Shown here: positions 1 to 64,000 of the stretch, piece after piece
Position numbering within the stretch: the first letter of the stretch is position 1
Layout of the letters: each line of letters starts with the position of its first letter
From: an alpha proteobacterium BAL199
Lineage (GTDB): Bacteria; Pseudomonadota; Alphaproteobacteria; Thalassobaculales; Thalassobaculaceae
Length of the DNA stretch: 64,000 bases
NCBI GenBank assembly: GCA_000171835.1
Contig: ABHC01000001.1
Coordinates: 248,001 to 312,000, forward strand
Direction: 5' to 3'
Notes under the pieces: generated by a model
What the model saw: only the letters and a program-made list of their open reading frames with translations
The model's database searches: none
What the model was told of the DNA's origin: nothing
Translations under genes and position numbers: made by a program

Positions 1-204
1 GCCCGCCGGGCCGGCGTGCTGGTCGCGCTGATCGTGTTGCCGCTAACTATTCCGGTGCTGATCTTCGGGGTGGCGGCGGTGGAGGCGGGTGGCGCCGGCC
101 TGCCGATCCAGCCGCACCTGACACTGCTGGCGGCGTTGCTGGCGGCCGCGATTCCTCTGGCGCCCCTGGCCGCCGGTGCGGCCTTGCGTCAGGCGGTCGA
201 GTAG
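1..204 (+). CDS. ccmB: CcmB, heme exporter membrane subunit (3' part only)
   Basis: The last 67 codons of the gene enter from the left edge and end in TAG. Two hydrophobic segments are visible, separated by a short Gly/Pro-rich loop, as at the C-terminus of CcmB. In the family, CcmB forms with CcmA the ABC module that uses ATP to release heme-loaded CcmE from CcmC in the inner membrane. Identity rests on this sequence and on ccmC-D-E-F-G-H-I following in the usual order 14 bp downstream. CcmA should lie just outside the window. Confidence 0.85.
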   Translation, partial: ARRAGVLVALIVLPLTIPVLIFGVAAVEAGGAGLPIQPHLTLLAALLAAAIPLAPLAAGAALRQAVE

Positions 205-218
205 GCGATATCCGGATC

Positions 219-938
219 ATGCATCGCTTCGCCAATCCCACCCGGTTCCTGCGGCTCGCCAACGCGCTGCTGCCGTGGCTCGCCGCCGCCGCGGTGCTGC
301 TGCTCGGATCCGGGCTGTGGCTGGGGCTGTTGCGCTCGCCGGCCGACTACCAGCAGGGCGAGACGGTTCGGATCATGTACGTGCACGTGCCGGCTGCCTG
401 GATGGCGATGGCCGGCTACACCACACTGGCGCTGTCCAGTCTGGCATTCCTGGTCTGGAAGCACCCGCTGGCCGACCTTGCCGCCCGTGCGGCATCGCCG
501 ATCGGTGCCAGTTTCACCGCGATCGCGCTGGTCACCGGGGCGTTGTGGGGCCAGCCGATGTGGGGAACATGGTGGGTGTGGGACGCGCGGCTGACCTCGG
601 TTCTGGTGCTGCTCTTCCTGTATCTCGGGCACATGGCGCTGACCAACGCGTTCGACGATCCGGAGCGTGGCGGCCGGGCCGGCGCGGTGCTGGCCCTGGT
701 CGGTGTGGTCAACCTGCCGATCATCAAGTTCTCGGTCGACTGGTGGAACACGCTGCATCAGCCGGCCAGCGTGCTGCGTCTCGGTGGCTCGACCATCGAT
801 CCCGCCATGATGAAGCCGCTGTTCTTGATGGCCGGCGGCTATCTCGCCGTGTTCGGCGTCGCGCTCATCCTGCGCATCCGGGCGCTTTATGCCGAGCGTC
901 GGCTGCGCCAGCTTCGCCTGTCGCTCACCGATGCGTGA
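219..938 (+). CDS. ccmC: CcmC, heme-handling membrane protein
   Basis: 239-residue polytopic membrane protein of normal family length, with about six hydrophobic segments. The tryptophan-rich WWD signature (MWGTWWVWDARLTS) is present near residues 110-123. CcmC binds heme on the periplasmic side and loads it onto CcmE. The ATG at 219 lies just after the ccmB stop and gives a normal N-terminus. It is part of the ccm operon; the gap to ccmD (96 bp) is the only sizeable one and contains a hairpin. Confidence 0.96.
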   Translation: MHRFANPTRFLRLANALLPWLAAAAVLLLGSGLWLGLLRSPADYQQGETVRIMYVHVPAAWMAMAGYTTLALSSLAFLVWKHPLADLAARAASPIGASFTAIALVTGALWGQPMWGTWWVWDARLTSVLVLLFLYLGHMALTNAFDDPERGGRAGAVLALVGVVNLPIIKFSVDWWNTLHQPASVLRLGGSTIDPAMMKPLFLMAGGYLAVFGVALILRIRALYAERRLRQLRLSLTDA

Positions 939-945
939 GGGTGCC

Positions 946-963
946 GCGGGGATGGTTCCCCGC
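946..963 (+). other. Hairpin between ccmC and ccmD
   Basis: GCGGGGA (946-952), a TGGT loop, then TCCCCGC (957-963) form a perfect 7-bp stem 8 bases after the ccmC stop. No T-run follows, so it is more likely an mRNA-stability or partial attenuation element than a factor-independent terminator. Function is inferred only from position. Confidence 0.4.
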
Positions 964-1034
964 CTTGGCTCGACGGGTGGTATCCCTTAGGTTCTACGGG
1001 GGCGGGAACCAGGACGAACGGGAGCGGTCCGGCA

Positions 1035-1229
1035 TTGTCGGAATTTTTCGCGATGGGTGGGTACGCAGGCTTCATCTGGCCATCGTACGCGGTTGCCTTC
1101 GGCGTCATGGCCGGGCTGCTGCTGTGGGCGTGGCGGACCGCACGGCAGGGTGAGGCCGAGGTTGAGCATCTGCGGGCCGTGGGGCTTGACCCGCGCCGCC
1201 GCCAGGACGCCGGGGTGGATGTGCCATGA
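1035..1229 (+). CDS. ccmD: CcmD, small membrane protein
   Basis: 64-residue protein with one N-terminal transmembrane segment (about residues 8-34, [13 protein letters not shown]...) and a charged cytoplasmic tail, typical of CcmD. The family protein helps the CcmABCD complex release holo-CcmE. The start is TTG at 1035 (Leu-Ser-Glu-Phe-Phe); no ATG gives the complete membrane segment with its usual lead-in. The TGA overlaps the ccmE start as ATGA, implying translational coupling. Confidence 0.85.
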
Positions 1230-1702
1230 GTCGACGCCCGCACCGGTCCCGCAAGAACCAGCGCCTCGCATTGATCGTCGGAGGCCTTGCGTTCCTGGGA
1301 ATTGCCGCCGCTCTGGTGCTTACCGCGTTCGAGGACAGCGTGGTGTTCTTCTTCAGTCCGACCGATCTGGCCGCCAAGCCGATTGATCCGGAGCGCCGGA
1401 TCCGGATCGGTGGCCTGGTCGAGGAAGGGTCGGTCGCGCGCGGTCCTGGCGACGGAGAGATCCGCTTCCTGGTGACCGATGGCACGACCACATTGCCGGT
1501 ACGCTTCGTCGGCGTGCTGCCCGATTTGTTCCGCGAGGGCCAGGGGGTGGTGGCCCAGGGACGGCTGGCCGGCGCCACCTTTGAGGCCGACGAGGTGCTG
1601 GCCAAGCACGACGAGACCTACATGCCGCCCGAGGTGGCGGATGCGCTGAAGAAACAAGGCCATTGGCAGCCCGAGTCGGCGGCGAAGGGGAAGGGCTCAT
1701 GA
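1226..1702 (+). CDS. ccmE: CcmE, periplasmic heme chaperone
   Basis: 158-residue protein with a basic N-terminus, one membrane anchor (about residues 14-33) and a beta-barrel (OB-fold) periplasmic domain. The heme-attachment motif [10 protein letters not shown] is present, with His128 as the covalent heme ligand and Tyr132 as the conserved axial residue. CcmE carries heme from CcmC to the CcmF/H ligase. The gene overlaps both neighbours by ATGA (1226-1229 with ccmD, 1699-1702 with ccmF). Confidence 0.96.
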
Positions 1703-3681
1703 TTGCCGAACTCGGGCATAGGGCGCTGTCAGTCGCGCTGGTCGTCGCCATCCTGCAGTCGACCGTGCCGCTCTGGGGGGCGTCGCGCGACGATACCGGC
1801 CTGATGGCGTTCGCCCGGCCGGCGGCGCTGGTGCAGTTCGGGGCAATCGCCCTGGCGTTCGGCGCCCTGACCCACGCCTATCTGGTCTCCGACTTCTCGT
1901 TGCTGAATGTCGCGACCAACTCGCACTCGACCAAGCCGTTCATCTACAAGCTGGCTGGGGTGTGGGCGAACCATGAAGGCTCGATGCTGCTGTGGGTGCT
2001 GATCCTGGCGCTGTTCGGCGCGGCGGTCGCGGCCTTCGGCGGCAACCTGCCGGATGGCCTGCGGGCGCGCACCCTGGCGGTCCAGGGAATGATCGGGGTC
2101 GGCTTCCTGGCGTTCATGCTGTTCGCCTCGAACCCGTTCGAGCGGCTGTACCCGGCACCGATCGACGGCAACGGCCTGAACCCGCTGCTGCAGGACATCG
2201 GGCTCGCGCTGCATCCGCCGATGCTCTACCTCGGCTATGTCGGCTTCTCGACCACCTTCTCGTTCGCCGTTGCCGCGCTGCTGGAAGGCCGGGTCGATCC
2301 GGCCTGGGCGCGCTGGGTTCGTCCGTGGGCGCTGGCGGCGTGGACTGCGCTGACCGCCGGGATCGCGCTCGGCTCCGGCTGGGCCTACTACGAACTCGGC
2401 TGGGGCGGCTGGTGGTTCTGGGATCCGGTGGAGAACGCCAGCTTCATGCCCTGGCTGGCCGGCACCGCGCTGTTGCATTCGGCGATCGTGGTCGAGAAGC
2501 GCGGTGCGCTGAAAAGCTGGACCATCCTGCTGGCGCTGATTGCGTTTTCGTTCTCCCTGCTGGGCACCTTCCTGGTGCGCTCAGGCGTGTTGAGCAGCGT
2601 GCATGCCTTTGCCGTCGATCCGGAACGCGGGCTGTTTATCCTGCTGCTGCTGGCGATTGCGATTGGCGGCAGCTTCCTGCTGTTCGCGTGGCGCGCACCG
2701 TCGATGGAGGGTGGCGGGATGTTTCGGCCGGTCAGCCGCGAGGGCGCGCTGGTTCTGAACAACCTGCTGATGAGCACGGCGGCGGCGACCGTGCTGATTG
2801 GCACCCTTTATCCTTTGGCGCTGGAGAGTGTCACAGGCGAGAAGGTGTCGGTCGGGGCTCCGTATTTCGAGGCGACCTTCGTGCCGCTGATGATACCGAC
2901 GGTCCTGGCGCTTGGGGTCGGGCCGATGCTGGCCTGGAAGCGTGGTGACCTGACAGGTGCACTCAGCCGGCTGTGGGTCGCGGCCTTGGCTGCGTTCGGG
3001 ATTGGGGCGTCGGTGCTGTATCTGCGGGGAGCGCCGATCGGCGCCGCCCTTGGCCTGGGTCTGGCTGTGTGGCTGGCGGTATCGGTGGTTACCGAATGGA
3101 CCGAACGGGTCCGGCTGTTCCGGGTATCGCTCGGCCAGTCGCTGTCGCGGGCCCTCGGCCTGCCGCGCTCAGCCTACGGGATGAGCCTTGCGCATCTCGG
3201 CCTCGCCGTGTTCATTCTCGGGGCCGTGGGGGAGACGTTCTTCTCGGCGGAGGTCGTGCGGTTCGTCCGCGCCGGCGACGAAATCGCCATTGCCGGCCGG
3301 TCGGTGACGTTCGAGGGGGTGACCAAGCGGTCGGGGCCGAACTACGAAGCGGATGTCGGAACCTTCGTGCTGCCATCCGGGGACCGGCTGGAATCCGAGC
3401 GCCGGTTCTATCCGGCGGAAGGGCAACGCACCACCGAGGCCGGCATCCGCTCGCGTCCTGACGGTGATCTCTACGCCGTGCTGGGCGAGCCTGCGGGCGA
3501 GAAGCGCTGGACGGTCCGGATCTACGTGAAGCCGCTGGTCATGTGGCTGTGGGCCGGTTGCGGGATCATGGTGCTGGGCGGTCTCATATCGCTGGCGGAC
3601 CGCCGGCTGCGGGTTGGTGCGCCTGGACCGCGCCGCGCGAGTTGGCAGCCGGCGCATGCTGGCGTCGCGGACTCGGACTGA
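1699..3681 (+). CDS. ccmF: CcmF, cytochrome c heme lyase subunit
   Basis: 660-residue polytopic membrane protein, usual family length. The WWD heme-handling motif ([15 protein letters not shown]) lies near residues 234-248, followed by a large periplasmic loop at the C-terminal end. CcmF receives heme from CcmE and, with CcmH/CcmI, ligates it to apocytochrome c. The ATG at 1699 overlapping the ccmE stop is preferred over an in-frame codon at 1663 inside ccmE because it gives the family N-terminus MIAELGH. Confidence 0.96.
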
Positions 3682-3686
3682 GGCCG

Positions 3687-4220
3687 ATGCGTCGCCTTCT
3701 CTTCTTGGTGCCGCTTGCGGTGGTGATCGCCCTTGTCGGTGTGCTGGCGTGGCCGATCCTCGAGGGTAGGGACCCGCGGTCTCTGCCTTCCGTGCTGCTT
3801 GATAAGCCGATCCCGCCGTTCGAGCTTCCGGGATTGACCGTCGACAGCAGCGGCCTCAGCGCGGGTGAGTTGGCGGGACGCCCATTGCTGGTCAACGTAT
3901 TCGCGTCGTGGTGCGCGCCGTGCCGACACGAAATTCCGCTGATGGTCCGGTTGGCTTCGGAAGGCGTGCCGATCTACGGCATCGCCTACAAGGATGATCC
4001 CGCTGCCACCCAGGCGTTCCTGGCGCAGCTCGGCGATCCATACCGTGGCATCGGCGTGGACCGTGACGGCCGGATCGCCATCGAATTCGGTGTCTACGGG
4101 GTTCCCGAGACCTATGTGATTGATGCGGCAGGACGGATTCGCCACCGGCACGTCGGCGCAATGACCGAGGACGTAGCGCGGCGCACCCTGCTGCCGCTGC
4201 TCGAGGACTTGGCGCAATGA
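3687..4220 (+). CDS. ccmG: CcmG/DsbE, membrane-anchored thiol:disulfide oxidoreductase
   Basis: 177 residues: one N-terminal signal anchor, then a thioredoxin fold with the active site WCAPC (Cys76, Cys79) and the GVPETYVID cis-proline strand typical of DsbE. It reduces the heme-binding cysteines of apocytochrome c, or resolves a CcmH mixed disulfide, in the periplasm. The start at 3687, five bases after the ccmF stop, gives the anchor directly. Its stop overlaps ccmH by 4 bp. Confidence 0.95.
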   Translation: MRRLLFLVPLAVVIALVGVLAWPILEGRDPRSLPSVLLDKPIPPFELPGLTVDSSGLSAGELAGRPLLVNVFASWCAPCRHEIPLMVRLASEGVPIYGIAYKDDPAATQAFLAQLGDPYRGIGVDRDGRIAIEFGVYGVPETYVIDAAGRIRHRHVGAMTEDVARRTLLPLLEDLAQ

Positions 4221-4711
4221 TCCGGGCGCTGGCACTGGCTCTTGCGCTGTTCGCGGCCGCATCGGCTCTGGCCGTGCAACCGGACGAGATGCTGGACAAT
4301 CCAGCCCTGGAAGCACGGGCGCGGGAGATCAGTGCCGTCGTGCGGTGCCTAGTCTGCCAGAACCAGTCGATCGACGATTCCAACGCCGACCTAGCCCGCG
4401 ACCTGCGCAAGCTGGTGCGCGAACGACTGCAAGCCGGGGATGGAGACCAGCAGGTGCTGGACTTCCTGGTGGCGCGCTACGGCCCGTTCGTCCTGCTGGA
4501 ACCGCCCCGGACCCGCAGCACCTGGCTGCTGTGGTACGGGCCGTTTGCGCTGCTCGGGCTGGGCGTCGTGGGAGTTGCCATCGCTGCGGTGGCTCGCGTG
4601 CGCCGAACCGCTGTGCCGGAGCCGTTGTCTCCGGAAGAGCGGTCGCGTCTGAACGCTCTGCTGTCCGACGATGCCGCTTCGGCCGATGCAACCGGCGAGG
4701 TGGAGCGATGA
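4217..4711 (+). CDS. ccmH: CcmH/CcmL, apocytochrome c thiol reductase
   Basis: 164 residues with a Sec signal peptide, the redox motif RCLVCQNQSIDDS (Cys44, Cys47) in a three-helix domain and a C-terminal transmembrane segment (about residues 100-125). This short single-domain form is the alphaproteobacterial CcmH/CcmL, with the TPR part supplied separately by ccmI. It presents reduced apocytochrome c to CcmF. ATGA overlaps occur with both ccmG and ccmI. Confidence 0.95.
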   Translation: MIRALALALALFAAASALAVQPDEMLDNPALEARAREISAVVRCLVCQNQSIDDSNADLARDLRKLVRERLQAGDGDQQVLDFLVARYGPFVLLEPPRTRSTWLLWYGPFALLGLGVVGVAIAAVARVRRTAVPEPLSPEERSRLNALLSDDAASADATGEVER

Positions 4712-6123
4712 TGCTCTGGCTGATCATCGGCATCCTGCTGGTCGCCGTCGTCCTGGCGCTTTTGGTTCCGTTGGTGCGCAACCAACCGGCCGCGGTCGAT
4801 CGGTCGGAGCATGGATTCGAGGTCCTGCGGGATCAACTGGCCGAGGTCGAGCGCGACCGCGCCTCCGGCCGGCTGGAGCCGGAGTCCGCCGATGCGGCGC
4901 GCCTGGAGATCGAACGCCGCCTGTTGGCCGAGGCCGAAAGCCGCGATGCGGCGACGGAAGGTCTCGGATACTCGGTCGCCGTCGGCCGTCGTCGGCGGAT
5001 GCTTGCCGCAGCGCTTGTGCTGCTGGCAGTACCCGTCGGCAGCACGGCTTTGTATCTTCTGCACGGCCAGCCGGGTTTGCCAGACGCACCGCTGGCGTCG
5101 CGATCCGCCGAGCGCGTTCGGATGGCCGAGGTTGCGGAAAGCCGGCTGGGCCTGACCGAAATGGCCGCCAATCTGGAACGGCGACTGGCCGACCAGCCGG
5201 GCGATGTCGATGGCTGGATGCTGCTCGGTCGGACCCGATTGACCCTGGGCGACGCACCGGGTGCGGTGGACGCGCTGCGACGCGCTACCGTGGTGGGCGG
5301 CGGCGGAGCGCAGGCGTTTGCCCAATTGGGCGAGGCCCTGGTCCGTGCGAACGACGGCGTGGTCGGTCAAGAGGCCAAGGAAGCGTTCTTCCAGGCGATT
5401 GAAAAGATGCCGGGCGAACCGCGGTCTCGGTTCTATCTCGGGTTGGCCAACCGGCAGGCTGGCGATCTGAACGAAGCGTTGAAGTGGTGGATCAGCCTGG
5501 AGGCGGACACTCCGCCAGAGGCACCGTGGCGGTCCATCCTGGCGTCCAGCATCCAGTCCGCAGCCGCTGAAGCCGATGTCGACCTGGCAGCCTTACGTGC
5601 CAAGGTGCGTGGCGACCGACGGGCCGCTCCGGGGCCGAGCACCGAAGACATGGCTGCCGCCCGCGACATGGCGCCGGATGACCGGTTGGTGATGATCCAG
5701 GGCATGGTTGACGGTCTGGCGGCGCGCCTTGAGTCCAATCCGGACGATCTGAATGGCTGGCGGCGGCTCGGGCGTTCCTATCTGGTCCTGAACCGTCGAA
5801 CCGATGCGGTGGAAGCCTACCGGCGCGCCGCCGAACTCGCCGAGGACGACGTGGAGGTGCTGCTTGACTACGCCCACGCGCTGTTCCCGGCAGGCACGTC
5901 GGAACGCGACATGCCGACCGCGTTCGTCAGCGTGATCGACAAGGTTCGACGCTTGGAGCCGGAAAATGCCGAAGGCTTGTTCTTCGGCGGGATGATCGCG
6001 GTGCGACGGGGCGACACTGCCCAGGCCCGCGCGCTTTGGACTCAGCTGGTCGAACGTCTGCCAGGCGACTCCCCAGTCAAGGCAGCGGTTCAGCGCCGGC
6101 TGGACGCCCTGTCGAAAGAGTGA
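4708..6123 (+). CDS. ccmI: CcmI, TPR apocytochrome c chaperone
   Basis: 471 residues. Two membrane segments near residues 2-22 and 100-118 flank a cytoplasmic coiled-coil/leucine-zipper-like loop, followed by a long periplasmic region with tetratricopeptide repeats (ANLERRLADQPGDVDGWMLLGR and similar units). CcmI captures the C-terminal helix of apocytochrome c for the ligation complex. The start chosen is ATG 4708 overlapping the ccmH stop; a second ATG follows directly. It ends the visible ccm operon. Confidence 0.93.
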   Translation: MMLWLIIGILLVAVVLALLVPLVRNQPAAVDRSEHGFEVLRDQLAEVERDRASGRLEPESADAARLEIERRLLAEAESRDAATEGLGYSVAVGRRRRMLAAALVLLAVPVGSTALYLLHGQPGLPDAPLASRSAERVRMAEVAESRLGLTEMAANLERRLADQPGDVDGWMLLGRTRLTLGDAPGAVDALRRATVVGGGGAQAFAQLGEALVRANDGVVGQEAKEAFFQAIEKMPGEPRSRFYLGLANRQAGDLNEALKWWISLEADTPPEAPWRSILASSIQSAAAEADVDLAALRAKVRGDRRAAPGPSTEDMAAARDMAPDDRLVMIQGMVDGLAARLESNPDDLNGWRRLGRSYLVLNRRTDAVEAYRRAAELAEDDVEVLLDYAHALFPAGTSERDMPTAFVSVIDKVRRLEPENAEGLFFGGMIAVRRGDTAQARALWTQLVERLPGDSPVKAAVQRRLDALSKE

Positions 6124-6262
6124 CCTTTCGCAATCGGTCCGTTCCGTCTCGCGTTGAGAATACAGTCGATCCGTTCCGGCAGAAATGCATTGCTGGTCCC
6201 GTTTCGGCGGCTATGCTGCGCGTTACACGATTGTTGCAGCGCATTCCGACACAGGACCGTCG

Positions 6263-7084
6263 ATGGCCGTCGCCCCGTCCGATCCTGCCGCCGCCGCCCC
6301 GGCTGACGGCGTGATGTTATCGGTTACCGATTTGCACAAGCGCTTCGGTAACCTCGAAGTTCTGAAAGGCGTGTCGCTGACCGCCCAGGAGGGCGACGTC
6401 ATCTCGATGATCGGCGCGTCCGGGTCAGGCAAGTCCACCTTTCTGCGCTGCATCAACCTGCTGGAACTCCCGGATTCCGGCGAGGTGCGGGTCGCCGGCG
6501 AACTGATCAACATGGTGCCGTCGCGCATCGGCGGCATGCGGCCGGCGGATACCAAGCAAGTCGATCGTATCAGGTCGCGGCTCGGCATGGTGTTCCAGAG
6601 CTTCAATCTGTGGACCCACATGACGGTGCTGGAGAACGTGATCGAAGCACCGGTCCACGTGCTCGGCGTTCCCAAGCGCGAGGCGATCGAGCGCGCTGAG
6701 GCGTTGCTGGACAAGGTCGGGATCGCCGACAAGCGCGACCAGTACCCGGCACACCTTTCCGGTGGTCAGCAGCAGCGCTGCGCGATTGCCCGCGCGCTGG
6801 CTATGGAACCGCAGGTCATGCTGTTCGACGAGCCGACATCGGCGCTCGATCCAGAACTGGTTGGCGAGGTGCTGCGGGTGATGCGCGATCTCGCCGACGA
6901 GGGCCGGACCATGATCATCGTTACCCACGAAATGCGGTTCGCTCGAGAAGTGTCGAGCGAGATCGTGTTCCTGCATCAGGGACGGATCGAAGAGCAGGGG
7001 CCGCCGAGCCAGGTGTTTGGCGATCCGCGATCCGAACGCTGCCGCCAATTCCTCGCGACCTCGGCACACGAAGTCGCGGGATAG
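6263..7084 (+). CDS. Polar amino-acid ABC transporter ATP-binding protein
   Basis: 273-residue ABC ATPase of the HisP/ArtP/GlnQ family. Walker A GASGSGKST (51-59), the Q-loop (FQSFNLW), the signature LSGGQQQR (165-172), Walker B VMLFDE (185-190) and the His switch are all present. The HisP-like insert SRIGGMRPADTKQVDRI points to the histidine/lysine/arginine/octopine branch. The start at ATG 6263 is preferred over 6185. It heads an operon with the binding protein and two permeases; the substrate is inferred as a basic or polar amino acid. Confidence 0.93.
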   Translation: MAVAPSDPAAAAPADGVMLSVTDLHKRFGNLEVLKGVSLTAQEGDVISMIGASGSGKSTFLRCINLLELPDSGEVRVAGELINMVPSRIGGMRPADTKQVDRIRSRLGMVFQSFNLWTHMTVLENVIEAPVHVLGVPKREAIERAEALLDKVGIADKRDQYPAHLSGGQQQRCAIARALAMEPQVMLFDEPTSALDPELVGEVLRVMRDLADEGRTMIIVTHEMRFAREVSSEIVFLHQGRIEEQGPPSQVFGDPRSERCRQFLATSAHEVAG

Positions 7085-7142
7085 AGGTCCGACGGGACGG
7101 AATGTCCGACGGGGACGAACAAGAGACCAGGAGGGACTTCAC

Positions 7143-8003
7143 GTGAAGAAGACGCTTACCACGCTCGCCGCGGTCGCGGCGATCGCCGTCGCCGGCATTG
7201 CTGCCGACGCGTCGGCCAAGGAATGGGGCAAGGGCTCGAAGATCAAGATCGCTACCGAAGGAGCCTATGCTCCCTGGAACTTCACCGACAGTGCCGGAAA
7301 ACTGGTTGGCTTCGAAGTCGACCTTGCCGCCGACCTGTGCAAGCGGATGGAGGTCGAGTGCGAAGTGATCCAGCAGGCCTGGGAAGGTATCATCCCGGCG
7401 CTGCAGGCCGGCAAGTACGACGTCATCATGGCGGGCATGTCGATCACCGAGAAGCGCATGGAGGTCATCTCGTTCTCGCGCGCCTACGCGGCCACGCCGG
7501 CGGTGTTCGTCGTGACTACGGGTAACAAGTCGGCCGGCTTCAAAACCGCCGTTGATGCCCTGACCCTCGAGGAGATCGATGCGGCCGAGAAGACCGCCCT
7601 CGACGCCGTCGTGAAGGAGTTCAAGGGCAAGACCATCGGCGTGCAGATCTCGACCACGCACGAGAACTTCCTGCGCGAGTACCTCGGCAAGGACGCTACC
7701 ATCAAGACGTACGATACCCAGGAGAACCTGGACCTCGATCTGCAGGCCGGCCGTGTCGACGCAGCGTTGGCGTCGGCCTCCTACTGGGTGCCGCTGCTGG
7801 CCTCGGACAAGGGCAAGGGCATGGTCATGGTCGGCCCGGGCATGACCGGCGGACCGTTCGGTAATGGCGTCGGCGCCGGCATCCGCAAGGAAGACAAGGC
7901 GTTGAACGACATGTTCACCAAGGCGATCAATGCGTCGATCGCCGATGGCACGTCAAAGAAGTTGGCCGTGCAGTGGTTCGGCTTCGACGCTTCGGCGAAG
8001 TAG
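7143..8003 (+). CDS. Amino-acid ABC transporter periplasmic substrate-binding protein
   Basis: 286 residues: cleavable signal peptide (MKKTLTTLAAVAAIAVAG...) and a solute-binding family 3 domain with the family motif GFEVDLAADLCKRM and the AGMSITEKR strand. It delivers a polar amino acid to the permeases. GTG at 7143 is chosen because AGGAGG sits 8 bases upstream and it gives a complete signal peptide; the frame extends further upstream without one. A strong hairpin follows the gene. Confidence 0.94.
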   Translation: MKKTLTTLAAVAAIAVAGIAADASAKEWGKGSKIKIATEGAYAPWNFTDSAGKLVGFEVDLAADLCKRMEVECEVIQQAWEGIIPALQAGKYDVIMAGMSITEKRMEVISFSRAYAATPAVFVVTTGNKSAGFKTAVDALTLEEIDAAEKTALDAVVKEFKGKTIGVQISTTHENFLREYLGKDATIKTYDTQENLDLDLQAGRVDAALASASYWVPLLASDKGKGMVMVGPGMTGGPFGNGVGAGIRKEDKALNDMFTKAINASIADGTSKKLAVQWFGFDASAK

Positions 8004-8019
8004 GCAGATACGCATTGTA

Positions 8020-8056
8020 CGGGGCGGCCGGTGCGATGATCTCGGCCGCCCCGTTT
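8020..8056 (+). terminator. Intra-operon hairpin/attenuator after the binding-protein gene
   Basis: CGGGGCGGCCG (8020-8030) and its exact complement CGGCCGCCCCG (8043-8053) form an 11-bp GC-rich stem with a 12-base loop, followed by TTT. It sits between the binding-protein gene and the first permease, where partial termination or 3'-end protection commonly makes the binding protein more abundant than the permeases. That role is inferred. Confidence 0.65.
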
Positions 8057-8078
8057 CGCGCAAGGGGGCCGTTCGAGC

Positions 8079-8795
8079 ATGTCCGAATGGATTAGCCTGC
8101 TGACCTGGGGCGACGCCGGTTGGGGCGACGAGATGGTCCGCGGCGCGCTGTGGACGCTACTCCTCGCGACCGTGGCGTTCGTGCTGGGCGTGGTGATCGG
8201 TTCTCTCGGCGCCGGCGCCAAGCTGTCCTACCTGCCGCCGCTGCGCTGGCTTGGCCAGGGATACACCACGGTCATCCGGGGCGTGCCGGATCTCCTGGTC
8301 ATCTACCTCCTGTTCTTCGGCGGCAACCAGGCGGTCATGGCGATCGCCCGCTCGCTGTTCGGCTACGACGGCTACATCGAGCTGAACGCCTTCACCATCG
8401 GTGCGATCGCGCTCGGTACCGTCTCGGGTGCCTACTCCACCGAGGTGATCCGCGGTGCTGTGCTGGCGGTGCCGGCCGGCCAGATCGAGGCGGCCCGGGC
8501 CTGCGGGATGAGCGGGTGGCTGCTGTTCCGGCGGATCCTGGTTCCGCAGGTGGCCCGCTATGCGCTGCCCGGCCTCGGCAACGTGTGGCAATTGACGCTC
8601 AAGGATACCTCGCTGATCTCGATCGTCGGACTGGTCGAGATCATGCGCTCGGCATCGATCGCGTCGGGCTCGACCCAGAAACCGTTCGTGTTCTACGTCT
8701 CGGCGGCCTGCCTCTATCTGGTGCTAACGGCGGGCTCCAACCGGGCGTTCGGATTGGCCGAACTGTGGGCCAATCGCGGCGTGCGGAGGGTCTGA
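8079..8795 (+). CDS. Amino-acid ABC transporter permease (HisQ-like)
   Basis: 238 residues, about five membrane segments, BPD_transp_1 domain with the polar amino-acid permease sequence TVIRGVPDLLVIYLLFFGG and the EAA loop (GQIEAARACGMSGWLLF), which docks on the ATPase. It forms the translocation pore as a heterodimer with the next gene, which begins 2 bases after its stop. Confidence 0.93.
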   Translation: MSEWISLLTWGDAGWGDEMVRGALWTLLLATVAFVLGVVIGSLGAGAKLSYLPPLRWLGQGYTTVIRGVPDLLVIYLLFFGGNQAVMAIARSLFGYDGYIELNAFTIGAIALGTVSGAYSTEVIRGAVLAVPAGQIEAARACGMSGWLLFRRILVPQVARYALPGLGNVWQLTLKDTSLISIVGLVEIMRSASIASGSTQKPFVFYVSAACLYLVLTAGSNRAFGLAELWANRGVRRV

Positions 8796-8797
8796 CC

Positions 8798-9529
8798 ATG
8801 CGCTTCGAGCTGTTCGCCGAGTATTTCCCGGCCCTGCTGGCCGGCATTCCGATGACGCTGAAGCTGGCCGGGCTGTCGCTGTTCATCGGCTTCTTCCTGG
8901 CGGTGGTGCTGGCGGTGCTGCGGACCTCGGGAATCCGACCGCTGGAAGCGTTCGTGCGCAGCTATGTCTATGTGTTCCGCGGCACGCCGCTGCTGGTGCA
9001 GATCTTCCTAATCTACTACGGCACCGGCCAGTTCGATTTCATCAAAGAGAGTTTCCTATGGCCGGTGCTGCGCGAGGCGTACTGGTGCGCGATCATCGCG
9101 CTGACCCTGAACACCGGCGCCTACACTTCGGAGATCATCCGGGGCGGCATCGAGTCGGTGCCGTGGGGGCAAGTCGAGGCGGCCAAGGCCTGCGGCATGA
9201 ACGTCTGGCTCCGGTTCCGCCGGGTGGTGTTCCCGCAGGCGATCCGTCAGGCCCTGCCGGGTTATGGCAACGAGATCATCCTGATGGTCAAGTCGACGTC
9301 CCTGGCCAGCACGGTCACCCTGCTGGAGATCACCGGCATCGCCCGCAAGATCGTCAGCCAGACCTACGCGCCGTTGGAACTGTTCATCATGGCCGGCGCG
9401 ATCTACCTGACGATCGTATTCGTCATCACCCGTGCGGTCGACATGCTGGAGAACCGGCTGTCGCCGGACCTGATGGCGCGCCGGCACGTCAAGAATGCGG
9501 CGGAGCGGGACATTGCCAGTGTCCATTGA
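8798..9529 (+). CDS. Amino-acid ABC transporter permease (HisM-like)
   Basis: 243-residue second permease, with FRGTPLLVQIFLIYYG and the EAA loop (GQVEAAKACGMNVWLRF) of the HisM branch. ATG 8798 follows the first permease by 2 bp; the longer upstream frame is antisense-like noise inside the first permease. The 3' end overlaps the GNAT gene start by 11 bp. Confidence 0.93.
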   Translation: MRFELFAEYFPALLAGIPMTLKLAGLSLFIGFFLAVVLAVLRTSGIRPLEAFVRSYVYVFRGTPLLVQIFLIYYGTGQFDFIKESFLWPVLREAYWCAIIALTLNTGAYTSEIIRGGIESVPWGQVEAAKACGMNVWLRFRRVVFPQAIRQALPGYGNEIILMVKSTSLASTVTLLEITGIARKIVSQTYAPLELFIMAGAIYLTIVFVITRAVDMLENRLSPDLMARRHVKNAAERDIASVH

Positions 9530-10034
9530 CCTGGTTCCTTATCCGGCGGACGAGGTGGACACACTGGAGGCCTGGATCGCCGCACCGCATGTGGTGCGCT
9601 GGTGGAAACTGTCCTGGACGGCGACGGTCATCGATGCGCTTCGCGCCGGCGATCCGGCACAATCGGGGATCCGGTCGTGGCGCGTCGATCTCGATGGCCA
9701 ACCGATTGGGTATGCCCAGGACTACGATGTCACCCAGGGCGACAGCCCCTGGATCGGCGTTGACGATATCGGTCCAGGCACCCGAGGCATGGATCTCCTG
9801 ATCGGCGTGCCCGACTTGATCAATCGCAAGCACGGCCGGGCGATCATCCGAGCCCTGGCAACGCGGCTGTTCACCGAGCATGGCGCCAGTCGACTGGTGT
9901 CGAGCCCGCATCCTGACAACTGGCCGGCGATCATCGCGTTCAAGCGGGCCGGATTCCGCGAGCGCGGTCGTCGGCAGTTCCCGGGTGGTCCGGCGATGAT
10001 TCTGACGGCGGCGAAGGCGGTGTGGAGGGCTTGA
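9519..10034 (+). CDS. GNAT family N-acetyltransferase, AAC(6')-like
   Basis: About 171 residues resembling the GNAT branch of aminoglycoside 6'-N-acetyltransferases: an N-terminal strand with HVVRWWKLSW, then ...GTRGMDLLIGVPDLINRKHG... where the acetyl-CoA loop lies, and a C-terminal NWPAIIAFKRAGF. The substrate is unknown; resistance should not be assumed. GTG 9519 with GGAGCGGGA upstream is a reasonable start; ATG 9495 (8 codons earlier, inside the permease gene) is the alternative. It is the last gene of the transporter transcription unit. Confidence 0.8.
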   Translation: MSIDLVPYPADEVDTLEAWIAAPHVVRWWKLSWTATVIDALRAGDPAQSGIRSWRVDLDGQPIGYAQDYDVTQGDSPWIGVDDIGPGTRGMDLLIGVPDLINRKHGRAIIRALATRLFTEHGASRLVSSPHPDNWPAIIAFKRAGFRERGRRQFPGGPAMILTAAKAVWRA

Positions 10035-10131
10035 ATTCCTCGTTGGAAACGGTCGTTTCGTCCAGTGGTGCCGTGTTAGGCTGGGCACAAGCAGAGACAT
10101 TGCCGGCCGTGCTGCGCTTTGAGGGGCAAGG

Positions 10132-10332
10132 GTGGAAGATCTGGAAGAAATGAAGGCCCGCTTGGCGGACCTGAAGACCGAGCACCGCGACCTGGACGAT
10201 GTCATTGCACGGCTGCTGGAGAAGGCGCCGTTCGACCAGTTGCAGCTTCAACGCTTGAAGAAGCGGAAGCTGCTTCTGAAGGACGATATCCTGCGTGTGG
10301 AGAGCCGACTGCTGCCCGACATCATCGCCTGA
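10132..10332 (+). CDS. DUF465 (YdcH-family) small helical protein
   Basis: 66-residue, highly charged, wholly helical protein (EEMKARLADLKTEHRDLDDVIARL), matching the YdcH/DUF465 family common in proteobacteria. Function is unknown; the heptad pattern suggests a coiled-coil dimer. It starts with GTG at 10132. It lies alone between the transporter operon and the converging Hpt-like gene. Confidence 0.85.
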   Translation: MEDLEEMKARLADLKTEHRDLDDVIARLLEKAPFDQLQLQRLKKRKLLLKDDILRVESRLLPDIIA

Positions 10333-10358
10333 GCGGGCTCGGCGGTGCCGTGACTCGG

Positions 10359-10859
10359 CTATTCGGTCGCCCCGGCGTTGTGCTTCAGGATGACCTTGCG
10401 CAGTCCGTTCATGAGTTCCTGCCCGATCGAGCCACCATCCCCCTTGATCTTGGCCTGGTTGATCGCCTTCAGCGCATCAATGTGCATCGACAGGACGCTG
10501 ACCTCGGTTTCACCGGAGGCCTCGGACAGATCGATGAACTTGCAAGCGCTGTCGCCGACCTGACTGACCAACGGGTAGCCGAAGGTTCCGGCCTGGCCCC
10601 GCAGATCGTGCAGCAGCCGGCGCATCCGAATGAGTCCCTGCTCGCGTGTCATGCCGGTCTGCCGGACTTCGGTCATCGCCGACGTGAGGGCGGTGACGCT
10701 TTCGGCAAAGATCGTCTCGAACTCGCCGCTGAGCTTTTTCACCGACTCGTTGGCCTGAGCGATCAGTTCCGACGGATCGGCGCCAGCCTTTACCTTCACC
10801 TTGCTGCGCAGCGGGTTCGGGTTGTCGACGAATTCGACCTTCGGCTTGTTGTCGGCCAT
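10359..10859 (-). CDS. Hpt-like phosphotransfer protein
   Basis: 166-residue helical protein. The stretch LLHDLRGQAGTFGYPLV resembles the phosphotransfer motif HxxKGxxxxxG, with His84 as candidate phosphorylation site; the usual Lys after it is Arg87. The N-terminal 30 residues are basic and probably disordered. It follows a receiver gene by 26 bp on the same strand, so the pair likely forms part of a phosphorelay whose kinase is elsewhere. ATG at 10859 has GGAGAA upstream. Confidence 0.65.
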   Translation of the reverse strand: MADNKPKVEFVDNPNPLRSKVKVKAGADPSELIAQANESVKKLSGEFETIFAESVTALTSAMTEVRQTGMTREQGLIRMRRLLHDLRGQAGTFGYPLVSQVGDSACKFIDLSEASGETEVSVLSMHIDALKAINQAKIKGDGGSIGQELMNGLRKVILKHNAGATE

Positions 10860-10885
10860 TAGCAATTCTCCCGAAGACCTTTTGG

Positions 10886-11422
10886 TCAGGCGCGCTTGAT
10901 CGCGTCCAGATCGTTGAGGTCGTCGCGTGACTTATCCTCGGTACGCCGCTTCGGGCCAACATAGTCGGGATCGAAACGACGACGACGGTCCGGGCCGAAA
11001 TAAGAACCGGTCCGAACGAAACGTCGAGGGTTTTCGATGATCGACACGATTCGAGCGTACAGGCTGGCGGCCGATACCGGCTTGGCCAGGAATTCGGTCA
11101 TGCCGGCATCTCGCGCCCGGATGATGTTGCGCGCAATGGTGTTTGCCGAAACGACGATCGCCGGCATCAGCGGGTTGATGCCGCGCTTGCCGCTGCGGAT
11201 CGTTTGCAGCAGTTGCAAGCCGCTCATTCCTTCCATCTCCCAGTCCATGACCACCAAATCGATTGCCGTGGCGCGCAGCTCTTCCAAAGCCTCGTGCCCA
11301 TCCCGGGCTTCGGCGACATACTGGATCGACAGGCCACGCAACACGTTCACGATGATCGTGCGCATGAAGCGATTGTCGTCCACCACCAAGGCGGACACGT
11401 TCTCCAGTGAGTATGCCTTCAT
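10886..11422 (-). CDS. CheY-like response regulator with Arg-rich tail
   Basis: 178 residues from the ATG at 11422. Receiver domain (about 10-130) with the acidic pair Asp15-Asp16, phospho-acceptor Asp60 (VVMDWEM), Ser92 and Lys114 (FLAKPVS). No DNA-binding domain; the tail (about 135-178) has two copies of an aromatic-x-G-P-x-R-R motif (YFGPDRR, YVGPKRR). A GTG 12 codons upstream is an alternative start. It lies upstream of the Hpt-like gene and divergent from purE. Output through protein contacts is inferred. Confidence 0.88.
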   Translation of the reverse strand: MKAYSLENVSALVVDDNRFMRTIIVNVLRGLSIQYVAEARDGHEALEELRATAIDLVVMDWEMEGMSGLQLLQTIRSGKRGINPLMPAIVVSANTIARNIIRARDAGMTEFLAKPVSAASLYARIVSIIENPRRFVRTGSYFGPDRRRRFDPDYVGPKRRTEDKSRDDLNDLDAIKRA

Positions 11423-11525
11423 GAACGCGTTCTGGCCGATACCGGTTGGATTGTACACAAATCAGTTGGTGCCAAGTCTACCGCCTCTCCCACCTGCTGT
11501 CAGCTTGGCGTCGAACGTGCGAGCC

Positions 11526-11553
11526 TTGCGCCTGGGAGCCGGGTTCCTATAAT
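11526..11553 (+). promoter_or_regulatory. Predicted sigma70-type promoter of purEK
   Basis: TTGCGC (11526-11531), 16 bases, then a perfect TATAAT (11548-11553), 32 bases before the purE ATG, which has its own GGAGGAG ribosome site. No purine riboswitch-like structure is evident in the short leader. Confidence 0.6.
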
Positions 11554-11585
11554 CCGCGCCTTCCGCCGACAGGCCTGGAGGAGTT

Positions 11586-12092
11586 ATGGCCAAGCAGTCG
11601 CCGCAGCCGGTCGTCGGCATCGTCATGGGCAGCCAATCGGACTGGCCGACCATGCGCCATGCCTCGGAGACGCTGACGGCCCTTGGGGTCGCGCACGAAT
11701 GCCGGATCATGTCCGCGCACCGCACGCCGAAGCGCATGATGGACTATGCCGAATCGGCCCGGGACCGGGGCCTCAAGGTGATCATCGCCGGTGCCGGTGG
11801 AGCAGCGCATTTGCCGGGTATGACCGCGTCGATGACGATGATCCCGGTGCTTGGCGTGCCGATCGAGAGCAAGGCGTTGTCCGGCCTCGACAGCCTGCTG
11901 TCGATTGTCCAGATGCCCGGCGGAATTCCAGTGGGAACCTTGGCGATCGGCAAGGCCGGAGCAATCAATGCCGGCCTGATGGCGGCATCGATCGTCGGCC
12001 TGGAAGATGCGGCCGTAGCAGCGGCACTCACGGACTGGCGGCAACGGCAGACCGACTCGGTTGCCGACGAACCGGTAGACGAGGGCACATGA
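11586..12092 (+). CDS. purE: N5-carboxyaminoimidazole ribonucleotide mutase
   Basis: 168 residues, class I PurE length. It contains the substrate loop [10 protein letters not shown], the catalytic SAHRTP motif, and [14 protein letters not shown]. It interconverts N5-CAIR and CAIR in de novo purine synthesis. Its stop overlaps the purK start (ATGA), the standard purEK operon. Confidence 0.97.
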
Positions 12093-13183
12093 CGGCTCCG
12101 CTTCCCCCCGGCTCCACGATCGGCATTCTCGGTGGCGGCCAGCTTGGCCGTATGACCGCGCTGGCCGCTGCCAATCTCGGCTACCGCTGCCACGTCTACG
12201 ACCCCAAGGCGGGCGGCCCGGCCTCGCAGGTTGCCGCTGCTGTCACGGTCGCCGAATGGGACGATGCGGCGGCTCTCGCGGCGTTCGCCGGGTCGGTCGA
12301 CGTCGTGACCTACGAATTCGAGAACGTCCCGGTCGAAACCGTAGAGCGGCTGGCGCGCGATGTTCCGGTTCGACCGGGGCCGCTGGCACTGCAAGTCGCC
12401 CAGCACCGGGTCGAGGAAAAGCGGTTTGCCCGTCATTGCGGTCTAGAGACTGCGCCGTTCTGGGGCGTCACGACGCTCGACGAGTTGGCTGAGGGCATCG
12501 CGGTGGTCGGGGTTCCAGCGATCCTGAAGACCTGCCGGTTCGGCTACGACGGCCTGGGGCAGGTCGCGGTCGGCATGGACACCTCGCTGCGCGAGGCGTG
12601 GCAGGACATCGCCACCGACGATGCCATCCTGGAGCGCCGGATCGACTTCGAAGCTGAGATCTCGGTCATCGTGGCCCGTGGGCTGGATGGCAAGACCCGC
12701 GCCTTCCCGCCGGCGCTGAACGAGCATCGTGACGGTATCCTGCGGCGCAGCCTGGCGCCGGCACCGATTGATCCAGCGATACTCGCGGCGGCTTGTGCCG
12801 CGGCGGAGACGCTTGCCGAGAAGCTCGACCTGGTCGGATTGCTGGCGGTCGAGATGTTCGTCAAAGGCGACGGACAATTGCTGGTCAACGAGATGGCGCC
12901 ACGCCCGCACAATTCCGGGCACTGGACCCAGGATGGTTGCGCGACCTCGCAGTTCGAGCAGTTCGTGCGCGCGGTGGTGGGACTACCGCTCGGGCCGGTC
13001 GACGCACTGTTCGAGACAGAGATGCTCAACCTGATCGGCGACGATGCCGGTGCGTGGCCGGTATTGATGGCCGATCCGTCGGCCAAGCTGCACCTTTACG
13101 GGAAAGCCGAGTCCCGGCCCGGCCGCAAGATGGGCCACGTCAACCGGCGGCAGCGCCCCTTGATGCCCGATACGCCCGCATGA
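12089..13183 (+). CDS. purK: 5-(carboxyamino)imidazole ribonucleotide synthase
   Basis: 364-residue ATP-grasp enzyme. It contains an N-terminal [11 protein letters not shown] nucleotide fold, [14 protein letters not shown], the catalytic [10 protein letters not shown] strand and [14 protein letters not shown]. It makes N5-CAIR from AIR, ATP and bicarbonate for PurE. The ATG overlaps the purE stop. The 3' end overlaps the converging COQ9 gene by 44 bp. Confidence 0.97.
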
Positions 13184-13805
13184 AGCGCAGCGGGCTCGGC
13201 AGCTTGCCGCGCAGCTCGCGCCACCGCCCGGTCAGCTTGGGTACCCGCATGACATCGGCGATCCGCCGGTCGAGGAACGCCCAGGTATCGGCATGGTCCT
13301 CGGAGGTATCGTCCAGCCAGTAGAGCAGGGTAGCGCTGTACACCGCCGCCAGAAGGCCGCGCTTGCTGTAGAAGTTGAAGTCGGTCGACCGGTCGCCGCA
13401 GGCCCACCAGATGGCGTCCACTGTACGGTAAAGGCTCTGCGCCGCCAGCTTGGGATTGCCGGGGAGCGCCAGATAGGCCAGCGCCCGCCGTACCGCCTCG
13501 CGATGCGGGCCGGCCTGCTCCAGCCGGGTGCGGACCGCAAAGGCGATCCGGTCGCGAATGCGCATGGAATCGAGATCGGCCGCCTCCAGCGCTGCCGTCA
13601 TGGCTGTGTCGGCGCGGCGCATCCAATGCTCCACCGCGCTGCGTACGCCGCGTGGGAACGCGATGTCGACGTCCGCCGGCTCGAGTCCCGCTGCCGTCGC
13701 GCCTTGGGTCAGCGCTTTCCGGCTCCAACCGTCGAACACCACGTTCGGCAAGGCTGCGTCCAGGATGCGGTCGCGCAGTGCGTCCATTTCCGGCGTGCGG
13801 ATCAT
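13140..13805 (-). CDS. COQ9 family ubiquinone biosynthesis protein
   Basis: 221 residues with a TetR-like helical start (MDALRDRILDAALPNVVFDGWSRKAL) and the COQ9 C-terminal region with AIWWACGDRSTDFNFYSKRGLLAAVYSAT. COQ9 is a lipid-binding partner of the COQ7 hydroxylase in ubiquinone synthesis, found in mitochondria and alphaproteobacteria. The ATG at 13805 overlaps the stop of the deformylase gene by 4 bp, so the two are probably co-translated. Confidence 0.88.
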   Translation of the reverse strand: MIRTPEMDALRDRILDAALPNVVFDGWSRKALTQGATAAGLEPADVDIAFPRGVRSAVEHWMRRADTAMTAALEAADLDSMRIRDRIAFAVRTRLEQAGPHREAVRRALAYLALPGNPKLAAQSLYRTVDAIWWACGDRSTDFNFYSKRGLLAAVYSATLLYWLDDTSEDHADTWAFLDRRIADVMRVPKLTGRWRELRGKLPSPLRFMRAYRASRGAAAG

Positions 13806-14353
13806 GTCAGCTCCCTGGAACGGCGCTCGGCTTCCGCTTCGTGGACTTCCTCGGTGAAGCCGAATCGGGTGAAGTCGGTCATGCGGTCGAGATAGAGGAT
13901 ACCATCAAGGTGATCGACCTCGTGCTGCAGAACCCGCGCACGGGTGCCCGCAACGATCGCCTCGAACGGTTCGCCCTCTGGCGTGGTGGCGGTGACGCGC
14001 ATCCGCAGATGCCGAGGCACTTCGCCGCGCAGGCCGGGGATCGAGAGGCAGCCCTCCCAGCCGAGCGCCATGCGGTCGTCCAGCGGTTCCAGCACGGGGT
14101 TGATCAGCGCGGTCAGCGGGCAGGGCCCGTCGTCCGGCTCGTTGGTGGCGCGGGCATCAGGGACCCAGAAGATCAGGACGCGTTGCAGGATGCCGATCTG
14201 CGGCGCCGCCAAACCAATGCCACCGGCTTCCTCGAGCGAGGCGACCATATCGTCGATCAGTTGGCGGATCGCCGGGGCGGTGGGATCGGGTACCAGAGCC
14301 GCCACGCTGCGCAAAACCGGATCGCCAACACGGACTATGGACTTGCTTGTCAT
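13802..14353 (-). CDS. def: Peptide deformylase
   Basis: 183 residues with all three PDF motifs: [10 protein letters not shown] (45-54), EGCLSIPG (100-107, metal ligand Cys102) and HEVDH (144-148). It removes the N-formyl group from new proteins. The usual partner fmt is not adjacent; instead COQ9 overlaps its 3' end. Confidence 0.96.
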
Positions 14354-14522
14354 GATGGGGCATATAGCGCGCCCATCGTCGTGGGTAAACCGACTCCCGC
14401 TGGCGTGGTGCCGCGGTTTCGGCTATGGTAGGAGAACGTCGGCGGCCAGGGCTCCTGACAACAGGGTCTGTTGGCTGTCGTTTGCTGTGCTGAGATCGGA
14501 AAACGAAAGGAGTGGTAAGTCC

Positions 14523-14726
14523 GTGCAAGTTACCGTTCGCGATAATAACGTCGACCAAGCCCTGCGCGCGCTTAAGAAGAAGATGCAGCGCGAGGGTGTC
14601 TTCCGTGAAATGAAGCTGCGCCGGAATTACGAGAAGCCGTCCGAGAAGAAGGCGCGTGAGCGCGCCGAGGCGCTCCGCCGGCATCGCAAGCTGATGCGGA
14701 AGCGCATGGAGCGCGAAGGCTACTGA
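14523..14726 (+). CDS. rpsU: 30S ribosomal protein S21
   Basis: 67 residues, rich in Lys/Arg, with the S21 core [24 protein letters not shown] at 14523 is the start: AAAGGAGTGG lies directly upstream, while the longer open frame to 13944 overlaps deformylase. A hairpin pair with terminator features follows. Confidence 0.96.
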
Positions 14727-14739
14727 TACACGGCTTCCG

Positions 14740-14793
14740 GGGGCTTCGGCCCCAGGATACCCGACGCGGAGCCGCCCGGCTGGGCGGCTTTTT
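14740..14793 (+). terminator. rpsU terminator region (two hairpins)
   Basis: First a GGGGC-TTCG-GCCCC stem (14740-14753) with a stable UUCG tetraloop, then GCCGCCC-GGCT-GGGCGGC (14771-14788) followed immediately by five T residues. The second is a classical factor-independent terminator; the first may protect the rpsU mRNA 3' end. Confidence 0.85.
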
Positions 14794-14896
14794 GCGTGTC
14801 CGGAATCCGCTGTGATCTGGCCGTTGACGGCGTTGCCCGCTGCCGCCGTCCGCTCTAGGATCGTCGATCTTCACGATCGATTCCTGGGAGCGTGCC

Positions 14897-15574
14897 ATGG
14901 CCGGAGCCGACCATCATCACGATCATCACCATGGGCACCACCATGGTCACGATCACGACCATGAGCATCCGCGCCTGGGCGAGTTGGAACTGCGGGTAAA
15001 GGCTCTGGAGTCGCTGCTGGTCGAGAAGGGGCTGGTCGACCCCGCGGCTCTCGACACGTTCATCGACATCTATGAGACCAAGGTCGGCCCCCGCAATGGA
15101 GCCGCCGTGGTGGCGCGTGCCTGGGTCGATCCGGCGTTCAGGGACTGGCTGCTACGTGACGCCTCGGCGGCGATCAAATCGTTCGGGTTTGAAGGCCGCC
15201 AAGGCGAGCACATGGTGACGGTGGAGAACACCAACCAGGTCCACAACCTCGTCGTCTGTACCCTGTGCTCCTGCTACCCGTGGCCAGTCCTCGGCTTGCC
15301 GCCGGTCTGGTACAAGTCGGCGCCGTTCCGGTCGCGAGCGGTGATCGATCCGCGCGGCGTGCTGGCCGACTTCGGTACCACCCTGCCGCAGGACGTCGAG
15401 ATCCGGGTTTGGGACTCCACCGCCGAGGTGCGCTACCTCGTCCTGCCGCAGCGACCGTCCGGCACCGAAGGGTTGCCGGAGGCCGAACTGGCGGCACTGG
15501 TGACCCGCAACGCGATGATCGGCGTCGAGCAGGTGGTCTACCCACCGCGGAACGCGCGGGAGGCTGCGGAATGA
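14897..15574 (+). CDS. nthA: Nitrile hydratase alpha subunit, cobalt type
   Basis: 225 residues. The metal-binding motif [11 protein letters not shown] (Cys121, Cys124, Ser125, Cys126) is present with Thr at the second position, which in the family marks the non-corrin cobalt class (Ser in iron enzymes). The enzyme hydrates nitriles to amides in the cytoplasm. The N-terminal 23 residues contain 13 His plus Asp/Glu/Gly, a likely metal-binding extension. Beta and activator genes follow. No amidase or cobalt permease is next to it here. Confidence 0.96.
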
Positions 15575-16227
15575 ACGGTGCGCACGACATGGGCGGCATG
15601 CACGGCTTCGGCGCCGTGCGGGACGAGCCGGAGGATGATCGGTTCCACGGCGAGTGGGAGCGCCGGGCGTTTGCCCTGACCCTCGCCTGCGGCGGCCTCG
15701 GTCGATGGAACATCGACCGGGCACGCTCGGCCCGCGAGCAGCAGCCGCCGGCCCAGTATCTCGAGAATACCTACTACGAACAGTGGCTGCACGGCCTGGA
15801 GGTCCTGCTGGTCGAAGAAGGCCTGGTGACGGCGGAGGAGTTGCGGACCGGCAAGGCGGTCGTGCCGAAGCCGGCCGACGTGGTGCCGATCCACGCCGAC
15901 CGGGTGGTCAAGGCGCTGCAGCAGGGCTCGCCCTACACTCGAGACGTCAGCCAAGCACCGCGGTTTGCGATCGGGGACACGGTGCGGGTGCGCGTGGACC
16001 ATCCGACCGGGCACACTCGCGCGCCGCGCTATGTGCGGGGCCGCACCGGTACGGTGGTGCTGCACCACGGCGCCCACGTCTACGCCGACGCGTCGGCGCG
16101 GGGCGAGCACGGAGTGGCGCATCATCTGTACAACGTGGCGTTCGACGCGGCCGAACTGTGGGGCGCTGAGGCTCAGGACGGGGCGGTCCATCTCGACCTC
16201 TGGGAACCCTATCTGGAGCGGCCATGA
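15571..16227 (+). CDS. nthB: Nitrile hydratase beta subunit
   Basis: 218 residues beginning [14 protein letters not shown], the conserved start of beta subunits, with [11 protein letters not shown], the ...[15 protein letters not shown] helix and an SH3-like C-terminal domain ([23 protein letters not shown]). It supplies the arginines that contact the oxidised active-site cysteines of the alpha subunit. It overlaps the alpha gene by 4 bp, so alpha precedes beta. Confidence 0.96.
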
Positions 16228-16610
16228 CCGCCGTGGCATCACCCGGCCCTCTGCCGCCGTTCGAAGCCCTGCCACGTATCCCGGTCGATCGCGACGGCCC
16301 GGTGTTTCGGGAGCCGTGGGAGGCCCAGGCCTTTGCCATGACCGTGAAGTTGCACGAGAGCGGGCTGTTCAGCTGGCCGGAATGGGCCAGCGCCCTGTCG
16401 TCGGAGATCGAAGCAGCCCAGGCGGCCGGTGATCCGGATCTCGGCGACACCTATTATCGGCACTGGCTGAAGGCGCTGGAGGGGTTGGTGCTGGCGAAGA
16501 CCGAGTTGACGGCCGACCGTCTGGCGCGTCGGGTCCAGGCTTGGGCCCGCGCCGCCGAGCGCGCTCCGCACGGCGAGCCGATCCTGCTGCCGGAGGATGA
16601 GCGGGACTGA
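16224..16610 (+). CDS. Nitrile hydratase accessory/activator protein
   Basis: 128 residues homologous to the N-terminal half of the beta subunit (PVFREPWEAQAFAMTVKLHESGLFSWPEWA... TYYRHWLKALEGLV), as in the P14K/NhlE self-subunit-swapping chaperones that insert cobalt into the alpha subunit. It overlaps the beta gene by 4 bp. Its presence supports the Co-type assignment. Confidence 0.9.
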   Translation: MTAVASPGPLPPFEALPRIPVDRDGPVFREPWEAQAFAMTVKLHESGLFSWPEWASALSSEIEAAQAAGDPDLGDTYYRHWLKALEGLVLAKTELTADRLARRVQAWARAAERAPHGEPILLPEDERD

Positions 16611-16626
16611 ATGTCGACGTCGTATC

Positions 16627-16667
16627 CTTTCATATGAAAGAGTAATTCTATATTCTTTCATATGAAG
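16627..16667. promoter_or_regulatory. Paired palindromic operator of the RES-Xre module
   Basis: A perfect 14-bp palindrome CTTTCATATGAAAG (16627-16640) is repeated as CTTTCATATGAAG (16655-16667), centres 28 bp apart. A TATTCT at 16651-16656 can serve as a -10. Xre-type antitoxins usually repress their own promoter through such repeats. An ATG (16662) lies inside the second repeat, which bears on start choice for the antitoxin. Confidence 0.7.
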
Positions 16668-16688
16668 CAACTAGTCCGGAGCCAACCG

Positions 16689-17063
16689 ATGGCGGCACCC
16701 GAAGCAGTGACGGCGGATGACCGGGCGCGCGTGGTGACTGCGGCGGCGCTTAAGGCGGCCGAGGCCCTGCAGATCAGCAAGACAACGCTCGGCCGCATCC
16801 TGGGCCTCTCACCGGCGTCGGTAACGCGGCTGGCGTCGGGGACGGAACTGCGGCCGGATACCAAGCCCTATGAACTGGCGCTGCTTCTGCTGCGTCTCTA
16901 CCGTTCACTGGATTCGATCATGGGCGGCGACCGATCGCTGGCGCGCGAGTGGCTGGCGTCGGACAACCGCGCGCTGGGCGGCCGGCCGCTCGACCGGATC
17001 ACCACGATCATCGGCCTGACCGAGGTGACGGCGCATGTGGACGCCTTCCGCGCTCGCGTCTGA
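16689..17063 (+). CDS. Xre/MbcA/ParS-type antitoxin
   Basis: 124 residues from ATG 16689; an in-frame ATG at 16662 would add 9 residues but lies inside the operator and has no ribosome site, whereas GGAG sits 7 bases before 16689. An Xre-like helix-turn-helix (SKTTLGRILGLSPASVTRLASG) is followed by the toxin-binding DUF2384 domain (SIMGGDRSLAREWLASDNRALGGRPLDRI). It neutralises the RES toxin encoded next and represses the operon. It overlaps the toxin gene by 29 bp. Confidence 0.9.
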   Translation: MAAPEAVTADDRARVVTAAALKAAEALQISKTTLGRILGLSPASVTRLASGTELRPDTKPYELALLLLRLYRSLDSIMGGDRSLAREWLASDNRALGGRPLDRITTIIGLTEVTAHVDAFRARV

Positions 17064-17781
17064 ACGACGGCCGATCGACGGCGCGTTCTGGCGGGTCGTG
17101 GAAGCCCAGCACCGCAATTCGACCCTGGCCCTGGTCGAGGACGCGAACCTGGCGGATCAAGCCATCCTGGAAGCCGAGATCGAGACGGTGAAGCCGACGC
17201 TACCGTTGGCGGCAAGGGGACTGCACTACCTGCTGTCGACTCCGTTCCGTTATCGGCCCGGCTACCCCGGTTCGCGGTTCCGCCGGCACGACCAGGGGCC
17301 GGGCGCCAATGACGGGGTGTTCTACGCGGCCGAGGCGATCGAGACCGCGATGGCGGAGACGGCGTTCTATCGCTTCCTGTTCTTCAGTTTCACCGAGATG
17401 CGGGGACGCCCGTCCAACACGCCACACACTGCGTTCCAGGCTGACGTCACCGGGCTGGCCCTGGATTTGACGCTGCCGCCGCTGAACCGCGATCGCGCCG
17501 ACTGGACGCGTCCTGTCGACTACGAGCCGTGCCAGAGCCTCGCCGACGCGGCACGGCAGGCCGAGGTCGAGGCGATCCTGTACGAAAGCGTGCGCGATCC
17601 GGAGCGCCGCCGGAACATCGCGGTCCTGCGCCCGGAAGTCCTGGCCCGGGGTCGGCAGATCACCGGCCAGCAGACCTGGTGGCTGCACATGACGCCGGAT
17701 GTGGTGACGTGCGTTTGCGAGTTCCCGGCGCAGGGGCTGTCGTACCGCCGGGCGGATTTCAGCGATCCGCGCCTCGGCTGA
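17035..17781 (+). CDS. RES-family NAD+-degrading toxin
   Basis: 248 residues with a RES domain: FWRVVEAQHRNSTLAL, the GSRFRRHDQGPGANDGVFYAAEAIETAMAE core (glycine-rich loop, Tyr and Glu as candidate active-site residues) and a C-terminal IAVLRPEVLARG. RES toxins of this kind (MbcT, Res) deplete cytoplasmic NAD+. At 248 residues it is longer than the ~160-residue minimal toxins; it resembles the longer RES proteins. Co-directional with and overlapping the antitoxin. Confidence 0.9.
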   Translation: MWTPSALASERRPIDGAFWRVVEAQHRNSTLALVEDANLADQAILEAEIETVKPTLPLAARGLHYLLSTPFRYRPGYPGSRFRRHDQGPGANDGVFYAAEAIETAMAETAFYRFLFFSFTEMRGRPSNTPHTAFQADVTGLALDLTLPPLNRDRADWTRPVDYEPCQSLADAARQAEVEAILYESVRDPERRRNIAVLRPEVLARGRQITGQQTWWLHMTPDVVTCVCEFPAQGLSYRRADFSDPRLG

Positions 17782-17801
17782 TCGATCCTTGGTGCGCCTG
17801 C

Positions 17802-18455
17802 CTAACTGGCCTTCACCGCGACGATGAACACGCTCTTTCCCTTTCCGGGCTGCCAGCGCTCGGCGATCCTGAATCCCTGTTCCTTCAGACTGTTCTCCAG
17901 GTCAACGGCGGTGAATACCTTCACCAAAGGAAGCACCCCGAGGAACCGCCCGACTGGCGCGATCAGCTTGAAGCTGCGCATGAAATCCCCGATACACGCG
18001 GTGCTCGTGACGAAGACCCCGCCGGGCTTTAGCAACCCGTGGACTTTCGCGACGACTGCATCCCGATCCTCCAGAAGGTGCAGGATGCTCATGCCGAGGA
18101 CCGAGTCGAAGCCCCCGGTCGGCGCTTCGAAATCGTCGATGGCGGCGCGCAGGAACGCGACGTTGGCGACCCCGCTCGACTCGGCCTTGCGGCGCGCGAT
18201 TCCGACCATCTTGGAAGATATGTCGATCGCCGTGATGCGAGCCACATCGGGCGCCAGGGCAAGGGCTGTGGATCCCGTGCCGCACCCGAACTCCAAGAGC
18301 TCCATGTCGGGACGCAGATAGCTCCGCGTGATCCGTAACTTCCGTTGGTAGGACGCCTCGTCGGCAACGGGTTTCTTTGCATAGCGCTCCGCGATCCGGT
18401 CCCAGAAGCGGGCTGAACGGCGGGTGGCAGTGCTTACTGTGTCGACGGTCGTCAT
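17802..18455 (-). CDS. Class I SAM-dependent methyltransferase
   Basis: 217 residues with motif I LEFGCGTGSTALAL, the acidic loop end ITAIDISSKMV, and GMSILHLLED/LLKPGGVF typical of UbiE/small-molecule methyltransferases. Substrate unknown. It is divergent from the LysR gene across 130 bp, so LysR may control it. It converges on the RES toxin gene. Confidence 0.88.
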   Translation of the reverse strand: MTTVDTVSTATRRSARFWDRIAERYAKKPVADEASYQRKLRITRSYLRPDMELLEFGCGTGSTALALAPDVARITAIDISSKMVGIARRKAESSGVANVAFLRAAIDDFEAPTGGFDSVLGMSILHLLEDRDAVVAKVHGLLKPGGVFVTSTACIGDFMRSFKLIAPVGRFLGVLPLVKVFTAVDLENSLKEQGFRIAERWQPGKGKSVFIVAVKAS

Positions 18456-18585
18456 AGCGCAAGAGTCCTGACACGGTGGCTTTGAAAAGCAGGTTCGTCC
18501 AAGGGCCGGCCTCGGGGAATACGCCGGCTCCTGCTCGTACCTCTTACGGATCCGAATAGAAATTGACTAAACTAGCCTACCTGAT

Positions 18586-19530
18586 ATGCGGTTCTGCATG
18601 GATTGGCGTTCTGTAAAGTTCGACTGGAACCGGGTGAGGGCCTTTCTGGTCACGGCCGAAGAGGGTTCGTTCTCCGCGGCGGCTCGCGCTCTCGGAATGG
18701 CGCAGCCGACCCTCGGGCGTCAGGTCGGCGCGCTGGAGGAAGAACTCGGGGTCGTCCTCTTCGAACGCGTCGGGCGTGGTTTGACGCTTACACAGAGTGG
18801 CCTCGAGCTGGTGGAGCATGCGCGCGCGATGGCCGATGCCGCCGCGTCCGTGTCCTTGACCGCGTCGGGGCAGTCGCAGGCCATCGAGGGGACGGTCCGC
18901 ATTACCGCCACCGAGGTCACGTCGGCGTTCATCCTGCCGGCGATCGTGACCAAGCTGCGCTCGGCCCAACCTGCGATCGAGGTGGAGATCCTGGCGACCA
19001 ACGCCGTACGTGATCTGCGTCGCCGCGAGGCCGACATCGCCATTCGCGCGGTACGGCCAACCGATCCGGACCTGATCGCGCGGAAGCTGATGATCGACAC
19101 CGCTGAGCTTTACGCCTCCGAAGCCTATCTCAGGCGTGTCGGTGAACTCTCGTCGCCTGAGAAACTGTCATGCGCGGAGTTCGTCGGGTTCAACGAGAAC
19201 GAGCCGTTTCTCGATGGTCTGAACGCCCGTGGACTGACCCTGTCCGCGCGGAACTTCCCGGTTCTCTGCGGTCAGCACCTGGTCCAGTGGGAACTGGTCA
19301 AGCAGGGAGCAGGGGTCGGTGTCATGATCTCTCGGGTCGGCGATGCGGAGCCCCTGGTGCGTCGAGCCGCACCGTGGTTCCCGCCCTTCGAGTTCGAGGT
19401 CTGGCTGGTGGCGCATCGAGAGCTCAACACCAGCCGCCGCCTGAGGATCGTGTTCGACTGGTTGACCGAAGAGTTCAGACACCTCCAGAGGTACTCCCCA
19501 AGTTCGACCAGCATTCGTCAGTCCGAATGA
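18586..19530 (+). CDS. LysR-family transcriptional regulator
   Basis: 314 residues. Winged HTH near residues 15-70 (FLVTAEEGSFSAAARALGMAQPTLGRQVGALEEELG) and a LysR substrate domain. The start is either ATG 18586 or ATG 18598 (MDWRSVKFDW, closer to the family N-terminus). A TTGACT at 18563 with a TATGCG 16 bases on would support the second start. The likely target is the divergent methyltransferase. Its 3' end overlaps the AIM24-like gene by 13 bp. Confidence 0.92.
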   Translation: MRFCMDWRSVKFDWNRVRAFLVTAEEGSFSAAARALGMAQPTLGRQVGALEEELGVVLFERVGRGLTLTQSGLELVEHARAMADAAASVSLTASGQSQAIEGTVRITATEVTSAFILPAIVTKLRSAQPAIEVEILATNAVRDLRRREADIAIRAVRPTDPDLIARKLMIDTAELYASEAYLRRVGELSSPEKLSCAEFVGFNENEPFLDGLNARGLTLSARNFPVLCGQHLVQWELVKQGAGVGVMISRVGDAEPLVRRAAPWFPPFEFEVWLVAHRELNTSRRLRIVFDWLTEEFRHLQRYSPSSTSIRQSE

Positions 19531-20228
19531 GTTTGCTTCGGCACCAGTGCGTGCAACGCGAGTGCCAGATCGGCGATCGGTTGGGTCTGTACGACAACCT
19601 TGCCCGGACCGGTGACGTGGGTGACGAACAGGCCCTCGCCACCGAACAGCATGTTCTTGATGCCGCGCTGGATCGAGATGTCGTAGTCGCAGGTGGCCGA
19701 GAATCCGACCAGCGAACCGGTCGACACGGAGATCTTCTCGCCCTTCGCCAGTTGCCGTTCGACCAGGGTGCCGCCGGCCGCCAGGAACGCCCAGCCGTCG
19801 CCTTCCAGCTTCTGCAGGATCAGCCCTTCGCCACCGAACAGCCCGGAGCTGAGACGTTTGGTCAGCGCGATCGAGATTCCGATGCCCTTGGCGCTGGCGA
19901 GGTAGGCGCGGCGCTGGCAGTAGAACGCCCCACCCTCGGCGGCGAGGTCCAGCGGGCGGATCTGGCCGGGCATCGGTGAAGCGAATGATACCGACCGCCG
20001 GGTCCGGCCGGTGTTGGTGAAGAACGTCATGAAGAAGGTTTCGCCTGAGACCTTGCGCAGGATCGAGCCGAAGAACCCGCCGGGCATCTCCGTCGACATC
20101 TCGATGTCCGGTTCCATCATCACCATGGTGCCGGCTTCGGCCTGGACCGCCTCGCCAGGGTCCAGGGTGATGGTCAGCATTGGCGAGAAATCGCCTTCGA
20201 TGGTGTAGTCGATCTCGTCGGCGGCCAT
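19518..20228 (-). CDS. AIM24/TIGR00266 family protein
   Basis: 236 residues with repeated Gly-rich beta strands (FFGSILRKVSGETFFMTFF, GGEGLILQKLEGDGWAFLAAGG, NMLFGGEGLFVTHVTGPG) characteristic of the AIM24 beta-helix fold. Bacterial members have no firmly assigned function. The real start is ATG 20228; the frame continues upstream antisense to nothing recognisable. Confidence 0.9.
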   Translation of the reverse strand: MAADEIDYTIEGDFSPMLTITLDPGEAVQAEAGTMVMMEPDIEMSTEMPGGFFGSILRKVSGETFFMTFFTNTGRTRRSVSFASPMPGQIRPLDLAAEGGAFYCQRRAYLASAKGIGISIALTKRLSSGLFGGEGLILQKLEGDGWAFLAAGGTLVERQLAKGEKISVSTGSLVGFSATCDYDISIQRGIKNMLFGGEGLFVTHVTGPGKVVVQTQPIADLALALHALVPKQTHSD

Positions 20229-20266
20229 GGCATCCTCCGGGTGTCGGTGGCCGGAGGATCGCCCGC

Positions 20267-20569
20267 TCAGATAACCTGGCGCAAGACCGCGACCAGGGCG
20301 ACCGCTCCGAAGATGGCGATCAGCGACGACTGCCGCAGCAGCCCGAGTCCGACGGCGGCGGCAATCGCGACCGGCGCCGCCCAGCCGCCTTCCAGTGCCA
20401 TCGGCGCCAGGATTGCGATGATCACGGCACCCGGCAGGTGCTGCAGCCAACTGCGTACGAATCCGCCTTCCGGCACCAGCCGCATCAGCCAGAACCCACC
20501 GACCCGGGTCAGGTAGGTCACCAGCGCCATGACAAGGATGGCTACAACCGCCTGTGAAACCCCGGTCAT
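20267..20569 (-). CDS. azlD: AzlD-family branched-chain amino-acid exporter small subunit
   Basis: 100 residues, three to four membrane segments, with the AzlD pattern ALVTYLTRVGGFWLMR and LPGAVIIAILAP. It partners with AzlC in exporting branched-chain amino acids. Its ATG overlaps the azlC stop by 4 bp. Confidence 0.9.
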   Translation of the reverse strand: MTGVSQAVVAILVMALVTYLTRVGGFWLMRLVPEGGFVRSWLQHLPGAVIIAILAPMALEGGWAAPVAIAAAVGLGLLRQSSLIAIFGAVALVAVLRQVI

Positions 20570-21312
20570 TTGCGCCTCGCGTCGGCGAACGCGCCGGCCA
20601 GGCTTCCGGCCAAGCCACCGGCGACCACGTGCCAGTAACCGGGCAGAACCATGTGCGACGCCACGGCCACACCGGCGGCGATCGCCCACGGCCAGGCCTG
20701 GGTCCAGCCCGGCCACAGCGGGGTCAGCATCAGCGCGAAGAACGCCGGCACCACGACATCCGCGCCATACACCCTGGGGTCGCCCAGCGCGGCGCCGGCC
20801 AGATGGCCGATTGCCCCGCCGGTGACCCAGCCGAGCCACATGACGACCCCCGAGCCGACCAGGATCGCGGCGTCGCGCTCGCCCTTGCGATGCTCGGACA
20901 TCGACATTGCCCAGTTGGCGTCGGTCATGAACCACAGCGACAGATGGGCGATCGGCGACGGCAACTTAGAGAACCAGGGCCGCAGCGCCGCTCCCATGAC
21001 CACGTGGCGGACATTGATCGCGAAGGTGGCGAGCGCCAGCACCAGGATCGACGGGGCCGCCGACCATAGGTCGAGGGCCGCCATCTGCGAGGCACCCGCG
21101 AACACCGTCATGCTCATCAACACGGTTTCGCCGAACGACAGGCCGGCTTCCCTTGCGAGCACGCCGAACGCCATGCCGAACAGCACGCCGCTGAGTGCCA
21201 GTGGCGTGGCCATCCGGAATCCGCGCACGAAGCCGTCCCAGGTGAACAGGGCGTCGGGCCGGGGGGCGTCGGATTGCGGCGGTGCAGGTGTTTCGGCAGG
21301 GATGTCGGTCAT
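20566..21312 (-). CDS. azlC: AzlC-family branched-chain amino-acid exporter
   Basis: 248 residues from ATG 21312 (MTDIPAE), about six membrane segments. The AzlC pattern FRMATPLALSGVLFGMAFGVLAREAGL, FAGASQMAALDLW, ATFAINVRHVVMGAAL is clear. An in-frame ATG nine codons upstream is less likely. The promoter region facing the CGNR regulator contains a palindrome. Confidence 0.92.
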   Translation of the reverse strand: MTDIPAETPAPPQSDAPRPDALFTWDGFVRGFRMATPLALSGVLFGMAFGVLAREAGLSFGETVLMSMTVFAGASQMAALDLWSAAPSILVLALATFAINVRHVVMGAALRPWFSKLPSPIAHLSLWFMTDANWAMSMSEHRKGERDAAILVGSGVVMWLGWVTGGAIGHLAGAALGDPRVYGADVVVPAFFALMLTPLWPGWTQAWPWAIAAGVAVASHMVLPGYWHVVAGGLAGSLAGAFADARRK

Positions 21313-21348
21313 GGCGTGACCGTATTGCGGGCCGCTCAACCTGTCAAA

Positions 21349-21370
21349 ACCATTTAACCGGTTAAGTGGT
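21349..21370. promoter_or_regulatory. Palindromic operator between azlCD and the CGNR gene
   Basis: ACCATTTAACC (21349-21359) followed without spacer by GGTTAAGTGGT (21360-21370): 11-bp arms with one mismatch, core TTAACCGGTTAA perfect. It is in the 90-bp divergent region, 37 bp from the azlC start and 33 bp from the CGNR start. Likely the binding site of the adjacent CGNR protein (inference). Confidence 0.6.
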
Positions 21371-21402
21371 GAAAATTTCTGGACGTCGGATCAACCAAGC
21401 TT

Positions 21403-21993
21403 ATGATTGTCACCATGACACACCCGGCGGCACCGCTTTCAGGCTACCAACCGATCGGCGGGGCGCTCTGCCTCGACTTCGCGAACACGGTTGATTGGCA
21501 CGATTCCGATCATCCGGTCGAGTTGTTGAACTGCGCCGAGAGTCTGTCGATCTGGGCGCGGCTGGTCGGGACGGATGACGGTGGTGTCGACGACGCCGAC
21601 CTGCGCTGCGCGACCGAGTTGCGCGATGCGGTGTGGGAGGTGCTCCGCGCGGTGGTGGAAGAGGCACCGATCCCGCCGAACGCCGTCGCCGTCCTGAATC
21701 GCAACCTGGAACTGGCGCCTGAACATCGGTCCCTGACGGTCGTCGACAGCGGCGTGGCCTGGTCCGATCGAACGGTGCGAGGTGCGGATGCCTTGCTGGC
21801 CCGCATCGCCCGCTCGGCGGCCGACCTGCTGACCGATCCGGATCGTCTGAAGCGGGTACGGATGTGCGCCGCCGAGGGGTGCGGCTGGCTGTTTGTCGAC
21901 GACAGCCGGGGCGCCCGCCGCCGCTGGTGCTCGATGCAGAGCTGCGGCAACCGCGCCAAGGCTCGGGCGCACTACCGGCGCAAGCAAATTTAA
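21403..21993 (+). CDS. CGNR zinc-finger (ABATE domain) regulator
   Basis: Up to 196 residues (ATG 21415 gives 192). N-terminal ABATE domain with GGALCLDFANTVDWH, and a C-terminal CGNR zinc finger: CAAEGCGWLF...RRWCSMQSCGNRAKARAHYRR. The four cysteines bind zinc and the basic helix contacts DNA. Divergent orientation with a palindrome suggests it controls azlCD and itself. Confidence 0.9.
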   Translation: MIVTMTHPAAPLSGYQPIGGALCLDFANTVDWHDSDHPVELLNCAESLSIWARLVGTDDGGVDDADLRCATELRDAVWEVLRAVVEEAPIPPNAVAVLNRNLELAPEHRSLTVVDSGVAWSDRTVRGADALLARIARSAADLLTDPDRLKRVRMCAAEGCGWLFVDDSRGARRRWCSMQSCGNRAKARAHYRRKQI

Positions 21994-22015
21994 CACAAGT
22001 ATTGTCTTGTGTTAA
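21990..22015. promoter_or_regulatory. Inverted repeat upstream of the VOC gene
   Basis: TTAACACAAG (21990-21999), a 6-base spacer, and its exact complement CTTGTGTTAA (22006-22015). It overlaps the CGNR stop codon. No T-run follows, so operator is more likely than terminator; a TTGTGT/TACATA pair (spacer 15) overlaps its right arm. Confidence 0.5.
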
Positions 22016-22082
22016 TGTATGTCGGGTTACATATCACGATGAGCGGCGTCATTGAGAACGCCATCCGGTAAGGGAGAGTCCC

Positions 22083-22535
22083 ATGTCCGATGCCCCGGTC
22101 GCCCGCGCAGTCGGCTTCAACCACGTAGCACTTGAGGTCGGTGACATCGACGAAGCGCTGGCCTTCTATGGCCGCCTGTTCCAGTTCGAGCTGCGCGGCA
22201 AGGGCGCGACCTCGGCCTTCATCGATCTCGGCGATCAGTTCCTGGCCCTGCAGAAAGGCCGAATCCAGCCGCCCGATCAGGGCCGGCATTTCGGCTTGGT
22301 CGTCACCGACAAGGAGGCGGTTCGGCAGGCGCTGATCGCTAACGGCGTCGAAGTGTTGCCCGGCCGTTTCCTCGACTTCCTGGATCCCTGGGGCAACCGG
22401 ATCGAGATCATCGGCTACGAGAACATCCAATTCACCAAGGCGCCGCATGTCCTGCGCGGGATGGGACTGGGGGACCTCACGAAATCCGACGGCGCGGTCG
22501 CGGAACTGGCGGCCAAGGGAATGGCGCCGGAGTAG
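22083..22535 (+). CDS. VOC (glyoxalase/bleomycin-resistance) superfamily protein
   Basis: 150 residues with a single VOC module: FNHVALEVGDIDEALAFYGRLF, ALQKGR, HFGLVV and FLDPWGNRIEIIGY, which supply the usual His/Glu metal ligands. The specific reaction is not deducible. AGGGAGAG precedes the ATG. Confidence 0.88.
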   Translation: MSDAPVARAVGFNHVALEVGDIDEALAFYGRLFQFELRGKGATSAFIDLGDQFLALQKGRIQPPDQGRHFGLVVTDKEAVRQALIANGVEVLPGRFLDFLDPWGNRIEIIGYENIQFTKAPHVLRGMGLGDLTKSDGAVAELAAKGMAPE

Positions 22536-22567
22536 ATTGCCCCCTCACCAAGTGATGGAGCCGCACC

Positions 22568-22984
22568 TTGGCCTACGACGACAGCAACGTGTTCGCGCGC
22601 ATCTTGCGGGGCGAGATCCCGTGCGCGCGGGTTTATGAAGACGATGACACGCTGGCCTTCATGGATGCGGGCCAGGTCAACCCGGGCCACGTGATCGTGG
22701 CGTCCAAGCACCCCTGCGCGACCATCCTCGACCTGACTGACGATCAGGCGGCTGCACTGTTCCGAACCGCTGCCAAGGTGGCGCGGGCGGTCGATGCCGC
22801 GTTTGCCCCGGCCGGGATCACCATCCTGCAGGCCAACAAACCGGCCGGCTGGCAGACCGTCCCGCACGTCCATCTGCACGTCCTGCCCCGCCACGAGAAC
22901 GACGGCGTCGACGTGGTCTGGCCGCGCAAGGAGCCGGGCATGGAGGCACTGACGGAACTGGCCAGGCGGATCCGGGTGGCATAG
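22568..22984 (+). CDS. HIT family nucleotide hydrolase
   Basis: 138 residues, with FARILRGEIPCARVYEDDDTLAFMD and the histidine triad HVHLHVLPR (His100, 102, 104). HIT proteins hydrolyse or transfer nucleotidyl groups (for example adenosine phosphoramidates). Start TTG 22568: GGAG lies 7 bases upstream and no in-frame ATG is present before the conserved region. Confidence 0.93.
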   Translation: MAYDDSNVFARILRGEIPCARVYEDDDTLAFMDAGQVNPGHVIVASKHPCATILDLTDDQAAALFRTAAKVARAVDAAFAPAGITILQANKPAGWQTVPHVHLHVLPRHENDGVDVVWPRKEPGMEALTELARRIRVA

Positions 22985-23002
22985 CAATGCCGTCCGGACC
23001 TG

Positions 23003-23473
23003 CTATGCCGACGCGTCGTCCCGGTTGAAATCGACCGGGATGATCGCGACCAGGAGAATGCCGACCGACCCGACGCCTCCACGGGTGAACGGCATGATCA
23101 CCCGGTTGTGCTGCCACTCCTCCGCCATGTCCGGCGGTCGCCGGTAGGTAACGAGATGGGTGATCGGCTGGCGGGCTGAGGTGGCTTCGGCGTAGGTGGC
23201 GAGGAAGGCCGGCCGCAGGGCCGCCGGCAGGGCGTCGGGGTCGTCGAGGAAACGCCCGGTCAGGTCCAGGCCGCGTAGCGCGACCACTGCCGTGCCGTAG
23301 ACCCGGGCCCGATAGCGGACTGGATCGCCGACCAGTTCCACAACCACGATGTACGGCAGCAGGTGGCGGAACTCCGACGGGTCGAACGACTCCCACGCTG
23401 GAAGATCATGTTCACCCTTCAGGCGGTGCCAGCAGTCGATCAGGCGCCGCTGCTCCGACAGGCTGTTCTGCAG
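23003..23473 (-). CDS. PAS_5-family protein with no standard start codon
   Basis: The reading frame encodes ...DLPAWESFDPSEFRHLLPYIVVVELV... RYRARVYGTAVVALRGLDLTGRF, a typical PAS_5 (pfam07310) domain. Between the pntB stop (23495-23497) and this domain the frame has no ATG, GTG or TTG; the first (GTG 23345-23347) would remove about 40 conserved residues. CTG at 23473 with GGGGA six bases upstream would give 156 residues, a normal length. The gene is in the same frame as pntB and 21 bp after its stop. Function unknown. Confidence 0.65.
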   Translation of the reverse strand: MQNSLSEQRRLIDCWHRLKGEHDLPAWESFDPSEFRHLLPYIVVVELVGDPVRYRARVYGTAVVALRGLDLTGRFLDDPDALPAALRPAFLATYAEATSARQPITHLVTYRRPPDMAEEWQHNRVIMPFTRGGVGSVGILLVAIIPVDFNRDDASA

Positions 23474-23494
23474 AGTGTTCCCCGTCGGTGAGCG

Positions 23495-24889
23495 TCAGTG
23501 CTCGAGCGCCTTGACGATTTCCTCGCACATCTTCTTGGCGTCGCCGAACAGCATCATGGTGTTGTCCCGGAAGAACAACTCGTTGTCGACGCCGGCATAA
23601 CCCGACGCCATCGAACGCTTCACGAACAGCACGGTCTTGGCCCGCTCCACATCCAGGATCGGCATGCCATAGATCGGGCTGGTCGGGTCGGTCTTGGCGG
23701 CCGGATTGGTAACATCGTTGGCGCCGATCACGAACGCCACGTCGGCCTGCGGGAAATCGCGGTTGATCTCGTCCAGTTCCAGCACTTCGTCATACGGCAC
23801 GTTGGCCTCGGCCAGCAGCACGTTCATGTGGCCCGGCATCCGCCCGGCGACCGGATGGATGGCGTAGCGAACGCTCACGCCGTTCTTCTTCAGCATATCG
23901 CCCATCTCGCGCAGCGCATGCTGGGCCTGGGCGACCGCCATGCCGTAGCCCGGCACGATGATAACCGACGAGGCGTTGTCCATGATGAACGCCGCGTCGT
24001 CGGCGCTGCCGGACTTCACCGACCGGTCGCCGCCCGGCCCGCCGGCTGCCGCCGCGGTCTCGCCGCCGAAGCCGCCGAGGATGACGTTGAAGAACGACCG
24101 GTTCATCCCCTTGCACATGATGTAGCTGAGGATGGCGCCGGACGAGCCGACCAGCGCGCCGGTCACGATCAGCAGGCTGTTCTCCAGGGTGAAGCCGATG
24201 CCGCAGGCGGCCCAGCCGGAGTAGGAGTTCAGCATCGACACGACCACCGGCATGTCGGCGCCGCCGATCGGCAGGATCAGCAGGAAGCCGAGCGCCAGCG
24301 CCACCACGAAGATCAGCCAGAACCCGGTGGACGACTGGTCGACGATCATCCAGCCGATCAGAGCGACCAGCGCGATACCGAGGGCAGCGTTCAGCGGATG
24401 CTGCATCGGGAACACCAGCGGCCGGCCGGTGACCAGACCCTGCAACTTGCCGAACGCGATGATCGAGCCGGTGAAGGTGATGGCGCCGATCGCCAAGCCA
24501 AGCGACATCTCGATCAGCGAGGCGGCGCCGATCGCGCCCGGCTGGCCGATGCCGTAGGCCTCCGGCTTGAAGAACGCGGCGATCGCCACGAAGCAGGCCG
24601 CCAGGCCGACCAGGCTGTGGAACGCCGCCACCAGCTGCGGCAGGGCGGTCATCTGGATGCGGCGGGCGATGACGGTGCCGATGGCGCCGCCGATCACGAT
24701 GCCGAGGATGATCGTCTCGTAGGACAGCACCGAGGGCAGGGCCAAGGTGGTGCCGATGGCGATCACCATGCCGACGATGCCGAACATGTTGCCTTGCCGC
24801 GCCGTTTCCGGCGACGACAGCCCGCGCAGCGCCATGATGAAACAGACGCTGGAGACGAGGTAGAGAAGGGCCGAGATCGTGCCGCTCAT
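23495..24889 (-). CDS. pntB: NAD(P) transhydrogenase subunit beta
   Basis: 464 residues: about nine membrane helices, then the NADP(H)-binding domain III with VIIVPGYGMAVAQAQHAL, HPVAGRMPGHMNVLLAEA, IGANDVTNPAAK and MASGYAGVDNELF. It couples proton entry to NADPH formation from NADH. Third gene of the pnt operon, 16 bp after pntAB. Confidence 0.97.
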   Translation of the reverse strand: MSGTISALLYLVSSVCFIMALRGLSSPETARQGNMFGIVGMVIAIGTTLALPSVLSYETIILGIVIGGAIGTVIARRIQMTALPQLVAAFHSLVGLAACFVAIAAFFKPEAYGIGQPGAIGAASLIEMSLGLAIGAITFTGSIIAFGKLQGLVTGRPLVFPMQHPLNAALGIALVALIGWMIVDQSSTGFWLIFVVALALGFLLILPIGGADMPVVVSMLNSYSGWAACGIGFTLENSLLIVTGALVGSSGAILSYIMCKGMNRSFFNVILGGFGGETAAAAGGPGGDRSVKSGSADDAAFIMDNASSVIIVPGYGMAVAQAQHALREMGDMLKKNGVSVRYAIHPVAGRMPGHMNVLLAEANVPYDEVLELDEINRDFPQADVAFVIGANDVTNPAAKTDPTSPIYGMPILDVERAKTVLFVKRSMASGYAGVDNELFFRDNTMMLFGDAKKMCEEIVKALEH

Positions 24890-24905
24890 CGTGTGTTCCC
24901 CCGCC

Positions 24906-25331
24906 TCACTTCTTCTTCCGGAACATCGACAGCATGCGCTGGGTGACCAGGAAGCCGCCGAAGATGTTGACGCTCGCCAGGATCACCGCGAAGAAGCCCA
25001 TGATCGACGAGAAGTCCATCTGGGCCGGTCCGGCGGCGATCAGCGCGCCGACGATGATCACCGACGAGATCGCGTTGGTGACCGCCATCAGCGGCGAGTG
25101 CAGGGCGGGCGTTACCCGCCACACCACGTAGTAGCCGACGAAGCAGGCCAGCACGAAAACCGTGAGGCCGACCACGGCCGGGTCGATCTGGCTGCCGCCA
25201 TGGCCGGCCGAAGGGACTGCGGCGACCGCCTGCTGTCCGGCGCTGGCCGCCGCCTCGGTGGCCTTGGCGGCAAGCGCCTGGGCCTGCTCGGCGAGCGCGC
25301 GCAATTGATCGGTGAGCGAATTCTCCGCCAT
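24906..25331 (-). CDS. pntAB: NAD(P) transhydrogenase subunit alpha part 2
   Basis: 141 residues. Residues 1-45 are Ala/Gln-rich and precede four hydrophobic helices ([38 protein letters not shown]), the membrane part of the split alpha subunit. The three-gene arrangement is the Rhodospirillum-type enzyme. Confidence 0.95.
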
Positions 25332-25341
25332 CGTCGCCTCC

Positions 25342-26643
25342 TCAGGAACCCGAGCCAGAGCTGGAAGCCCCGCCGTCCTTGGCCGTCTTGGGTTTCGCCG
25401 CCGGCTTGCGCTTGGCTGCCGCTTTCGGGGCTGCAGTCTTCGTGGCCGCCGCTTTCGCTGGAGCGGCCTTCGGCGCGGCCGCCTTCGGGGTTGCCGCGTC
25501 CTTGTCGAGCGGCAGCTTCAACACCGCCTCGCTGACCACCTTGCCGCCCTTGCAGACCATCGAGGCTTTGACGATCTCGTCGCTCTCTTCGATCTTCAGC
25601 GCCTTGGCGTCCTTGTCGACCAGCGGGGTCAGGAAGTTCACCAGGTTGCGGGCGTACAGCGCGCTGGCGTCGACCGCGATCCGGCTCGGCACGTTCAGGT
25701 GGCCGACGATTTTCACGCCGTGCTTCTCCACAACCTTGCCCGGCTCCGAGAGCGGGCAGTTGCCGCCCTGTTCGACTGCCAGATCGACGATCACCGACCC
25801 CGGCTTCATGGTCTTGACCATGTCCTCGGTGACCAGCACCGGTGCGGCCCGGCCGGGGATCAGCGCCGTGGTGATGACGATGTCCTGCTTCTTGATGGTC
25901 TCGGCAATCAGCTCGGCCTGCTTCTTCTTGTAGCCGTCGCTCATTTCCTTGGCGTAGCCGCCGGAGGTCTCTGCCTGCTTGAATTCCTCGTCTTCGACCG
26001 CGACGAAGGTGCCGCCCAGGCTCTCCACTTGTTCCTTCACCGCCGGGCGCACGTCGGTCGCTGAGACGATGGCGCCCAGGCGCTTGGCCGTGGCGATCGC
26101 CTGCAGGCCGGCCACTCCGGCGCCCATCACCAGGCAACGCGCCGGCGGCACGGTGCCGGCTGCGGTCATCATCATCGGGAATGCGCGCCCGAATTCCGCC
26201 GCCGCGTCCAGCACTGCGCGATAGCCGGCGAGGTTGGATTGCGACGACAGCACGTCCATCGACTGGGCTCGGGTGATGCGCGGCACCATCTCCAGCGAGA
26301 ACGCTGTCACGCCGTGGGCGGCGATCGCCTCCAGCAGCGCGCGGTCCCGGTACGGCTCCAGCAGGGCCACCAGCACCGCGTTCTTCTTCAGGAGCGGAAT
26401 TTCCTCCAGCGACGGCTTGCGGACCTTCACGACGATGTCAGCGTCCGTCAGGGCGTCTCGCGCCGTCTTCACGATGGTGGCGCCAGCCGCTTGATAGGCC
26501 GCGTCGGTGACGGCTGCCGAGACCCCGGCGCCGGACTCGATCTGGACCTCAAGTCCCAGCGCGATGTAGCGCTTTACGGTGTCCGCAGACGCCGCAACAC
26601 GCCGCTCGCCAGGATGCTGTTCCTTGACGATGCCGATCTTCAT
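25342..26643 (-). CDS. pntAA: NAD(P) transhydrogenase subunit alpha part 1
   Basis: 433 residues from ATG 26643 ([26 protein letters not shown]). The NAD-binding domain I is intact ([65 protein letters not shown]). About 50 residues at the C-terminus, after PLDKDA, are Ala/Lys/Pro repeats ([14 protein letters not shown] style) resembling histone-H1 tails. Typical split alpha1 subunits end near 380 residues, so this is an extension, probably a flexible linker. An in-frame codon at 26709 is not needed. Confidence 0.95.
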
Positions 26644-26742
26644 GGGCTTCCTCGCCTCCCGCAGGATTTCCGCCAAACCATGCCGTTTGCCGACGCCGGG
26701 CGCAAGCAAGCTATTGGCTTGGCAAAATTATTGCCGGTCCGG

Positions 26743-27387
26743 TTACTGGAACGTCGACTGCCGACGGTCGATCTCCAGGCGGCGCAGATCGGTGTCCCGC
26801 TGTTGGGTCAGCGCGTTGCGCGCCGCCGTGCAGATGATCGGTCCCGGGCCGCTGGCTGTCGGCGGCAGGCCAGCGTGAGCGGCGCATTCGGCGTCGACCC
26901 TCTGGGCGAAGGTTTCCCAACGCGACAGTCGCTCGCTGCGCAGCCGGCTGTAGTAGCGGTCGCGGGCGGTCGGGGTGGAGAACAGCGCCGGTCTCAGGCT
27001 GACCGTCAGGGCGGCAGGCACCGGGCTGTCCGGCAGGACGCCGGTCGGCGGAGCGTCGTTGGCCATTGGCGACAGCAGGGCGCCGGCTGCCAGGGCGCTG
27101 GCCAGCGGTGGCCTGGGGCGGGCGTACAGCATTTCGGTGGTCGACTGAAAGGCGGCACGCTCGCAGGTCACCGCCACCGGCAGGCCGAGCGCCAGAGTGT
27201 CGATGGTGAACGGCGCGGGCCGGATGTCCTGGCGCGATTTTGCGCCGATGGCTCGGCAACGCGCGTCGGCCGGATCGGCGGTGATGGTGGTCAGCGCGAT
27301 CACCGGCGGCGGGTCCGGGCGGCCGAGGCCGGAACAGGCCGCGACGGCGGCGGCAACCATGAGGGCGAGGAGGGGGCGGCGAATCAT
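26743..27387 (-). CDS. Predicted lipoprotein, function unknown
   Basis: 214 residues with a lipoprotein signal (MIRRPLLALMVAAAVAAC, lipobox VAAC). The mature part has four further Cys and a charged C-terminal helix (RYYSRLRSERLSRWETFAQRVDAE). I recognise no domain. ATG 27387 is used because it begins the signal peptide; the frame extends 18 codons upstream. Confidence 0.7.
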   Translation of the reverse strand: MIRRPLLALMVAAAVAACSGLGRPDPPPVIALTTITADPADARCRAIGAKSRQDIRPAPFTIDTLALGLPVAVTCERAAFQSTTEMLYARPRPPLASALAAGALLSPMANDAPPTGVLPDSPVPAALTVSLRPALFSTPTARDRYYSRLRSERLSRWETFAQRVDAECAAHAGLPPTASGPGPIICTAARNALTQQRDTDLRRLEIDRRQSTFQ

Positions 27388-27470
27388 GGCGCGATCATAA
27401 CGCGTTCGCGCCAGGGCGACAGCGGGAGCGTGGCGTGGCATAACCCGCGCCGACCGTCCGGAGAGCCGCC

Positions 27471-28661
27471 ATGACCGATACCCGTCCGACCCTTCGCCTG
27501 CAGCGCGGCGCCGACACCCGCGTCCAGCGCGGCCACCCCTGGGTGTACTCCAACGAGATCGACATGACCGCCGAGGCCAAGCTGCTGGCCCCGGGCACGG
27601 TGGTGCGGGTCGAGACAGTGAAGGGCGACCCGGTCGGCTGCGCCTATTTCAACCCGCACAGCCTGATCGCCCTGCGGCGGCTGAGCGACGACGCAGACCG
27701 CGCGATCGATGCCGGGTTCCTGACCGAGCGGCTCACCACCGCGCTCGGCTGGCGGCAGCGGATGTTCGACGCGCCGTATTACCGCCTGGTGCACGCTGAG
27801 GCGGACGGTCTGCCGGGGCTGGTGATCGACCGGTTCGGCGACGTGGTGGTGGTACAGGCCAACACCGCCGGCATGGAGCGCCTGGAGTCGGTATTGATCG
27901 AGGCGTTGACCGAATTGCTGTCTCCGGCCGCGATCGTACTGCGCAACGATACCTCGGTGCGCAACCTGGAGGGCCTGCCGAGCGAGGTGCGGCTGGCTGC
28001 CGGGGCGCTGCCCGAGGCGCCGACGGTGGCCGAGGGCGGAGCGGTGTTCCCGCTGGATCCACTGGGCGGGCAGAAGACTGGCTGGTTCTTCGATCACCGC
28101 GACAACCGGGCGTTCATGGCGCGCTTGTCGACCGGCGCGCGGGTGCTCGACCTGTACGCCCACACCGGCGGCTTCGGGGTGCAGTGCGCGGTTGCAGGCG
28201 CGTTCCAGGTCGACCTGATCGACCGGTCGGGCCCGGCGTTGCAGGTTGCAGCCCTGGCCGCCGAGATGAGCGGCGTCACCGATCGGGTGACCACCCGCAA
28301 GGCTGACGCCTTCGCCGCGCTGGAACATCTGATCACAGCCGGCGAGACCTATGACGTGGTGATCTGCGACCCGCCGGCGTTTGCGAAGTCGCGCAAGGAC
28401 GTCGGTGGTGCCGCCAAGGCCTACCGCAAGCTGGCCCGCCTGGCCGCCCAGGTGACAGCACCCGGCGGGGTGCTGATGTTGGCATCCTGCTCGTTCCACA
28501 TGGAGGCCGCCTCGTTCGCCCAGCAGACCGCCCGCGGCGTTACCGAGGCCGGCCGCACTGGCCGCGTCCTGCGCCGCGCCGGTGCGGGTGCGGATCATCC
28601 AACCCACCCGCACCTGCCGGAAAGCGCCTACCTGAAGGCTGAGGTGTTCGCGTTGGACTGA
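27471..28661 (+). CDS. 23S rRNA cytosine methyltransferase, RlmI-like
   Basis: 396 residues. PUA-like N-terminus (LQRGADTRVQRGHPWVYSNEI), a central region with EADGLPGLVIDRFGD, and a Rossmann methyltransferase with GGQKTGWFFDHRDNR, VLDLYAHTGGFGVQCA, CDPPAFAKS and LASCSFHM. This arrangement is the RlmI (m5C1962) type. Oppositely oriented neighbours on both sides. Confidence 0.9.
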   Translation: MTDTRPTLRLQRGADTRVQRGHPWVYSNEIDMTAEAKLLAPGTVVRVETVKGDPVGCAYFNPHSLIALRRLSDDADRAIDAGFLTERLTTALGWRQRMFDAPYYRLVHAEADGLPGLVIDRFGDVVVVQANTAGMERLESVLIEALTELLSPAAIVLRNDTSVRNLEGLPSEVRLAAGALPEAPTVAEGGAVFPLDPLGGQKTGWFFDHRDNRAFMARLSTGARVLDLYAHTGGFGVQCAVAGAFQVDLIDRSGPALQVAALAAEMSGVTDRVTTRKADAFAALEHLITAGETYDVVICDPPAFAKSRKDVGGAAKAYRKLARLAAQVTAPGGVLMLASCSFHMEAASFAQQTARGVTEAGRTGRVLRRAGAGADHPTHPHLPESAYLKAEVFALD

Positions 28662-28683
28662 GGCTGGATGGCGGGTATCTGGG

Positions 28684-29472
28684 TCAAATCCGCCCTTTGA
28701 ACACCGGCTTGCGCTTGTTCAGGAACGCGTCCAGGCCCTCACGGCCGTCCGGTTCGGCGCCGGCGGCGGCGATGCTGGTGCCCTCGTGCTCCATCTGGGC
28801 CTCGAAGGCGGTGTTGAAGCTGTCGGCCAGCAGCCGCTTGGCGCGCCCGAACGACCGGGTCGGGCCGTCGGCCAGACGCTTGGCCATCATCTCGGCCGTT
28901 TCCGTGAGCGCGTCGTCGGCGACGCAGGCGGTGGCGATGCCCCATTCGGCGGCTTCCGCACCGCTGAGGCGACGGTTGGTCAGGGTCATCTCCTGGGCTC
29001 GGCGCAGGCCGACGATCCGTGGCAGCAGGTAGGTCGACCCGCCATCCGGCGACAGCCCGGCGGCGGTGTAGGCCATGGTGAACACCGCGCTCTCGGCCGC
29101 GTAGACCAGATCGCCCAGCAGGGCGAGCGACAGGCCGGCCCCGGCGGCGGCACCTTGGACCGCGACCACCAGCGGCGCGTCCATCCGCGCCAGGGTCGAG
29201 CAGGCGGCGTGCAGGTAGTGGGTGGTTTCCTTCAGATGGGCGGAAATGCCGTCGCCCTTGGCGTGAAAGGACTTCAGGTCGCCACCGACGCAGAATGCCT
29301 TGCCGGGACCGGTCAGCAGCACCGTGCGGATTGCCGGATCGGTGGCGCAGCGTACCGCCGCTGCCATCAGGGCTTCGGCAAGCTCGCGATTGATGGCGTT
29401 CAGCGCTTCCGGCCGGTTCAGGGTCAGCCGGGCCAGTCCGCCTTCGACGGCCAGTGTGACGGGTTCGCTCAT
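28684..29472 (-). CDS. Enoyl-CoA hydratase/isomerase family protein
   Basis: 262-residue crotonase-fold protein: LARLTLNRPEALNAINREL, the oxyanion-hole strands LTGPGKAFCVGGDLKSF and VQGAAAGAGLSLALLGDLVYAAESA, and MAYTAAGLSPDGGSTYLLPR. Glu is absent where bona fide hydratases have the first catalytic Glu, while Asp of SPDGG is kept, so isomerase or related activity is possible. ATG 29472 starts the family N-terminus MSEPVTLAVEGG. Confidence 0.88.
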   Translation of the reverse strand: MSEPVTLAVEGGLARLTLNRPEALNAINRELAEALMAAAVRCATDPAIRTVLLTGPGKAFCVGGDLKSFHAKGDGISAHLKETTHYLHAACSTLARMDAPLVVAVQGAAAGAGLSLALLGDLVYAAESAVFTMAYTAAGLSPDGGSTYLLPRIVGLRRAQEMTLTNRRLSGAEAAEWGIATACVADDALTETAEMMAKRLADGPTRSFGRAKRLLADSFNTAFEAQMEHEGTSIAAAGAEPDGREGLDAFLNKRKPVFKGRI

Positions 29473-29538
29473 GACGATCCTCCCAAGGTCTTCCGGGAGG
29501 CTAGGCGGCGACCCGGAGGTCGGCAAGATGCCGTGGCG

Positions 29539-30897
29539 TCAGTCGGGTCGGTCCAGGTCGACCGATGCGAGTGCAGTCGTCTGCCGGGCCTCCATGGCGT
29601 CGGCGTCGAAGCCTTCGATCAGGTCGTTGAACAGCCGGTACCAGTTGACCTCGGCCTTCAGGTGCATGAACACCGACCCCAGCCCGAGGGCGGCGCGGTC
29701 CATCAGCACGAACTCGCGCGGCGGCCGGACGCCGTTCAAGCGGCGCAGCTCGCCGTGGACCTGTTCGGCGATCTCGCGGCCGTACAGGCCGCTGCCGCTT
29801 TCCTGGATCCTGCGGGTGCGGTCTTCCATCAGCGGGCCGTACAGGAACCGCGCCCAGACGTTCAGCACGTCGATGGTCTCGCGGTCGAGGTTCTTGAACC
29901 CCCAGCTTTCGTAGGCGTGGACCGCCAGCGCCTCGTCGTCGTCGCGCAACGCCCGGTACAGGTCGATCACCCCTTTCACGAAGCTCTTGGGGAAGATCCG
30001 GATGCAGCCGAAGTCCAGCAGGTTGACCGAGCCGTCGTCGCGCACCGTGTAGTTGCCGAGATGCGGGTCGCCGTGGATCACGCCGTAGAAGTAGAACGGC
30101 ACGTACCACGCCCGGAACATGGTCAGCGCGAAGGCGTTGCGCAGTTCCAGGGACGGCTCACCCTCCAGGAACTTCATCAGCGGCGTGCCGTCGAGCCAAG
30201 TCATGGTGATCAGCCGGCCAGTCGACAGCTCCGGCACCACGTCGGGAATGAACACGCCGGGCTCGTCGGCTAGCATCCCGCGATACAACGCCATGTGCCG
30301 GGCCTCGCGGGCGTAGTCCAGTTCCTCGCGCAGCCGGGCCGACAGCTCGGCATGGATCTGGCTAGTGTCGATCGCCTTGTCGTAGCGCCGGTAGATCGAG
30401 AAGATCCAGTCGAGCTGTCGCAGATCGGCCTCGACCGCCGACGACATGTCCGGATACTGCAATTTGGCCGCCAGCAGGCGCCCGTCGTCCAAAGTGGCGC
30501 GGTGGACTTGGCCAAGCGACGCGGCCGACGCCGCCTCGTGTTCGAAGGTCGCGAACTTCTTCTGCCAGCCTGGACCGAGTTCGGTGGTCATCCGACGCTT
30601 CACGAACGGCCAGCCCATGGCCGGCGCGTTCGACTGCAGGTGACTGAGTTCCTGCACGTATTCCTTCGGCAGGGCGTCGGGTACCGTCGACAGGATCTGC
30701 GCCACCTTCATCAGCGGCCCCTTGAGGCCGCCGAGCGCGGTGCGCAGTTCCGAGGCGTGGGCGTCCTTGTCGAGGCTCCAGCCGAGATAGCGCTCACCAG
30801 CGACCCGGGCGGCAAGGCCGCCGACGGCACTGCCGACCTTGGCGTAACGGCGCATCCGGCCGCCGAGGGAATTGCGTTCGCTGTCCATGTCGCTCAT
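29539..30897 (-). CDS. UbiB/AarF/ABC1 atypical kinase
   Basis: 452 residues. The KxGQ-type motif is MKVAQILS (Gly replaced by Ala), the Ala-rich loop is ASAASLGQVHRA, then LAAKLQYP (ATP Lys), the EELDYAREA helix, HGDPHLGNY catalytic loop and LLDFGCIR metal motif. Family members act in ubiquinone synthesis or lipid homeostasis. The Ala variant resembles a subfamily I associate with alphaproteobacteria. ABM follows on the same side. Confidence 0.92.
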   Translation of the reverse strand: MSDMDSERNSLGGRMRRYAKVGSAVGGLAARVAGERYLGWSLDKDAHASELRTALGGLKGPLMKVAQILSTVPDALPKEYVQELSHLQSNAPAMGWPFVKRRMTTELGPGWQKKFATFEHEAASAASLGQVHRATLDDGRLLAAKLQYPDMSSAVEADLRQLDWIFSIYRRYDKAIDTSQIHAELSARLREELDYAREARHMALYRGMLADEPGVFIPDVVPELSTGRLITMTWLDGTPLMKFLEGEPSLELRNAFALTMFRAWYVPFYFYGVIHGDPHLGNYTVRDDGSVNLLDFGCIRIFPKSFVKGVIDLYRALRDDDEALAVHAYESWGFKNLDRETIDVLNVWARFLYGPLMEDRTRRIQESGSGLYGREIAEQVHGELRRLNGVRPPREFVLMDRAALGLGSVFMHLKAEVNWYRLFNDLIEGFDADAMEARQTTALASVDLDRPD

Positions 30898-30950
30898 GCG
30901 CCGTCAGATAAGGTCTTTGGGACTACAAGACCAGGGGCGCTGACGCTGTG

Positions 30951-31268
30951 TCACACCCAGGGCGAGGTTTCCAGGCTGTAGTCGCGCGTCACCTCGGCAA
31001 CCCGGATGCGGTACTCCGCGAACAGGCCGCCGCGGCCCTCGGCCTGCGCCTTGCCGTGTTCGGCATGCTGGCGCCAGCGCCGGATCGCGTCTTCGTCCCG
31101 CCACGTCGACAGCGACAGCAGCTTGCCCGGCGTGGTCAGGCTCTCGAACCGCTCCACCGAGATGAATCCGTCGATCTTCTCTAGTTCGACCTTCAGCGTG
31201 GCGGCGATTGCCAGATAGTCCGGCCGGCCGCCCTCTCGCGGGGTGACTTCGAAGATCACGACGTGCAT
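30951..31268 (-). CDS. Antibiotic-biosynthesis-monooxygenase (ABM) domain protein
   Basis: 105 residues: a single ABM ferredoxin-like domain (MHVVIFEVTPREGGRPDYLAI... ERFESLTTPGKLLSLSTWRDEDAIRRWRQHAEH). Such proteins are often heme- or quinone-acting small enzymes; no biosynthetic cluster surrounds it, so the antibiotic name is only historical. ATG 31268 gives the domain start. Confidence 0.85.
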   Translation of the reverse strand: MHVVIFEVTPREGGRPDYLAIAATLKVELEKIDGFISVERFESLTTPGKLLSLSTWRDEDAIRRWRQHAEHGKAQAEGRGGLFAEYRIRVAEVTRDYSLETSPWV

Positions 31269-31420
31269 GGCTTGCTCCTGACGGGACGTTCGGCAGCGAC
31301 GATGCCACCGGAACGGCCACTGTGCCACCAGGCCACTTCGGCCACTATGCTTGCCCGCTCCGTACCCCGAACGGAGGCGCTGCCGCTGCGGCCGGCATGT
31401 GGGCGGCGGCACGGGCGCTG

Positions 31421-32827
31421 CTACAGCATCACGCCCGGGTTCAGTGTTCCGTTCGGGTCGAGGGCGGTCTTCAGACGCCGCATCAGTTCCAGGTCGAGCG
31501 CCGGCTTGACCCGGCGGGCGGCGGCTACCTTGCTGCGGCCGAGGCCATGTTCGGCGGCAATCGAGCCGCCCAGGCCGGTCGCCACGTCTTCGATGGCGAT
31601 GACCAGTTCCGGCCAGTGGGCCACGAAGGCCGCCGGGTCGATGCCGGGTGGCGGGTTCAGGTTGAAGTGGATGTTGCCGTCGCCGAGATGGCCGAACGGG
31701 ATCGGCACGCAGTCTGGAACGATGGCCCGTGTGGCTGCCTCGGCGCCGCGGATGAACGCGGGAATCGCCGCGGCGGGCACTGAGGTGTCGTTCTTGAGGT
31801 TGCCAGGCGTCTCAACTTGCGCGACCGCCAGCCCTTCGCGCAGGGCCCACAGGGCGGCGCGCTGGGCTTGCGACGACGCCACGACGGCATCGTCCGCGTC
31901 GCCGGAGGTCAGCGCCTCGCCGACCGCTGCCTCCAGCGCTCCGTCCAGATCGAAGAATCGGCTGGCACTGGTCAAGTCAACCAGCACCTGCCACGGATAT
32001 GGCCGGTCGAAGGGCTCGCGTGCCATAATGATGCGCGCGAAGTGCAGGTCGAGCCCAGTGCGCGGGATCAGTTCGACGGCCGACAGTGCTTCGCCGATGT
32101 CGGCCCGCAAGCGCGCCAGCAAGGCCAGCGCGGCCGTGGGATCCGGCACGGCGACCAGGGCGGTGGCGACCGATTGCGGCATCGGGTGCAGCTTGAGCGC
32201 CACGGCCGTGACAATGCCGAGTGTGCCTTCGGTGCCGATGAACAGCTGCTTCAGGTCGGTGCCGGCGTTGTCCTTGGCCAATGCTCGCAACCCATTCCAG
32301 ATTTGGCCGTCGGCCAGCACCACCTCCAGCCCGAGCACCAGGGCGCGGGCCATGCCGTACCGCAGCACGTTGTTGCCGCCGGCGTTGGTCGCCACGTTGC
32401 CGCCGATCCGCGACGAGAGACCGCCGTGAAGCAGCGCCAGCAGTTTCCCGTGCTTCTCGGCTTCGGATCGAGCATCGGCGAGGGTAACGCCGGCCTCGAC
32501 GATCATGTGGTCGCCCGTCGGGTCGACATGGCGGACCCGGTTCAGCCGTTCGGTCGAGAGCACCACCGCCGAGCCGTCGGCGGGCGGCGTTGCGCCGCCG
32601 CAGAACCCGGTGTTGCCGCCCTGCGGTACGACAGCGATTCCGGCGGCGACGCACACGCGGATCGTGGCCGCGACCTCGTCGGTCGAGCGCGGCCGGAGGA
32701 TTGCAAGCGCTCGTCCGGTGCGGGCTTTCAGCAGGTCGGTCTCGTAGCCGGCCCGGTCGCCGGGGGCGGTCAGCACGGCATCGTCGCCGAGGGCGGAGCG
32801 CAGGCTTGCGAGAAATCGGTCGATCAT
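31421..32827 (-). CDS. FAD-binding oxidase, D-2-hydroxyacid dehydrogenase (GlcD/D2HGDH) type
   Basis: 468 residues. PCMH-type FAD domain (VVPQGGNTGFCGGATP, LSSRIGGNVATNAGGNNVLRYG, FIGTEGTLGIVTA) and the C-terminal FAD-linked oxidase domain with GHLGDGNIHFN metal/active-site His and AEHGLGRSK. It oxidises a D-2-hydroxyacid, D-2-hydroxyglutarate or D-lactate being most likely from overall similarity; not provable here. Confidence 0.92.
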   Translation of the reverse strand: MIDRFLASLRSALGDDAVLTAPGDRAGYETDLLKARTGRALAILRPRSTDEVAATIRVCVAAGIAVVPQGGNTGFCGGATPPADGSAVVLSTERLNRVRHVDPTGDHMIVEAGVTLADARSEAEKHGKLLALLHGGLSSRIGGNVATNAGGNNVLRYGMARALVLGLEVVLADGQIWNGLRALAKDNAGTDLKQLFIGTEGTLGIVTAVALKLHPMPQSVATALVAVPDPTAALALLARLRADIGEALSAVELIPRTGLDLHFARIIMAREPFDRPYPWQVLVDLTSASRFFDLDGALEAAVGEALTSGDADDAVVASSQAQRAALWALREGLAVAQVETPGNLKNDTSVPAAAIPAFIRGAEAATRAIVPDCVPIPFGHLGDGNIHFNLNPPPGIDPAAFVAHWPELVIAIEDVATGLGGSIAAEHGLGRSKVAAARRVKPALDLELMRRLKTALDPNGTLNPGVML

Positions 32828-32959
32828 CCAGCGATCAGAGGATGGCGTGTGACGGCAGTCAATGCGTCAGCATTTGGAAACCGTTGCTTAGGCGACATTG
32901 CGCTGCGTAGATTGCGGCCCAACCTGCGTCGTCCATGCAACACCGCTCCGGTCGCCCAG

Positions 32960-33556
32960 ATGCTCCAGAACATCGTCCTGCTGCTGTCGGTGGCGCTGCC
33001 GTTGATGGGCAGCCCAGGGCCGGCCAGCATGAGCTTGGCCGCCACTGGGTCGACGTTCGGATTTCAGCGCGGCGGCCGGTATCTGATCGGTATTCTGCTC
33101 GGCAACAGCACCGTGTTGCTGATGATCGCCGGCGGGGTGACCGGATTGCTGCTGACGATCCCGAACGCAGTGCCGGTCCTGACGGTGCTTGGGCTGGGCT
33201 ACCTGCTGTACCTGGCGTTCAAGATCGCCACCGCCCCGGTGGTGCGGCGCGACCTCGATGGTGCCAAGGAGCCGTCGACGGTCGGCGGCTTCATGCTGTC
33301 GCTAGTGAACCCCAAGGCTTACGCAGCCATAGGCGCGGTCTACGCCAGCGGCAGCATCGTTCCCGAGCAGCCGCTGCTGGATTCCGCGTTGAAGGTCGCG
33401 ATCCTGATCGGGGTGAACATCGCGGTGAACACCTCCTGGCTCGGCGTCGGCGCGCTGTTCTCGAAGGTGCTGCGCAGTCCGCGCACCGGTCGGGCGATGA
33501 ACCTGGCGTTCGCAGCCCTGCTGCTGGCTTCGGTCGCGTACAGCCTGCTGCGCTGA
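32960..33556 (+). CDS. LysE-family amino-acid exporter
   Basis: 198 residues from ATG 32960, about six membrane helices, with the family motif MGSPGPASMSLAATGSTFGFQRGG near residue 16 and SLVNPKAYAAIGA in the middle. The family exports amino acids or related compounds. The very long open frame before it is antisense to the FAD-oxidase gene and is not coding. Confidence 0.9.
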   Translation: MLQNIVLLLSVALPLMGSPGPASMSLAATGSTFGFQRGGRYLIGILLGNSTVLLMIAGGVTGLLLTIPNAVPVLTVLGLGYLLYLAFKIATAPVVRRDLDGAKEPSTVGGFMLSLVNPKAYAAIGAVYASGSIVPEQPLLDSALKVAILIGVNIAVNTSWLGVGALFSKVLRSPRTGRAMNLAFAALLLASVAYSLLR

Positions 33557-33562
33557 TCCGGA

Positions 33563-34297
33563 CTACTCGACCAGGAAGAACTCGATGGTCGAGACCACCC
33601 GCACGCTCTTTTCGATCTCGCCGTCAGGGTTGCCGGACGACATGCCGTCACGTGGGCCGACGGTGAACACGCCCTGGTTGGCCTGGCGGATGGCGCCGAC
33701 CCGGCTGGCGCTGTCGGCGGCGAACTGCTCGGCGCCGGCGCGCGCCGCCTTGGTGGCCTCGGCGATCATCGCGGGCTTGATGCCGTTCAAGCCGGTAAAG
33801 GCATAGACCGGCCCGCCGGTCTCGCCGAACACCACGCCGAGCTTGACCAACTCTCCGGAGCGGGCGCTGGCTGCCCGGACCTTTTCGACCTCGGGGGTCC
33901 GCACCGTCACGGTCTGGGCGATGATGTACCGGGCTTGGTCGGCGCCTTCCGGGCGATAGGGTTGGGCAAGCAGGTCGTTGACCTCGACCCGGCCGCGGTC
34001 CAGTGCCTCCTTGGGCAGCCCTTCGCCAACCAGGAACACCGTCACCGCATCCACCGACCGGTCGACCTTGGCCTGTACCGCGCCCAGATCATTGCCGGTC
34101 GCGGTGACGCGAATCGGCCAGAACACTAGGTCGGCCGTCACGGTGCGTTCGGCCACGCCCTTGACGGTGACATAACGGTCAGCCTCGCGGCCCTGGCGGA
34201 ACCCGTCGCCGACGAACTTGCCGGCGGCGGCAACGCTGACCGCGACCACTACGGCGGCCACGAGGGTGGTGATGTAGCGCAGTTGATCCGGCATCAT
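33563..34297 (-). CDS. SIMPL (DUF541) domain protein
   Basis: 244 residues: a signal anchor (YITTLVAAVVVAVSVAAAGKFV) and a SIMPL domain with YVTVKGVAERTVTADLVFWPIRVTA, RYIIAQTVTVRTPEVEKV and AFTGLNGIKPAMIAEATKAARAGAEQFA. Periplasmic oligomeric proteins of unclear role. Start at the ATG pair 34297; an earlier ATG at 34342 is possible. Confidence 0.88.
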   Translation of the reverse strand: MMPDQLRYITTLVAAVVVAVSVAAAGKFVGDGFRQGREADRYVTVKGVAERTVTADLVFWPIRVTATGNDLGAVQAKVDRSVDAVTVFLVGEGLPKEALDRGRVEVNDLLAQPYRPEGADQARYIIAQTVTVRTPEVEKVRAASARSGELVKLGVVFGETGGPVYAFTGLNGIKPAMIAEATKAARAGAEQFAADSASRVGAIRQANQGVFTVGPRDGMSSGNPDGEIEKSVRVVSTIEFFLVE

Positions 34298-34397
34298 CAG
34301 GTTCCGTTCTGGAGACGGGCCGACCGTCGGGGGCGGCATCATATCCCCGTGATCGTGGCCGCGGCGAGTCGCGATGGCGGAAGACTCAAGGCAGCCG

Positions 34398-35384
34398 TCA
34401 AATCGCGTGGTAGCGCTTGAACCAGTCGACGAAGCGCGGGATGCCGACCTCGATCAGGGTGGTGGGCTGATAGCCGAGATCGCGTCGGCTGGCTTCGATG
34501 TCGGCATAGGTTTCCAGCACGTCGCCGGGCTGCATCGGTTTCATGATCAACTCGGCCGGCTTGCCGCACGCGGCCTCGATCACCTTGATGTAGTCCAGCA
34601 GGGCGACCGGCGAATTGTTGCCGAGGTTATAGGTCGCGATCGGCGGCGACTCGGCCGATCCGGCCGGCGGGTGGTCGAGGGCCGCCACCACCCCGGCGAC
34701 GATATCGTCGATGTAGGTGAAGTCGCGGCGCATCTGGCCGTGGTTGAACACCTCGATTGGCCGGCCGTTCAGGATCCGGTCGGTGAACAGCCAGGGCGAC
34801 ATGTCGGGCCGACCCCACGGTCCGTAGACCGTGAAGAACCGCAGGCCAGTGGTCGGAATGCCGTACAGGCTGGCGTAGCTGTAGCTCATCGCCTCGTTCG
34901 CCCGCTTGGTCGCCCCGTAGAACGACATCGGCCGGTCGACCCGGTCGTCGACCGAGAACGGGATCTCGCGGTTGGCGCCGTAGACCGACGATGAGCTGGC
35001 GTAGACGAAATGCTTCAGGCCGCGGGACACGCGGGCGCGCGCCATCTCCATCATCACCAGGTGGCCCATCAGGTTGGCCTGAAGGTAGTCGAACGGCTGC
35101 TCGATCGAGTAGCGCACGCCGGCCTGGGCGCCGAGGTGGACGATCCGGTCGATGTCGGGGTGCGCGGCGTCGAACGCCGCCATGGCGTCGCGGTCGGCGA
35201 AATCGAGGCGGTCGAAGCTGAAGCCGTTGCGGCCTTCGATCTCGGCCAGCCGGGCCAATTTCAGCGCGGGGTCGTAGTAGGCATTCAGATTGTCGATGCC
35301 GAGCACACGCTCGCCACGGTCGAGCAGCGCCTTGGCGACATGCATGCCGATGAAGCCGGCGGCTCCGGTCACCAGGACCGTCAT
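34398..35384 (-). CDS. NAD-dependent epimerase, UDP-glucuronate 4-epimerase type
   Basis: 328-residue extended SDR: VLVTGAAGFIGMHVAKALL (NAD site), GIDNLNAYYDPALK, VYASSSSVYGANREIPF, catalytic SFYGATKRANE (Tyr-x-x-x-Lys) and TVYGPWGRPDM. The NLNAYYDP and GANREIPFS signatures fit the CapI/LpsL UDP-glucuronate epimerases used for surface polysaccharide. No glycosyltransferase cluster is adjacent. Start ATG 35384. Confidence 0.92.
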   Translation of the reverse strand: MTVLVTGAAGFIGMHVAKALLDRGERVLGIDNLNAYYDPALKLARLAEIEGRNGFSFDRLDFADRDAMAAFDAAHPDIDRIVHLGAQAGVRYSIEQPFDYLQANLMGHLVMMEMARARVSRGLKHFVYASSSSVYGANREIPFSVDDRVDRPMSFYGATKRANEAMSYSYASLYGIPTTGLRFFTVYGPWGRPDMSPWLFTDRILNGRPIEVFNHGQMRRDFTYIDDIVAGVVAALDHPPAGSAESPPIATYNLGNNSPVALLDYIKVIEAACGKPAELIMKPMQPGDVLETYADIEASRRDLGYQPTTLIEVGIPRFVDWFKRYHAI

Positions 35385-35494
35385 CGATCTGACCCTTTCA
35401 CGTAGCACCCGTGACAATGGTGCCCCGTGAATAGCGGGCGCGCGCCGATCCGTCGAGACGGCTCGTCGGACCGGTCGCGGCGCCCGCCACGATG

Positions 35495-35977
35495 TCACTT
35501 CCCGGCAAGCACCTCGGCCAGCTGCTCGGCGACCTGCGACCAGCCTTCATGGAAGCCCATCTTTTCATGGGCTTCGCGGTCGGCGACGCTCCAGTGGGAG
35601 ACACGGGCGGTGTACTTGGTCTTTCCGCCCTGCTCCTCGAAAGTCAGAGTCACGGTCATGAACGGCTTGTCGGCCGGCTTCCACGCCTCGGTGAAGGCGT
35701 CGGTGAACACCAGGCGCTGGTTCTTCACGACCTCCAGATAGACGCCCGGGCAGCGGATGTCTTCGCCATCGGGGCCGCGCATGACCACAAGGCTGGAGCC
35801 GCCCGGACGGACGTCGGCTTCGACGACCGGCGTGGTGTACGGGCGCGGCGCGAAGAACCGCTTCATCGTCTCGGGATCGGTCCAGGCCTTGAATACCCTG
35901 GCGGGTGGGGCGTCGAACACTCGGGTCAGCACCAGGTCACGGTCGGAGTCCGGGGCGACGAAGGTCTTGGTGGTCAT
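35495..35977 (-). CDS. SRPBCC/AHSA1-like protein
   Basis: 160 residues with the AHSA1 signature LVLTRVFDAPPARVFKAWTDPETMKRFFAPRP and GFHEGWSQVAEQLAEVL. START-like hydrophobic pocket; substrate unknown. It has its own 219-bp upstream gap, in which I see no convincing motif. Confidence 0.9.
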   Translation of the reverse strand: MTTKTFVAPDSDRDLVLTRVFDAPPARVFKAWTDPETMKRFFAPRPYTTPVVEADVRPGGSSLVVMRGPDGEDIRCPGVYLEVVKNQRLVFTDAFTEAWKPADKPFMTVTLTFEEQGGKTKYTARVSHWSVADREAHEKMGFHEGWSQVAEQLAEVLAGK

Positions 35978-36196
35978 CGTTCTGCTCCATGAATGGTTCG
36001 GGGCGAGGGGAGATCGCCATCCTCATATCCAATGACGAACGACGGGCGTTGGATCCGACATTGCAGGTCAAACTTTTTTGCCGGCCGGTCACGACCGATG
36101 GCGCGGTTGATCATGGAGCCCCGTCGGGTTGTTCCTTTCGCGTTTGCTGGATACGGTTGAGCACACTGGGGACGCCACACGCATGGGGGATGGAGA

Positions 36197-36871
36197 TTGA
36201 CGGCTCTCTGCGTCCGGCAGGCGGTGTGCGTTGCCGTATCAGTTGCCGCTGCCGTCGTGGCATTGACCGGATGCGTCACCCCGACCGATGTGTCGGACGA
36301 CCGATTCATCCGATTCTTCGACGAACTGGCGTTCGGGTCCGGGGTCGATAGCGACCATGCCAATCGCTTGGTCCGGTGGGAGGGATCGCTCCGGTTCCAG
36401 GTGCGCGGGGATGCGTCGTTCCGGACCCAGGCGGTGCAGATCATGGCGGAGCTTGGCCGGATGGCTGATCTGGCCGACGCCCCCGAGCAGACCAATGACG
36501 CTGCGGTCATTTTGCACCAGGAGCCCGCTGGGGTTTCGTTTCCAATCAATCGGGACCGGGTCGACTGCTACATTCACTACAAACGTCGGGGCCCGGTTAT
36601 CGTGGGGGCCGACATCCATATCGCGGCCCGGGAGCCGCAGCGGGTGGAGTTGTGCCTATACCATGAGGTCTTTCATCTGTTCGGCCTCGGCCATTCAGGT
36701 GCCATCGCCTCTGTGATGAGTCCGTTCCACGGGGTCAGTGCACCGACACGCTGGGACTTCATGGCTGCGCGATTCATCCTGTCGGACAAGGTTAACAGCG
36801 GGATGTTGCGGCAGCGGGTTCTCGACACCCTCGGGCGCAAGCTTCCTTCCCTGCGGGCGATGCCGGGATGA
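36197..36871 (+). CDS. DUF2927 lipoprotein with metzincin-like zinc site
   Basis: 224 residues with a lipoprotein signal (VALTGC, Cys26). The sequence HEVFHLFGLGH (156-166) matches HExxHxxGxxH, the metzincin zinc signature, and SVMSP (172-176) can be the Met-turn. This suggests a periplasmic zinc peptidase; whether DUF2927 proteins are active is not known to me. Start TTG 36197 with GGGGGA upstream. Followed after 19 bp by another secreted protein gene. Confidence 0.75.
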   Translation: MTALCVRQAVCVAVSVAAAVVALTGCVTPTDVSDDRFIRFFDELAFGSGVDSDHANRLVRWEGSLRFQVRGDASFRTQAVQIMAELGRMADLADAPEQTNDAAVILHQEPAGVSFPINRDRVDCYIHYKRRGPVIVGADIHIAAREPQRVELCLYHEVFHLFGLGHSGAIASVMSPFHGVSAPTRWDFMAARFILSDKVNSGMLRQRVLDTLGRKLPSLRAMPG

Positions 36872-36890
36872 TAGAGGAGCCTAAGTCGAC

Positions 36891-37460
36891 ATGATGATGA
36901 TAGCTCGGTTGATTGTCGCGGTGCTGGCGTTGAGCGGTCCTTCGGCCATCGCCGACGATGCCGGCCTCGATTGGCGGCCGGTGTCGGCCAAGGACAGCAA
37001 AGTGCGGATCACGTTGCCAGAGGCTGCGGCTCACACGACCTATTTCAAAGCCCAGCGGGCTGATTATGCGGCCAATTTCTACATCGCGCGAATTCCGACG
37101 AGCGCACATAGGCTGGATCAGGTCTCTCTCCTGTACGCAGAACTTGCGCCGGATCGGTTTTTCCCGACCGAGTACGATGTCAGAGAGATCCTCACCTGGA
37201 AGAATGTTCAGGCGGTCGGCGCGCGCGAAACCGGCAACTTCACCGTTGTTGCCCGGCCTAGCGTATATGATGTCGTGACATTCGTCATCGATGCTGGCGT
37301 CCAGTGCGCGGCGTTTGCCGTCACTTGGGGCAGCCACGGCAGTGAAACGGCCGGCGCGGGCAGCCGGCGGATTCTCGGATATGGCTGTGAGAATCCAGGA
37401 ACGCCGCTTAACCGGGATCGGATCAAGCAGTCACTCGACTCACTGGAGATCGACGACTAG
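36891..37460 (+). CDS. Secreted protein of unknown function
   Basis: 189 residues: signal peptide (MMMIARLIVAVLALSGPSAIA), then a compact domain with two Cys near the C-terminus (VQCAAFAV, GYGCENPG) that could form a disulfide. No family recognised. Probably co-transcribed with the DUF2927 gene, 19 bp upstream, so it may be its partner or substrate. Confidence 0.7.
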   Translation: MMMIARLIVAVLALSGPSAIADDAGLDWRPVSAKDSKVRITLPEAAAHTTYFKAQRADYAANFYIARIPTSAHRLDQVSLLYAELAPDRFFPTEYDVREILTWKNVQAVGARETGNFTVVARPSVYDVVTFVIDAGVQCAAFAVTWGSHGSETAGAGSRRILGYGCENPGTPLNRDRIKQSLDSLEIDD

Positions 37461-37681
37461 GCGTGCACTGGCAACGGTGCGCACCTCGCAGCACGCCATT
37501 TCGGACCCGGCACCGCGAAAGCATTTGCCCCGACCGAGCCGACGACGCACGCTGGCACGGTGAATTCCGTACCCTGTCCGGCCGGCGGTTGCCGAATAGG
37601 ACAGGAACGCTTACCTTATTTGCCGTGTCCTCGACCCCACATCAGCGGTGGCGAGAAGCGAGGACCGGGAGGCACAGAACG

Positions 37682-40600
37682 ATGGCATTGGCCGAGGTTT
37701 CGCTCGACGACAAGTACGTCCTGGATCGGGGGCGGGTGTTCCTGACCGGGGTGCAGGCGCTGGTCCGCCTGCCGTTGATCCAGCGCCGCCGCGATGTGGC
37801 GGTCGGCAAGAACACCGGATGCTTCATCTCCGGCTACCGCGGCTCGCCGCTCGGCGGCTACGACCAGCAGCTGTGGCGCGCCGGCAAACTGCTGAAGCAG
37901 CATCATGTGCATTTCCAGGCCGGGGTGAACGAGGAACTGGCGGCGACCGCCGTGTGGGGCAGCCAGCAGCCCAACCTGTTCCCCGGCGCCACCCACGACG
38001 GCGTGTTCGGCATCTGGTACGGCAAGGGGCCGGGGGTCGACCGTTCCGGCGATGTGTTCAAGCACGCCAATTTCGCCGGCACTTCGCCGTGGGGTGGGGT
38101 CCTGGCGATCGCCGGCGACGATCATGTCGCCAAGTCGTCGACCGTGCCGCACCAGAGCGAGTTCGCCTTCGTCGACGCCTCGGTTCCGGTGCTGAACCCG
38201 GCCGGCGTGCAGGACACCCTGGACTTCGGCCTGCTCGGCTTCGCCATGAGCCGGTTCGCCAGCTGCTGGGTCGGCTTCAAGACCACCGCCGAGATCATGG
38301 ACAGCTCGGCGTCGGTCGAAGCCGATGCCGACGCGCTGAAAATTGTCATTCCCGATTTCGACATGCCGCCGGGCGGGCTGCACATCCGCTGGCCGGATCC
38401 GTGGCTGGAGCAGGAAGAGCGGCTGCATACGTTCAAAATGCCGGCGGTCGCTGCGTTCGCGCGCGCCAACGGCATCGACCGGGTGGTGATCGACACGCCG
38501 AAGCCGCGGCTGGTGATCGTCACCACCGGCAAGTCCTATCTCGACGTCCGCCAGGCGCTCGACGACCTCGGTATCGACGCAGAGTTGGCGCGCGACATCG
38601 GGCTGCGGGTGTTCAAGGTCGGCATGCCCTGGCCGCTGGAGCCGCACGGCGCGCGTGCGGCTTGCGCTGGTGCTGAGCGGGTGCTGGTGGTCGAGGAGAA
38701 GCGCTCGCTGATCGAATGGCAGCTGAAGGAACAGCTCTACGACCTGCCGAACGGCCAGCGCCCGCGCATCGAGGGCAAGCAGGACGATAGCGGCCGAACC
38801 CTGTTCCGCGCCAACGGCGAGTTGAACGCCACCGAAGTGGCGCTGGCGATCGCCGAGCGGGTGCTGGCGTTCGCCGACGTGGAGCGAATCAAGGCACGCC
38901 GTGCGCTGATCGCCCAGCGGGTGGAAGGCGGCAAGGCCAAGCCGAGCGAGTTCCAGCGCACCCCGTATTTCTGCTCGGGTTGCCCGCACAACACCTCGAC
39001 CCGGGTGCCGGAAGGATCGCGCGCCGTCGCCGGGATCGGCTGCCACTTCATGGCGGCCTGGATGCCGGAGCGCACGACCGAGACCTTCACCCAGATGGGC
39101 GGCGAGGGCGTGACCTGGGTCGGTCAGGCGCCGTTCACCGAGACCGGCCACATCTTCGCCAATCTGGGCGACGGCACCTATAACCACTCGGGCATCCTGG
39201 CGATCCGCATGGCGGTCGCGTCCAAGGTCACCATGACCTACAAGATCCTGTTCAACGACGCGGTCGCCATGACCGGCGGCCAGCCGTCGGACAACGGCCT
39301 GACCCCGTGGATTATCGCCCAGCAGGTGGCGGCCGAGGGCGCGGCGCGGGTCGACGTGGTGACCGAAGATCCCGACAAGTATCCGTCCGGCGACATCTGG
39401 CCGAAGGGCACCAACATCCATCACCGCGACGATCTAGACGAGGTGCAGCGCACGCTGCGCGAGACCTCGGGCGTCACCGTGCTGATCTACGACCAGACCT
39501 GCGCTGCCGAAAAGCGTCGCCGCCGCAAGCGCGGCACCATGGAGGACCCGAACCGCCGGGTGTTCATCAATGAGGCGGTGTGCGAGGGCTGCGGCGACTG
39601 CGGTGTTGCGTCGAACTGCGTGTCGGTGCTGCCGGTTGAGACCGAGTTCGGCCGCAAGCGCCAGATCGACCAGTCGAGCTGCAACAAGGACTTCTCCTGC
39701 GTGAAGGGCTTCTGCCCGAGCTTTGTCGACGTGATCGGCGGCAAGGTCCGCAAGGGCGCGTCCGCCGCTGCCGCAAAGCCGGCGGCCGGCGTTCCCGACG
39801 TGTTCGAGGCGCTGCCGGAGCCGACGCTGCCGGGGCTGGACGAGCCCTACGGCATCCTGGTGACCGGCATCGGCGGCACCGGCGTGGTGACGATCGGCGC
39901 CCTGCTCGGCATGGCTGCCCACCTCGAGGGTAAGGGCACCAGCGTGCTCGACATGACCGGCCTCGCCCAGAAGGGCGGCTCGGTGATGAGCCATGTGAAG
40001 ATCGCCGCCACCCCGGCGGCGGTGCACGCGCCGCGGATCGCCGCTGGTGCGGCCGACCTGCTGCTGGCCTGCGACATCGCCACCGCGGCGTCGAAGGACG
40101 GGTTGGAGGCGATCAGCCGCGACAAGACCCGTGCGGTCGTGAACACCCACCAGACCATGACGGGCCGGTTCACCCAGAACCCGGACATGCAGTTCCCCGC
40201 CGCGTCGATGATGGACATCCTGCGCAAGGCGGCCGGCGACAATTCCACCGAGTTCGTCGACGCCTACGGGATCGCCACAAGGCTGCTCGGCGATTCGATC
40301 GCCTCCAACCTGTACATGCTGGGCTACGCTTGGCAGCGCGGGCTGGTGCCGCTGTCGCGCGAGTCGATCGAGCGGGCGATCGAGCTGAACGCGGTGGCGG
40401 TGACGTTCAACAAGCAGGCGTTCCTGTGGGGGCGTCGGGCTGCCCACGATCCGGCCGCGGTGCAGCGGCTGGTCGAGCCGAAGCCGCTGGCCGCGTCGCT
40501 GCGCCCGGAAGTGGCGACCACGCTGGACGAGATCGTCAAGGTGCGGGTCGCGGAGCTGACCGCCTACCAGGATGCCGCCTATGCCGAGCGCTACAAGGCG

Positions 40601-41179
40601 CTGGTCGACAAGGTCGCTGCCGCCGAGCGCAAGGCGGTGCCGGGCAAGGACGATCTGGCCCGGGCGGTGGCGCGCTACGCCTTCAAGCTGATGGCGATCA
40701 AGGACGAGTACGAGGTCGCGCGGCTGTACGCCGACGGCGGTTTCGAGCGCAAGCTGCGCCAGCAGTTCGAGGGCGACTTCAAGCTGCGCTTCCACCTGGC
40801 GCCGCCCAGTTTCGCGCCGCGCGATCCGCAGGCCGGCCATCTGAAGAAACTGACCTTCGGGGCCTGGATCATGCCGGCGTTCCGGGTGCTGGCGTCGCTC
40901 AACGGCCTGCGTGGCGGCCGCTTCGACCCGTTCGGTCGTAGCGCGGAACGCTTGATGGAGCGTCGCCTGCGCGACGAGTACTTCCAGACGGTGGAGGAAA
41001 TCGTCTCGCGCTTGACGCCGCAGACCCACGCGATCGGTGTGGAACTGGCCCGGGTGCCGGAGCAGATCCGCGGCTTCGGTCACGTGAAGGAAGCCCACGT
41101 GACGCGCGCCGAGTCGAGCAAGGCGGCTTTGCTGGGCCAACTGCGCAACCCCCAGGCGGCGAAGACCGCGGCGGAGTAG
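37682..41179 (+). CDS. Indolepyruvate:ferredoxin oxidoreductase, fused alpha-gamma form
   Basis: 1165 residues. N-terminal TPP-enzyme part (KNTGCFISGYRGSPLGGYD, CSGCPHNTST, IGCHFMAAW, GGEGVTWVGQAP), a [4Fe-4S] region near residue 633 (CEGCGDCGVASNC and following Cys), and the gamma domain from about residue 727 (GIGGTGVVTIGALLGMAAHLEGKG). It oxidatively decarboxylates aryl or branched 2-oxo acids from amino acids to acyl-CoA. The long fused form is typical of aerobic proteobacteria. ATG 37682; a 221-bp gap precedes it. Confidence 0.93.
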   Translation: MALAEVSLDDKYVLDRGRVFLTGVQALVRLPLIQRRRDVAVGKNTGCFISGYRGSPLGGYDQQLWRAGKLLKQHHVHFQAGVNEELAATAVWGSQQPNLFPGATHDGVFGIWYGKGPGVDRSGDVFKHANFAGTSPWGGVLAIAGDDHVAKSSTVPHQSEFAFVDASVPVLNPAGVQDTLDFGLLGFAMSRFASCWVGFKTTAEIMDSSASVEADADALKIVIPDFDMPPGGLHIRWPDPWLEQEERLHTFKMPAVAAFARANGIDRVVIDTPKPRLVIVTTGKSYLDVRQALDDLGIDAELARDIGLRVFKVGMPWPLEPHGARAACAGAERVLVVEEKRSLIEWQLKEQLYDLPNGQRPRIEGKQDDSGRTLFRANGELNATEVALAIAERVLAFADVERIKARRALIAQRVEGGKAKPSEFQRTPYFCSGCPHNTSTRVPEGSRAVAGIGCHFMAAWMPERTTETFTQMGGEGVTWVGQAPFTETGHIFANLGDGTYNHSGILAIRMAVASKVTMTYKILFNDAVAMTGGQPSDNGLTPWIIAQQVAAEGAARVDVVTEDPDKYPSGDIWPKGTNIHHRDDLDEVQRTLRETSGVTVLIYDQTCAAEKRRRRKRGTMEDPNRRVFINEAVCEGCGDCGVASNCVSVLPVETEFGRKRQIDQSSCNKDFSCVKGFCPSFVDVIGGKVRKGASAAAAKPAAGVPDVFEALPEPTLPGLDEPYGILVTGIGGTGVVTIGALLGMAAHLEGKGTSVLDMTGLAQKGGSVMSHVKIAATPAAVHAPRIAAGAADLLLACDIATAASKDGLEAISRDKTRAVVNTHQTMTGRFTQNPDMQFPAASMMDILRKAAGDNSTEFVDAYGIATRLLGDSIASNLYMLGYAWQRGLVPLSRESIERAIELNAVAVTFNKQAFLWGRRAAHDPAAVQRLVEPKPLAASLRPEVATTLDEIVKVRVAELTAYQDAAYAERYKALVDKVAAAERKAVPGKDDLARAVARYAFKLMAIKDEYEVARLYADGGFERKLRQQFEGDFKLRFHLAPPSFAPRDPQAGHLKKLTFGAWIMPAFRVLASLNGLRGGRFDPFGRSAERLMERRLRDEYFQTVEEIVSRLTPQTHAIGVELARVPEQIRGFGHVKEAHVTRAESSKAALLGQLRNPQAAKTAAE

Positions 41180-41262
41180 TGACTGTCGGGATTAGTGGTG
41201 GTCGCCGGCGGGTCCCGGATCGGCCGCGCTGATGGCGCGTTCGTCCGGGATGACGGCCTGCG

Positions 41263-41508
41263 TCACTCCATGCCGAGCGCGCGCTTGTACAGGTCGAGGA
41301 CGGTTTCCTGCTCGTCGCGGTCGTCCTTGTCGAGCTTCCGCAGCTTCAGGACCTGACGCATGATCTTGACGTCGAAGCCGTTGCCCTTGGCCTCGGCGAA
41401 CACGTCGCGGATGTCGGCCGCCAGAGCTGCCTTTTCTTCTTCCAGACGCTCGATCCGCTCGATGTAGGAGCGGAGCTGATCGCCCGCGATACCGCCCACG
41501 TCCACCAT
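41263..41508 (-). CDS. gapR: GapR (DUF2312) nucleoid-associated protein
   Basis: 81 residues: ...[55 protein letters not shown], the highly conserved GapR helix pair. In Caulobacter, GapR clamps overtwisted DNA ahead of replication and supports topoisomerases. Alphaproteobacterial marker. Divergent from the SnoaL-like gene. Confidence 0.95.
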
Positions 41509-41598
41509 GTCATCCTCGATTCGGCCGCTTGAACAGAGGCCGGAACCTAGCGGCCCGCACCCCGGCGTTCAAGCGGCAAACGGCGCTTGACAGAATGA

Positions 41599-41613
41599 GA
41601 ACAAATAAAGAAC
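41599..41613. promoter_or_regulatory. LexA-type (SOS) box GAAC-N7-GAAC
   Basis: GAACAAATAAAGAAC, a direct repeat with 7-base A/T-rich spacer, matches the alphaproteobacterial LexA site (GTTCN7GTTC read on the other strand). It lies 10 bp before the SnoaL-like ATG and 7 bp after a TTGACA (41587-41592). It also lies 91 bp upstream of gapR on the other strand. Confidence 0.55.
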
Positions 41614-41622
41614 AATTGGGTC

Positions 41623-42021
41623 ATGTTGGCAACCATGATCTCCGATCCGACCGATCCGGTCCGCGCCTTGTGGGAGCGGATGAACGCCCGTGACTGGGAC
41701 GGCATCCAGCGCCTGCTTGACGGCGGGTTCCAAGCGGTGTGGCCGCAGACCGGGGAGCGGATACCGACGCCCACGGCGTATGTCGGGCTGAACCGTACCT
41801 ACCCGGGGGTGTGGCGCTGCACCGTGCTGGCAGTCGACGCCACCGCCGAGGGCGCGGTGGCGCGGGTCCGCATCAGTGATGGGACGTTGTCGCTGTTCGC
41901 CATCGGATTCTACCGGGTGATGGGTGGCCGCATCCTGGCGGCGGAAGAGTATTTCGGCGACGCCGGCCCGCCGCCGCACGACCGGTCGGAGTGGACCGAG
42001 CCGCTGGCGGCGCCGCGCTAG
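41623..42021 (+). CDS. SnoaL/NTF2-like protein
   Basis: 132 residues (ATG 41635 is an alternative start) with an NTF2-like fold: DPVRALWERMNARDWDGIQRLLDGGFQAVWPQTGERI and FYRVMGGRILAAEEYFGD. Often binds or isomerises small hydrophobic ligands. The upstream LexA-type box suggests DNA-damage control. Its end overlaps the converging WYL regulator by 4 bp. Confidence 0.85.
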   Translation: MLATMISDPTDPVRALWERMNARDWDGIQRLLDGGFQAVWPQTGERIPTPTAYVGLNRTYPGVWRCTVLAVDATAEGAVARVRISDGTLSLFAIGFYRVMGGRILAAEEYFGDAGPPPHDRSEWTEPLAAPR

Positions 42022-43007
42022 GCGGACCGTCCAGTCGTCTCGAAACCCGCGTCCCGGTACAGTGCCACGACGGTTCCGGAAAGTTCGGCCAATCGGCGGC
42101 GCAGGGCCGGCGGCTCCAGCACCTCGATCTCGTCGCCGAAGCCGAGCAACAGTCCGGCCGCGTGGTCAAGGCTTTCGATCGGCGCCGTCGCCTGACGCCA
42201 CCCCTCGGCATCGGGAGCGGCTTGCAGGACAGCGTCGACAATGTCGGCTCCGAGCCGGTCGAGTCGTTCAAGCGCGGTGGACGATACCCGCAAGGTTGCC
42301 TTGGCGCGCTGCAGCACGGTCTCGAATCGTTTCGTCTCGTTGCGCCAATGCGCGGCAAGGTCGAAGCCGGAGGGGTAGACGAACCGCTCGGCCAGGACCT
42401 CGAGCGTCTGCACCTTGGCGATCCTGTAGGTGCGGATGCCGCGCTCGGCGCGTGCCGCCAAGTACCAGGAACCGGCTTTCAGCACGAGGCCGAGCGGATC
42501 AAGCGTCCGCTGGACCGTAGCGGACCAGCTTTCATAGCAGATGGCGATCCGCCGCTCGCTCCAGACCGCCTGGGCAATCGCCGGCAGATGCGGAGGCGGA
42601 GTAGCCCGCCGGTACCAGTCGAGTGGATCGAGATGGAACCGGTCGCCGATCCGCGCTGCACCGTCGCCGTGTGCCGCCGGCACTGCGGCCAGCAGCTTGA
42701 GCCGCGCCATCGCCGCCGGCTCGGCCAGGCCCAGATCGGCCGCGGCTCCCGGTAGCCCGACCAGCAGCAGTGTCTCCGCCTCGCCGGACGTCAGGCCGGT
42801 CAACCGGGTCCGGTAGCCGTCCAGCAACTGGTAGCCGCCGCCGGGTCCACGATCGGCGTAAACCGGCACGCCGGCGGCGCTGAGCTCGTCGATGTCGCGG
42901 TAGATGGTGCGCACCGACACTTCGAACTCGGCCGCCAGGACGTCCGCAGTCAGGCGGCCGCGCGACTGCAGCAGGATCAGGATCGACAAAAGGCGGTTGG
43001 CGCGCAT
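42018..43007 (-). CDS. WYL-domain (YafY-family) transcriptional regulator
   Basis: 329 residues: N-terminal HTH_11 (LLSILILLQSRGRLTADVLAAEFEVSVRTIYRDIDELSAAGVPVY) and a WYL domain (DPLGLVLKAGSWYLAARAERGIRTYRI) plus WCX extension. Divergent from the DUF1579-like gene, with a perfect palindrome between, so it most likely regulates that gene and itself. Confidence 0.93.
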   Translation of the reverse strand: MRANRLLSILILLQSRGRLTADVLAAEFEVSVRTIYRDIDELSAAGVPVYADRGPGGGYQLLDGYRTRLTGLTSGEAETLLLVGLPGAAADLGLAEPAAMARLKLLAAVPAAHGDGAARIGDRFHLDPLDWYRRATPPPHLPAIAQAVWSERRIAICYESWSATVQRTLDPLGLVLKAGSWYLAARAERGIRTYRIAKVQTLEVLAERFVYPSGFDLAAHWRNETKRFETVLQRAKATLRVSSTALERLDRLGADIVDAVLQAAPDAEGWRQATAPIESLDHAAGLLLGFGDEIEVLEPPALRRRLAELSGTVVALYRDAGFETTGRSA

Positions 43008-43027
43008 TCTTCGATCATACGCCGAAA

Positions 43028-43050
43028 TTCCTGACAGAAGATGTCAGGAA
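43028..43050. promoter_or_regulatory. Palindromic operator of the WYL regulator
   Basis: TTCCTGACA (43028-43036), 5 bases, and exact complement TGTCAGGAA (43042-43050). It lies 20 bp from the regulator ATG and 42 bp from the divergent gene ATG. Likely bound by the YafY-type regulator (inference from position and symmetry). Confidence 0.7.
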
Positions 43051-43092
43051 GCCCCCTCCATCCTCCGGTCAGTTCACCAATGGAGGATTGCG

Positions 43093-43608
43093 ATGATCCA
43101 GCTGTTTGCGGTTGCCGACGACGTGCCCACCGGCCCGACCGATGATGGCCGTCACGATTTCGACCAACTGATCGGCCGTTGGGCAGTTGCTCACCGGCGC
43201 TTGCGCCGACGGCTGGCCGGCGACGACACATGGGACGAGTTCAATGGTGGGTGCGAACTCAAGCCGCTGATCGGCGGCCTCGGCAACGTCGACGACAACA
43301 TCCTGGAACTGCCGGAAGGCGCCTACCGCGCCGCGGCGATCCGGCTGTTCGACCCGGTGAAGCGGCGCTGGTCGATCTGGTGGATCGATGGCCGCGTCCT
43401 GGCGTTCGACGCACCGGTGCATGGCCGGTTCGAGGACAGCGTCGGCACATTCATCGGCGACGACACTTTCGAGGGCCGGCCGATCCAGGTGCGCTTTACC
43501 TGGTCAGATATCACCGCCGACTCCGCCCGCTGGCAGCAGGCATTCTCGGAAGACGGCGGCAAGAACTGGGAGCTGAACTGGGACATGCGGTTCAGCCGGG
43601 TCGGGTGA
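43093..43608 (+). CDS. DUF1579-like protein
   Basis: 171 residues: HDFDQLIGRWAVAHRRLRRRLAGDDTWDEFNGGCELKPLIGGLGNVDDN and TWSDITADSARWQQAFSEDGGKNWELNWDMRF, a lipocalin-like pattern seen in DUF1579-type proteins. Function unknown. GGAGG occurs upstream of ATG 43093. Likely target of the divergent WYL regulator. Confidence 0.85.
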   Translation: MIQLFAVADDVPTGPTDDGRHDFDQLIGRWAVAHRRLRRRLAGDDTWDEFNGGCELKPLIGGLGNVDDNILELPEGAYRAAAIRLFDPVKRRWSIWWIDGRVLAFDAPVHGRFEDSVGTFIGDDTFEGRPIQVRFTWSDITADSARWQQAFSEDGGKNWELNWDMRFSRVG

Positions 43609-43680
43609 CCGGACGGCAACCTGCCCTTCGTGCCGGGCAACGTCGGCCACGAAGGACAGGTGCCCACGCGCGGCCGTCGC

Positions 43681-43986
43681 TCAATGGGTCGGGGCAAACT
43701 TCGCCTTCTGCTCGGGCGTTGCCTCGTTCTGGTGCTTGGCCTTCCATTCCGGATAGGGCATGCCGTAGACGATCTCGCGAGCCTGCTCGTAGTCGATGTC
43801 CAGGCCCTTCTCCTCGGCGGCCGCGCGGTACCATTTCGACAGGCAGTTGCGGCAGAACCCGGCCAGGTTCATCAGGTCGATGTTCTGCACGTCGGTGCGC
43901 TCGCGCAGGTGTTCCACCAGGGTGCGGAATGCAGCCGCCTCCAATTCGGTGCGGGTCTGCTTGTCGAGGTTCTGGTCGGCAGCCAT
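43681..43986 (-). CDS. DUF1244 family protein
   Basis: 101 residues: TEVELE-type start (LEAAAFRTLVEHLRERTDVQNIDLMNLAGFCRNCLSKWY) and IDYEQAREIVYGMPYPEWKA, the DUF1244 signature with CRNC. Small cytoplasmic alphaproteobacterial protein of unknown function; the two Cys may bind metal. Confidence 0.9.
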   Translation of the reverse strand: MAADQNLDKQTRTELEAAAFRTLVEHLRERTDVQNIDLMNLAGFCRNCLSKWYRAAAEEKGLDIDYEQAREIVYGMPYPEWKAKHQNEATPEQKAKFAPTH

Positions 43987-44052
43987 CGGGTCTCTCCATC
44001 CGGTCGTAGTGTATCGGGAATATCGGTGGTCGAGGCGAGTTTCGCTACCCCC

Positions 44053-44829
44053 TCAGCCGGGCAGGCCTTGTTCCAGCAGGGCAGCAAGGGCGTCGCCGAA
44101 GCGCTCGGCCCAGATGTCGGCGCCCTCGGGAGTGGACACTAAGTCCTGGCGGAATTCCGGCGTGATGTTGTGCAGTCCTCGTCGCTCGGCGTGTACCGGG
44201 ACGGTGTAGCCCTCTGGGCTGCCACCGGAATACGGCTGGTTGGCGCCGACCACCGCGTCGGGGTTCAGCCTTGCGAACAGGTCGATCATCGGTGCCGTCG
44301 CCCGGTCGTCGGCGCCCCATAGGAAGCCGATGTGCCAGGGCCGGTCACCGCCGCCGGCCCGAAGCTGGGGCGTGAAGCTGTGCAGCGCCACCACCAGCGG
44401 CCGGGTACCGGCGGCGATAACTTGGTCGAGGTGCTGCGTGATCGCCGCATGGTACGGCGTGAACAGGGCGTCGTAGCGCACCTGCCTGGCCGAGTCGTCG
44501 AGCGCCTCGTTGCCGGGCACCGTGGTGCCGTCCGAGACCGCCGGGATCGAACCCGGGGTGAACGGCACCCGGTTGCAGTCGACCACCAGCCGCGAGTAGC
44601 CGGTGGCGATCATCGGCGCATCGAACCGCTCGGCCAGACGCCGACCGATCCGCGCGATGCCGGGGTCGTAGGCGATGTGCCGCGCCAGTTCATCATCCGG
44701 CAGGCCGAGTTGCTTCAGGCCCGCCGGAATCCGGTTGGAATCGTGGTCGGACACCAACAGGATTGGCGCGCGGCCGTTCGGGTTCTCGATCCGGAACGGC
44801 GACGGATCGTCGGGTGACAGCAGGGACAA
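44053..44829 (-). CDS. N-formylglutamate amidohydrolase family protein
   Basis: 258 residues with LLVSDHDSNRIPAGL, TGYSRLVVDCNR, VALHSFTP and NQPYSG, matching the FGase (PF05013) family, which uses zinc to cleave N-formylglutamate (histidine catabolism) or other N-acyl amino acids. It follows a DUF1028 gene by 17 bp, so both probably serve amino-acid derivative breakdown. No hut genes nearby. Confidence 0.9.
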   Translation of the reverse strand: MSLLSPDDPSPFRIENPNGRAPILLVSDHDSNRIPAGLKQLGLPDDELARHIAYDPGIARIGRRLAERFDAPMIATGYSRLVVDCNRVPFTPGSIPAVSDGTTVPGNEALDDSARQVRYDALFTPYHAAITQHLDQVIAAGTRPLVVALHSFTPQLRAGGGDRPWHIGFLWGADDRATAPMIDLFARLNPDAVVGANQPYSGGSPEGYTVPVHAERRGLHNITPEFRQDLVSTPEGADIWAERFGDALAALLEQGLPG

Positions 44830-44846
44830 CGCAGTCTCCAGAGGGT

Positions 44847-45545
44847 TCAGGCGGATCTCTGCAACTCGGCGTGCCGGCGCATCAGGTCCGTATTGTTCGG
44901 AACCGCGTCGGGATCAATGGCCCGCATCCGGGTGCCCTCGGCGTCCGGCGCATAGGCGGCGGCCAGTGCGGCGAGATCGCCGATCGGATCGCTGGAGCGA
45001 TCGACCCGCAGGTCCATCCAGGCGAACGCGTCGTCGCGCACGATCAGCAGGGCGGCCGACCCGAGCGGGTCCAGTTCGCCTCCGGCCGACAGGCCCGCGG
45101 CCAGAGCCGACACCAATCGGGTCTCCATCGGTGCCGCGCGGTCGTCGAGGAAGGCATCCAGCATGGCTTGCGGGATAGCTTCGCTGCGCAGGATGTTGCC
45201 GATCGCGATGGCACCCTCGGCGGCGGCGTGGCCGTGCCAAGAGTAAATTTCCTCGCCGTGGAACGCGGCCGTGCGCCCGGCTGCATCGACCACCGCGATC
45301 TGCCGCCATTTGGCGTCGTCGCGCCCCTCGGTCAGGGCGGCCACGGTCTGCTCTGCCGTCAGCCCGCGCTCCAGCAGTTGCAGGCCGAGCGGGCCGAGCC
45401 GCGGGTCGGTGCGGTGCTGGGTCAGGACGGCGCCGACGCCGGCCGCCGCATAGGGGCAGCGGGCGCCGACGGACAGGCCCGACGTGGTGACGGCCAGCCC
45501 GAAGGCACCGGTCAGCGGGTCGCGGGCGGCGATCGAGAAGGTCAT
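44847..45545 (-). CDS. DUF1028 family protein (first copy)
   Basis: 232 residues, MTFSIAARDPLTGAFGLAVTTSGLSVGARCPYAAAGVGAVLTQ, with TDPRLGPLGLQLL and DLRVDRSSDPIGDLAALAA. The Ntn-hydrolase-like DUF1028 fold would expose Thr2 after Met removal. Start ATG 45545, where the family N-terminus begins. Upstream of the N-formylglutamate amidohydrolase gene in one unit. Confidence 0.9.
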   Translation of the reverse strand: MTFSIAARDPLTGAFGLAVTTSGLSVGARCPYAAAGVGAVLTQHRTDPRLGPLGLQLLERGLTAEQTVAALTEGRDDAKWRQIAVVDAAGRTAAFHGEEIYSWHGHAAAEGAIAIGNILRSEAIPQAMLDAFLDDRAAPMETRLVSALAAGLSAGGELDPLGSAALLIVRDDAFAWMDLRVDRSSDPIGDLAALAAAYAPDAEGTRMRAIDPDAVPNNTDLMRRHAELQRSA

Positions 45546-45635
45546 GGGGCAAGGCTCCAGCGTGACGCGGGCGCGGCGGTGCGCTAAGGACGGTTGGCGA
45601 ATCCAAGCACAGGAGGACGCCGTGAACCAGATCGA

Positions 45636-46877
45636 ATGGAGCGGGTGAGGGTGGCGTTGCGCGTTCTGTTCGGATGGGAGTTCGGGGCCGGCCTTGGCCA
45701 CCTGACCCGGTTCCGGCCGGTCGGTGACCGTCTGGTGGCGGCCGGCGCCGAAGTGGTGCTGGCGTTGCAGGATGTCGACCGGGCCGGGCCGTTCCTGGAT
45801 CCGGCGACCGGTCGGCCACGGATGGGCTATCACCTCCTGCAGGCGCCGCGCTGGAACATTCCCTCCGACCCGGCGATCCGCAAGATCCCGACCCACAGCT
45901 TCGCCGATGTGCTGCGGCTGATCGGGTACGGCCATCGCAGTGCGCTTGCGCACCGGTTGACCGCCTGGGAAGGGATACTCGATATCGTCCGTCCCGACGT
46001 CGTGATGGGGGACTTCTCGCCAACCCTCAACTTAGCCGCGCGCGGCCGGGTACCGCGGATCGTGATCGGGAACGGCTACACCATTCCGCCGGCCGGCCGG
46101 CCGATGCCGCCGATCCGGCCGTGGCAGGAGGCGCTGGAACCGTTCAGCGTGGCGCACGAGGCCGAGTTGCTGGATGCAGCCAACGCCGGGCTGCGCGCCC
46201 GCGGCTCGGCGCCGATCGAGCATTTGGCCGACGCGCTGCACGGCGACACTACCTTCGTGTTCTCGCTACCGATGGTCGATCCGTATGCCCGGTACCGTTC
46301 AGAGCCGACGCTGGCGCCGTTCAATATGCCGCGCGGCATCAAGCCGCTGCCGTGGAGCCGCCGCCGCAAGGATGGGGTGTTTCTCTACATGCCGGGCGCC
46401 CATGTCCGAACCCGGTTGGCGCTGGAAGCGTTGGCAGCGGCTGGTGTGGCTGGGGAGGCCTATGTTAGCGACCTGCCGCAGGCGGCGGTGCGGGAGATGG
46501 CCAAGCCGGGATTGACGATGCACACCAAGCCCCAGGACTTCGCGACCGTCATGCCGGCGGCCCGTCTGGTGATCCACCACGGCGGCCTGTCAACCGCGGT
46601 CGCCGCCCTGATGGCGGGTACGCCACAACTCATTCTGCCGTGGAATCTCGAGCATCTGGTGACGGCGCGCGGCGTGGAGGCGACCGGTAGCGCGGCGGTG
46701 GCGCCGGCTGACGGGCTGGACGCCGGAAAGCTTACCAACGCAATTCGCAACATGCTGGGCGATGCCGATCGGGCCCGGAAGGCAGCCGCCGCTGCGGCCA
46801 CCGTCGATCTTGGCGATCCGGAGGCCGGCGTTGCGGCGGTGCTGGCCGAGGTGCATCGAAGGGCCGGTACCAAATGA
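45636..46877 (+). CDS. GT1-type glycosyltransferase-like protein
   Basis: 413 residues. GT-B fold start (VLFGWEFGAGLGHLTRFRPVGDRLVAAGAEV) and C-terminal nucleotide-sugar region (VIHHGGLSTAVAALMAGTPQLILPWNLEHLVTARGVEATG), like UDP-glycosyltransferases of the YjiC/MGT class. Acceptor unknown. ATG 45636 is used; GTG a few codons later is possible. Stands alone. Confidence 0.88.
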   Translation: MERVRVALRVLFGWEFGAGLGHLTRFRPVGDRLVAAGAEVVLALQDVDRAGPFLDPATGRPRMGYHLLQAPRWNIPSDPAIRKIPTHSFADVLRLIGYGHRSALAHRLTAWEGILDIVRPDVVMGDFSPTLNLAARGRVPRIVIGNGYTIPPAGRPMPPIRPWQEALEPFSVAHEAELLDAANAGLRARGSAPIEHLADALHGDTTFVFSLPMVDPYARYRSEPTLAPFNMPRGIKPLPWSRRRKDGVFLYMPGAHVRTRLALEALAAAGVAGEAYVSDLPQAAVREMAKPGLTMHTKPQDFATVMPAARLVIHHGGLSTAVAALMAGTPQLILPWNLEHLVTARGVEATGSAAVAPADGLDAGKLTNAIRNMLGDADRARKAAAAAATVDLGDPEAGVAAVLAEVHRRAGTK

Positions 46878-46896
46878 TGCCGGCCGCGCGGTGCCG

Positions 46897-47388
46897 TCAG
46901 TCGTCGGCGCCGGTTTCGTTGGCTTCCGACTGCAAGTGCGTGAAGTGCTCGGGGCCGATGCGGCCGAGCAGGTCGAGTTGGGTTTCCAGGTAGTCGACAT
47001 GCTCCTCCTCGGCGTCGAGGATCTTCCGAAACAGGTCGCGGGAAATGTAGTCCTGCACCGATTCGGCATGCAGGATCGCGGCCTTGAGATCGGGGATGCC
47101 CTTGTGCTCAAGCCGCAGATCGCACTCCAGGATCTCCTTCACCGACTCGCCGATCTGCAGCTTGTCGAGTTCCTGCAGATTCGGCAGGCCTTCCAGGAAC
47201 AGCACGCGCTTGATCAGCCAATCGGCGTGGCGCATCTCCTCCAGCGATTCGTCGTATTCGTGCTTCGCCAGCTTGGACACGCCCCAGTCGGCGAGAATCC
47301 GCGAATGCAGGAAGTACTGGTTGATCGCCGTCAACTCGTTCTTGAGGATGCGATTGAGGTGCTCGATGACCTTCTTGTCGCCCTTCAT
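46897..47388 (-). CDS. bfr: Bacterioferritin
   Basis: 163 residues, normal length. Ferroxidase residues Glu18, Glu51 and His54 and the heme ligand Met52 (SLEEMRHADWLIKRVLFLEGLPN) are present. It stores iron in a 24-mer shell. AGGAGGA ribosome site; a TATAAT -10 and a Fur-like box lie upstream. Its partner Bfd is 2.5 kb away. Confidence 0.97.
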   Translation of the reverse strand: MKGDKKVIEHLNRILKNELTAINQYFLHSRILADWGVSKLAKHEYDESLEEMRHADWLIKRVLFLEGLPNLQELDKLQIGESVKEILECDLRLEHKGIPDLKAAILHAESVQDYISRDLFRKILDAEEEHVDYLETQLDLLGRIGPEHFTHLQSEANETGADD

Positions 47389-47450
47389 GGCAAAAAATCC
47401 TCCTCGATGAAATCTTTGGGAGGATACGCTCAGACCGGCCGTCAGGAAAT

Positions 47451-47490
47451 AAGTATTATAAAATAAATACTTAACTGATAATCACTTGCA
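47451..47490 (-). promoter_or_regulatory. bfr promoter with Fur-like box and inverted repeat
   Basis: Read on the minus strand: GATTAT, 17 bases, TATAAT (47455-47460). The 15-mer 47476-47490 (minus-strand TGCAAGTGATTATCA) matches the 7-1-7 Fur pattern TGANAATNATTNTCA at 10 of 12 fixed positions and covers the -35. AAGTATT-N8-AATACTT (47451-47472) spans the -10. Iron control is inferred. Confidence 0.5.
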
Positions 47491-47522
47491 TTAGGCCGCT
47501 GCAGATTGAGGTGGAGGACGCG

Positions 47523-48245
47523 TTGGCGGGGGATGGAAACACGTTGGTTCTGTTGCCGGGTTTCATGTGCGACGCTGATCTGTGGACCGATGTAGTTTCG
47601 GATTTGGAGCCGCGCTGGCGCGCCGAGCATGGCGACTTGTTTCAAGATCCCTCTATCGAGGGCATGGCCGCGCGGGTGTTGGCCGAGGCACCGCAACGCT
47701 TTGTCGCGGTCGGGTTCTCCATGGGCGGATTCGTAGCGCGCGAGATCGCTCTGACCGCGCCGGAGCGGGTAAGCGCGTTGGTGCTGATCGCTACCTCGGC
47801 TATGGGGACTTCGCTGGAGCGTTCGGCCGTGAACCGGCGGCGGCGGGTGCGGATCGCCGACGCGCCGTTCCGCGGCCTGTCGCGCACCGACCTGCGGCGC
47901 GCCCTGCATCCATCCCGTCAGGGCGAGGAACAATTGGTGGAGCGGATGCTGGCCATGGGCGCCCGGCTCGGCAAGGACGTGCTGCTGCGGCAACTGGCGG
48001 CCGAGCGTGTGGACGGGCACGGGCGGTTGCCCGAGATCGCCTGCCCGACATTGGTCGTGGCGGCTGAAGCTGATGTCTTGCGACCGCGCGATGAGACCGA
48101 TCGGCTGGCGACCGGCATCCCTGGCGCCCGCTACGAGATCATCGCCGATTGCGGCCACATGATCCCGCTGGAGCGACCGGAGACGCTGGCGAGCCTGCTG
48201 AACGGCTGGCTCGCTCAGGCGGTGCCGGCCGCCGCCAGGGGCTGA
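47523..48245 (+). CDS. Alpha/beta hydrolase
   Basis: 240 residues from TTG 47523, which has GGAGG five bases upstream; GTG 47511 is an alternative. Oxyanion region VLLPGFMCDADLW, nucleophile elbow GFSMGG, acid near VVAAEADVLRP and catalytic His in DCGHMIPLE. Substrate unknown. Divergent from bfr; its end overlaps the converging GST gene by 31 bp. Confidence 0.9.
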   Translation: MAGDGNTLVLLPGFMCDADLWTDVVSDLEPRWRAEHGDLFQDPSIEGMAARVLAEAPQRFVAVGFSMGGFVAREIALTAPERVSALVLIATSAMGTSLERSAVNRRRRVRIADAPFRGLSRTDLRRALHPSRQGEEQLVERMLAMGARLGKDVLLRQLAAERVDGHGRLPEIACPTLVVAAEADVLRPRDETDRLATGIPGARYEIIADCGHMIPLERPETLASLLNGWLAQAVPAAARG

Positions 48246-48907
48246 TCCATCAGTTGCGACAGATGGGAGCCGCGCTGCCGCAGGTGGTCCAGAAGGCGGG
48301 CCGGGTAGTCGGCGGCGACCGCGGTCCTCACCGACGGGCGTGCGGCTAACGCGGCCCGGTAGCCGGCGATTTTGTCCGTTCCGCTCAACAGCCTGAAGTC
48401 GCCGATGCCATCGAACGCGTCGAGGTATCGGAACACCGGCGCCCAGGCGGCATCCACCAACCGGAACTTGGCCCCCGAGAAGTACGGGCCGTCGTCGAGG
48501 GCGGCGTTCAGGCGTGCAAGGCGGTCGGCCAGCGCCGCACGCTTAGCCTCGAAAGCGGCGGCATCGGGTGCCGCGTACAGGCCGGCGATCGTATCGAGCG
48601 TGGCCGACGCCATCTCGATCCAGGCGCGGTGCCGGGCCTTCTCGAGCGGGTCGGTCGGGTGCATCGGCTGGTCGGTGACCTCCTCCAGGTATTCCACGAT
48701 GACCGCCGACTCGAACAGCGCGTCATTGCCGATCTGCAGCACAGGTACCCGGCCGAGCGGCGAGATCACGCGAAACCAGTCGGGCTTGTTCGCCAGGTCG
48801 ATGTCGACGCGATGGAATGGCACCGCCTTTTCGGTCAGGGTGATGATGGCGCGCTGCACGTAGGGGCAGAGCGTATGGCTGACCAGGACGTACGGTTCAG
48901 TGGTCAT
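48215..48907 (-). CDS. Glutathione S-transferase family protein
   Basis: 230 residues. Thioredoxin-like N-domain with SHTLCPYVQRA (candidate catalytic Cys14, omega/lambda-like) and NKPDWFRVISPLGRVPVLQ...LFESAVIVEYLEEV; helical C-domain with FSGAKFRLVDAAWAPVFRYL. Start ATG 48907. Followed upstream by doxX 16 bp away on the same strand, so they may be co-transcribed under MarR. Confidence 0.92.
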   Translation of the reverse strand: MTTEPYVLVSHTLCPYVQRAIITLTEKAVPFHRVDIDLANKPDWFRVISPLGRVPVLQIGNDALFESAVIVEYLEEVTDQPMHPTDPLEKARHRAWIEMASATLDTIAGLYAAPDAAAFEAKRAALADRLARLNAALDDGPYFSGAKFRLVDAAWAPVFRYLDAFDGIGDFRLLSGTDKIAGYRAALAARPSVRTAVAADYPARLLDHLRQRGSHLSQLMDQPLAAAGTA

Positions 48908-48923
48908 ATCGGTTCCTCCGGTA

Positions 48924-49355
48924 TCAGACGGGAAGGGCGCGGTGCGGCGCGCCGAAGGGTGGTGTGGGGCGAAGGGCAAGCGCGCCGTCGCCGATCAGGG
49001 CCTGGGCGATCGAGGCGATGATCAGGTAGGCCGGGTACTCCCAGCCGCCACCGGTGTTGGTGAACAGCCAGCCGTTCGGCAGGTGGGTCCACAGGGCGAC
49101 CGCCAGGATCGGGATCAGGGCGGGCGCCACCAGCCGCGGCCACACGCCGAGGACGAGGGCGATGCCGCCGACGATCTCCAGGACCACCACCGGGCCGGCC
49201 ATGAAGCCGGGCAGGCCGAGGCCGTCGAGCCAGGCGGCGAAGCCGGGGATGGTGAACACCACGACTTTCATGAGCGCGTGAGACAGCCACATGGCGCCGA
49301 GCGCCAGACGGAAGACCAGGGCACCGATCGGGGCGGTGACGTCGTTCGCAGGCAT
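48924..49355 (-). CDS. DoxX family membrane protein
   Basis: 143 residues, four membrane helices, with RLALGAMWLSHALMKVVVFTIPGFAAWLDGLGLPGFMA and EIVGGIALVLGVWPRL. DoxX-like proteins are often redox-stress associated. Divergent from a MarR gene with a three-site operator between; the GST gene lies directly downstream. Confidence 0.9.
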   Translation of the reverse strand: MPANDVTAPIGALVFRLALGAMWLSHALMKVVVFTIPGFAAWLDGLGLPGFMAGPVVVLEIVGGIALVLGVWPRLVAPALIPILAVALWTHLPNGWLFTNTGGGWEYPAYLIIASIAQALIGDGALALRPTPPFGAPHRALPV

Positions 49356-49374
49356 CGCAAACCTCCATAGTTAA

Positions 49375-49434
49375 ATGCGAATGCATGAATAAATATGCAA
49401 TTGCATTTAACTGTCAAGATTGATGCAGATGCAT
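49375..49434. promoter_or_regulatory. Triple ATGC-N4-GCAT operator array
   Basis: Three 12-bp sites: ATGCGAATGCAT (49375-49386), ATGCAATTGCAT (49395-49406) and ATGCAGATGCAT (49423-49434), all ATGC-N4-GCAT, start-to-start 20 and 28 bp. The middle one is a perfect palindrome. They fill the 99-bp region between doxX and marR and are probably MarR sites. Confidence 0.75.
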
Positions 49435-49454
49435 ATTTATCCGATACTGCCGGT

Positions 49455-49895
49455 ATGAACGGGAAACCATCCGATGCGGCGGTATCAGCCTGGGTCGCCC
49501 TGGTGCGGGCCGGCCAAAGCGTGCTGGCGGCGGTTGAGGCCGACCTGAAGGCGGCGGGGTTCCCGTCGCTCGCGTGGTACGACGCGCTGCTTGAACTGCG
49601 GGGTGCGGGAGAGGCGGGGTTGCGGCCGGTCGATCTGGAGCACCGCATGCTGCTGGCCCAGTACAACGTGTCCCGGTTGGTCGATCGCCTGGCGCGCGCC
49701 GGGTACGTGCGGCGCCGGCCGTGCCCGGACGATGCCCGCGCCAGCCTGCTGACGGTGACAGCGGAGGGCCGCGACTTGCAGAGGCGAATGTGGCCGGTTT
49801 ACGCGGCGGCGATCGAGCGGCACCTGGGAGCCAAGCTCGGCGATGGCGAGGCAGCGGAACTGGCCCGGTTGCTGGGCAGCCTGCGGAAGGATTGA
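49455..49895 (+). CDS. MarR-family transcriptional regulator
   Basis: 146 residues from ATG 49455. Winged-helix core ...YDALLELRGAGEAGLRPVDLEHRMLLAQYNVSRLVDRLARAGYVRRRPCPDDARASLLTVTAEGRDL. Start chosen after the operator sites; an in-frame codon at 49395 would fall inside them. Likely represses doxX-gst and itself. Confidence 0.93.
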   Translation: MNGKPSDAAVSAWVALVRAGQSVLAAVEADLKAAGFPSLAWYDALLELRGAGEAGLRPVDLEHRMLLAQYNVSRLVDRLARAGYVRRRPCPDDARASLLTVTAEGRDLQRRMWPVYAAAIERHLGAKLGDGEAAELARLLGSLRKD

Positions 49896-49908
49896 GCCGA
49901 CGCCGGGC

Positions 49909-50133
49909 TCAGGCGATGGCAGGCTCGGCCGGCAGGCCGAACGGTCGCGCCGCTTCGGCGGGGCTCTGCAGGGCGTGCCGGTCGGTGATCATCTCACGGA
50001 TCATGTCCTTGCACTTGCCGCATTGCGGGACGGCTTGCAGGGTCTTGTAGACCTGCCCGACCGTGTGGGCGCCAGTGTCGATAGCGCGGTTCACGTCGCG
50101 GTCGGTGAAGGCGTTGCAGAGACAGACGTACAT
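49909..50133 (-). CDS. bfd: Bacterioferritin-associated ferredoxin-like protein
   Basis: 74 residues with the [2Fe-2S] ligands Cys4, Cys6, Cys38 and Cys41 (MYVCLCNAFTDRDV... VPQCGKCKDMI). Bfd passes electrons to bacterioferritin to release iron. A Fur-like box lies 40 bp upstream. Confidence 0.92.
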   Translation of the reverse strand: MYVCLCNAFTDRDVNRAIDTGAHTVGQVYKTLQAVPQCGKCKDMIREMITDRHALQSPAEAARPFGLPAEPAIA

Positions 50134-50172
50134 GCGGCATCCCTCGATGAGGCCGCGCTAATCTGTCTCTGC

Positions 50173-50187
50173 TGCGAACGATTGTCA
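50173..50187 (-). promoter_or_regulatory. Fur-like box upstream of bfd
   Basis: Minus-strand TGACAATCGTTCGCA matches TGANAATNATTNTCA at 10 of 12 fixed positions and overlaps a TTGACA that stands 17 bp from CAGATT. Placement fits iron-dependent repression of bfd; which regulator (Fur, Irr, other) binds is not determinable here. Confidence 0.45.
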
Positions 50188-50205
50188 ATATCAGACGTGC
50201 GCGGA

Positions 50206-50676
50206 TCAGCCGGCGTGGGCCTGCTTGAGCGTGGCGATGTCGAGCTTGGTCATCTTCAGTATCGCCTCCATCACCCGATTGGACTTCGCCGGGTCGGGGT
50301 CGCTGATCAGTTCGACAAGCACCGACGGCACGATCTGCCAGGACACCCCGAACTTGTCCTTGAGCCAGCCGCATTGGCTGGTCTGGCCGCCCTCGCTCAA
50401 CTGCTCCCACAGTCGGTCGATTTCCGCCTGATCTTCGCAGTTGACCATGAACGAGACGGCCTCGTTGAACTTGAAGTGCGGGCCGCCGTTGAGCGCCTTG
50501 AACGGCTGACCGTCGAGCTCGAACGACGCCACCATCACGCTGCCCTTCGGGCCGGGCCCCGTATCGCCGTAGCGCGAGATCGTACCGATCTTGGCGTTCT
50601 TGAAAATCGAGGCGTAGAAATGCATCGCCTCCTCAGCCTGGGTGTCGAACCACAGAAATGGGGTGATCTTGTGCAT
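50206..50676 (-). CDS. PhnB-like VOC family protein
   Basis: 156 residues: MHKITPFLWFDTQAEEAMHFYASIFKNAKIG, VASFELDGQPFKALNGGPHFKFNEAVSFMVNCEDQAEIDRLWEQLSEGG and WLKDKFGVSWQIVPSVL, the PhnB/3-demethylubiquinone-like VOC family. Function unknown. ATG 50676. A perfect palindrome occupies its promoter region. Confidence 0.9.
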   Translation of the reverse strand: MHKITPFLWFDTQAEEAMHFYASIFKNAKIGTISRYGDTGPGPKGSVMVASFELDGQPFKALNGGPHFKFNEAVSFMVNCEDQAEIDRLWEQLSEGGQTSQCGWLKDKFGVSWQIVPSVLVELISDPDPAKSNRVMEAILKMTKLDIATLKQAHAG

Positions 50677-50706
50677 GGCTTTGTCCTTACAGCAGAGCAT
50701 AAATCT

Positions 50707-50728
50707 AATAAGTTGATATCAACTTATT
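50707..50728. promoter_or_regulatory. 22-bp perfect palindrome upstream of the PhnB-like gene
   Basis: AATAAGTTGAT followed directly by its exact complement ATCAACTTATT. It overlaps candidate -35/-10 hexamers on the minus strand (TTGATA, 15 bp, TATGCT). It looks like an ArsR/SmtB-type operator, but no such regulator is encoded nearby. Confidence 0.6.
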
Positions 50729-50766
50729 GAATCGATCGTGTCAAGTGCGTGGACTGAGCCGGCCGA

Positions 50767-51996
50767 TCAGCGGCGGCCGCCCGCCATTTGGGCGGCTTCC
50801 GGCATGGCCCGCAGCTTTACCATCGCCCATACGCCAAAGGCCGGGCCGAGGGCGAGCGGGGCGAACGCCCACTGCCAGCCAACCAAGTCGGCCATAAGCG
50901 GCACCAGGTGGATGGTGGCCAGGGTCAGCAGGAAGCCAACCGAAGTCTGCAGGGTCAGCATGGTGCCGACGGTTTCGGGCGCCGACAACTCGGCGACACC
51001 GGCTGAGAATTGCGCGGAATCGGCGACGATGGTCAGGCCCCACAGCATCACGACGGCGGTCAGCAGGACGGGCCAGTCGGTGAACAGGAACCCGACCAGC
51101 AGAGCACAGGCACCGCTGACCACCATGCAGGCGCCGGCAACCAGGGTCCGGCCCAGGCGATCCGCCGCGTACCCGGCGATCACCGCGCCGATCCCGCCGA
51201 CTGCGATCGCGGCAAACGTCGCGACCGTGGCGTAAGTCCCGGCATCGCCTGCGGCCGACGGCGCGTACGCCTTGCCCAGGAACACCGCAAGCCAGGCCCA
51301 CATGGCATAGAGTTCCCACATGTGGCCGAGATAGCCGAAGTTGGCGTACCGCACCGGCCGATCGGTCCAGTAGCGCAGGATGTGCCGGGGGTCGAACCGG
51401 GTGGCGCGTCGGGTGGCTGGCCCCTCCTGGACCAGCAGAATCAGGAACGCGCCGGTCGCGGCGGCGGCCGAGCCAACAACCAGCGTCAGCCGCCAGTCGA
51501 GCCCGCCGAGCGCCAGAAACAGGTGCGGGCTGGCGGAGCCGAGTGTGACCGCGCCGACCAGCAGCCCGACCACCAACCCCATGTCGCGGATCGCCCAGCC
51601 GGCGGCCAGCCGCATGCCGACCGGATAGATTCCGGCCATGCAGAACCCGGTCGCCAGGCGCAATCCGACGATCGCCCAGGAATCCGGCGGCAGGGCAAGG
51701 ATCGCGAGGTTGGCGACCGATGCCAGCAGGGCGCTGGCACAGAACAGGTGGCGGCCGTCGATCCGATCGGACAGGCCAAAGAAGGCGCTGACAAGCGTGC
51801 CGGCGACGAATCCCAGTTGGACGCCGCCGGTGAACCAGGACGCCAGCGCCGCCGGGATCGCCACTTCGGCCCGCATCGCCGGAACGACGGCGGTGGCCGA
51901 GAACCACAGCGTCATCGCCGCCACCTGGGCGATCACGATCAGGGTCAACGGGAACAGGCGCGACGGTGGCACGGCGGCCGCCGGGACCGGGGTCAT
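50767..51996 (-). CDS. MFS transporter
   Basis: 409 residues, about 12 membrane helices, MFS loops FFGLSDRIDGR and GYAADRLGR. N-terminus FPLTLIVIAQVAAMTLWFSATAVVPAM resembles the CynX/NarK-like and YcaD-like group. ATG 51996 overlaps the DUF1028 stop by 4 bp; the transported compound is probably linked to that enzyme. Confidence 0.9.
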   Translation of the reverse strand: MTPVPAAAVPPSRLFPLTLIVIAQVAAMTLWFSATAVVPAMRAEVAIPAALASWFTGGVQLGFVAGTLVSAFFGLSDRIDGRHLFCASALLASVANLAILALPPDSWAIVGLRLATGFCMAGIYPVGMRLAAGWAIRDMGLVVGLLVGAVTLGSASPHLFLALGGLDWRLTLVVGSAAAATGAFLILLVQEGPATRRATRFDPRHILRYWTDRPVRYANFGYLGHMWELYAMWAWLAVFLGKAYAPSAAGDAGTYATVATFAAIAVGGIGAVIAGYAADRLGRTLVAGACMVVSGACALLVGFLFTDWPVLLTAVVMLWGLTIVADSAQFSAGVAELSAPETVGTMLTLQTSVGFLLTLATIHLVPLMADLVGWQWAFAPLALGPAFGVWAMVKLRAMPEAAQMAGGRR

Positions 51997-52667
51997 GGGT
52001 CGCCCGGCACGCCATAGGCCGGCGCAGTCGACGGGTCGAGCGCGCGGGTGATATAGGCATCCATCTCCGGCGCCCAGCGCGCCCAAAGTGCTGCCAGATC
52101 GCCGATCGGATCGACGGACCTGTCGACCCGCAGGTCGGCGACCGGCCAGGCGGCATCCTTGACCAGCAGCAGACCGGCGGAATGCACCGAACCGCCCTCG
52201 CCGCCGGCGTCCAGTCCGCCGCGCAGTGCGGCAACCAATCGGTCGCCGAGCGCCTGGCCGGTTGAGCCTTCGAACGCTGCGACCATGGCCGCCGGCACGC
52301 CGTCGTTGGCGAGCAGGTTGCCGGCGGCTACGCAGTCCCGGCCCTGGGCGGTGGCGTGGATTCCCAGGGTCTTGGCGCCGCTGTACGCGGCTGTGTCACC
52401 GTTGCGGTCGATCAGCGCCAATTGCCGGTAGGCGACGTCGGGAGCCGTGGCGATCAGGCGGTCGAGCGCGGCTTGCGCGCCTATCTCTGCTGCCAGCAGG
52501 TCGAGGCCGGCCGGGCCCAGCCGGGGATCGGTGATGTTCTGACTGGCAACCGCCCCGACCCCGGCCCTTGCGAACGCACAGCGCGCGGCAACCGCGGTCG
52601 AGGACGAACTGACCACCATGCCGAACGCGCCAGTGCCGGCGCAGCGGCCCAGGAGGGAGAAGGTCAT
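51993..52667 (-). CDS. DUF1028 family protein (second copy)
   Basis: 224 residues: MTFSLLGRCAGTGAFGMVVSSSSTAVAARCAFARAGVGAVASQNITDPRLGPAGLDLL and DLRVDRSVDPIGDLAALWARW. Clear paralogue of the copy at 44847-45545 (same MTFS start, same DPRLGP and DLRVDRS motifs). Here it is coupled to an MFS transporter rather than to an amidohydrolase. Confidence 0.9.
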   Translation of the reverse strand: MTFSLLGRCAGTGAFGMVVSSSSTAVAARCAFARAGVGAVASQNITDPRLGPAGLDLLAAEIGAQAALDRLIATAPDVAYRQLALIDRNGDTAAYSGAKTLGIHATAQGRDCVAAGNLLANDGVPAAMVAAFEGSTGQALGDRLVAALRGGLDAGGEGGSVHSAGLLLVKDAAWPVADLRVDRSVDPIGDLAALWARWAPEMDAYITRALDPSTAPAYGVPGDP

Positions 52668-52789
52668 CGTGGTGGTTCCATCGTGCTGGTTGGGCGGATG
52701 TGCAACGCGCAGCTTGGCATGGGCAGAGGCCCATCCGGGACGCTATACCGGTCGGCGAAGGGCGTAAACGGATTGACGGAGGTACAGGC

Positions 52790-53773
52790 ATGCGCATCGG
52801 CATTGTTGGGGCAGGGGCGGTCGGCGGGTTCCTGGCCGGGCATCTGGCGCGGGCCGGGACCGAGGTAGCGCTGCTGGCCCGCGGCCCGCATTTGGCGGCG
52901 CTGCGCGAGCGCGGACTGACGGTCGAAAGCCAGGGCCAGCGCTGGACCGTTCAGGTGCCGGCCTCCGATCGGGCGAGCGACCTGGGCGAGATGGACGCTG
53001 TGGTGGTCACCGCCAAGGCGCCGGCCCTGCCGGCCATCGCGGCGGCGATCGCCCCGATGCTGGGCCCCGACACGCCGGTGATCTGCGCCATGAACGGCAT
53101 TCCCTGGTGGTACGACCACGGCCGCGCCGGAGCGGCGGCGGACCGGACGATCGCAAGGCTCGACCCCGACGGTGCGATCTGGCGCGGCATCGGCCCGCAG
53201 CGGGCGATCGGCTGCGTGGTCGACTGCCCGGCCCAGGTGGTGGAGCCAGGGCTGGTGCGCCATGTCGCACCGCGTCCGGGGGCGCTGACCCTGGGCGAGC
53301 CGAAAGGCGGTACGTCGGAGCGGATGACCCGGCTGGCGGCGGTGATTGAGGCGTCCGGGATGAAGGCGCCGATGGTCGACGACATCCGTGCCGCCCTGTG
53401 GTCCAAGCTGTTCGTGAACATCTCGCGTTCGCCGCTCGGCGTGCTGACCGGTGCCACCGAGCGGGAGCTGGCGGCCGATCCCGATACTCTGTCCGTGACC
53501 TTGGCGATCATGCATGAAGCCCAGGCAGTGGCGCGGGCTCACGGGATCGAGGTCGCGATCGACGTGGAACGTCAAAGCAATCCGCAGAACCGGTCGGAGC
53601 ACCGCTCCTCCATGCTGCAGGACTGGGACCTCGGCCGGCCGATGGAGATCGACGGCATAGTGCGGGTCGTTCAGGACTTCGCCCGCGCTGCCGGCGTGCC
53701 GACGCCCACGCTTGACGTGGTGGCGACCCTGCTGGTGGCGAAGGCTCGCGGGGCCGGGATCTACGCGGGGTAG
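52790..53773 (+). CDS. 2-dehydropantoate 2-reductase-like (ApbA/PanE) protein
   Basis: 327 residues with the NADP site MRIGIVGAGAVGGFLAGHLARAG, the VTAKAPALP strand (catalytic-Lys position) and a helical C-domain (WSKLFVNISRSPLGVLTG). ketopantoate reductases use NADPH in pantothenate synthesis, but many homologues act on other 2-oxo acids; no pan genes are adjacent. GGAGGT precedes the ATG. Confidence 0.88.
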   Translation: MRIGIVGAGAVGGFLAGHLARAGTEVALLARGPHLAALRERGLTVESQGQRWTVQVPASDRASDLGEMDAVVVTAKAPALPAIAAAIAPMLGPDTPVICAMNGIPWWYDHGRAGAAADRTIARLDPDGAIWRGIGPQRAIGCVVDCPAQVVEPGLVRHVAPRPGALTLGEPKGGTSERMTRLAAVIEASGMKAPMVDDIRAALWSKLFVNISRSPLGVLTGATERELAADPDTLSVTLAIMHEAQAVARAHGIEVAIDVERQSNPQNRSEHRSSMLQDWDLGRPMEIDGIVRVVQDFARAAGVPTPTLDVVATLLVAKARGAGIYAG

Positions 53774-53787
53774 AGGCCGTCTGCGCG

Positions 53788-54177
53788 TTACTCCGCCGCC
53801 TCGCGGTTGAAGAACTTGTTCGGGCTGAGGAAGGTGCCGAGCAGCAGCGCACCGTTGCGCGACTTGGCGACGTGGCGCGAACCGGCGGGGCGCCACACGA
53901 AGTTGCCGGCGGTGGCCTCGCCTTCCTCGTCCTCGATCGAGCCTTCGAGCACGAAGGTCTGCTCGATGTCGACATGCTCGTGCAGCGGCAGCTCGGAACC
54001 GGGTGCCCATTTGAACAGCGCGGTCAGCAGGCCGGTTTCCTCGTCCTTCAGCAGGATCTTCCACTCGACGCCAGGATACGGCGTCGGCTCCCACTGCATG
54101 GCGTTAACGTCGACGTAGCGCGATGCGAGCGCGCCGAGCCCGGCGTGGTTGGCAGCCTTCGGGGTATGGGCGGTCAT
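53788..54177 (-). CDS. Cupin-domain (ChrR-like) protein
   Basis: 129 residues with one cupin: WAPGSELPLHEHVDIEQTFVLEGSIEDEEG (His-x-His and Glu ligands) and FVWRPAGSRHVAKS. Similar to the cupin part of ChrR and dioxygenase-like cupins. Divergent from lrp, which may regulate it. Confidence 0.85.
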   Translation of the reverse strand: MTAHTPKAANHAGLGALASRYVDVNAMQWEPTPYPGVEWKILLKDEETGLLTALFKWAPGSELPLHEHVDIEQTFVLEGSIEDEEGEATAGNFVWRPAGSRHVAKSRNGALLLGTFLSPNKFFNREAAE

Positions 54178-54308
54178 GATGTCCTCCCTCGGACGGGGTT
54201 GGCCTGATCCGGCGGGCCCATTGTTCCGCCGACCGCGATCAACCGCAAGTTCAATGCTGAATCAGAAATGATCTAGAAAAGTACGAGAATACCGATAATA
54301 ATCCGGCA

Positions 54309-54779
54309 ATGGACGAGATAGACCGGAAAATTATCGACATCGTGCAGTCCGACGGGCGTGTGACCAACGCTGCGCTGGCGGAGGCGACCGGCCTTTCGGT
54401 GTCGGCGGCGAACGACCGGCTGCGCCGGCTGGGCGAGCGCGGGGTGATCGTCGGCTGGGCCGCCCGCGTCGACCCTGAAGCGGTCGGGCTGGGTCTGCTG
54501 GCCTTCGTGTTCGTGCTGATCGACCGGACCGAGCACAACGCGCCGTTCCTGGCGGCGGCGGCAGCGCTGCCGGAGGTGCTCGAACTGCACCACGTCACCG
54601 GCGAGTGGTCGTACCTGCTGAAGGTCCGGGCGGCCAGTCCGCGCGCCCTGGAGGGGCTGATCAGCGACCGCATCAAGGCGATCCCTGGGGTGGCCCGCAG
54701 CCTGACCGTGATCGCGCTGTCCAGCAGCAAGGAGACCTCGGCCCTGCCGGTGGAGGCGATGCACGATGGCCGGCGCTGA
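54309..54779 (+). CDS. Lrp/AsnC-family regulator
   Basis: 156 residues: HTH (MDEIDRKIIDIVQSDGRVTNAALAEATGLSVSAANDRLRRLGERGVIVGW) and an RAM ligand domain (HHVTGEWSYLLKVRAASPRALEGLI). Lrp proteins sense amino acids; it overlaps the LysE exporter gene by 14 bp, so it most likely controls export. Confidence 0.93.
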   Translation: MDEIDRKIIDIVQSDGRVTNAALAEATGLSVSAANDRLRRLGERGVIVGWAARVDPEAVGLGLLAFVFVLIDRTEHNAPFLAAAAALPEVLELHHVTGEWSYLLKVRAASPRALEGLISDRIKAIPGVARSLTVIALSSSKETSALPVEAMHDGRR

Positions 54780-55428
54780 CCTCGCGCTGTCGGCGTCGGG
54801 CGCGTCGACCTTCCTGACCGGGCTGTTGTTCGGGCTGGCGCTTGCGATGCCGGTCGGGCCGATCGGCCTGCTGTGCATCCGGCGCAGCCTGGACGACGGC
54901 TTCGCGGTCGGCTTCGCCACCGGGTTGGGCGCGGCGGTGGCGGATGCAGGCTACGGCGCGGTGGCGGCCTTCGGATTGACCGCGGTCTCGGCCTTCCTGC
55001 TGGCCTGGCAGGGACCGCTGGCGCTGATGGGCGGGGCGTTGCTCGTCTGGCTTGGCGTCGCGTCCTGGCGCGCCCGCCCGGCGGTCGCCGCAGCATCGGC
55101 GTCGCGTGCCGGGCGGCCGATGGTGGCGTTCGCCCAGACCGTTCTGCTGACCGCCGGCAATCCGCAGACCGTACTGACCTTCGTGGCGCTGTTCGCCGGG
55201 CTCGGCCTTGCCACTTCCGCGGACGCCGGATGGCAGCGGGCGGGGGCCCTGGTGCTCGGGGTGTTTCTCGGCTCGGCTGGGTGGTGGCTGGTGCTGGCCG
55301 GCGGGGTTGCCGGCCTCCTGCGCGGCCGATTGAGCGGCCGTCGCATGCTGTGGATCAACCGAGGCGCCGGCGCGGTGATCGCCGGGTTCGGTGCGATCGC
55401 GATCGCCCGAGGGTTTGGGATGGTATGA
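54766..55428 (+). CDS. LysE-family amino-acid exporter
   Basis: 220 residues, six helices: ...FLTGLLFGLALAMPVGPIGLLCIRRSLDDGFAVGFATGLGAAVADAGYGAVAAFG and QTVLLTAGNPQTVLTF. Second LysE-family protein in the window, but only distantly similar to the one at 32960. Translationally coupled to lrp by overlap. Confidence 0.92.
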   Translation: MAGADLALSASGASTFLTGLLFGLALAMPVGPIGLLCIRRSLDDGFAVGFATGLGAAVADAGYGAVAAFGLTAVSAFLLAWQGPLALMGGALLVWLGVASWRARPAVAAASASRAGRPMVAFAQTVLLTAGNPQTVLTFVALFAGLGLATSADAGWQRAGALVLGVFLGSAGWWLVLAGGVAGLLRGRLSGRRMLWINRGAGAVIAGFGAIAIARGFGMV

Positions 55429-55534
55429 CGTCCGAGCGGTGCGCCTGCGGAACAGGTGTCTGGATTGATGCACCGTATGACGCTCAGGCCCCAATCCGCT
55501 AGGTTTCCGGCTCCCACGGCACAGGAGCCTCACC

Positions 55535-56494
55535 GTGACCAACCGCGCCCGCCTTCTGCTCTGGACCGATGCCGCCGCGCGCTATGTCGAAGCGATCGGT
55601 GCCGCCGGGCTCGCCGACCGCGTGACGGTCGACCAGTTGTCGCGCAAGGACAAGCCTTCGGCCGACCAGCTTGCGAACACCGACGCGCTGATGGCGGTCG
55701 GCGTGCCGGCCGGCATGCTGCCGGCGATGCCGAAGCTGCGCTGGGCCCAGTCGATGACGGCGGGGGTCGAGGGTTGGCTGGCGCTGCCCGACCTGCCGGC
55801 CGGCCTGACGCTGACCTGCGCGCGCGGCACCCACCGCGAGTCGATGCCGGAGAACATCATCGGCGCGCTGATGTTCGTCGCCAAGCCCTACGCGGTGAAT
55901 GCCGAGAACCAGAAGCGCCGGCAGTGGGTGCAGACCGTGGCTCAGCCGATCAACGGCAAGACGCTGGGCATCCTCGGGCTTGGCGAGATCGGCCAGGAGG
56001 TGGCGCGGATCGCCGCCGCCCTGGGCATGCGGGTGATCGGCACCAAGCGCCGCCCGCAGCCGATGGACCATGTGACCGAAGTTCTGCCGCCGGAACGGAC
56101 CGACGAGGTGCTGGCGCAATCCGACTTCGTGCTGCTGCTGCTGCCGGCGACGCCGGAGACCGACAGCCTGATGAACGCCGAGCGGCTGGCAATGATGAAG
56201 CCGAGCGCGTGGCTGCTGAACTTCGGCCGCGGCCATCTGATCGACGACGATGCCCTGATCGCCGCGGCGAAGGCCAAGACCATCGCGGGCGCAGTGCTCG
56301 ACGTGTACCGCCAGGAGCCGCTGCCGGCCGACCACCCGTTCTGGATCACCGACGGCATCGTGGTGTTGCCGCACATCGGCGGCCCGCACCCGCAGCGCGA
56401 TTCGATCGTCGCGAAGCTGTTTGTGGAGAACCTGCGCCGCTTCCTCGACGGTGAGACGCTGAAGGAAGTGGTGGACCGCGCCGCCGGTTACTGA
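55535..56494 (+). CDS. D-2-hydroxyacid dehydrogenase
   Basis: 319 residues. NAD site LGILGLGEIGQEVARIAAALG, catalytic Arg in LLNFGRGHLIDDDALI, Glu in QEPLPADHPFW and His in LPHIGGPH. It reduces a 2-oxoacid or oxidises a D-hydroxyacid. GTG at 55535 is the start. A rhodanese gene follows after 48 bp. Confidence 0.9.
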   Translation: MTNRARLLLWTDAAARYVEAIGAAGLADRVTVDQLSRKDKPSADQLANTDALMAVGVPAGMLPAMPKLRWAQSMTAGVEGWLALPDLPAGLTLTCARGTHRESMPENIIGALMFVAKPYAVNAENQKRRQWVQTVAQPINGKTLGILGLGEIGQEVARIAAALGMRVIGTKRRPQPMDHVTEVLPPERTDEVLAQSDFVLLLLPATPETDSLMNAERLAMMKPSAWLLNFGRGHLIDDDALIAAAKAKTIAGAVLDVYRQEPLPADHPFWITDGIVVLPHIGGPHPQRDSIVAKLFVENLRRFLDGETLKEVVDRAAGY

Positions 56495-56542
56495 TCGAGT
56501 CGGCGCAACCCGTTCGACGCCATCCTGACCCAGGAGATCGCC

Positions 56543-56920
56543 ATGAAGACCGTCAAGCAGATGCTCGCCGAGGCCGAAGCCGCGGTGCCGTGGATCAGCC
56601 CCGAGGAGGCCAAGGGCCTGGTCGGCAAGCCCGACGTGCTGTTCCTCGACGTGCGCGAACCGGCCGAGGTGGCGACCTCCGGCAAGGTACCGGGAGCGGT
56701 CGCCATCCCGCGCGGCTTGGTGGAGTTCCGCGCCGACCCGGAGTCCGCGCTGCACGAAGCGGCGTTCGACCGGGCCAAGACCGTGGTCGCCTACTGCGCG
56801 TCCGGCGGCCGCTCGGCCCTGGTCGGCAAGACGCTGAAGGACATGGGCTACGCCAACGTCCGCAACCTCGGCGGCTTCAAGGGCTGGGTCGACGCCGGCG
56901 GCGAGGTCGAGAAGGGTTGA
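56543..56920 (+). CDS. Rhodanese-like sulfurtransferase
   Basis: 125 residues, single rhodanese domain: DVLFLDVREPAEVATSGKVPGAVAIPRG and the active loop YCASGGRSA with Cys85. GGAGA precedes the ATG. Moves sulfane sulfur; the partner is unknown. Confidence 0.92.
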   Translation: MKTVKQMLAEAEAAVPWISPEEAKGLVGKPDVLFLDVREPAEVATSGKVPGAVAIPRGLVEFRADPESALHEAAFDRAKTVVAYCASGGRSALVGKTLKDMGYANVRNLGGFKGWVDAGGEVEKG

Positions 56921-57049
56921 GTTTCAAGCCGGCCGGCCATACGTGAACATTAAGGCGGCCTCGGACAGCGGCGGGGAGTTGCGTCGGCGAGTCGATTCGC
57001 GCCATCCGGAGTGGTCGCTACGGAGGTAGCTAGTACGTGGGGGGCCAGA

Positions 57050-57457
57050 GTGTCGGGAACGATTCGAGCCACGGTCGTCGACAGGCTGGACCTCTCGGTT
57101 TTCGAAGTTTCGGGGCGTGCGCCGGTCGATGAGTATGTTCGAGTAATCGAAACCCACTTCCCAATCCACAAGTCGAAGAATGCGCTTTGGGATCTGACGC
57201 AGGCAGACCTGAGCGATCTGGACAAGAGCGGTATTTCCAGGATCGTGGACTCGGCCAACGTGGTCGCTCGCTACCGTGACGCTGGTGGCCGGACGGCGAT
57301 CGTTGCCACGCGGGATGTCGAGCGGGTGCTGTTGAAGATCTACTCCAGCTTGAATGAGCTGCAGGGCTCGACCATCACCTACCGGGTCTACGATGATCTG
57401 GACGACGCGCTTGCCTGGTTCGAGCCCGACTATCGTCCAATGAACCGAATGCCGTAG
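57050..57457 (+). CDS. STAS/SpoIIAA-like hypothetical protein
   Basis: 135 residues from GTG 57050; GTG 57011 would add 13 residues. Pattern of alternating strands and helices (YVRVIETHFPIHKSKNALWDLTQADLSDLDKSGISRIV, RTAIVATRDVERVLLKIYSSLNE, TYRVYDDLDDALAWF) resembles SpoIIAA-like single-domain proteins. No function can be assigned. The surrounding bases are slightly less GC-rich. Confidence 0.6.
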   Translation: MSGTIRATVVDRLDLSVFEVSGRAPVDEYVRVIETHFPIHKSKNALWDLTQADLSDLDKSGISRIVDSANVVARYRDAGGRTAIVATRDVERVLLKIYSSLNELQGSTITYRVYDDLDDALAWFEPDYRPMNRMP

Positions 57458-57481
57458 GGCCTTCGCCAATCGCTGCGGCCT

Positions 57482-58294
57482 TTAACCGATCTGCGAGGAC
57501 AGGCCGCCGTCGACCGGCATGATCAGGCTGGTGATGTACTGGGCCTCGTCCGAGGCCAGGAACACCGCGGCGTTCGCCACGTCCCAGGCGGTGCCCATGC
57601 GGCGCAGCAGCGGCACCCGGTCGTCGCGTTCGCGGCGCACGGTGTCGCGATCGACGTTGCGTTCCCGCGCCCGCCGCTCGATCGCCATCGGGGTATCGAT
57701 CAGGCCGGGCAGGATGGCGTTGGCGCGGATGCCGAACTCGGCGTTCTCCAGCGCCAGATGGTGGGTCATGGTGTTCACCGCCCCCTTGCCGGTCTTGTAG
57801 GCGATGCCGGAGCGCTGGCCGGGCTCGCGCCGGGCGCAGATCGAGGCGATCGACGACACGTTCAGGATGACGCCCGACCGCTGCTGGCGCATCACCGGCA
57901 GGACGTGCTTGCAGGTCATGAACATGCCCTTGAGGTTCATCGCGAACAGCTGGTCCCAGATCCCCGCGTCCATCTCGGTGGTGGCGGCGTCGCCCTGGGA
58001 GCGGCCGACGTTGTTGTGCAGGATGTCGATCCGGCCGTAGCGCTCCACGCAGGTCGCGGCGATCGCCCGGCAGTCGTCCTCGCTGGTGATGTCGGCGACC
58101 AGTACCGACGCGATGCCGTCCGACTCGGCAATGATCCGTCCGGTCTCATCCGCCGCGTCCTTGTTCAGGTCGACCAGCAGCACCTTTGCGCCCTCCTGCG
58201 CGAACCGGATCGCGGTCGCCCGGCCGTTGCCCATGGTCTCGCCCGGCTGCTGGCCGGCGCCGACCACGATCGCCACCTTGTTCCGAAGACGCAT
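57482..58294 (-). CDS. SDR-family oxidoreductase
   Basis: 270 residues. NAD(P) site NKVAIVVGAGQQPGETMGNGRA, LHNNVGRS, catalytic Ser in NVSSIASI and Tyr-x-x-x-Lys in AYKTGKGAV, and PGLIDTPM. Classical SDR. ATG 58294 gives the standard start; the upstream frame is spurious. Last ordinary chromosomal gene before the mobile region; a CAAACC-N5-GGTTTG repeat (58335-58351) lies upstream. Confidence 0.92.
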   Translation of the reverse strand: MRLRNKVAIVVGAGQQPGETMGNGRATAIRFAQEGAKVLLVDLNKDAADETGRIIAESDGIASVLVADITSEDDCRAIAATCVERYGRIDILHNNVGRSQGDAATTEMDAGIWDQLFAMNLKGMFMTCKHVLPVMRQQRSGVILNVSSIASICARREPGQRSGIAYKTGKGAVNTMTHHLALENAEFGIRANAILPGLIDTPMAIERRARERNVDRDTVRRERDDRVPLLRRMGTAWDVANAAVFLASDEAQYITSLIMPVDGGLSSQIG

Positions 58295-58507
58295 GGCTTG
58301 TTCCTTTCCTGTGCTTGCATTTCTTAAATTTCCGCAAACCGTGGTGGTTTGTTTCGTCCAAGCTTCGTATTGAGCGGTATCGTTGGAGAATGCCTTACCC
58401 GCCAAACTCCTAGTGAGCGGGCGTGACATCAAAAAGAATGCGCAGCGAGATGCTGAAGGTACAGAGCACGAGATTTCGCACAGAATTCGAGCACGTAGTC
58501 GCTGCTA

Positions 58508-59656
58508 GTGGATAAAATCCGACATTAGAATCCCGCTCAGGATTCCCGCGGGTTCGGTGGCGTGCGAGTCTGGGGCATGCGCACCGGGATCAGCTTCACC
58601 GTCAGTACCGCCGATCGCGCCCGCCTGGAGGCGATCGTGGCGGACCGCAACAGCCCGCAAAAGCACGTCTGGCGCTGCCGGATCGTGCTGCTCACCGCCG
58701 CGGGCCTGGGCACCAACGCGATCATGCGCGAGGCCGGGGTCGCCAAGACGGCGGTCTGGCGCTGGCAGGAGCGCTTCGCCGCCGAAGGCGTGGACGGGCT
58801 GCTGCGGGACAAGACGCGCCCGTCGCGGATCCCGCCGCTGGACCCCTCGGTGGCCGAGCGCGTCGTCGCCCTGACCCTGACCGATCCGCCCGGCGAGACG
58901 ACCCACTGGACCGCCGCAACGATGGCGGCACAGACCGGCATCTCGGTTAGTTCGGTGCAGCGGATCTGGCGTGCTCACGGTTTGGCCCCGCATCGGATCC
59001 GGCAGTTCAAGCTCTCGAACGACCCGGAGTTCGTGACCAAGCTGCGCGACGTGGTCGGGCTCTATGTCGACCCGCCGGCCCACGCCATCGTGCTCAGCGT
59101 CGACGAGAAGAGCCAGATCCAGGCGCTCGACCGCACCCAGCCCGGCCTGCCGCTGAAGAAGGGCCGCGCCGGCACCATGACCCACGACTACAAGCGCCAT
59201 GGCACCACCACCTTGTTCGCTGCCCTCAACGTGCTCGACGGCACCGTCATCGGCCGCAACATGCAGCGTCACCGCCACCAGGAGTTCATCCGCTTCCTCA
59301 ACCACATCGAGGCCCAGGTTCCGGCCGGCAAGGTGATCCACGCCGTCCTCGACAACTACGCCGCCCACAAGCACCCCAAGGTCCGCGCCTGGCTGCACCG
59401 CCATCCCCGCTGGACCTTCCACTTCGTGCCGACCTCATGTTCCTGGCTCAACGCCGTCGAAGGCTTCTTCGCCAGGCTCGCCAAGCGCCGCCTCAAGCGC
59501 GGCGTCTTCCGCTCTGTCGCCGACCTCCAGGCCGCCATCAACCGCTTCCTCGACGAGCACAACGCCTCAGATCCGAAGCCCTTCAACTGGACAGCCGATC
59601 CCGACAAAATCATCGCCGCCGTCAGGCGTGGGCACCAAGTGTTGGATTCTATCCAC
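58508..59656 (+). mobile_element. IS630-family insertion sequence, apparently complete
   Basis: 1149 bp bounded by 16-bp inverted repeats: left GTGGATAAAATCCGAC, right (reverse complement) GTGGATAGAATCCAAC, 14 of 16 identical. Each end is flanked by TA (58506-58507, 59657-59658), the IS630 target duplication. One transposase gene fills the element. Confidence 0.9.
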
Positions 59657-59659
59657 TAG
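58577..59659 (+). CDS. IS630-family transposase
   Basis: 360 residues from ATG 58577 (GTG 58562 is alternative). N-terminal HTH (GLGTNAIMREAGVAKTAVWRWQERFAAEGVDGL), then the DDE catalytic domain: VLSVDEKSQIQALDRTQPGLP, HAVLDNYAAHKHPKV and TSCSWLNAVEGFFARLAKRRL. Intact, presumably active. Its stop codon TAG uses the TA of the target duplication plus one base of flanking DNA. Confidence 0.95.
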   Translation: MRTGISFTVSTADRARLEAIVADRNSPQKHVWRCRIVLLTAAGLGTNAIMREAGVAKTAVWRWQERFAAEGVDGLLRDKTRPSRIPPLDPSVAERVVALTLTDPPGETTHWTAATMAAQTGISVSSVQRIWRAHGLAPHRIRQFKLSNDPEFVTKLRDVVGLYVDPPAHAIVLSVDEKSQIQALDRTQPGLPLKKGRAGTMTHDYKRHGTTTLFAALNVLDGTVIGRNMQRHRHQEFIRFLNHIEAQVPAGKVIHAVLDNYAAHKHPKVRAWLHRHPRWTFHFVPTSCSWLNAVEGFFARLAKRRLKRGVFRSVADLQAAINRFLDEHNASDPKPFNWTADPDKIIAAVRRGHQVLDSIH

Positions 59660-59709
59660 CGAAGCAAAGTCGCAGTGGGCAGGCTTATGCGTGAACACGC
59701 TCGAGGTTC

Positions 59710-60457
59710 TTAGATCGTCGCGGCTCTCCAGTCTTTGTAGGTGGAATCGCAGTAAGGATGCGCGACTTGGGCGTTGGACATATCGCCTGCGCCACCGTCT
59801 CGTACGGGAATCTTATGGTCGAAGTGCACCGAGTTTTTGTGAACCAGACCGCCGCAAACGCCGCACCGGGTCCCGTTGGGTAACGCCGCGGCAAAGAATG
59901 CTGCCGTCTTGGTGCCGGAACTAAACGCGTGTTTGGTTTTGGCGGAGGCTTCACGCACTCCAGACGGGCGAGGAACCGTCAAAAAAGTGAAGTTGAGGTC
60001 ATTTGCAAAAGCTGACTGTATATCTACGGCAGACTTCCCGCTCCATAGCCCCTCTAAAATGCGGTCATAGTAGACTTGGAGCCACGGTAGGCTGCGACCG
60101 CCGCTTCCGAATTTATGGATGAGCAGGCTCATCGCCTCTTTGCGCGCTACTAGAAAACTCTCGAATCCCTCACGGACGCGAGTGAAGTCGTTAAGCTTTT
60201 TTCTGGTGGCCAGCGATTCCAACACATTCGATATTGCCAGAAACGCAGTTGGTTGGAACGTGCCGCTCCTTGTGTAGAAATACACAACCGGATGCACCCC
60301 CAGTGAGCCTGGACTGTCCCCGGTGATGCGGGCAATGCGGCGCTGCACGGCCTTGAGATAGGCAATGGTCGAATCACCATCTTCGTCCGACGGCAATTGT
60401 TCCCGCAGTTCCTTCTTTGCGGTGGTGTCCGCCACGTCCACGCCATTTGCGTGATTG
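59710..60457 (-). pseudogene. HNH nuclease gene, C-terminal fragment
   Basis: About 249 codons from the IS91 junction to TAA 59710. The end has an HNH module: CGVCGGLVHKNSVHFDHKIPVRDGG...NAQVAHPYCDSTYKDW with Cys pairs and the His-Asn-His framework. The 5' side stops at 60457, where IS91 begins; the fragment at 62957-63512 continues the same frame. GC content is visibly lower than in the neighbours. Open frame upstream of 60457 is antisense to the IS91 genes. Confidence 0.85.
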
Positions 60458-60562
60458 AACGAACCCGCTGTCGCGGGAAGTAGGGGGCGGTGACCCGTGG
60501 AGGTCCCCTGTCTGGAATGATGGCGGTTGCAAGCAGCCTCATCACCAGACAGGAGCACCCCG

Positions 60563-61422
60563 ATGGCCGAGTTGAGCCCTCTACGCCGTCGCATGATCGA
60601 GGACATGACGGTCCGTAATCTGTCGCCGGCGACGCAACGATCCTATGTCCTTGCAGTATCGAAGTTCAGCCGGTATTTCGACCGATCGCCGGACCGTCTG
60701 GGTCTGGAGGATGTGCGTGCCTTCCAGGTCCACCTGGTGTCGACCGGGATCTCGTGGGCAGCGCTGAACCAGACGGTCTGTGCGTTGCGGTTCTTCTACG
60801 GCGTGACGCTCGGGCACGGGGAGATCCCGGAGCGCATTCCCTACGCACGCGAACCGCGCAATCTGCCGGTGGTGCTGAGCGCCGACGAGGTGGTGCGGTT
60901 CCTGGAGGCGGTTGCGAGCCTGAAGAGCCGGGCGGCGCTGACGACGGCCTACGCGGCTGGGTTGCGGGTGTCGGAAGTGGTCGCTCTGCGGGTCGGCGAC
61001 GTCGACAGCGGGCGGATGGTGATCCGGGTCGAGCACGGCAAGGGTGGCAAGGACCGCTACGTCATGTTGTCGGCGCAGTTGCTCGGCATTCTGCGAACCT
61101 ATTGGCGGCTGGCGCGTCCCGAGCACTGGCTGTTCCCCGGTCGCGAGGCGAGCAAGCCGATCGACGTCCAGGTGCTGCACGCCGCCTGCCGATCGGCTCG
61201 TGCTGCTGCGGGGTTGGACAAGCGGGTGACGGTGCACACCCTGCGGCACAGCTTCGCCACCACCTGCTGGAGAGCGGCACCGACATCCGCATCATCCAGG
61301 TCCTGCTCGGGCACGCCAACCTGTCGACCACGGCACGCTACACGCAGGTCTCGAACGGGCTGATCCGGCGGACCGAGAGCCCGCTCGACCGGCTGGCGCT
61401 GGAGGTGGTGCCTCCCGCCTGA
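60563..61422 (+). pseudogene. Tyrosine recombinase (XerC-like) of the IS91 element, frameshifted
   Basis: Starts [29 protein letters not shown]; core-binding domain and catalytic AGLRVSE, GKGGKDR and HTLRHSFAT are in one frame, but after about base 61260 the sequence [29 protein letters not shown] (with the nucleophile Tyr) is in another frame. GCCACCACCTG lacks one C relative to the expected GCCACCCACCTG. As it stands the recombinase loses its last two catalytic motifs. Confidence 0.85.
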
Positions 61423-61431
61423 CCGGGCGTC

Positions 61432-62619
61432 ATGCCTCCGGGTCTGGAGTTGGCGGACGTGTTCCGCCGGCACGGCGATGCCTATCGCCGCGCGCATGAC
61501 GGTCACCTGGGCCGGGTCGAGCGGCGGGTGATGAGCGCCGTCGAGCTGTGCCGCACCGCGGCACTCGGCGGCCATGTCGAGCAGTGTCGGGACTGCGGCA
61601 CCGTCCGTCACGCCTACAACTCCTGCCGCAACCGGCACTGCCCGAAGTGCCAGGGCCAGGCGCGTGCCGAGTGGCTCGCCGCCCGTCAGGCCGAGCTGCT
61701 GCCGGTGGGATATTTCCACGTCGTCTTCACCATGCCGCCGGCAGCCGCGGAGATCGCCTTCCAGAACAAGGCGGCTGTCTACGCCATCCTGTTCCGGGCG
61801 GCGGCCGAGACGTTGCGCGTGGTCGCTGCCGATCCCCGCCACCTCGGCGCCGAGCTCGGCGTCGTCGCGGTGCTGCACACCTGGGGCCAGACCCTCCACC
61901 ATCACCCGCACGTCCATTGCGTCGTGCCGGGCGGCGGCCCGTCGCTCGACGGCACGCGTTGGGTGGCGTGCCGGCCCGGGTTCTTCCTGCCGGTGCGGGT
62001 GCTGTCCCGGGTGTTCCGGCGGCTGTTCCTGGCCGAGTTGCAGGCCGCCTTCGAGGCCGGCGGACTGGGCTTCTTCGGCGACCTCGCCGGGCTCGCCGAG
62101 CCCGCCGCCTTCACCCGCCGGCTGCGTGAGCTGCGGGGCGTAGAGTGGGTGGTCTACGCCAAGCCGCCGTTCGGCGGCCCCGCCCAGGTCCTGGCCTATC
62201 TCGGTCGCTACACCCACCGGGTCGCGATCGCCAACTCGCGGCTGCTCGACGTCACCGACCGCCAGGTCGCCTTCCGTTGGCGCGACTACCGCCATCACGG
62301 CAAGGCAAAGGTCATGACCCTCGACGCCGACGAGTTCATCCGCCGCTTCCTGCTGCACACCCTGCCCGACGGCTTCCACCGCATCCGCCACTACGGCTTC
62401 CTCGCCAACGGTCATCGCGCCGACAAGCTAGCGCTCTGCCGCACGCTGCTCGCCGCACCGGCGCCCAAACCGGATCCATCGCCGACCGAAGACGCGGCTG
62501 TCACAGATCGCAACCACTGCTGCCCGTGCTGCGGCAGCACCGCGATAAGCCGCACCATCCTGCCGGGGTCGTGGCGATCACCGCCTGCGCGGCCGTCCTT
62601 CTGGAACGACACATCATGA
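61432..62619 (+). CDS. IS91-family HUH transposase
   Basis: 395 residues. N-terminal zinc-binding region CRDCGTVRHAYNSCRNRHCPKCQG, HUH motif HPHVH (158-162), catalytic Tyr in YLGRYTHRVAI (Tyr260 or Tyr256), and a C-terminal CCPCCGST. It nicks at oriIS and transposes by rolling circle. It starts 9 bp after the recombinase stop. The last 30 residues are atypical but length is near normal. Confidence 0.93.
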   Translation: MPPGLELADVFRRHGDAYRRAHDGHLGRVERRVMSAVELCRTAALGGHVEQCRDCGTVRHAYNSCRNRHCPKCQGQARAEWLAARQAELLPVGYFHVVFTMPPAAAEIAFQNKAAVYAILFRAAAETLRVVAADPRHLGAELGVVAVLHTWGQTLHHHPHVHCVVPGGGPSLDGTRWVACRPGFFLPVRVLSRVFRRLFLAELQAAFEAGGLGFFGDLAGLAEPAAFTRRLRELRGVEWVVYAKPPFGGPAQVLAYLGRYTHRVAIANSRLLDVTDRQVAFRWRDYRHHGKAKVMTLDADEFIRRFLLHTLPDGFHRIRHYGFLANGHRADKLALCRTLLAAPAPKPDPSPTEDAAVTDRNHCCPCCGSTAISRTILPGSWRSPPARPSFWNDTS

Positions 62620-62956
62620 CCGGCCCGTCACGCCACCTCATACGACCCGATGCTGCTCCGGGCGCTCCATGCGCCTGCATGGACGCTGCGTCCTGCTGCA
62701 ACGGCGAGCGGTCCGGGCAAGGTCGTCATCGGCGGCGCAGCGTCCACGACCACGACGTCCCACCGCAAATCACCGCCGTCATCGTCCGGCGCGACCGTCC
62801 AACCCGCAATCCCATCGCGCGCCTCGGCCTCCCGGGCCAGGCGCTGGCAACACAATCCCCATAGCCCGTTCCGCCATCCCGCGGGTTCGCTCAATCCGGC
62901 TTCAATGAGGTCGCGCACCGAGCCCGACGGCTGCCTCCCGGTCGCGCGACCTCACA
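62620..62956 (+). other. IS91 non-coding right end with oriIS
   Basis: 337 bp without a credible gene. The only clear structure is the 10-nt inverted repeat near the right boundary (62907-62953). Short open frames here lack family resemblance and have no ribosome sites. Confidence 0.6.
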
Positions 62957-63512
62957 GAACCCTCCAGATTCACTAGGTCAAAAATGAATGGTAATGCGTT
63001 GTAACCTCGACCGGCAACCGGAACATCAAGCGTAGTAAGCGGTGTTGAACTGATCGGTGGATCGTAAAGTGCGTGATAGATTTCTCGTCCTAACTGTTCA
63101 ATCAGTTCTCGTTTCGGCTTATCAAAGCTAATCCAGTAACGATGTCCTGTGCCCCCGTGGGTTATAGTGCGTGCAGCGATCGCGCTGGGTGATCTTCTAG
63201 CCTTTAGAATGCGACGTTCAGTTGCATCAATTGGTGTGGCTGCTTGATTAATCTTAAAGAATGAATCTTCAGCCGATTTTTTATCAGTTTTTGGTACCCA
63301 TTGTGCAATAATCGCATTGGAACCGAGGTTTGTAAGTCGGTCCTGCATTTGATCGCTCGCGACAGCAGGGTTCTTCCGCGCTTCCGCATAGTCGCTATAG
63401 CTGCCTATATGCTTTTTTATAAGGTCGCGGGTGCGTTTTGCGATCTTGCGCTGGTCTTCAGGGATATTGCCGCCGAAGTAGGCCTGCGATGCCATTCCAT
63501 CTCCGTAGAGGC
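62957..63512 (-). pseudogene. HNH nuclease gene, middle fragment (DUF262/GmrSD-like)
   Basis: About 185 codons, same frame as the fragment at 59710-60457. FFKINQAATPIDATERRILKARRSPSAIAAR resembles the DUF262 (GmrS-type) region after its DGQQR motif. Upstream the frame reads SLYGDGM then meets a foreign end at about 63512 and a stop, so the N-terminus with the DGQQR motif is missing here. Lower GC than the rest of the window. Confidence 0.75.
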
Positions 63513-63718
63513 TGTTGCAGAATCACCGGTTCCACCGACGATCTCCGCTTGACCCACTGACGGGGTCCTGATTCCGTTGGGAGAGGCAATTTGAAGGGGG
63601 GGGAGATGGCAAATTTTTACCGAGAACCAGATCGTAGGCAGCGGTTTCTTCTGCCGGTGGACATGGCGGATTGGGTTCCGGACACAGACCTCGTGCACCT
63701 TCTTCGTATCCATACGGT
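63513..63718 (+). mobile_element. 5' end of an IS1182-like element, interrupted
   Basis: Starts near GCTGTTGCAGAATC at 63511 and carries a GGGGGGAG ribosome site and the first codons of a transposase. The element is cut at about 63718 by another insertion. Family assignment rests on the transposase start only. Confidence 0.5.
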
Positions 63719-63722
63719 GTAG
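63606..63722 (+). pseudogene. IS1182-like transposase, N-terminal 33 residues
   Basis: ATG 63606 begins MANFYREPDRRQRFLLPVDM and continues ADWVPDTDLVHLL, a typical IS1182 transposase start; after codon 33 or so the sequence turns into RIHTV and TAG as the next element begins. Too short for function. Confidence 0.6.
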
Positions 63723-64000
63723 GCCGCCTGGCGGCGGGCCGGTTTGCGTAGTCGACTGTCGCTATGGCTATGCATACGGACAATGGCTTCGCGGGCCGGC
63801 TGGATGTCGTGACGGCTGGCCGTCGGCGACGCTGGAGCGCGGCGGCGAAGCTGCGGATCGTCGAGGATAGCCTGGCCGGTGACCGCCAGGCCTCGGCGAC
63901 GGCGAGGCGTCACGACGTTCCGGTTTCGCTTCTGTTCACGTGGCGCAAGGCGTACCGGGATGGTCGGCTCGGTGGCCCGACGACCGGTTCGCCGGCCGGG
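63719..64000 (+). mobile_element. IS66-family element, left part
   Basis: GTAGGCCGCCTGGCGG begins at 63719, right where the IS1182-like frame is broken, and an IS66 TnpA gene follows. The inverted repeat partner and 8-bp duplication would lie beyond the right edge, so the boundary is provisional. Confidence 0.6.
63764..64000 (+). CDS. IS66-type TnpA (5' part)
   Basis: 79 codons from ATG 63764 to the window edge. RRRRWSAAAKLRIVEDSLAG, then RQASATARRHDVPVSLLFTWRKAYRDGRL, is the helix-turn-helix of IS66 TnpA/OrfA proteins (IS3/IS66 orfA type). The remaining C-terminus and tnpB/tnpC should be to the right. Confidence 0.8.
   Translation, partial: MAMHTDNGFAGRLDVVTAGRRRRWSAAAKLRIVEDSLAGDRQASATARRHDVPVSLLFTWRKAYRDGRLGGPTTGSPAG

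Follow-up and report, generated by a model that had tools for sequence, protein, structure and literature searches.

The window analysed here is a stretch of 64,000 nucleotides from the marine alpha proteobacterium BAL199, which we take to be a Thalassobaculum and whose genome comprises 69 contigs (6.1 Mb); the window lies on contig C69. Its minus strand carries a pntAA-pntAB-pntB cluster, the operon of a proton-translocating transhydrogenase, with genes that match the standard families. Directly behind pntB lies what appears to be a free-standing, single-domain PAS_5 gene. The features of the locus are as follows:

25342..26643, minus strand: pntAA-like subunit (AlaDh_PNT_N + AlaDh_PNT_C), with the start placed at the MKIG methionine by our own choice
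24906..25331, minus strand: pntAB-like subunit (PNTB_4TM), by family match
23495..24889, minus strand: pntB (PNTB, PF02233), by family match; it ends ...LEH, with the stop TGA at 23497-23495
23479..23483, minus strand: GGGGA, resembling a Shine-Dalgarno sequence and placed 5 nt ahead of the CTG; GGGG is the pairing part of the computed duplex
23003..23473, minus strand: gene for a single-domain PAS_5 protein of 156 aa, closed by TAG, with the proposed start at CTG 23473-23471; based on the open frame, the Pfam match, the T. fulvum alignment and the coding signal
23471..23473, minus strand: proposed CTG start codon; before the conserved Trp15 no other NTG or ATN codon lines up in the two orthologs
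23345..23347, minus strand: GTG, where the frame has its first standard start, inside the conserved domain
22568-22984, plus strand: HIT-domain gene, convergent, just beyond the PAS gene

A sequence-only reading of this DNA had drawn attention to the junction behind pntB: the pntB frame stays open after its TGA, no standard start precedes the conserved region, and a CTG at 23473 has GGGGA upstream. All of this is confirmed. From 23494 the frame runs without a stop as far as the TAG at 23005-23003, and 21 nt separate the pntB stop from the CTG. The first ATG, GTG or TTG is the GTG at 23347, 42 codons after the CTG. A scan of 22500-24000 gave a single terminator-like site, which falls within the HIT gene, and nothing resembling a promoter. 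Where, then, does translation of the PAS frame begin?

Thalassobaculum fulvum KCTC 42651 (genome G001), a member of the same genus, has a PAS ortholog of about 60-62% identity that also lies behind pntB. In the extracted locus (L009), pntB occupies positions 66-1511, with its stop at L009:1509-1511. The PAS frame runs from stop to stop over L009 1456-2004, in another frame than pntB, and it too contains no ATG, GTG or TTG before codon 43. The two PAS proteins align without gaps over 146 residues from the CTG. The earlier reading had proposed comparing the junction in close relatives: in T. fulvum the CTG is conserved, at L009 1522-1524, and so is a G-rich run upstream. These runs, GGGGA in the window and GGGGG in T. 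fulvum, each end 5 nt before the CTG. The T. fulvum CTG lies 10 nt behind the pntB stop, and its GAGGGGG overlaps the TGA. Leucine codons 5 and 11 are both CTG in the window; T. fulvum has CTA and CTC there, which leaves codon 1 as the sole NTG or ATN codon common to both upstream of Trp15. Retention of CTG is by itself weak evidence, since six of nine later CTG codons at conserved leucines also stayed CTG. A T. fulvum frame at L009 ~1943-2596, which we take from its reading to be an L,D-transpeptidase gene, lies between the PAS and HIT genes; in the window these two genes are adjacent, without the intervening frame.

Translated from the CTG, both proteins match Pfam PAS_5 (PF07310), with 36.5 bits for the window and 48.3 bits for T. 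fulvum against a gathering cut-off of 22. The earlier description of a full PAS_5 domain is right as to the family but somewhat generous as to extent, as the window match covers profile positions 6-71 of 137 only. An AlphaFold2 model built from the two sequences has a mean pLDDT of 73, falling below 50 at residues 61-77 and 150-156, and the order of its elements is PAS-like. Its helix at residues 2-19 starts right after the proposed start, with ten-residue blocks at pLDDT 87 and 94. The best Foldseek matches are LOV domains (E 1e-4, with TM of about 0.42-0.49 among the first matches), and other PAS domains come lower; a sequence search of the PDB with the PAS protein gave no convincing match.

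MopJ of Caulobacter crescentus (CCNA_00999) is likewise a single PAS_5 protein without an effector domain. It is 165 aa long, with PAS_5 at 15-147, and regulates motility and the cell cycle (PMC4432633). The window protein differs from MopJ in its CTG start and in its score against the MopJ equivalog NF051868 (cut-off 200), which is 34.7 bits, or 47.6 bits for the T. fulvum protein. With scores so far under the cut-off, we rejected MopJ orthology.

In both genomes, codon usage becomes coding-like from the CTG onwards. Upstream of it the codon log-odds are -0.68 in the window, over as few as 7 codons, and -1.37 in T. fulvum (22 codons); from the CTG to the first GTG they are +0.55 in both (42 codons each).

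Could a frame of this kind arise by chance? To answer this, we set 590,463 bases of the window's contig against 655,710 bases from contig C2 of T. fulvum, a sample of about a tenth of the genome and a single relative. Reciprocal-best pairs of stop-to-stop open reading frames (at least 80 aa, E 1e-15) numbered 1065. Dropping lower-scoring overlaps reduced them to 323, and a filter for coding-like pairs, based on position-specific GC and substitutions, removed 39 more to leave 284. In 28 of these pairs, the first standard start is preceded in both genomes by 12 or more aligned codons. Codon usage in this stretch is coding-like on both sides for the PAS pair alone (+0.50 and +0.54). For each of the other 27 pairs the smaller value is negative, and the next best pair reaches -0.13. 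Judged by codon usage, the absence of a standard start from the PAS frame is more than chance.

The PAS_5-like genes elsewhere in the same genome provide another control. At E 0.001 the BAL199 genome contains 43 places similar to the PAS protein, itself included: a large PAS_5-like expansion, as defined by similarity to the window protein. We used 40 of the other 42; the two omitted are a match with an internal TAG and one in a 1268-aa frame. Each of the 40 carries a standard start (ATG, GTG or TTG) no more than 60 codons ahead of the Trp position (extrapolated in L056 and L064). The control is not perfectly clean, because one paralog, L078, has only TTG codons close to the Trp, 7 and 1 codons before it. 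At the expected place L078 (G000:C54:25077-26534, minus strand; also L090) lacks any standard start codon. It reads ACC ATC ATC after AGGGGA, and its orthologs in two congeners (L091 and L092) keep an ATG precisely 19 codons ahead of the Trp. For L078 an ATC start, a TTG start or decay are all possible.

The Shine-Dalgarno sequence is strong in T. fulvum and weak in the window. Duplex energies were computed over the 18 nt upstream with spacing unconstrained, and the CTG codons inside nine window genes, 161 in all, served as the control. The T. fulvum duplex, at -10.3 kcal/mol, is matched or exceeded by none of the 161. The window duplex, at -5.7 kcal/mol, is matched or exceeded by 29 of them, and five of nine window gene starts have a stronger duplex than the PAS CTG.

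The two-genome comparison shows the gene, its missing standard start in both species, and the point at which coding begins. Three mechanisms had been offered for the junction in the earlier reading: a CTG start, stop-codon readthrough and re-initiation. The first is well supported by the sequence. We propose that the gene very probably encodes a separate 156-aa PAS_5 protein initiated de novo at CTG 23473-23471. Ribosomes would be positioned by the GGGGA 5 nt upstream, and the first residue would be fMet. Points against this are that two genomes only carry the gene, that the Shine-Dalgarno sequence of the window is weak, and that the N-terminal codons are mildly constrained. Initiation at the CTG, cotranscription with pntB, a low output and a sensor role are what we infer from the locus. 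Little PAS protein would be expected, because CTG is an inefficient start, and the product would work on its own as a small sensor or adaptor, in a MopJ-like manner.

A variant compatible with the CTG start is termination-reinitiation, in which ribosomes leaving pntB restart at the CTG and PAS output is tied to pntB translation. The CTG does lie close behind the pntB stop in both species, but re-initiation in native gene pairs drops steeply with distance. According to PMC10666635, the loss in E. coli is 40-80% at +14 nt and nearly complete at +38 nt, and about 20 nt almost abolished coupling. Re-initiation may aid initiation at the CTG; at 21 nt it is improbable as the principal route.

Might the true start instead be the GTG at 23347, with the upstream part untranslated? 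GTG is a standard start codon, and automatic annotation would presumably pick it or drop the gene. The rep gene of the FIB replicon, which likewise has a CTG behind a Shine-Dalgarno sequence, has been mis-annotated in just this way: as PMC11983097 relates, many annotations wrongly take a GTG 14 codons downstream. In the PAS gene, such a truncation costs the Pfam match and coding-like residues. When translation begins at the first GTG, the T. fulvum PAS_5 score falls to 12.9 bits, below the cut-off of 22, and the window protein has no PAS_5 match at E 1. The N-terminal helix is lost as well, and the 42 excluded codons are coding-like in both species. We rejected the truncated start, which we consider very unlikely.

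Another reading is that the gene has decayed or been mis-sequenced, so that its normal start was lost. This would account for a PAS frame without a standard start, and a third genus member (G002, 88% complete) has no PAS ortholog at E 1e-20 and carries a different gene behind pntB (L011), presumably of the FrhB type (coenzyme F420 hydrogenase beta subunit) from its translation. The sequence-only reading had allowed that relatives might carry an ATG-started PAS copy; none was found, and the sole ortholog found also has the CTG. Against decay, the open frame and the CTG are common to two separate genomes, and dN/dS between the window and T. fulvum is about 0.44 over PAS codons 2-147 (NG86; dN 0.30, dS 0.68). 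The N-terminal codons 2-42 are only mildly constrained, with dN 0.44 and dS 0.68 as against 0.25 and 0.68 for the remainder, and their differences are spread almost flatly over the three codon positions (13, 14, 17). Loss of a normal start through decay or sequencing error is highly improbable.

Readthrough of the pntB TGA to give a PntB-PAS fusion is scarcely credible: although the window frame is continuous across the TGA, the PAS gene is out of the pntB frame in T. fulvum, the sole relative with the pair, so readthrough is not the shared mechanism and the window's shared frame looks accidental; the spacer also differs in length (21 nt against 10 nt), and the seven codons from the TGA to the CTG are not coding-like. 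We rejected the fusion on the ground of this frame difference.

How widespread is this PAS gene? At E 1e-20 an ortholog is present in 2 of 61 whole genomes, the BAL199 genome included. Searching with an alignment of the two sequences gave hits in 8 of 36 genomes at 1e-16; among these, the window genome (1.6e-95) and T. fulvum (2.0e-98) alone stood apart, with the next at 2.7e-20. In an even draw across the class (1e-22, at most nine candidates scored per genome), the only positive among 385 genomes was the window genome itself. Scanning genome contigs with the single PAS protein found no ortholog, and with the two-sequence alignment T. fulvum only; plasmid records contained no PAS ortholog at 1e-5.

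Of the 36 genomes of the family, 34 have matches to pntB, 36 in all, and 30 loci were examined downstream (three of them with less than 1.5 kb: 244, 766 and 1251 nt). PAS_5 lies behind two of these 30 pntB ends, those of the window itself and of T. fulvum. It is thus not a customary member of the pnt operon in this family of bacteria; the gene was presumably gained locally or lost elsewhere. A terminator-like hairpin lies within 150 nt of the pntB end at 11 of the 30 loci, by a criterion of ours that missed at least one visible hairpin (L021). Any redox or transhydrogenase link of the PAS protein is a guess from adjacency at these two loci, and no paper in the library searched treats PAS_5 together with transhydrogenase.

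Among bacterial genes, initiation at CTG is firmly established for FIB rep. CTG starts are quoted in PMC11983097 as giving an expression some ten times below that of TTG and as accounting for 20 of nearly 85,000 annotated genes. That source also argues for low expression of FIB rep, a plasmid replication gene whose start is backed by mutation, with CTG to CTC abolishing replication, and by N-terminal analysis; the PAS start is backed by sequence evidence only. A putative CTG start with a Shine-Dalgarno sequence is likewise reported for pop of E. coli O157:H7 (PMC7103648). There pop overlaps in antisense and has been examined by ribosome profiling, whereas the PAS gene is a non-overlapping domain gene. 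The literature on Thalassobaculum start codons, in the portions accessible to us, yielded nothing on such a case.

With its apparent CTG start, the PAS gene illustrates well something that is rare but already known. It matters for two reasons. Gene finding restricted to ATG, GTG and TTG would miss or shorten a real domain gene. In addition, start-codon rules could be tested cleanly on a chromosomal CTG case that two species have retained and in which a frame change excludes shared readthrough. We can imagine that the CTG was selected as a throttle that keeps a PAS_5 sensor low relative to the transhydrogenase, with the sensor reading the state of the NAD(P)H pool or of membrane energisation, but we regard this as distinctly doubtful. 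Thalassobaculum may also tolerate non-standard starts more widely, as the ATC ATC behind AGGGGA in L078 would suggest.
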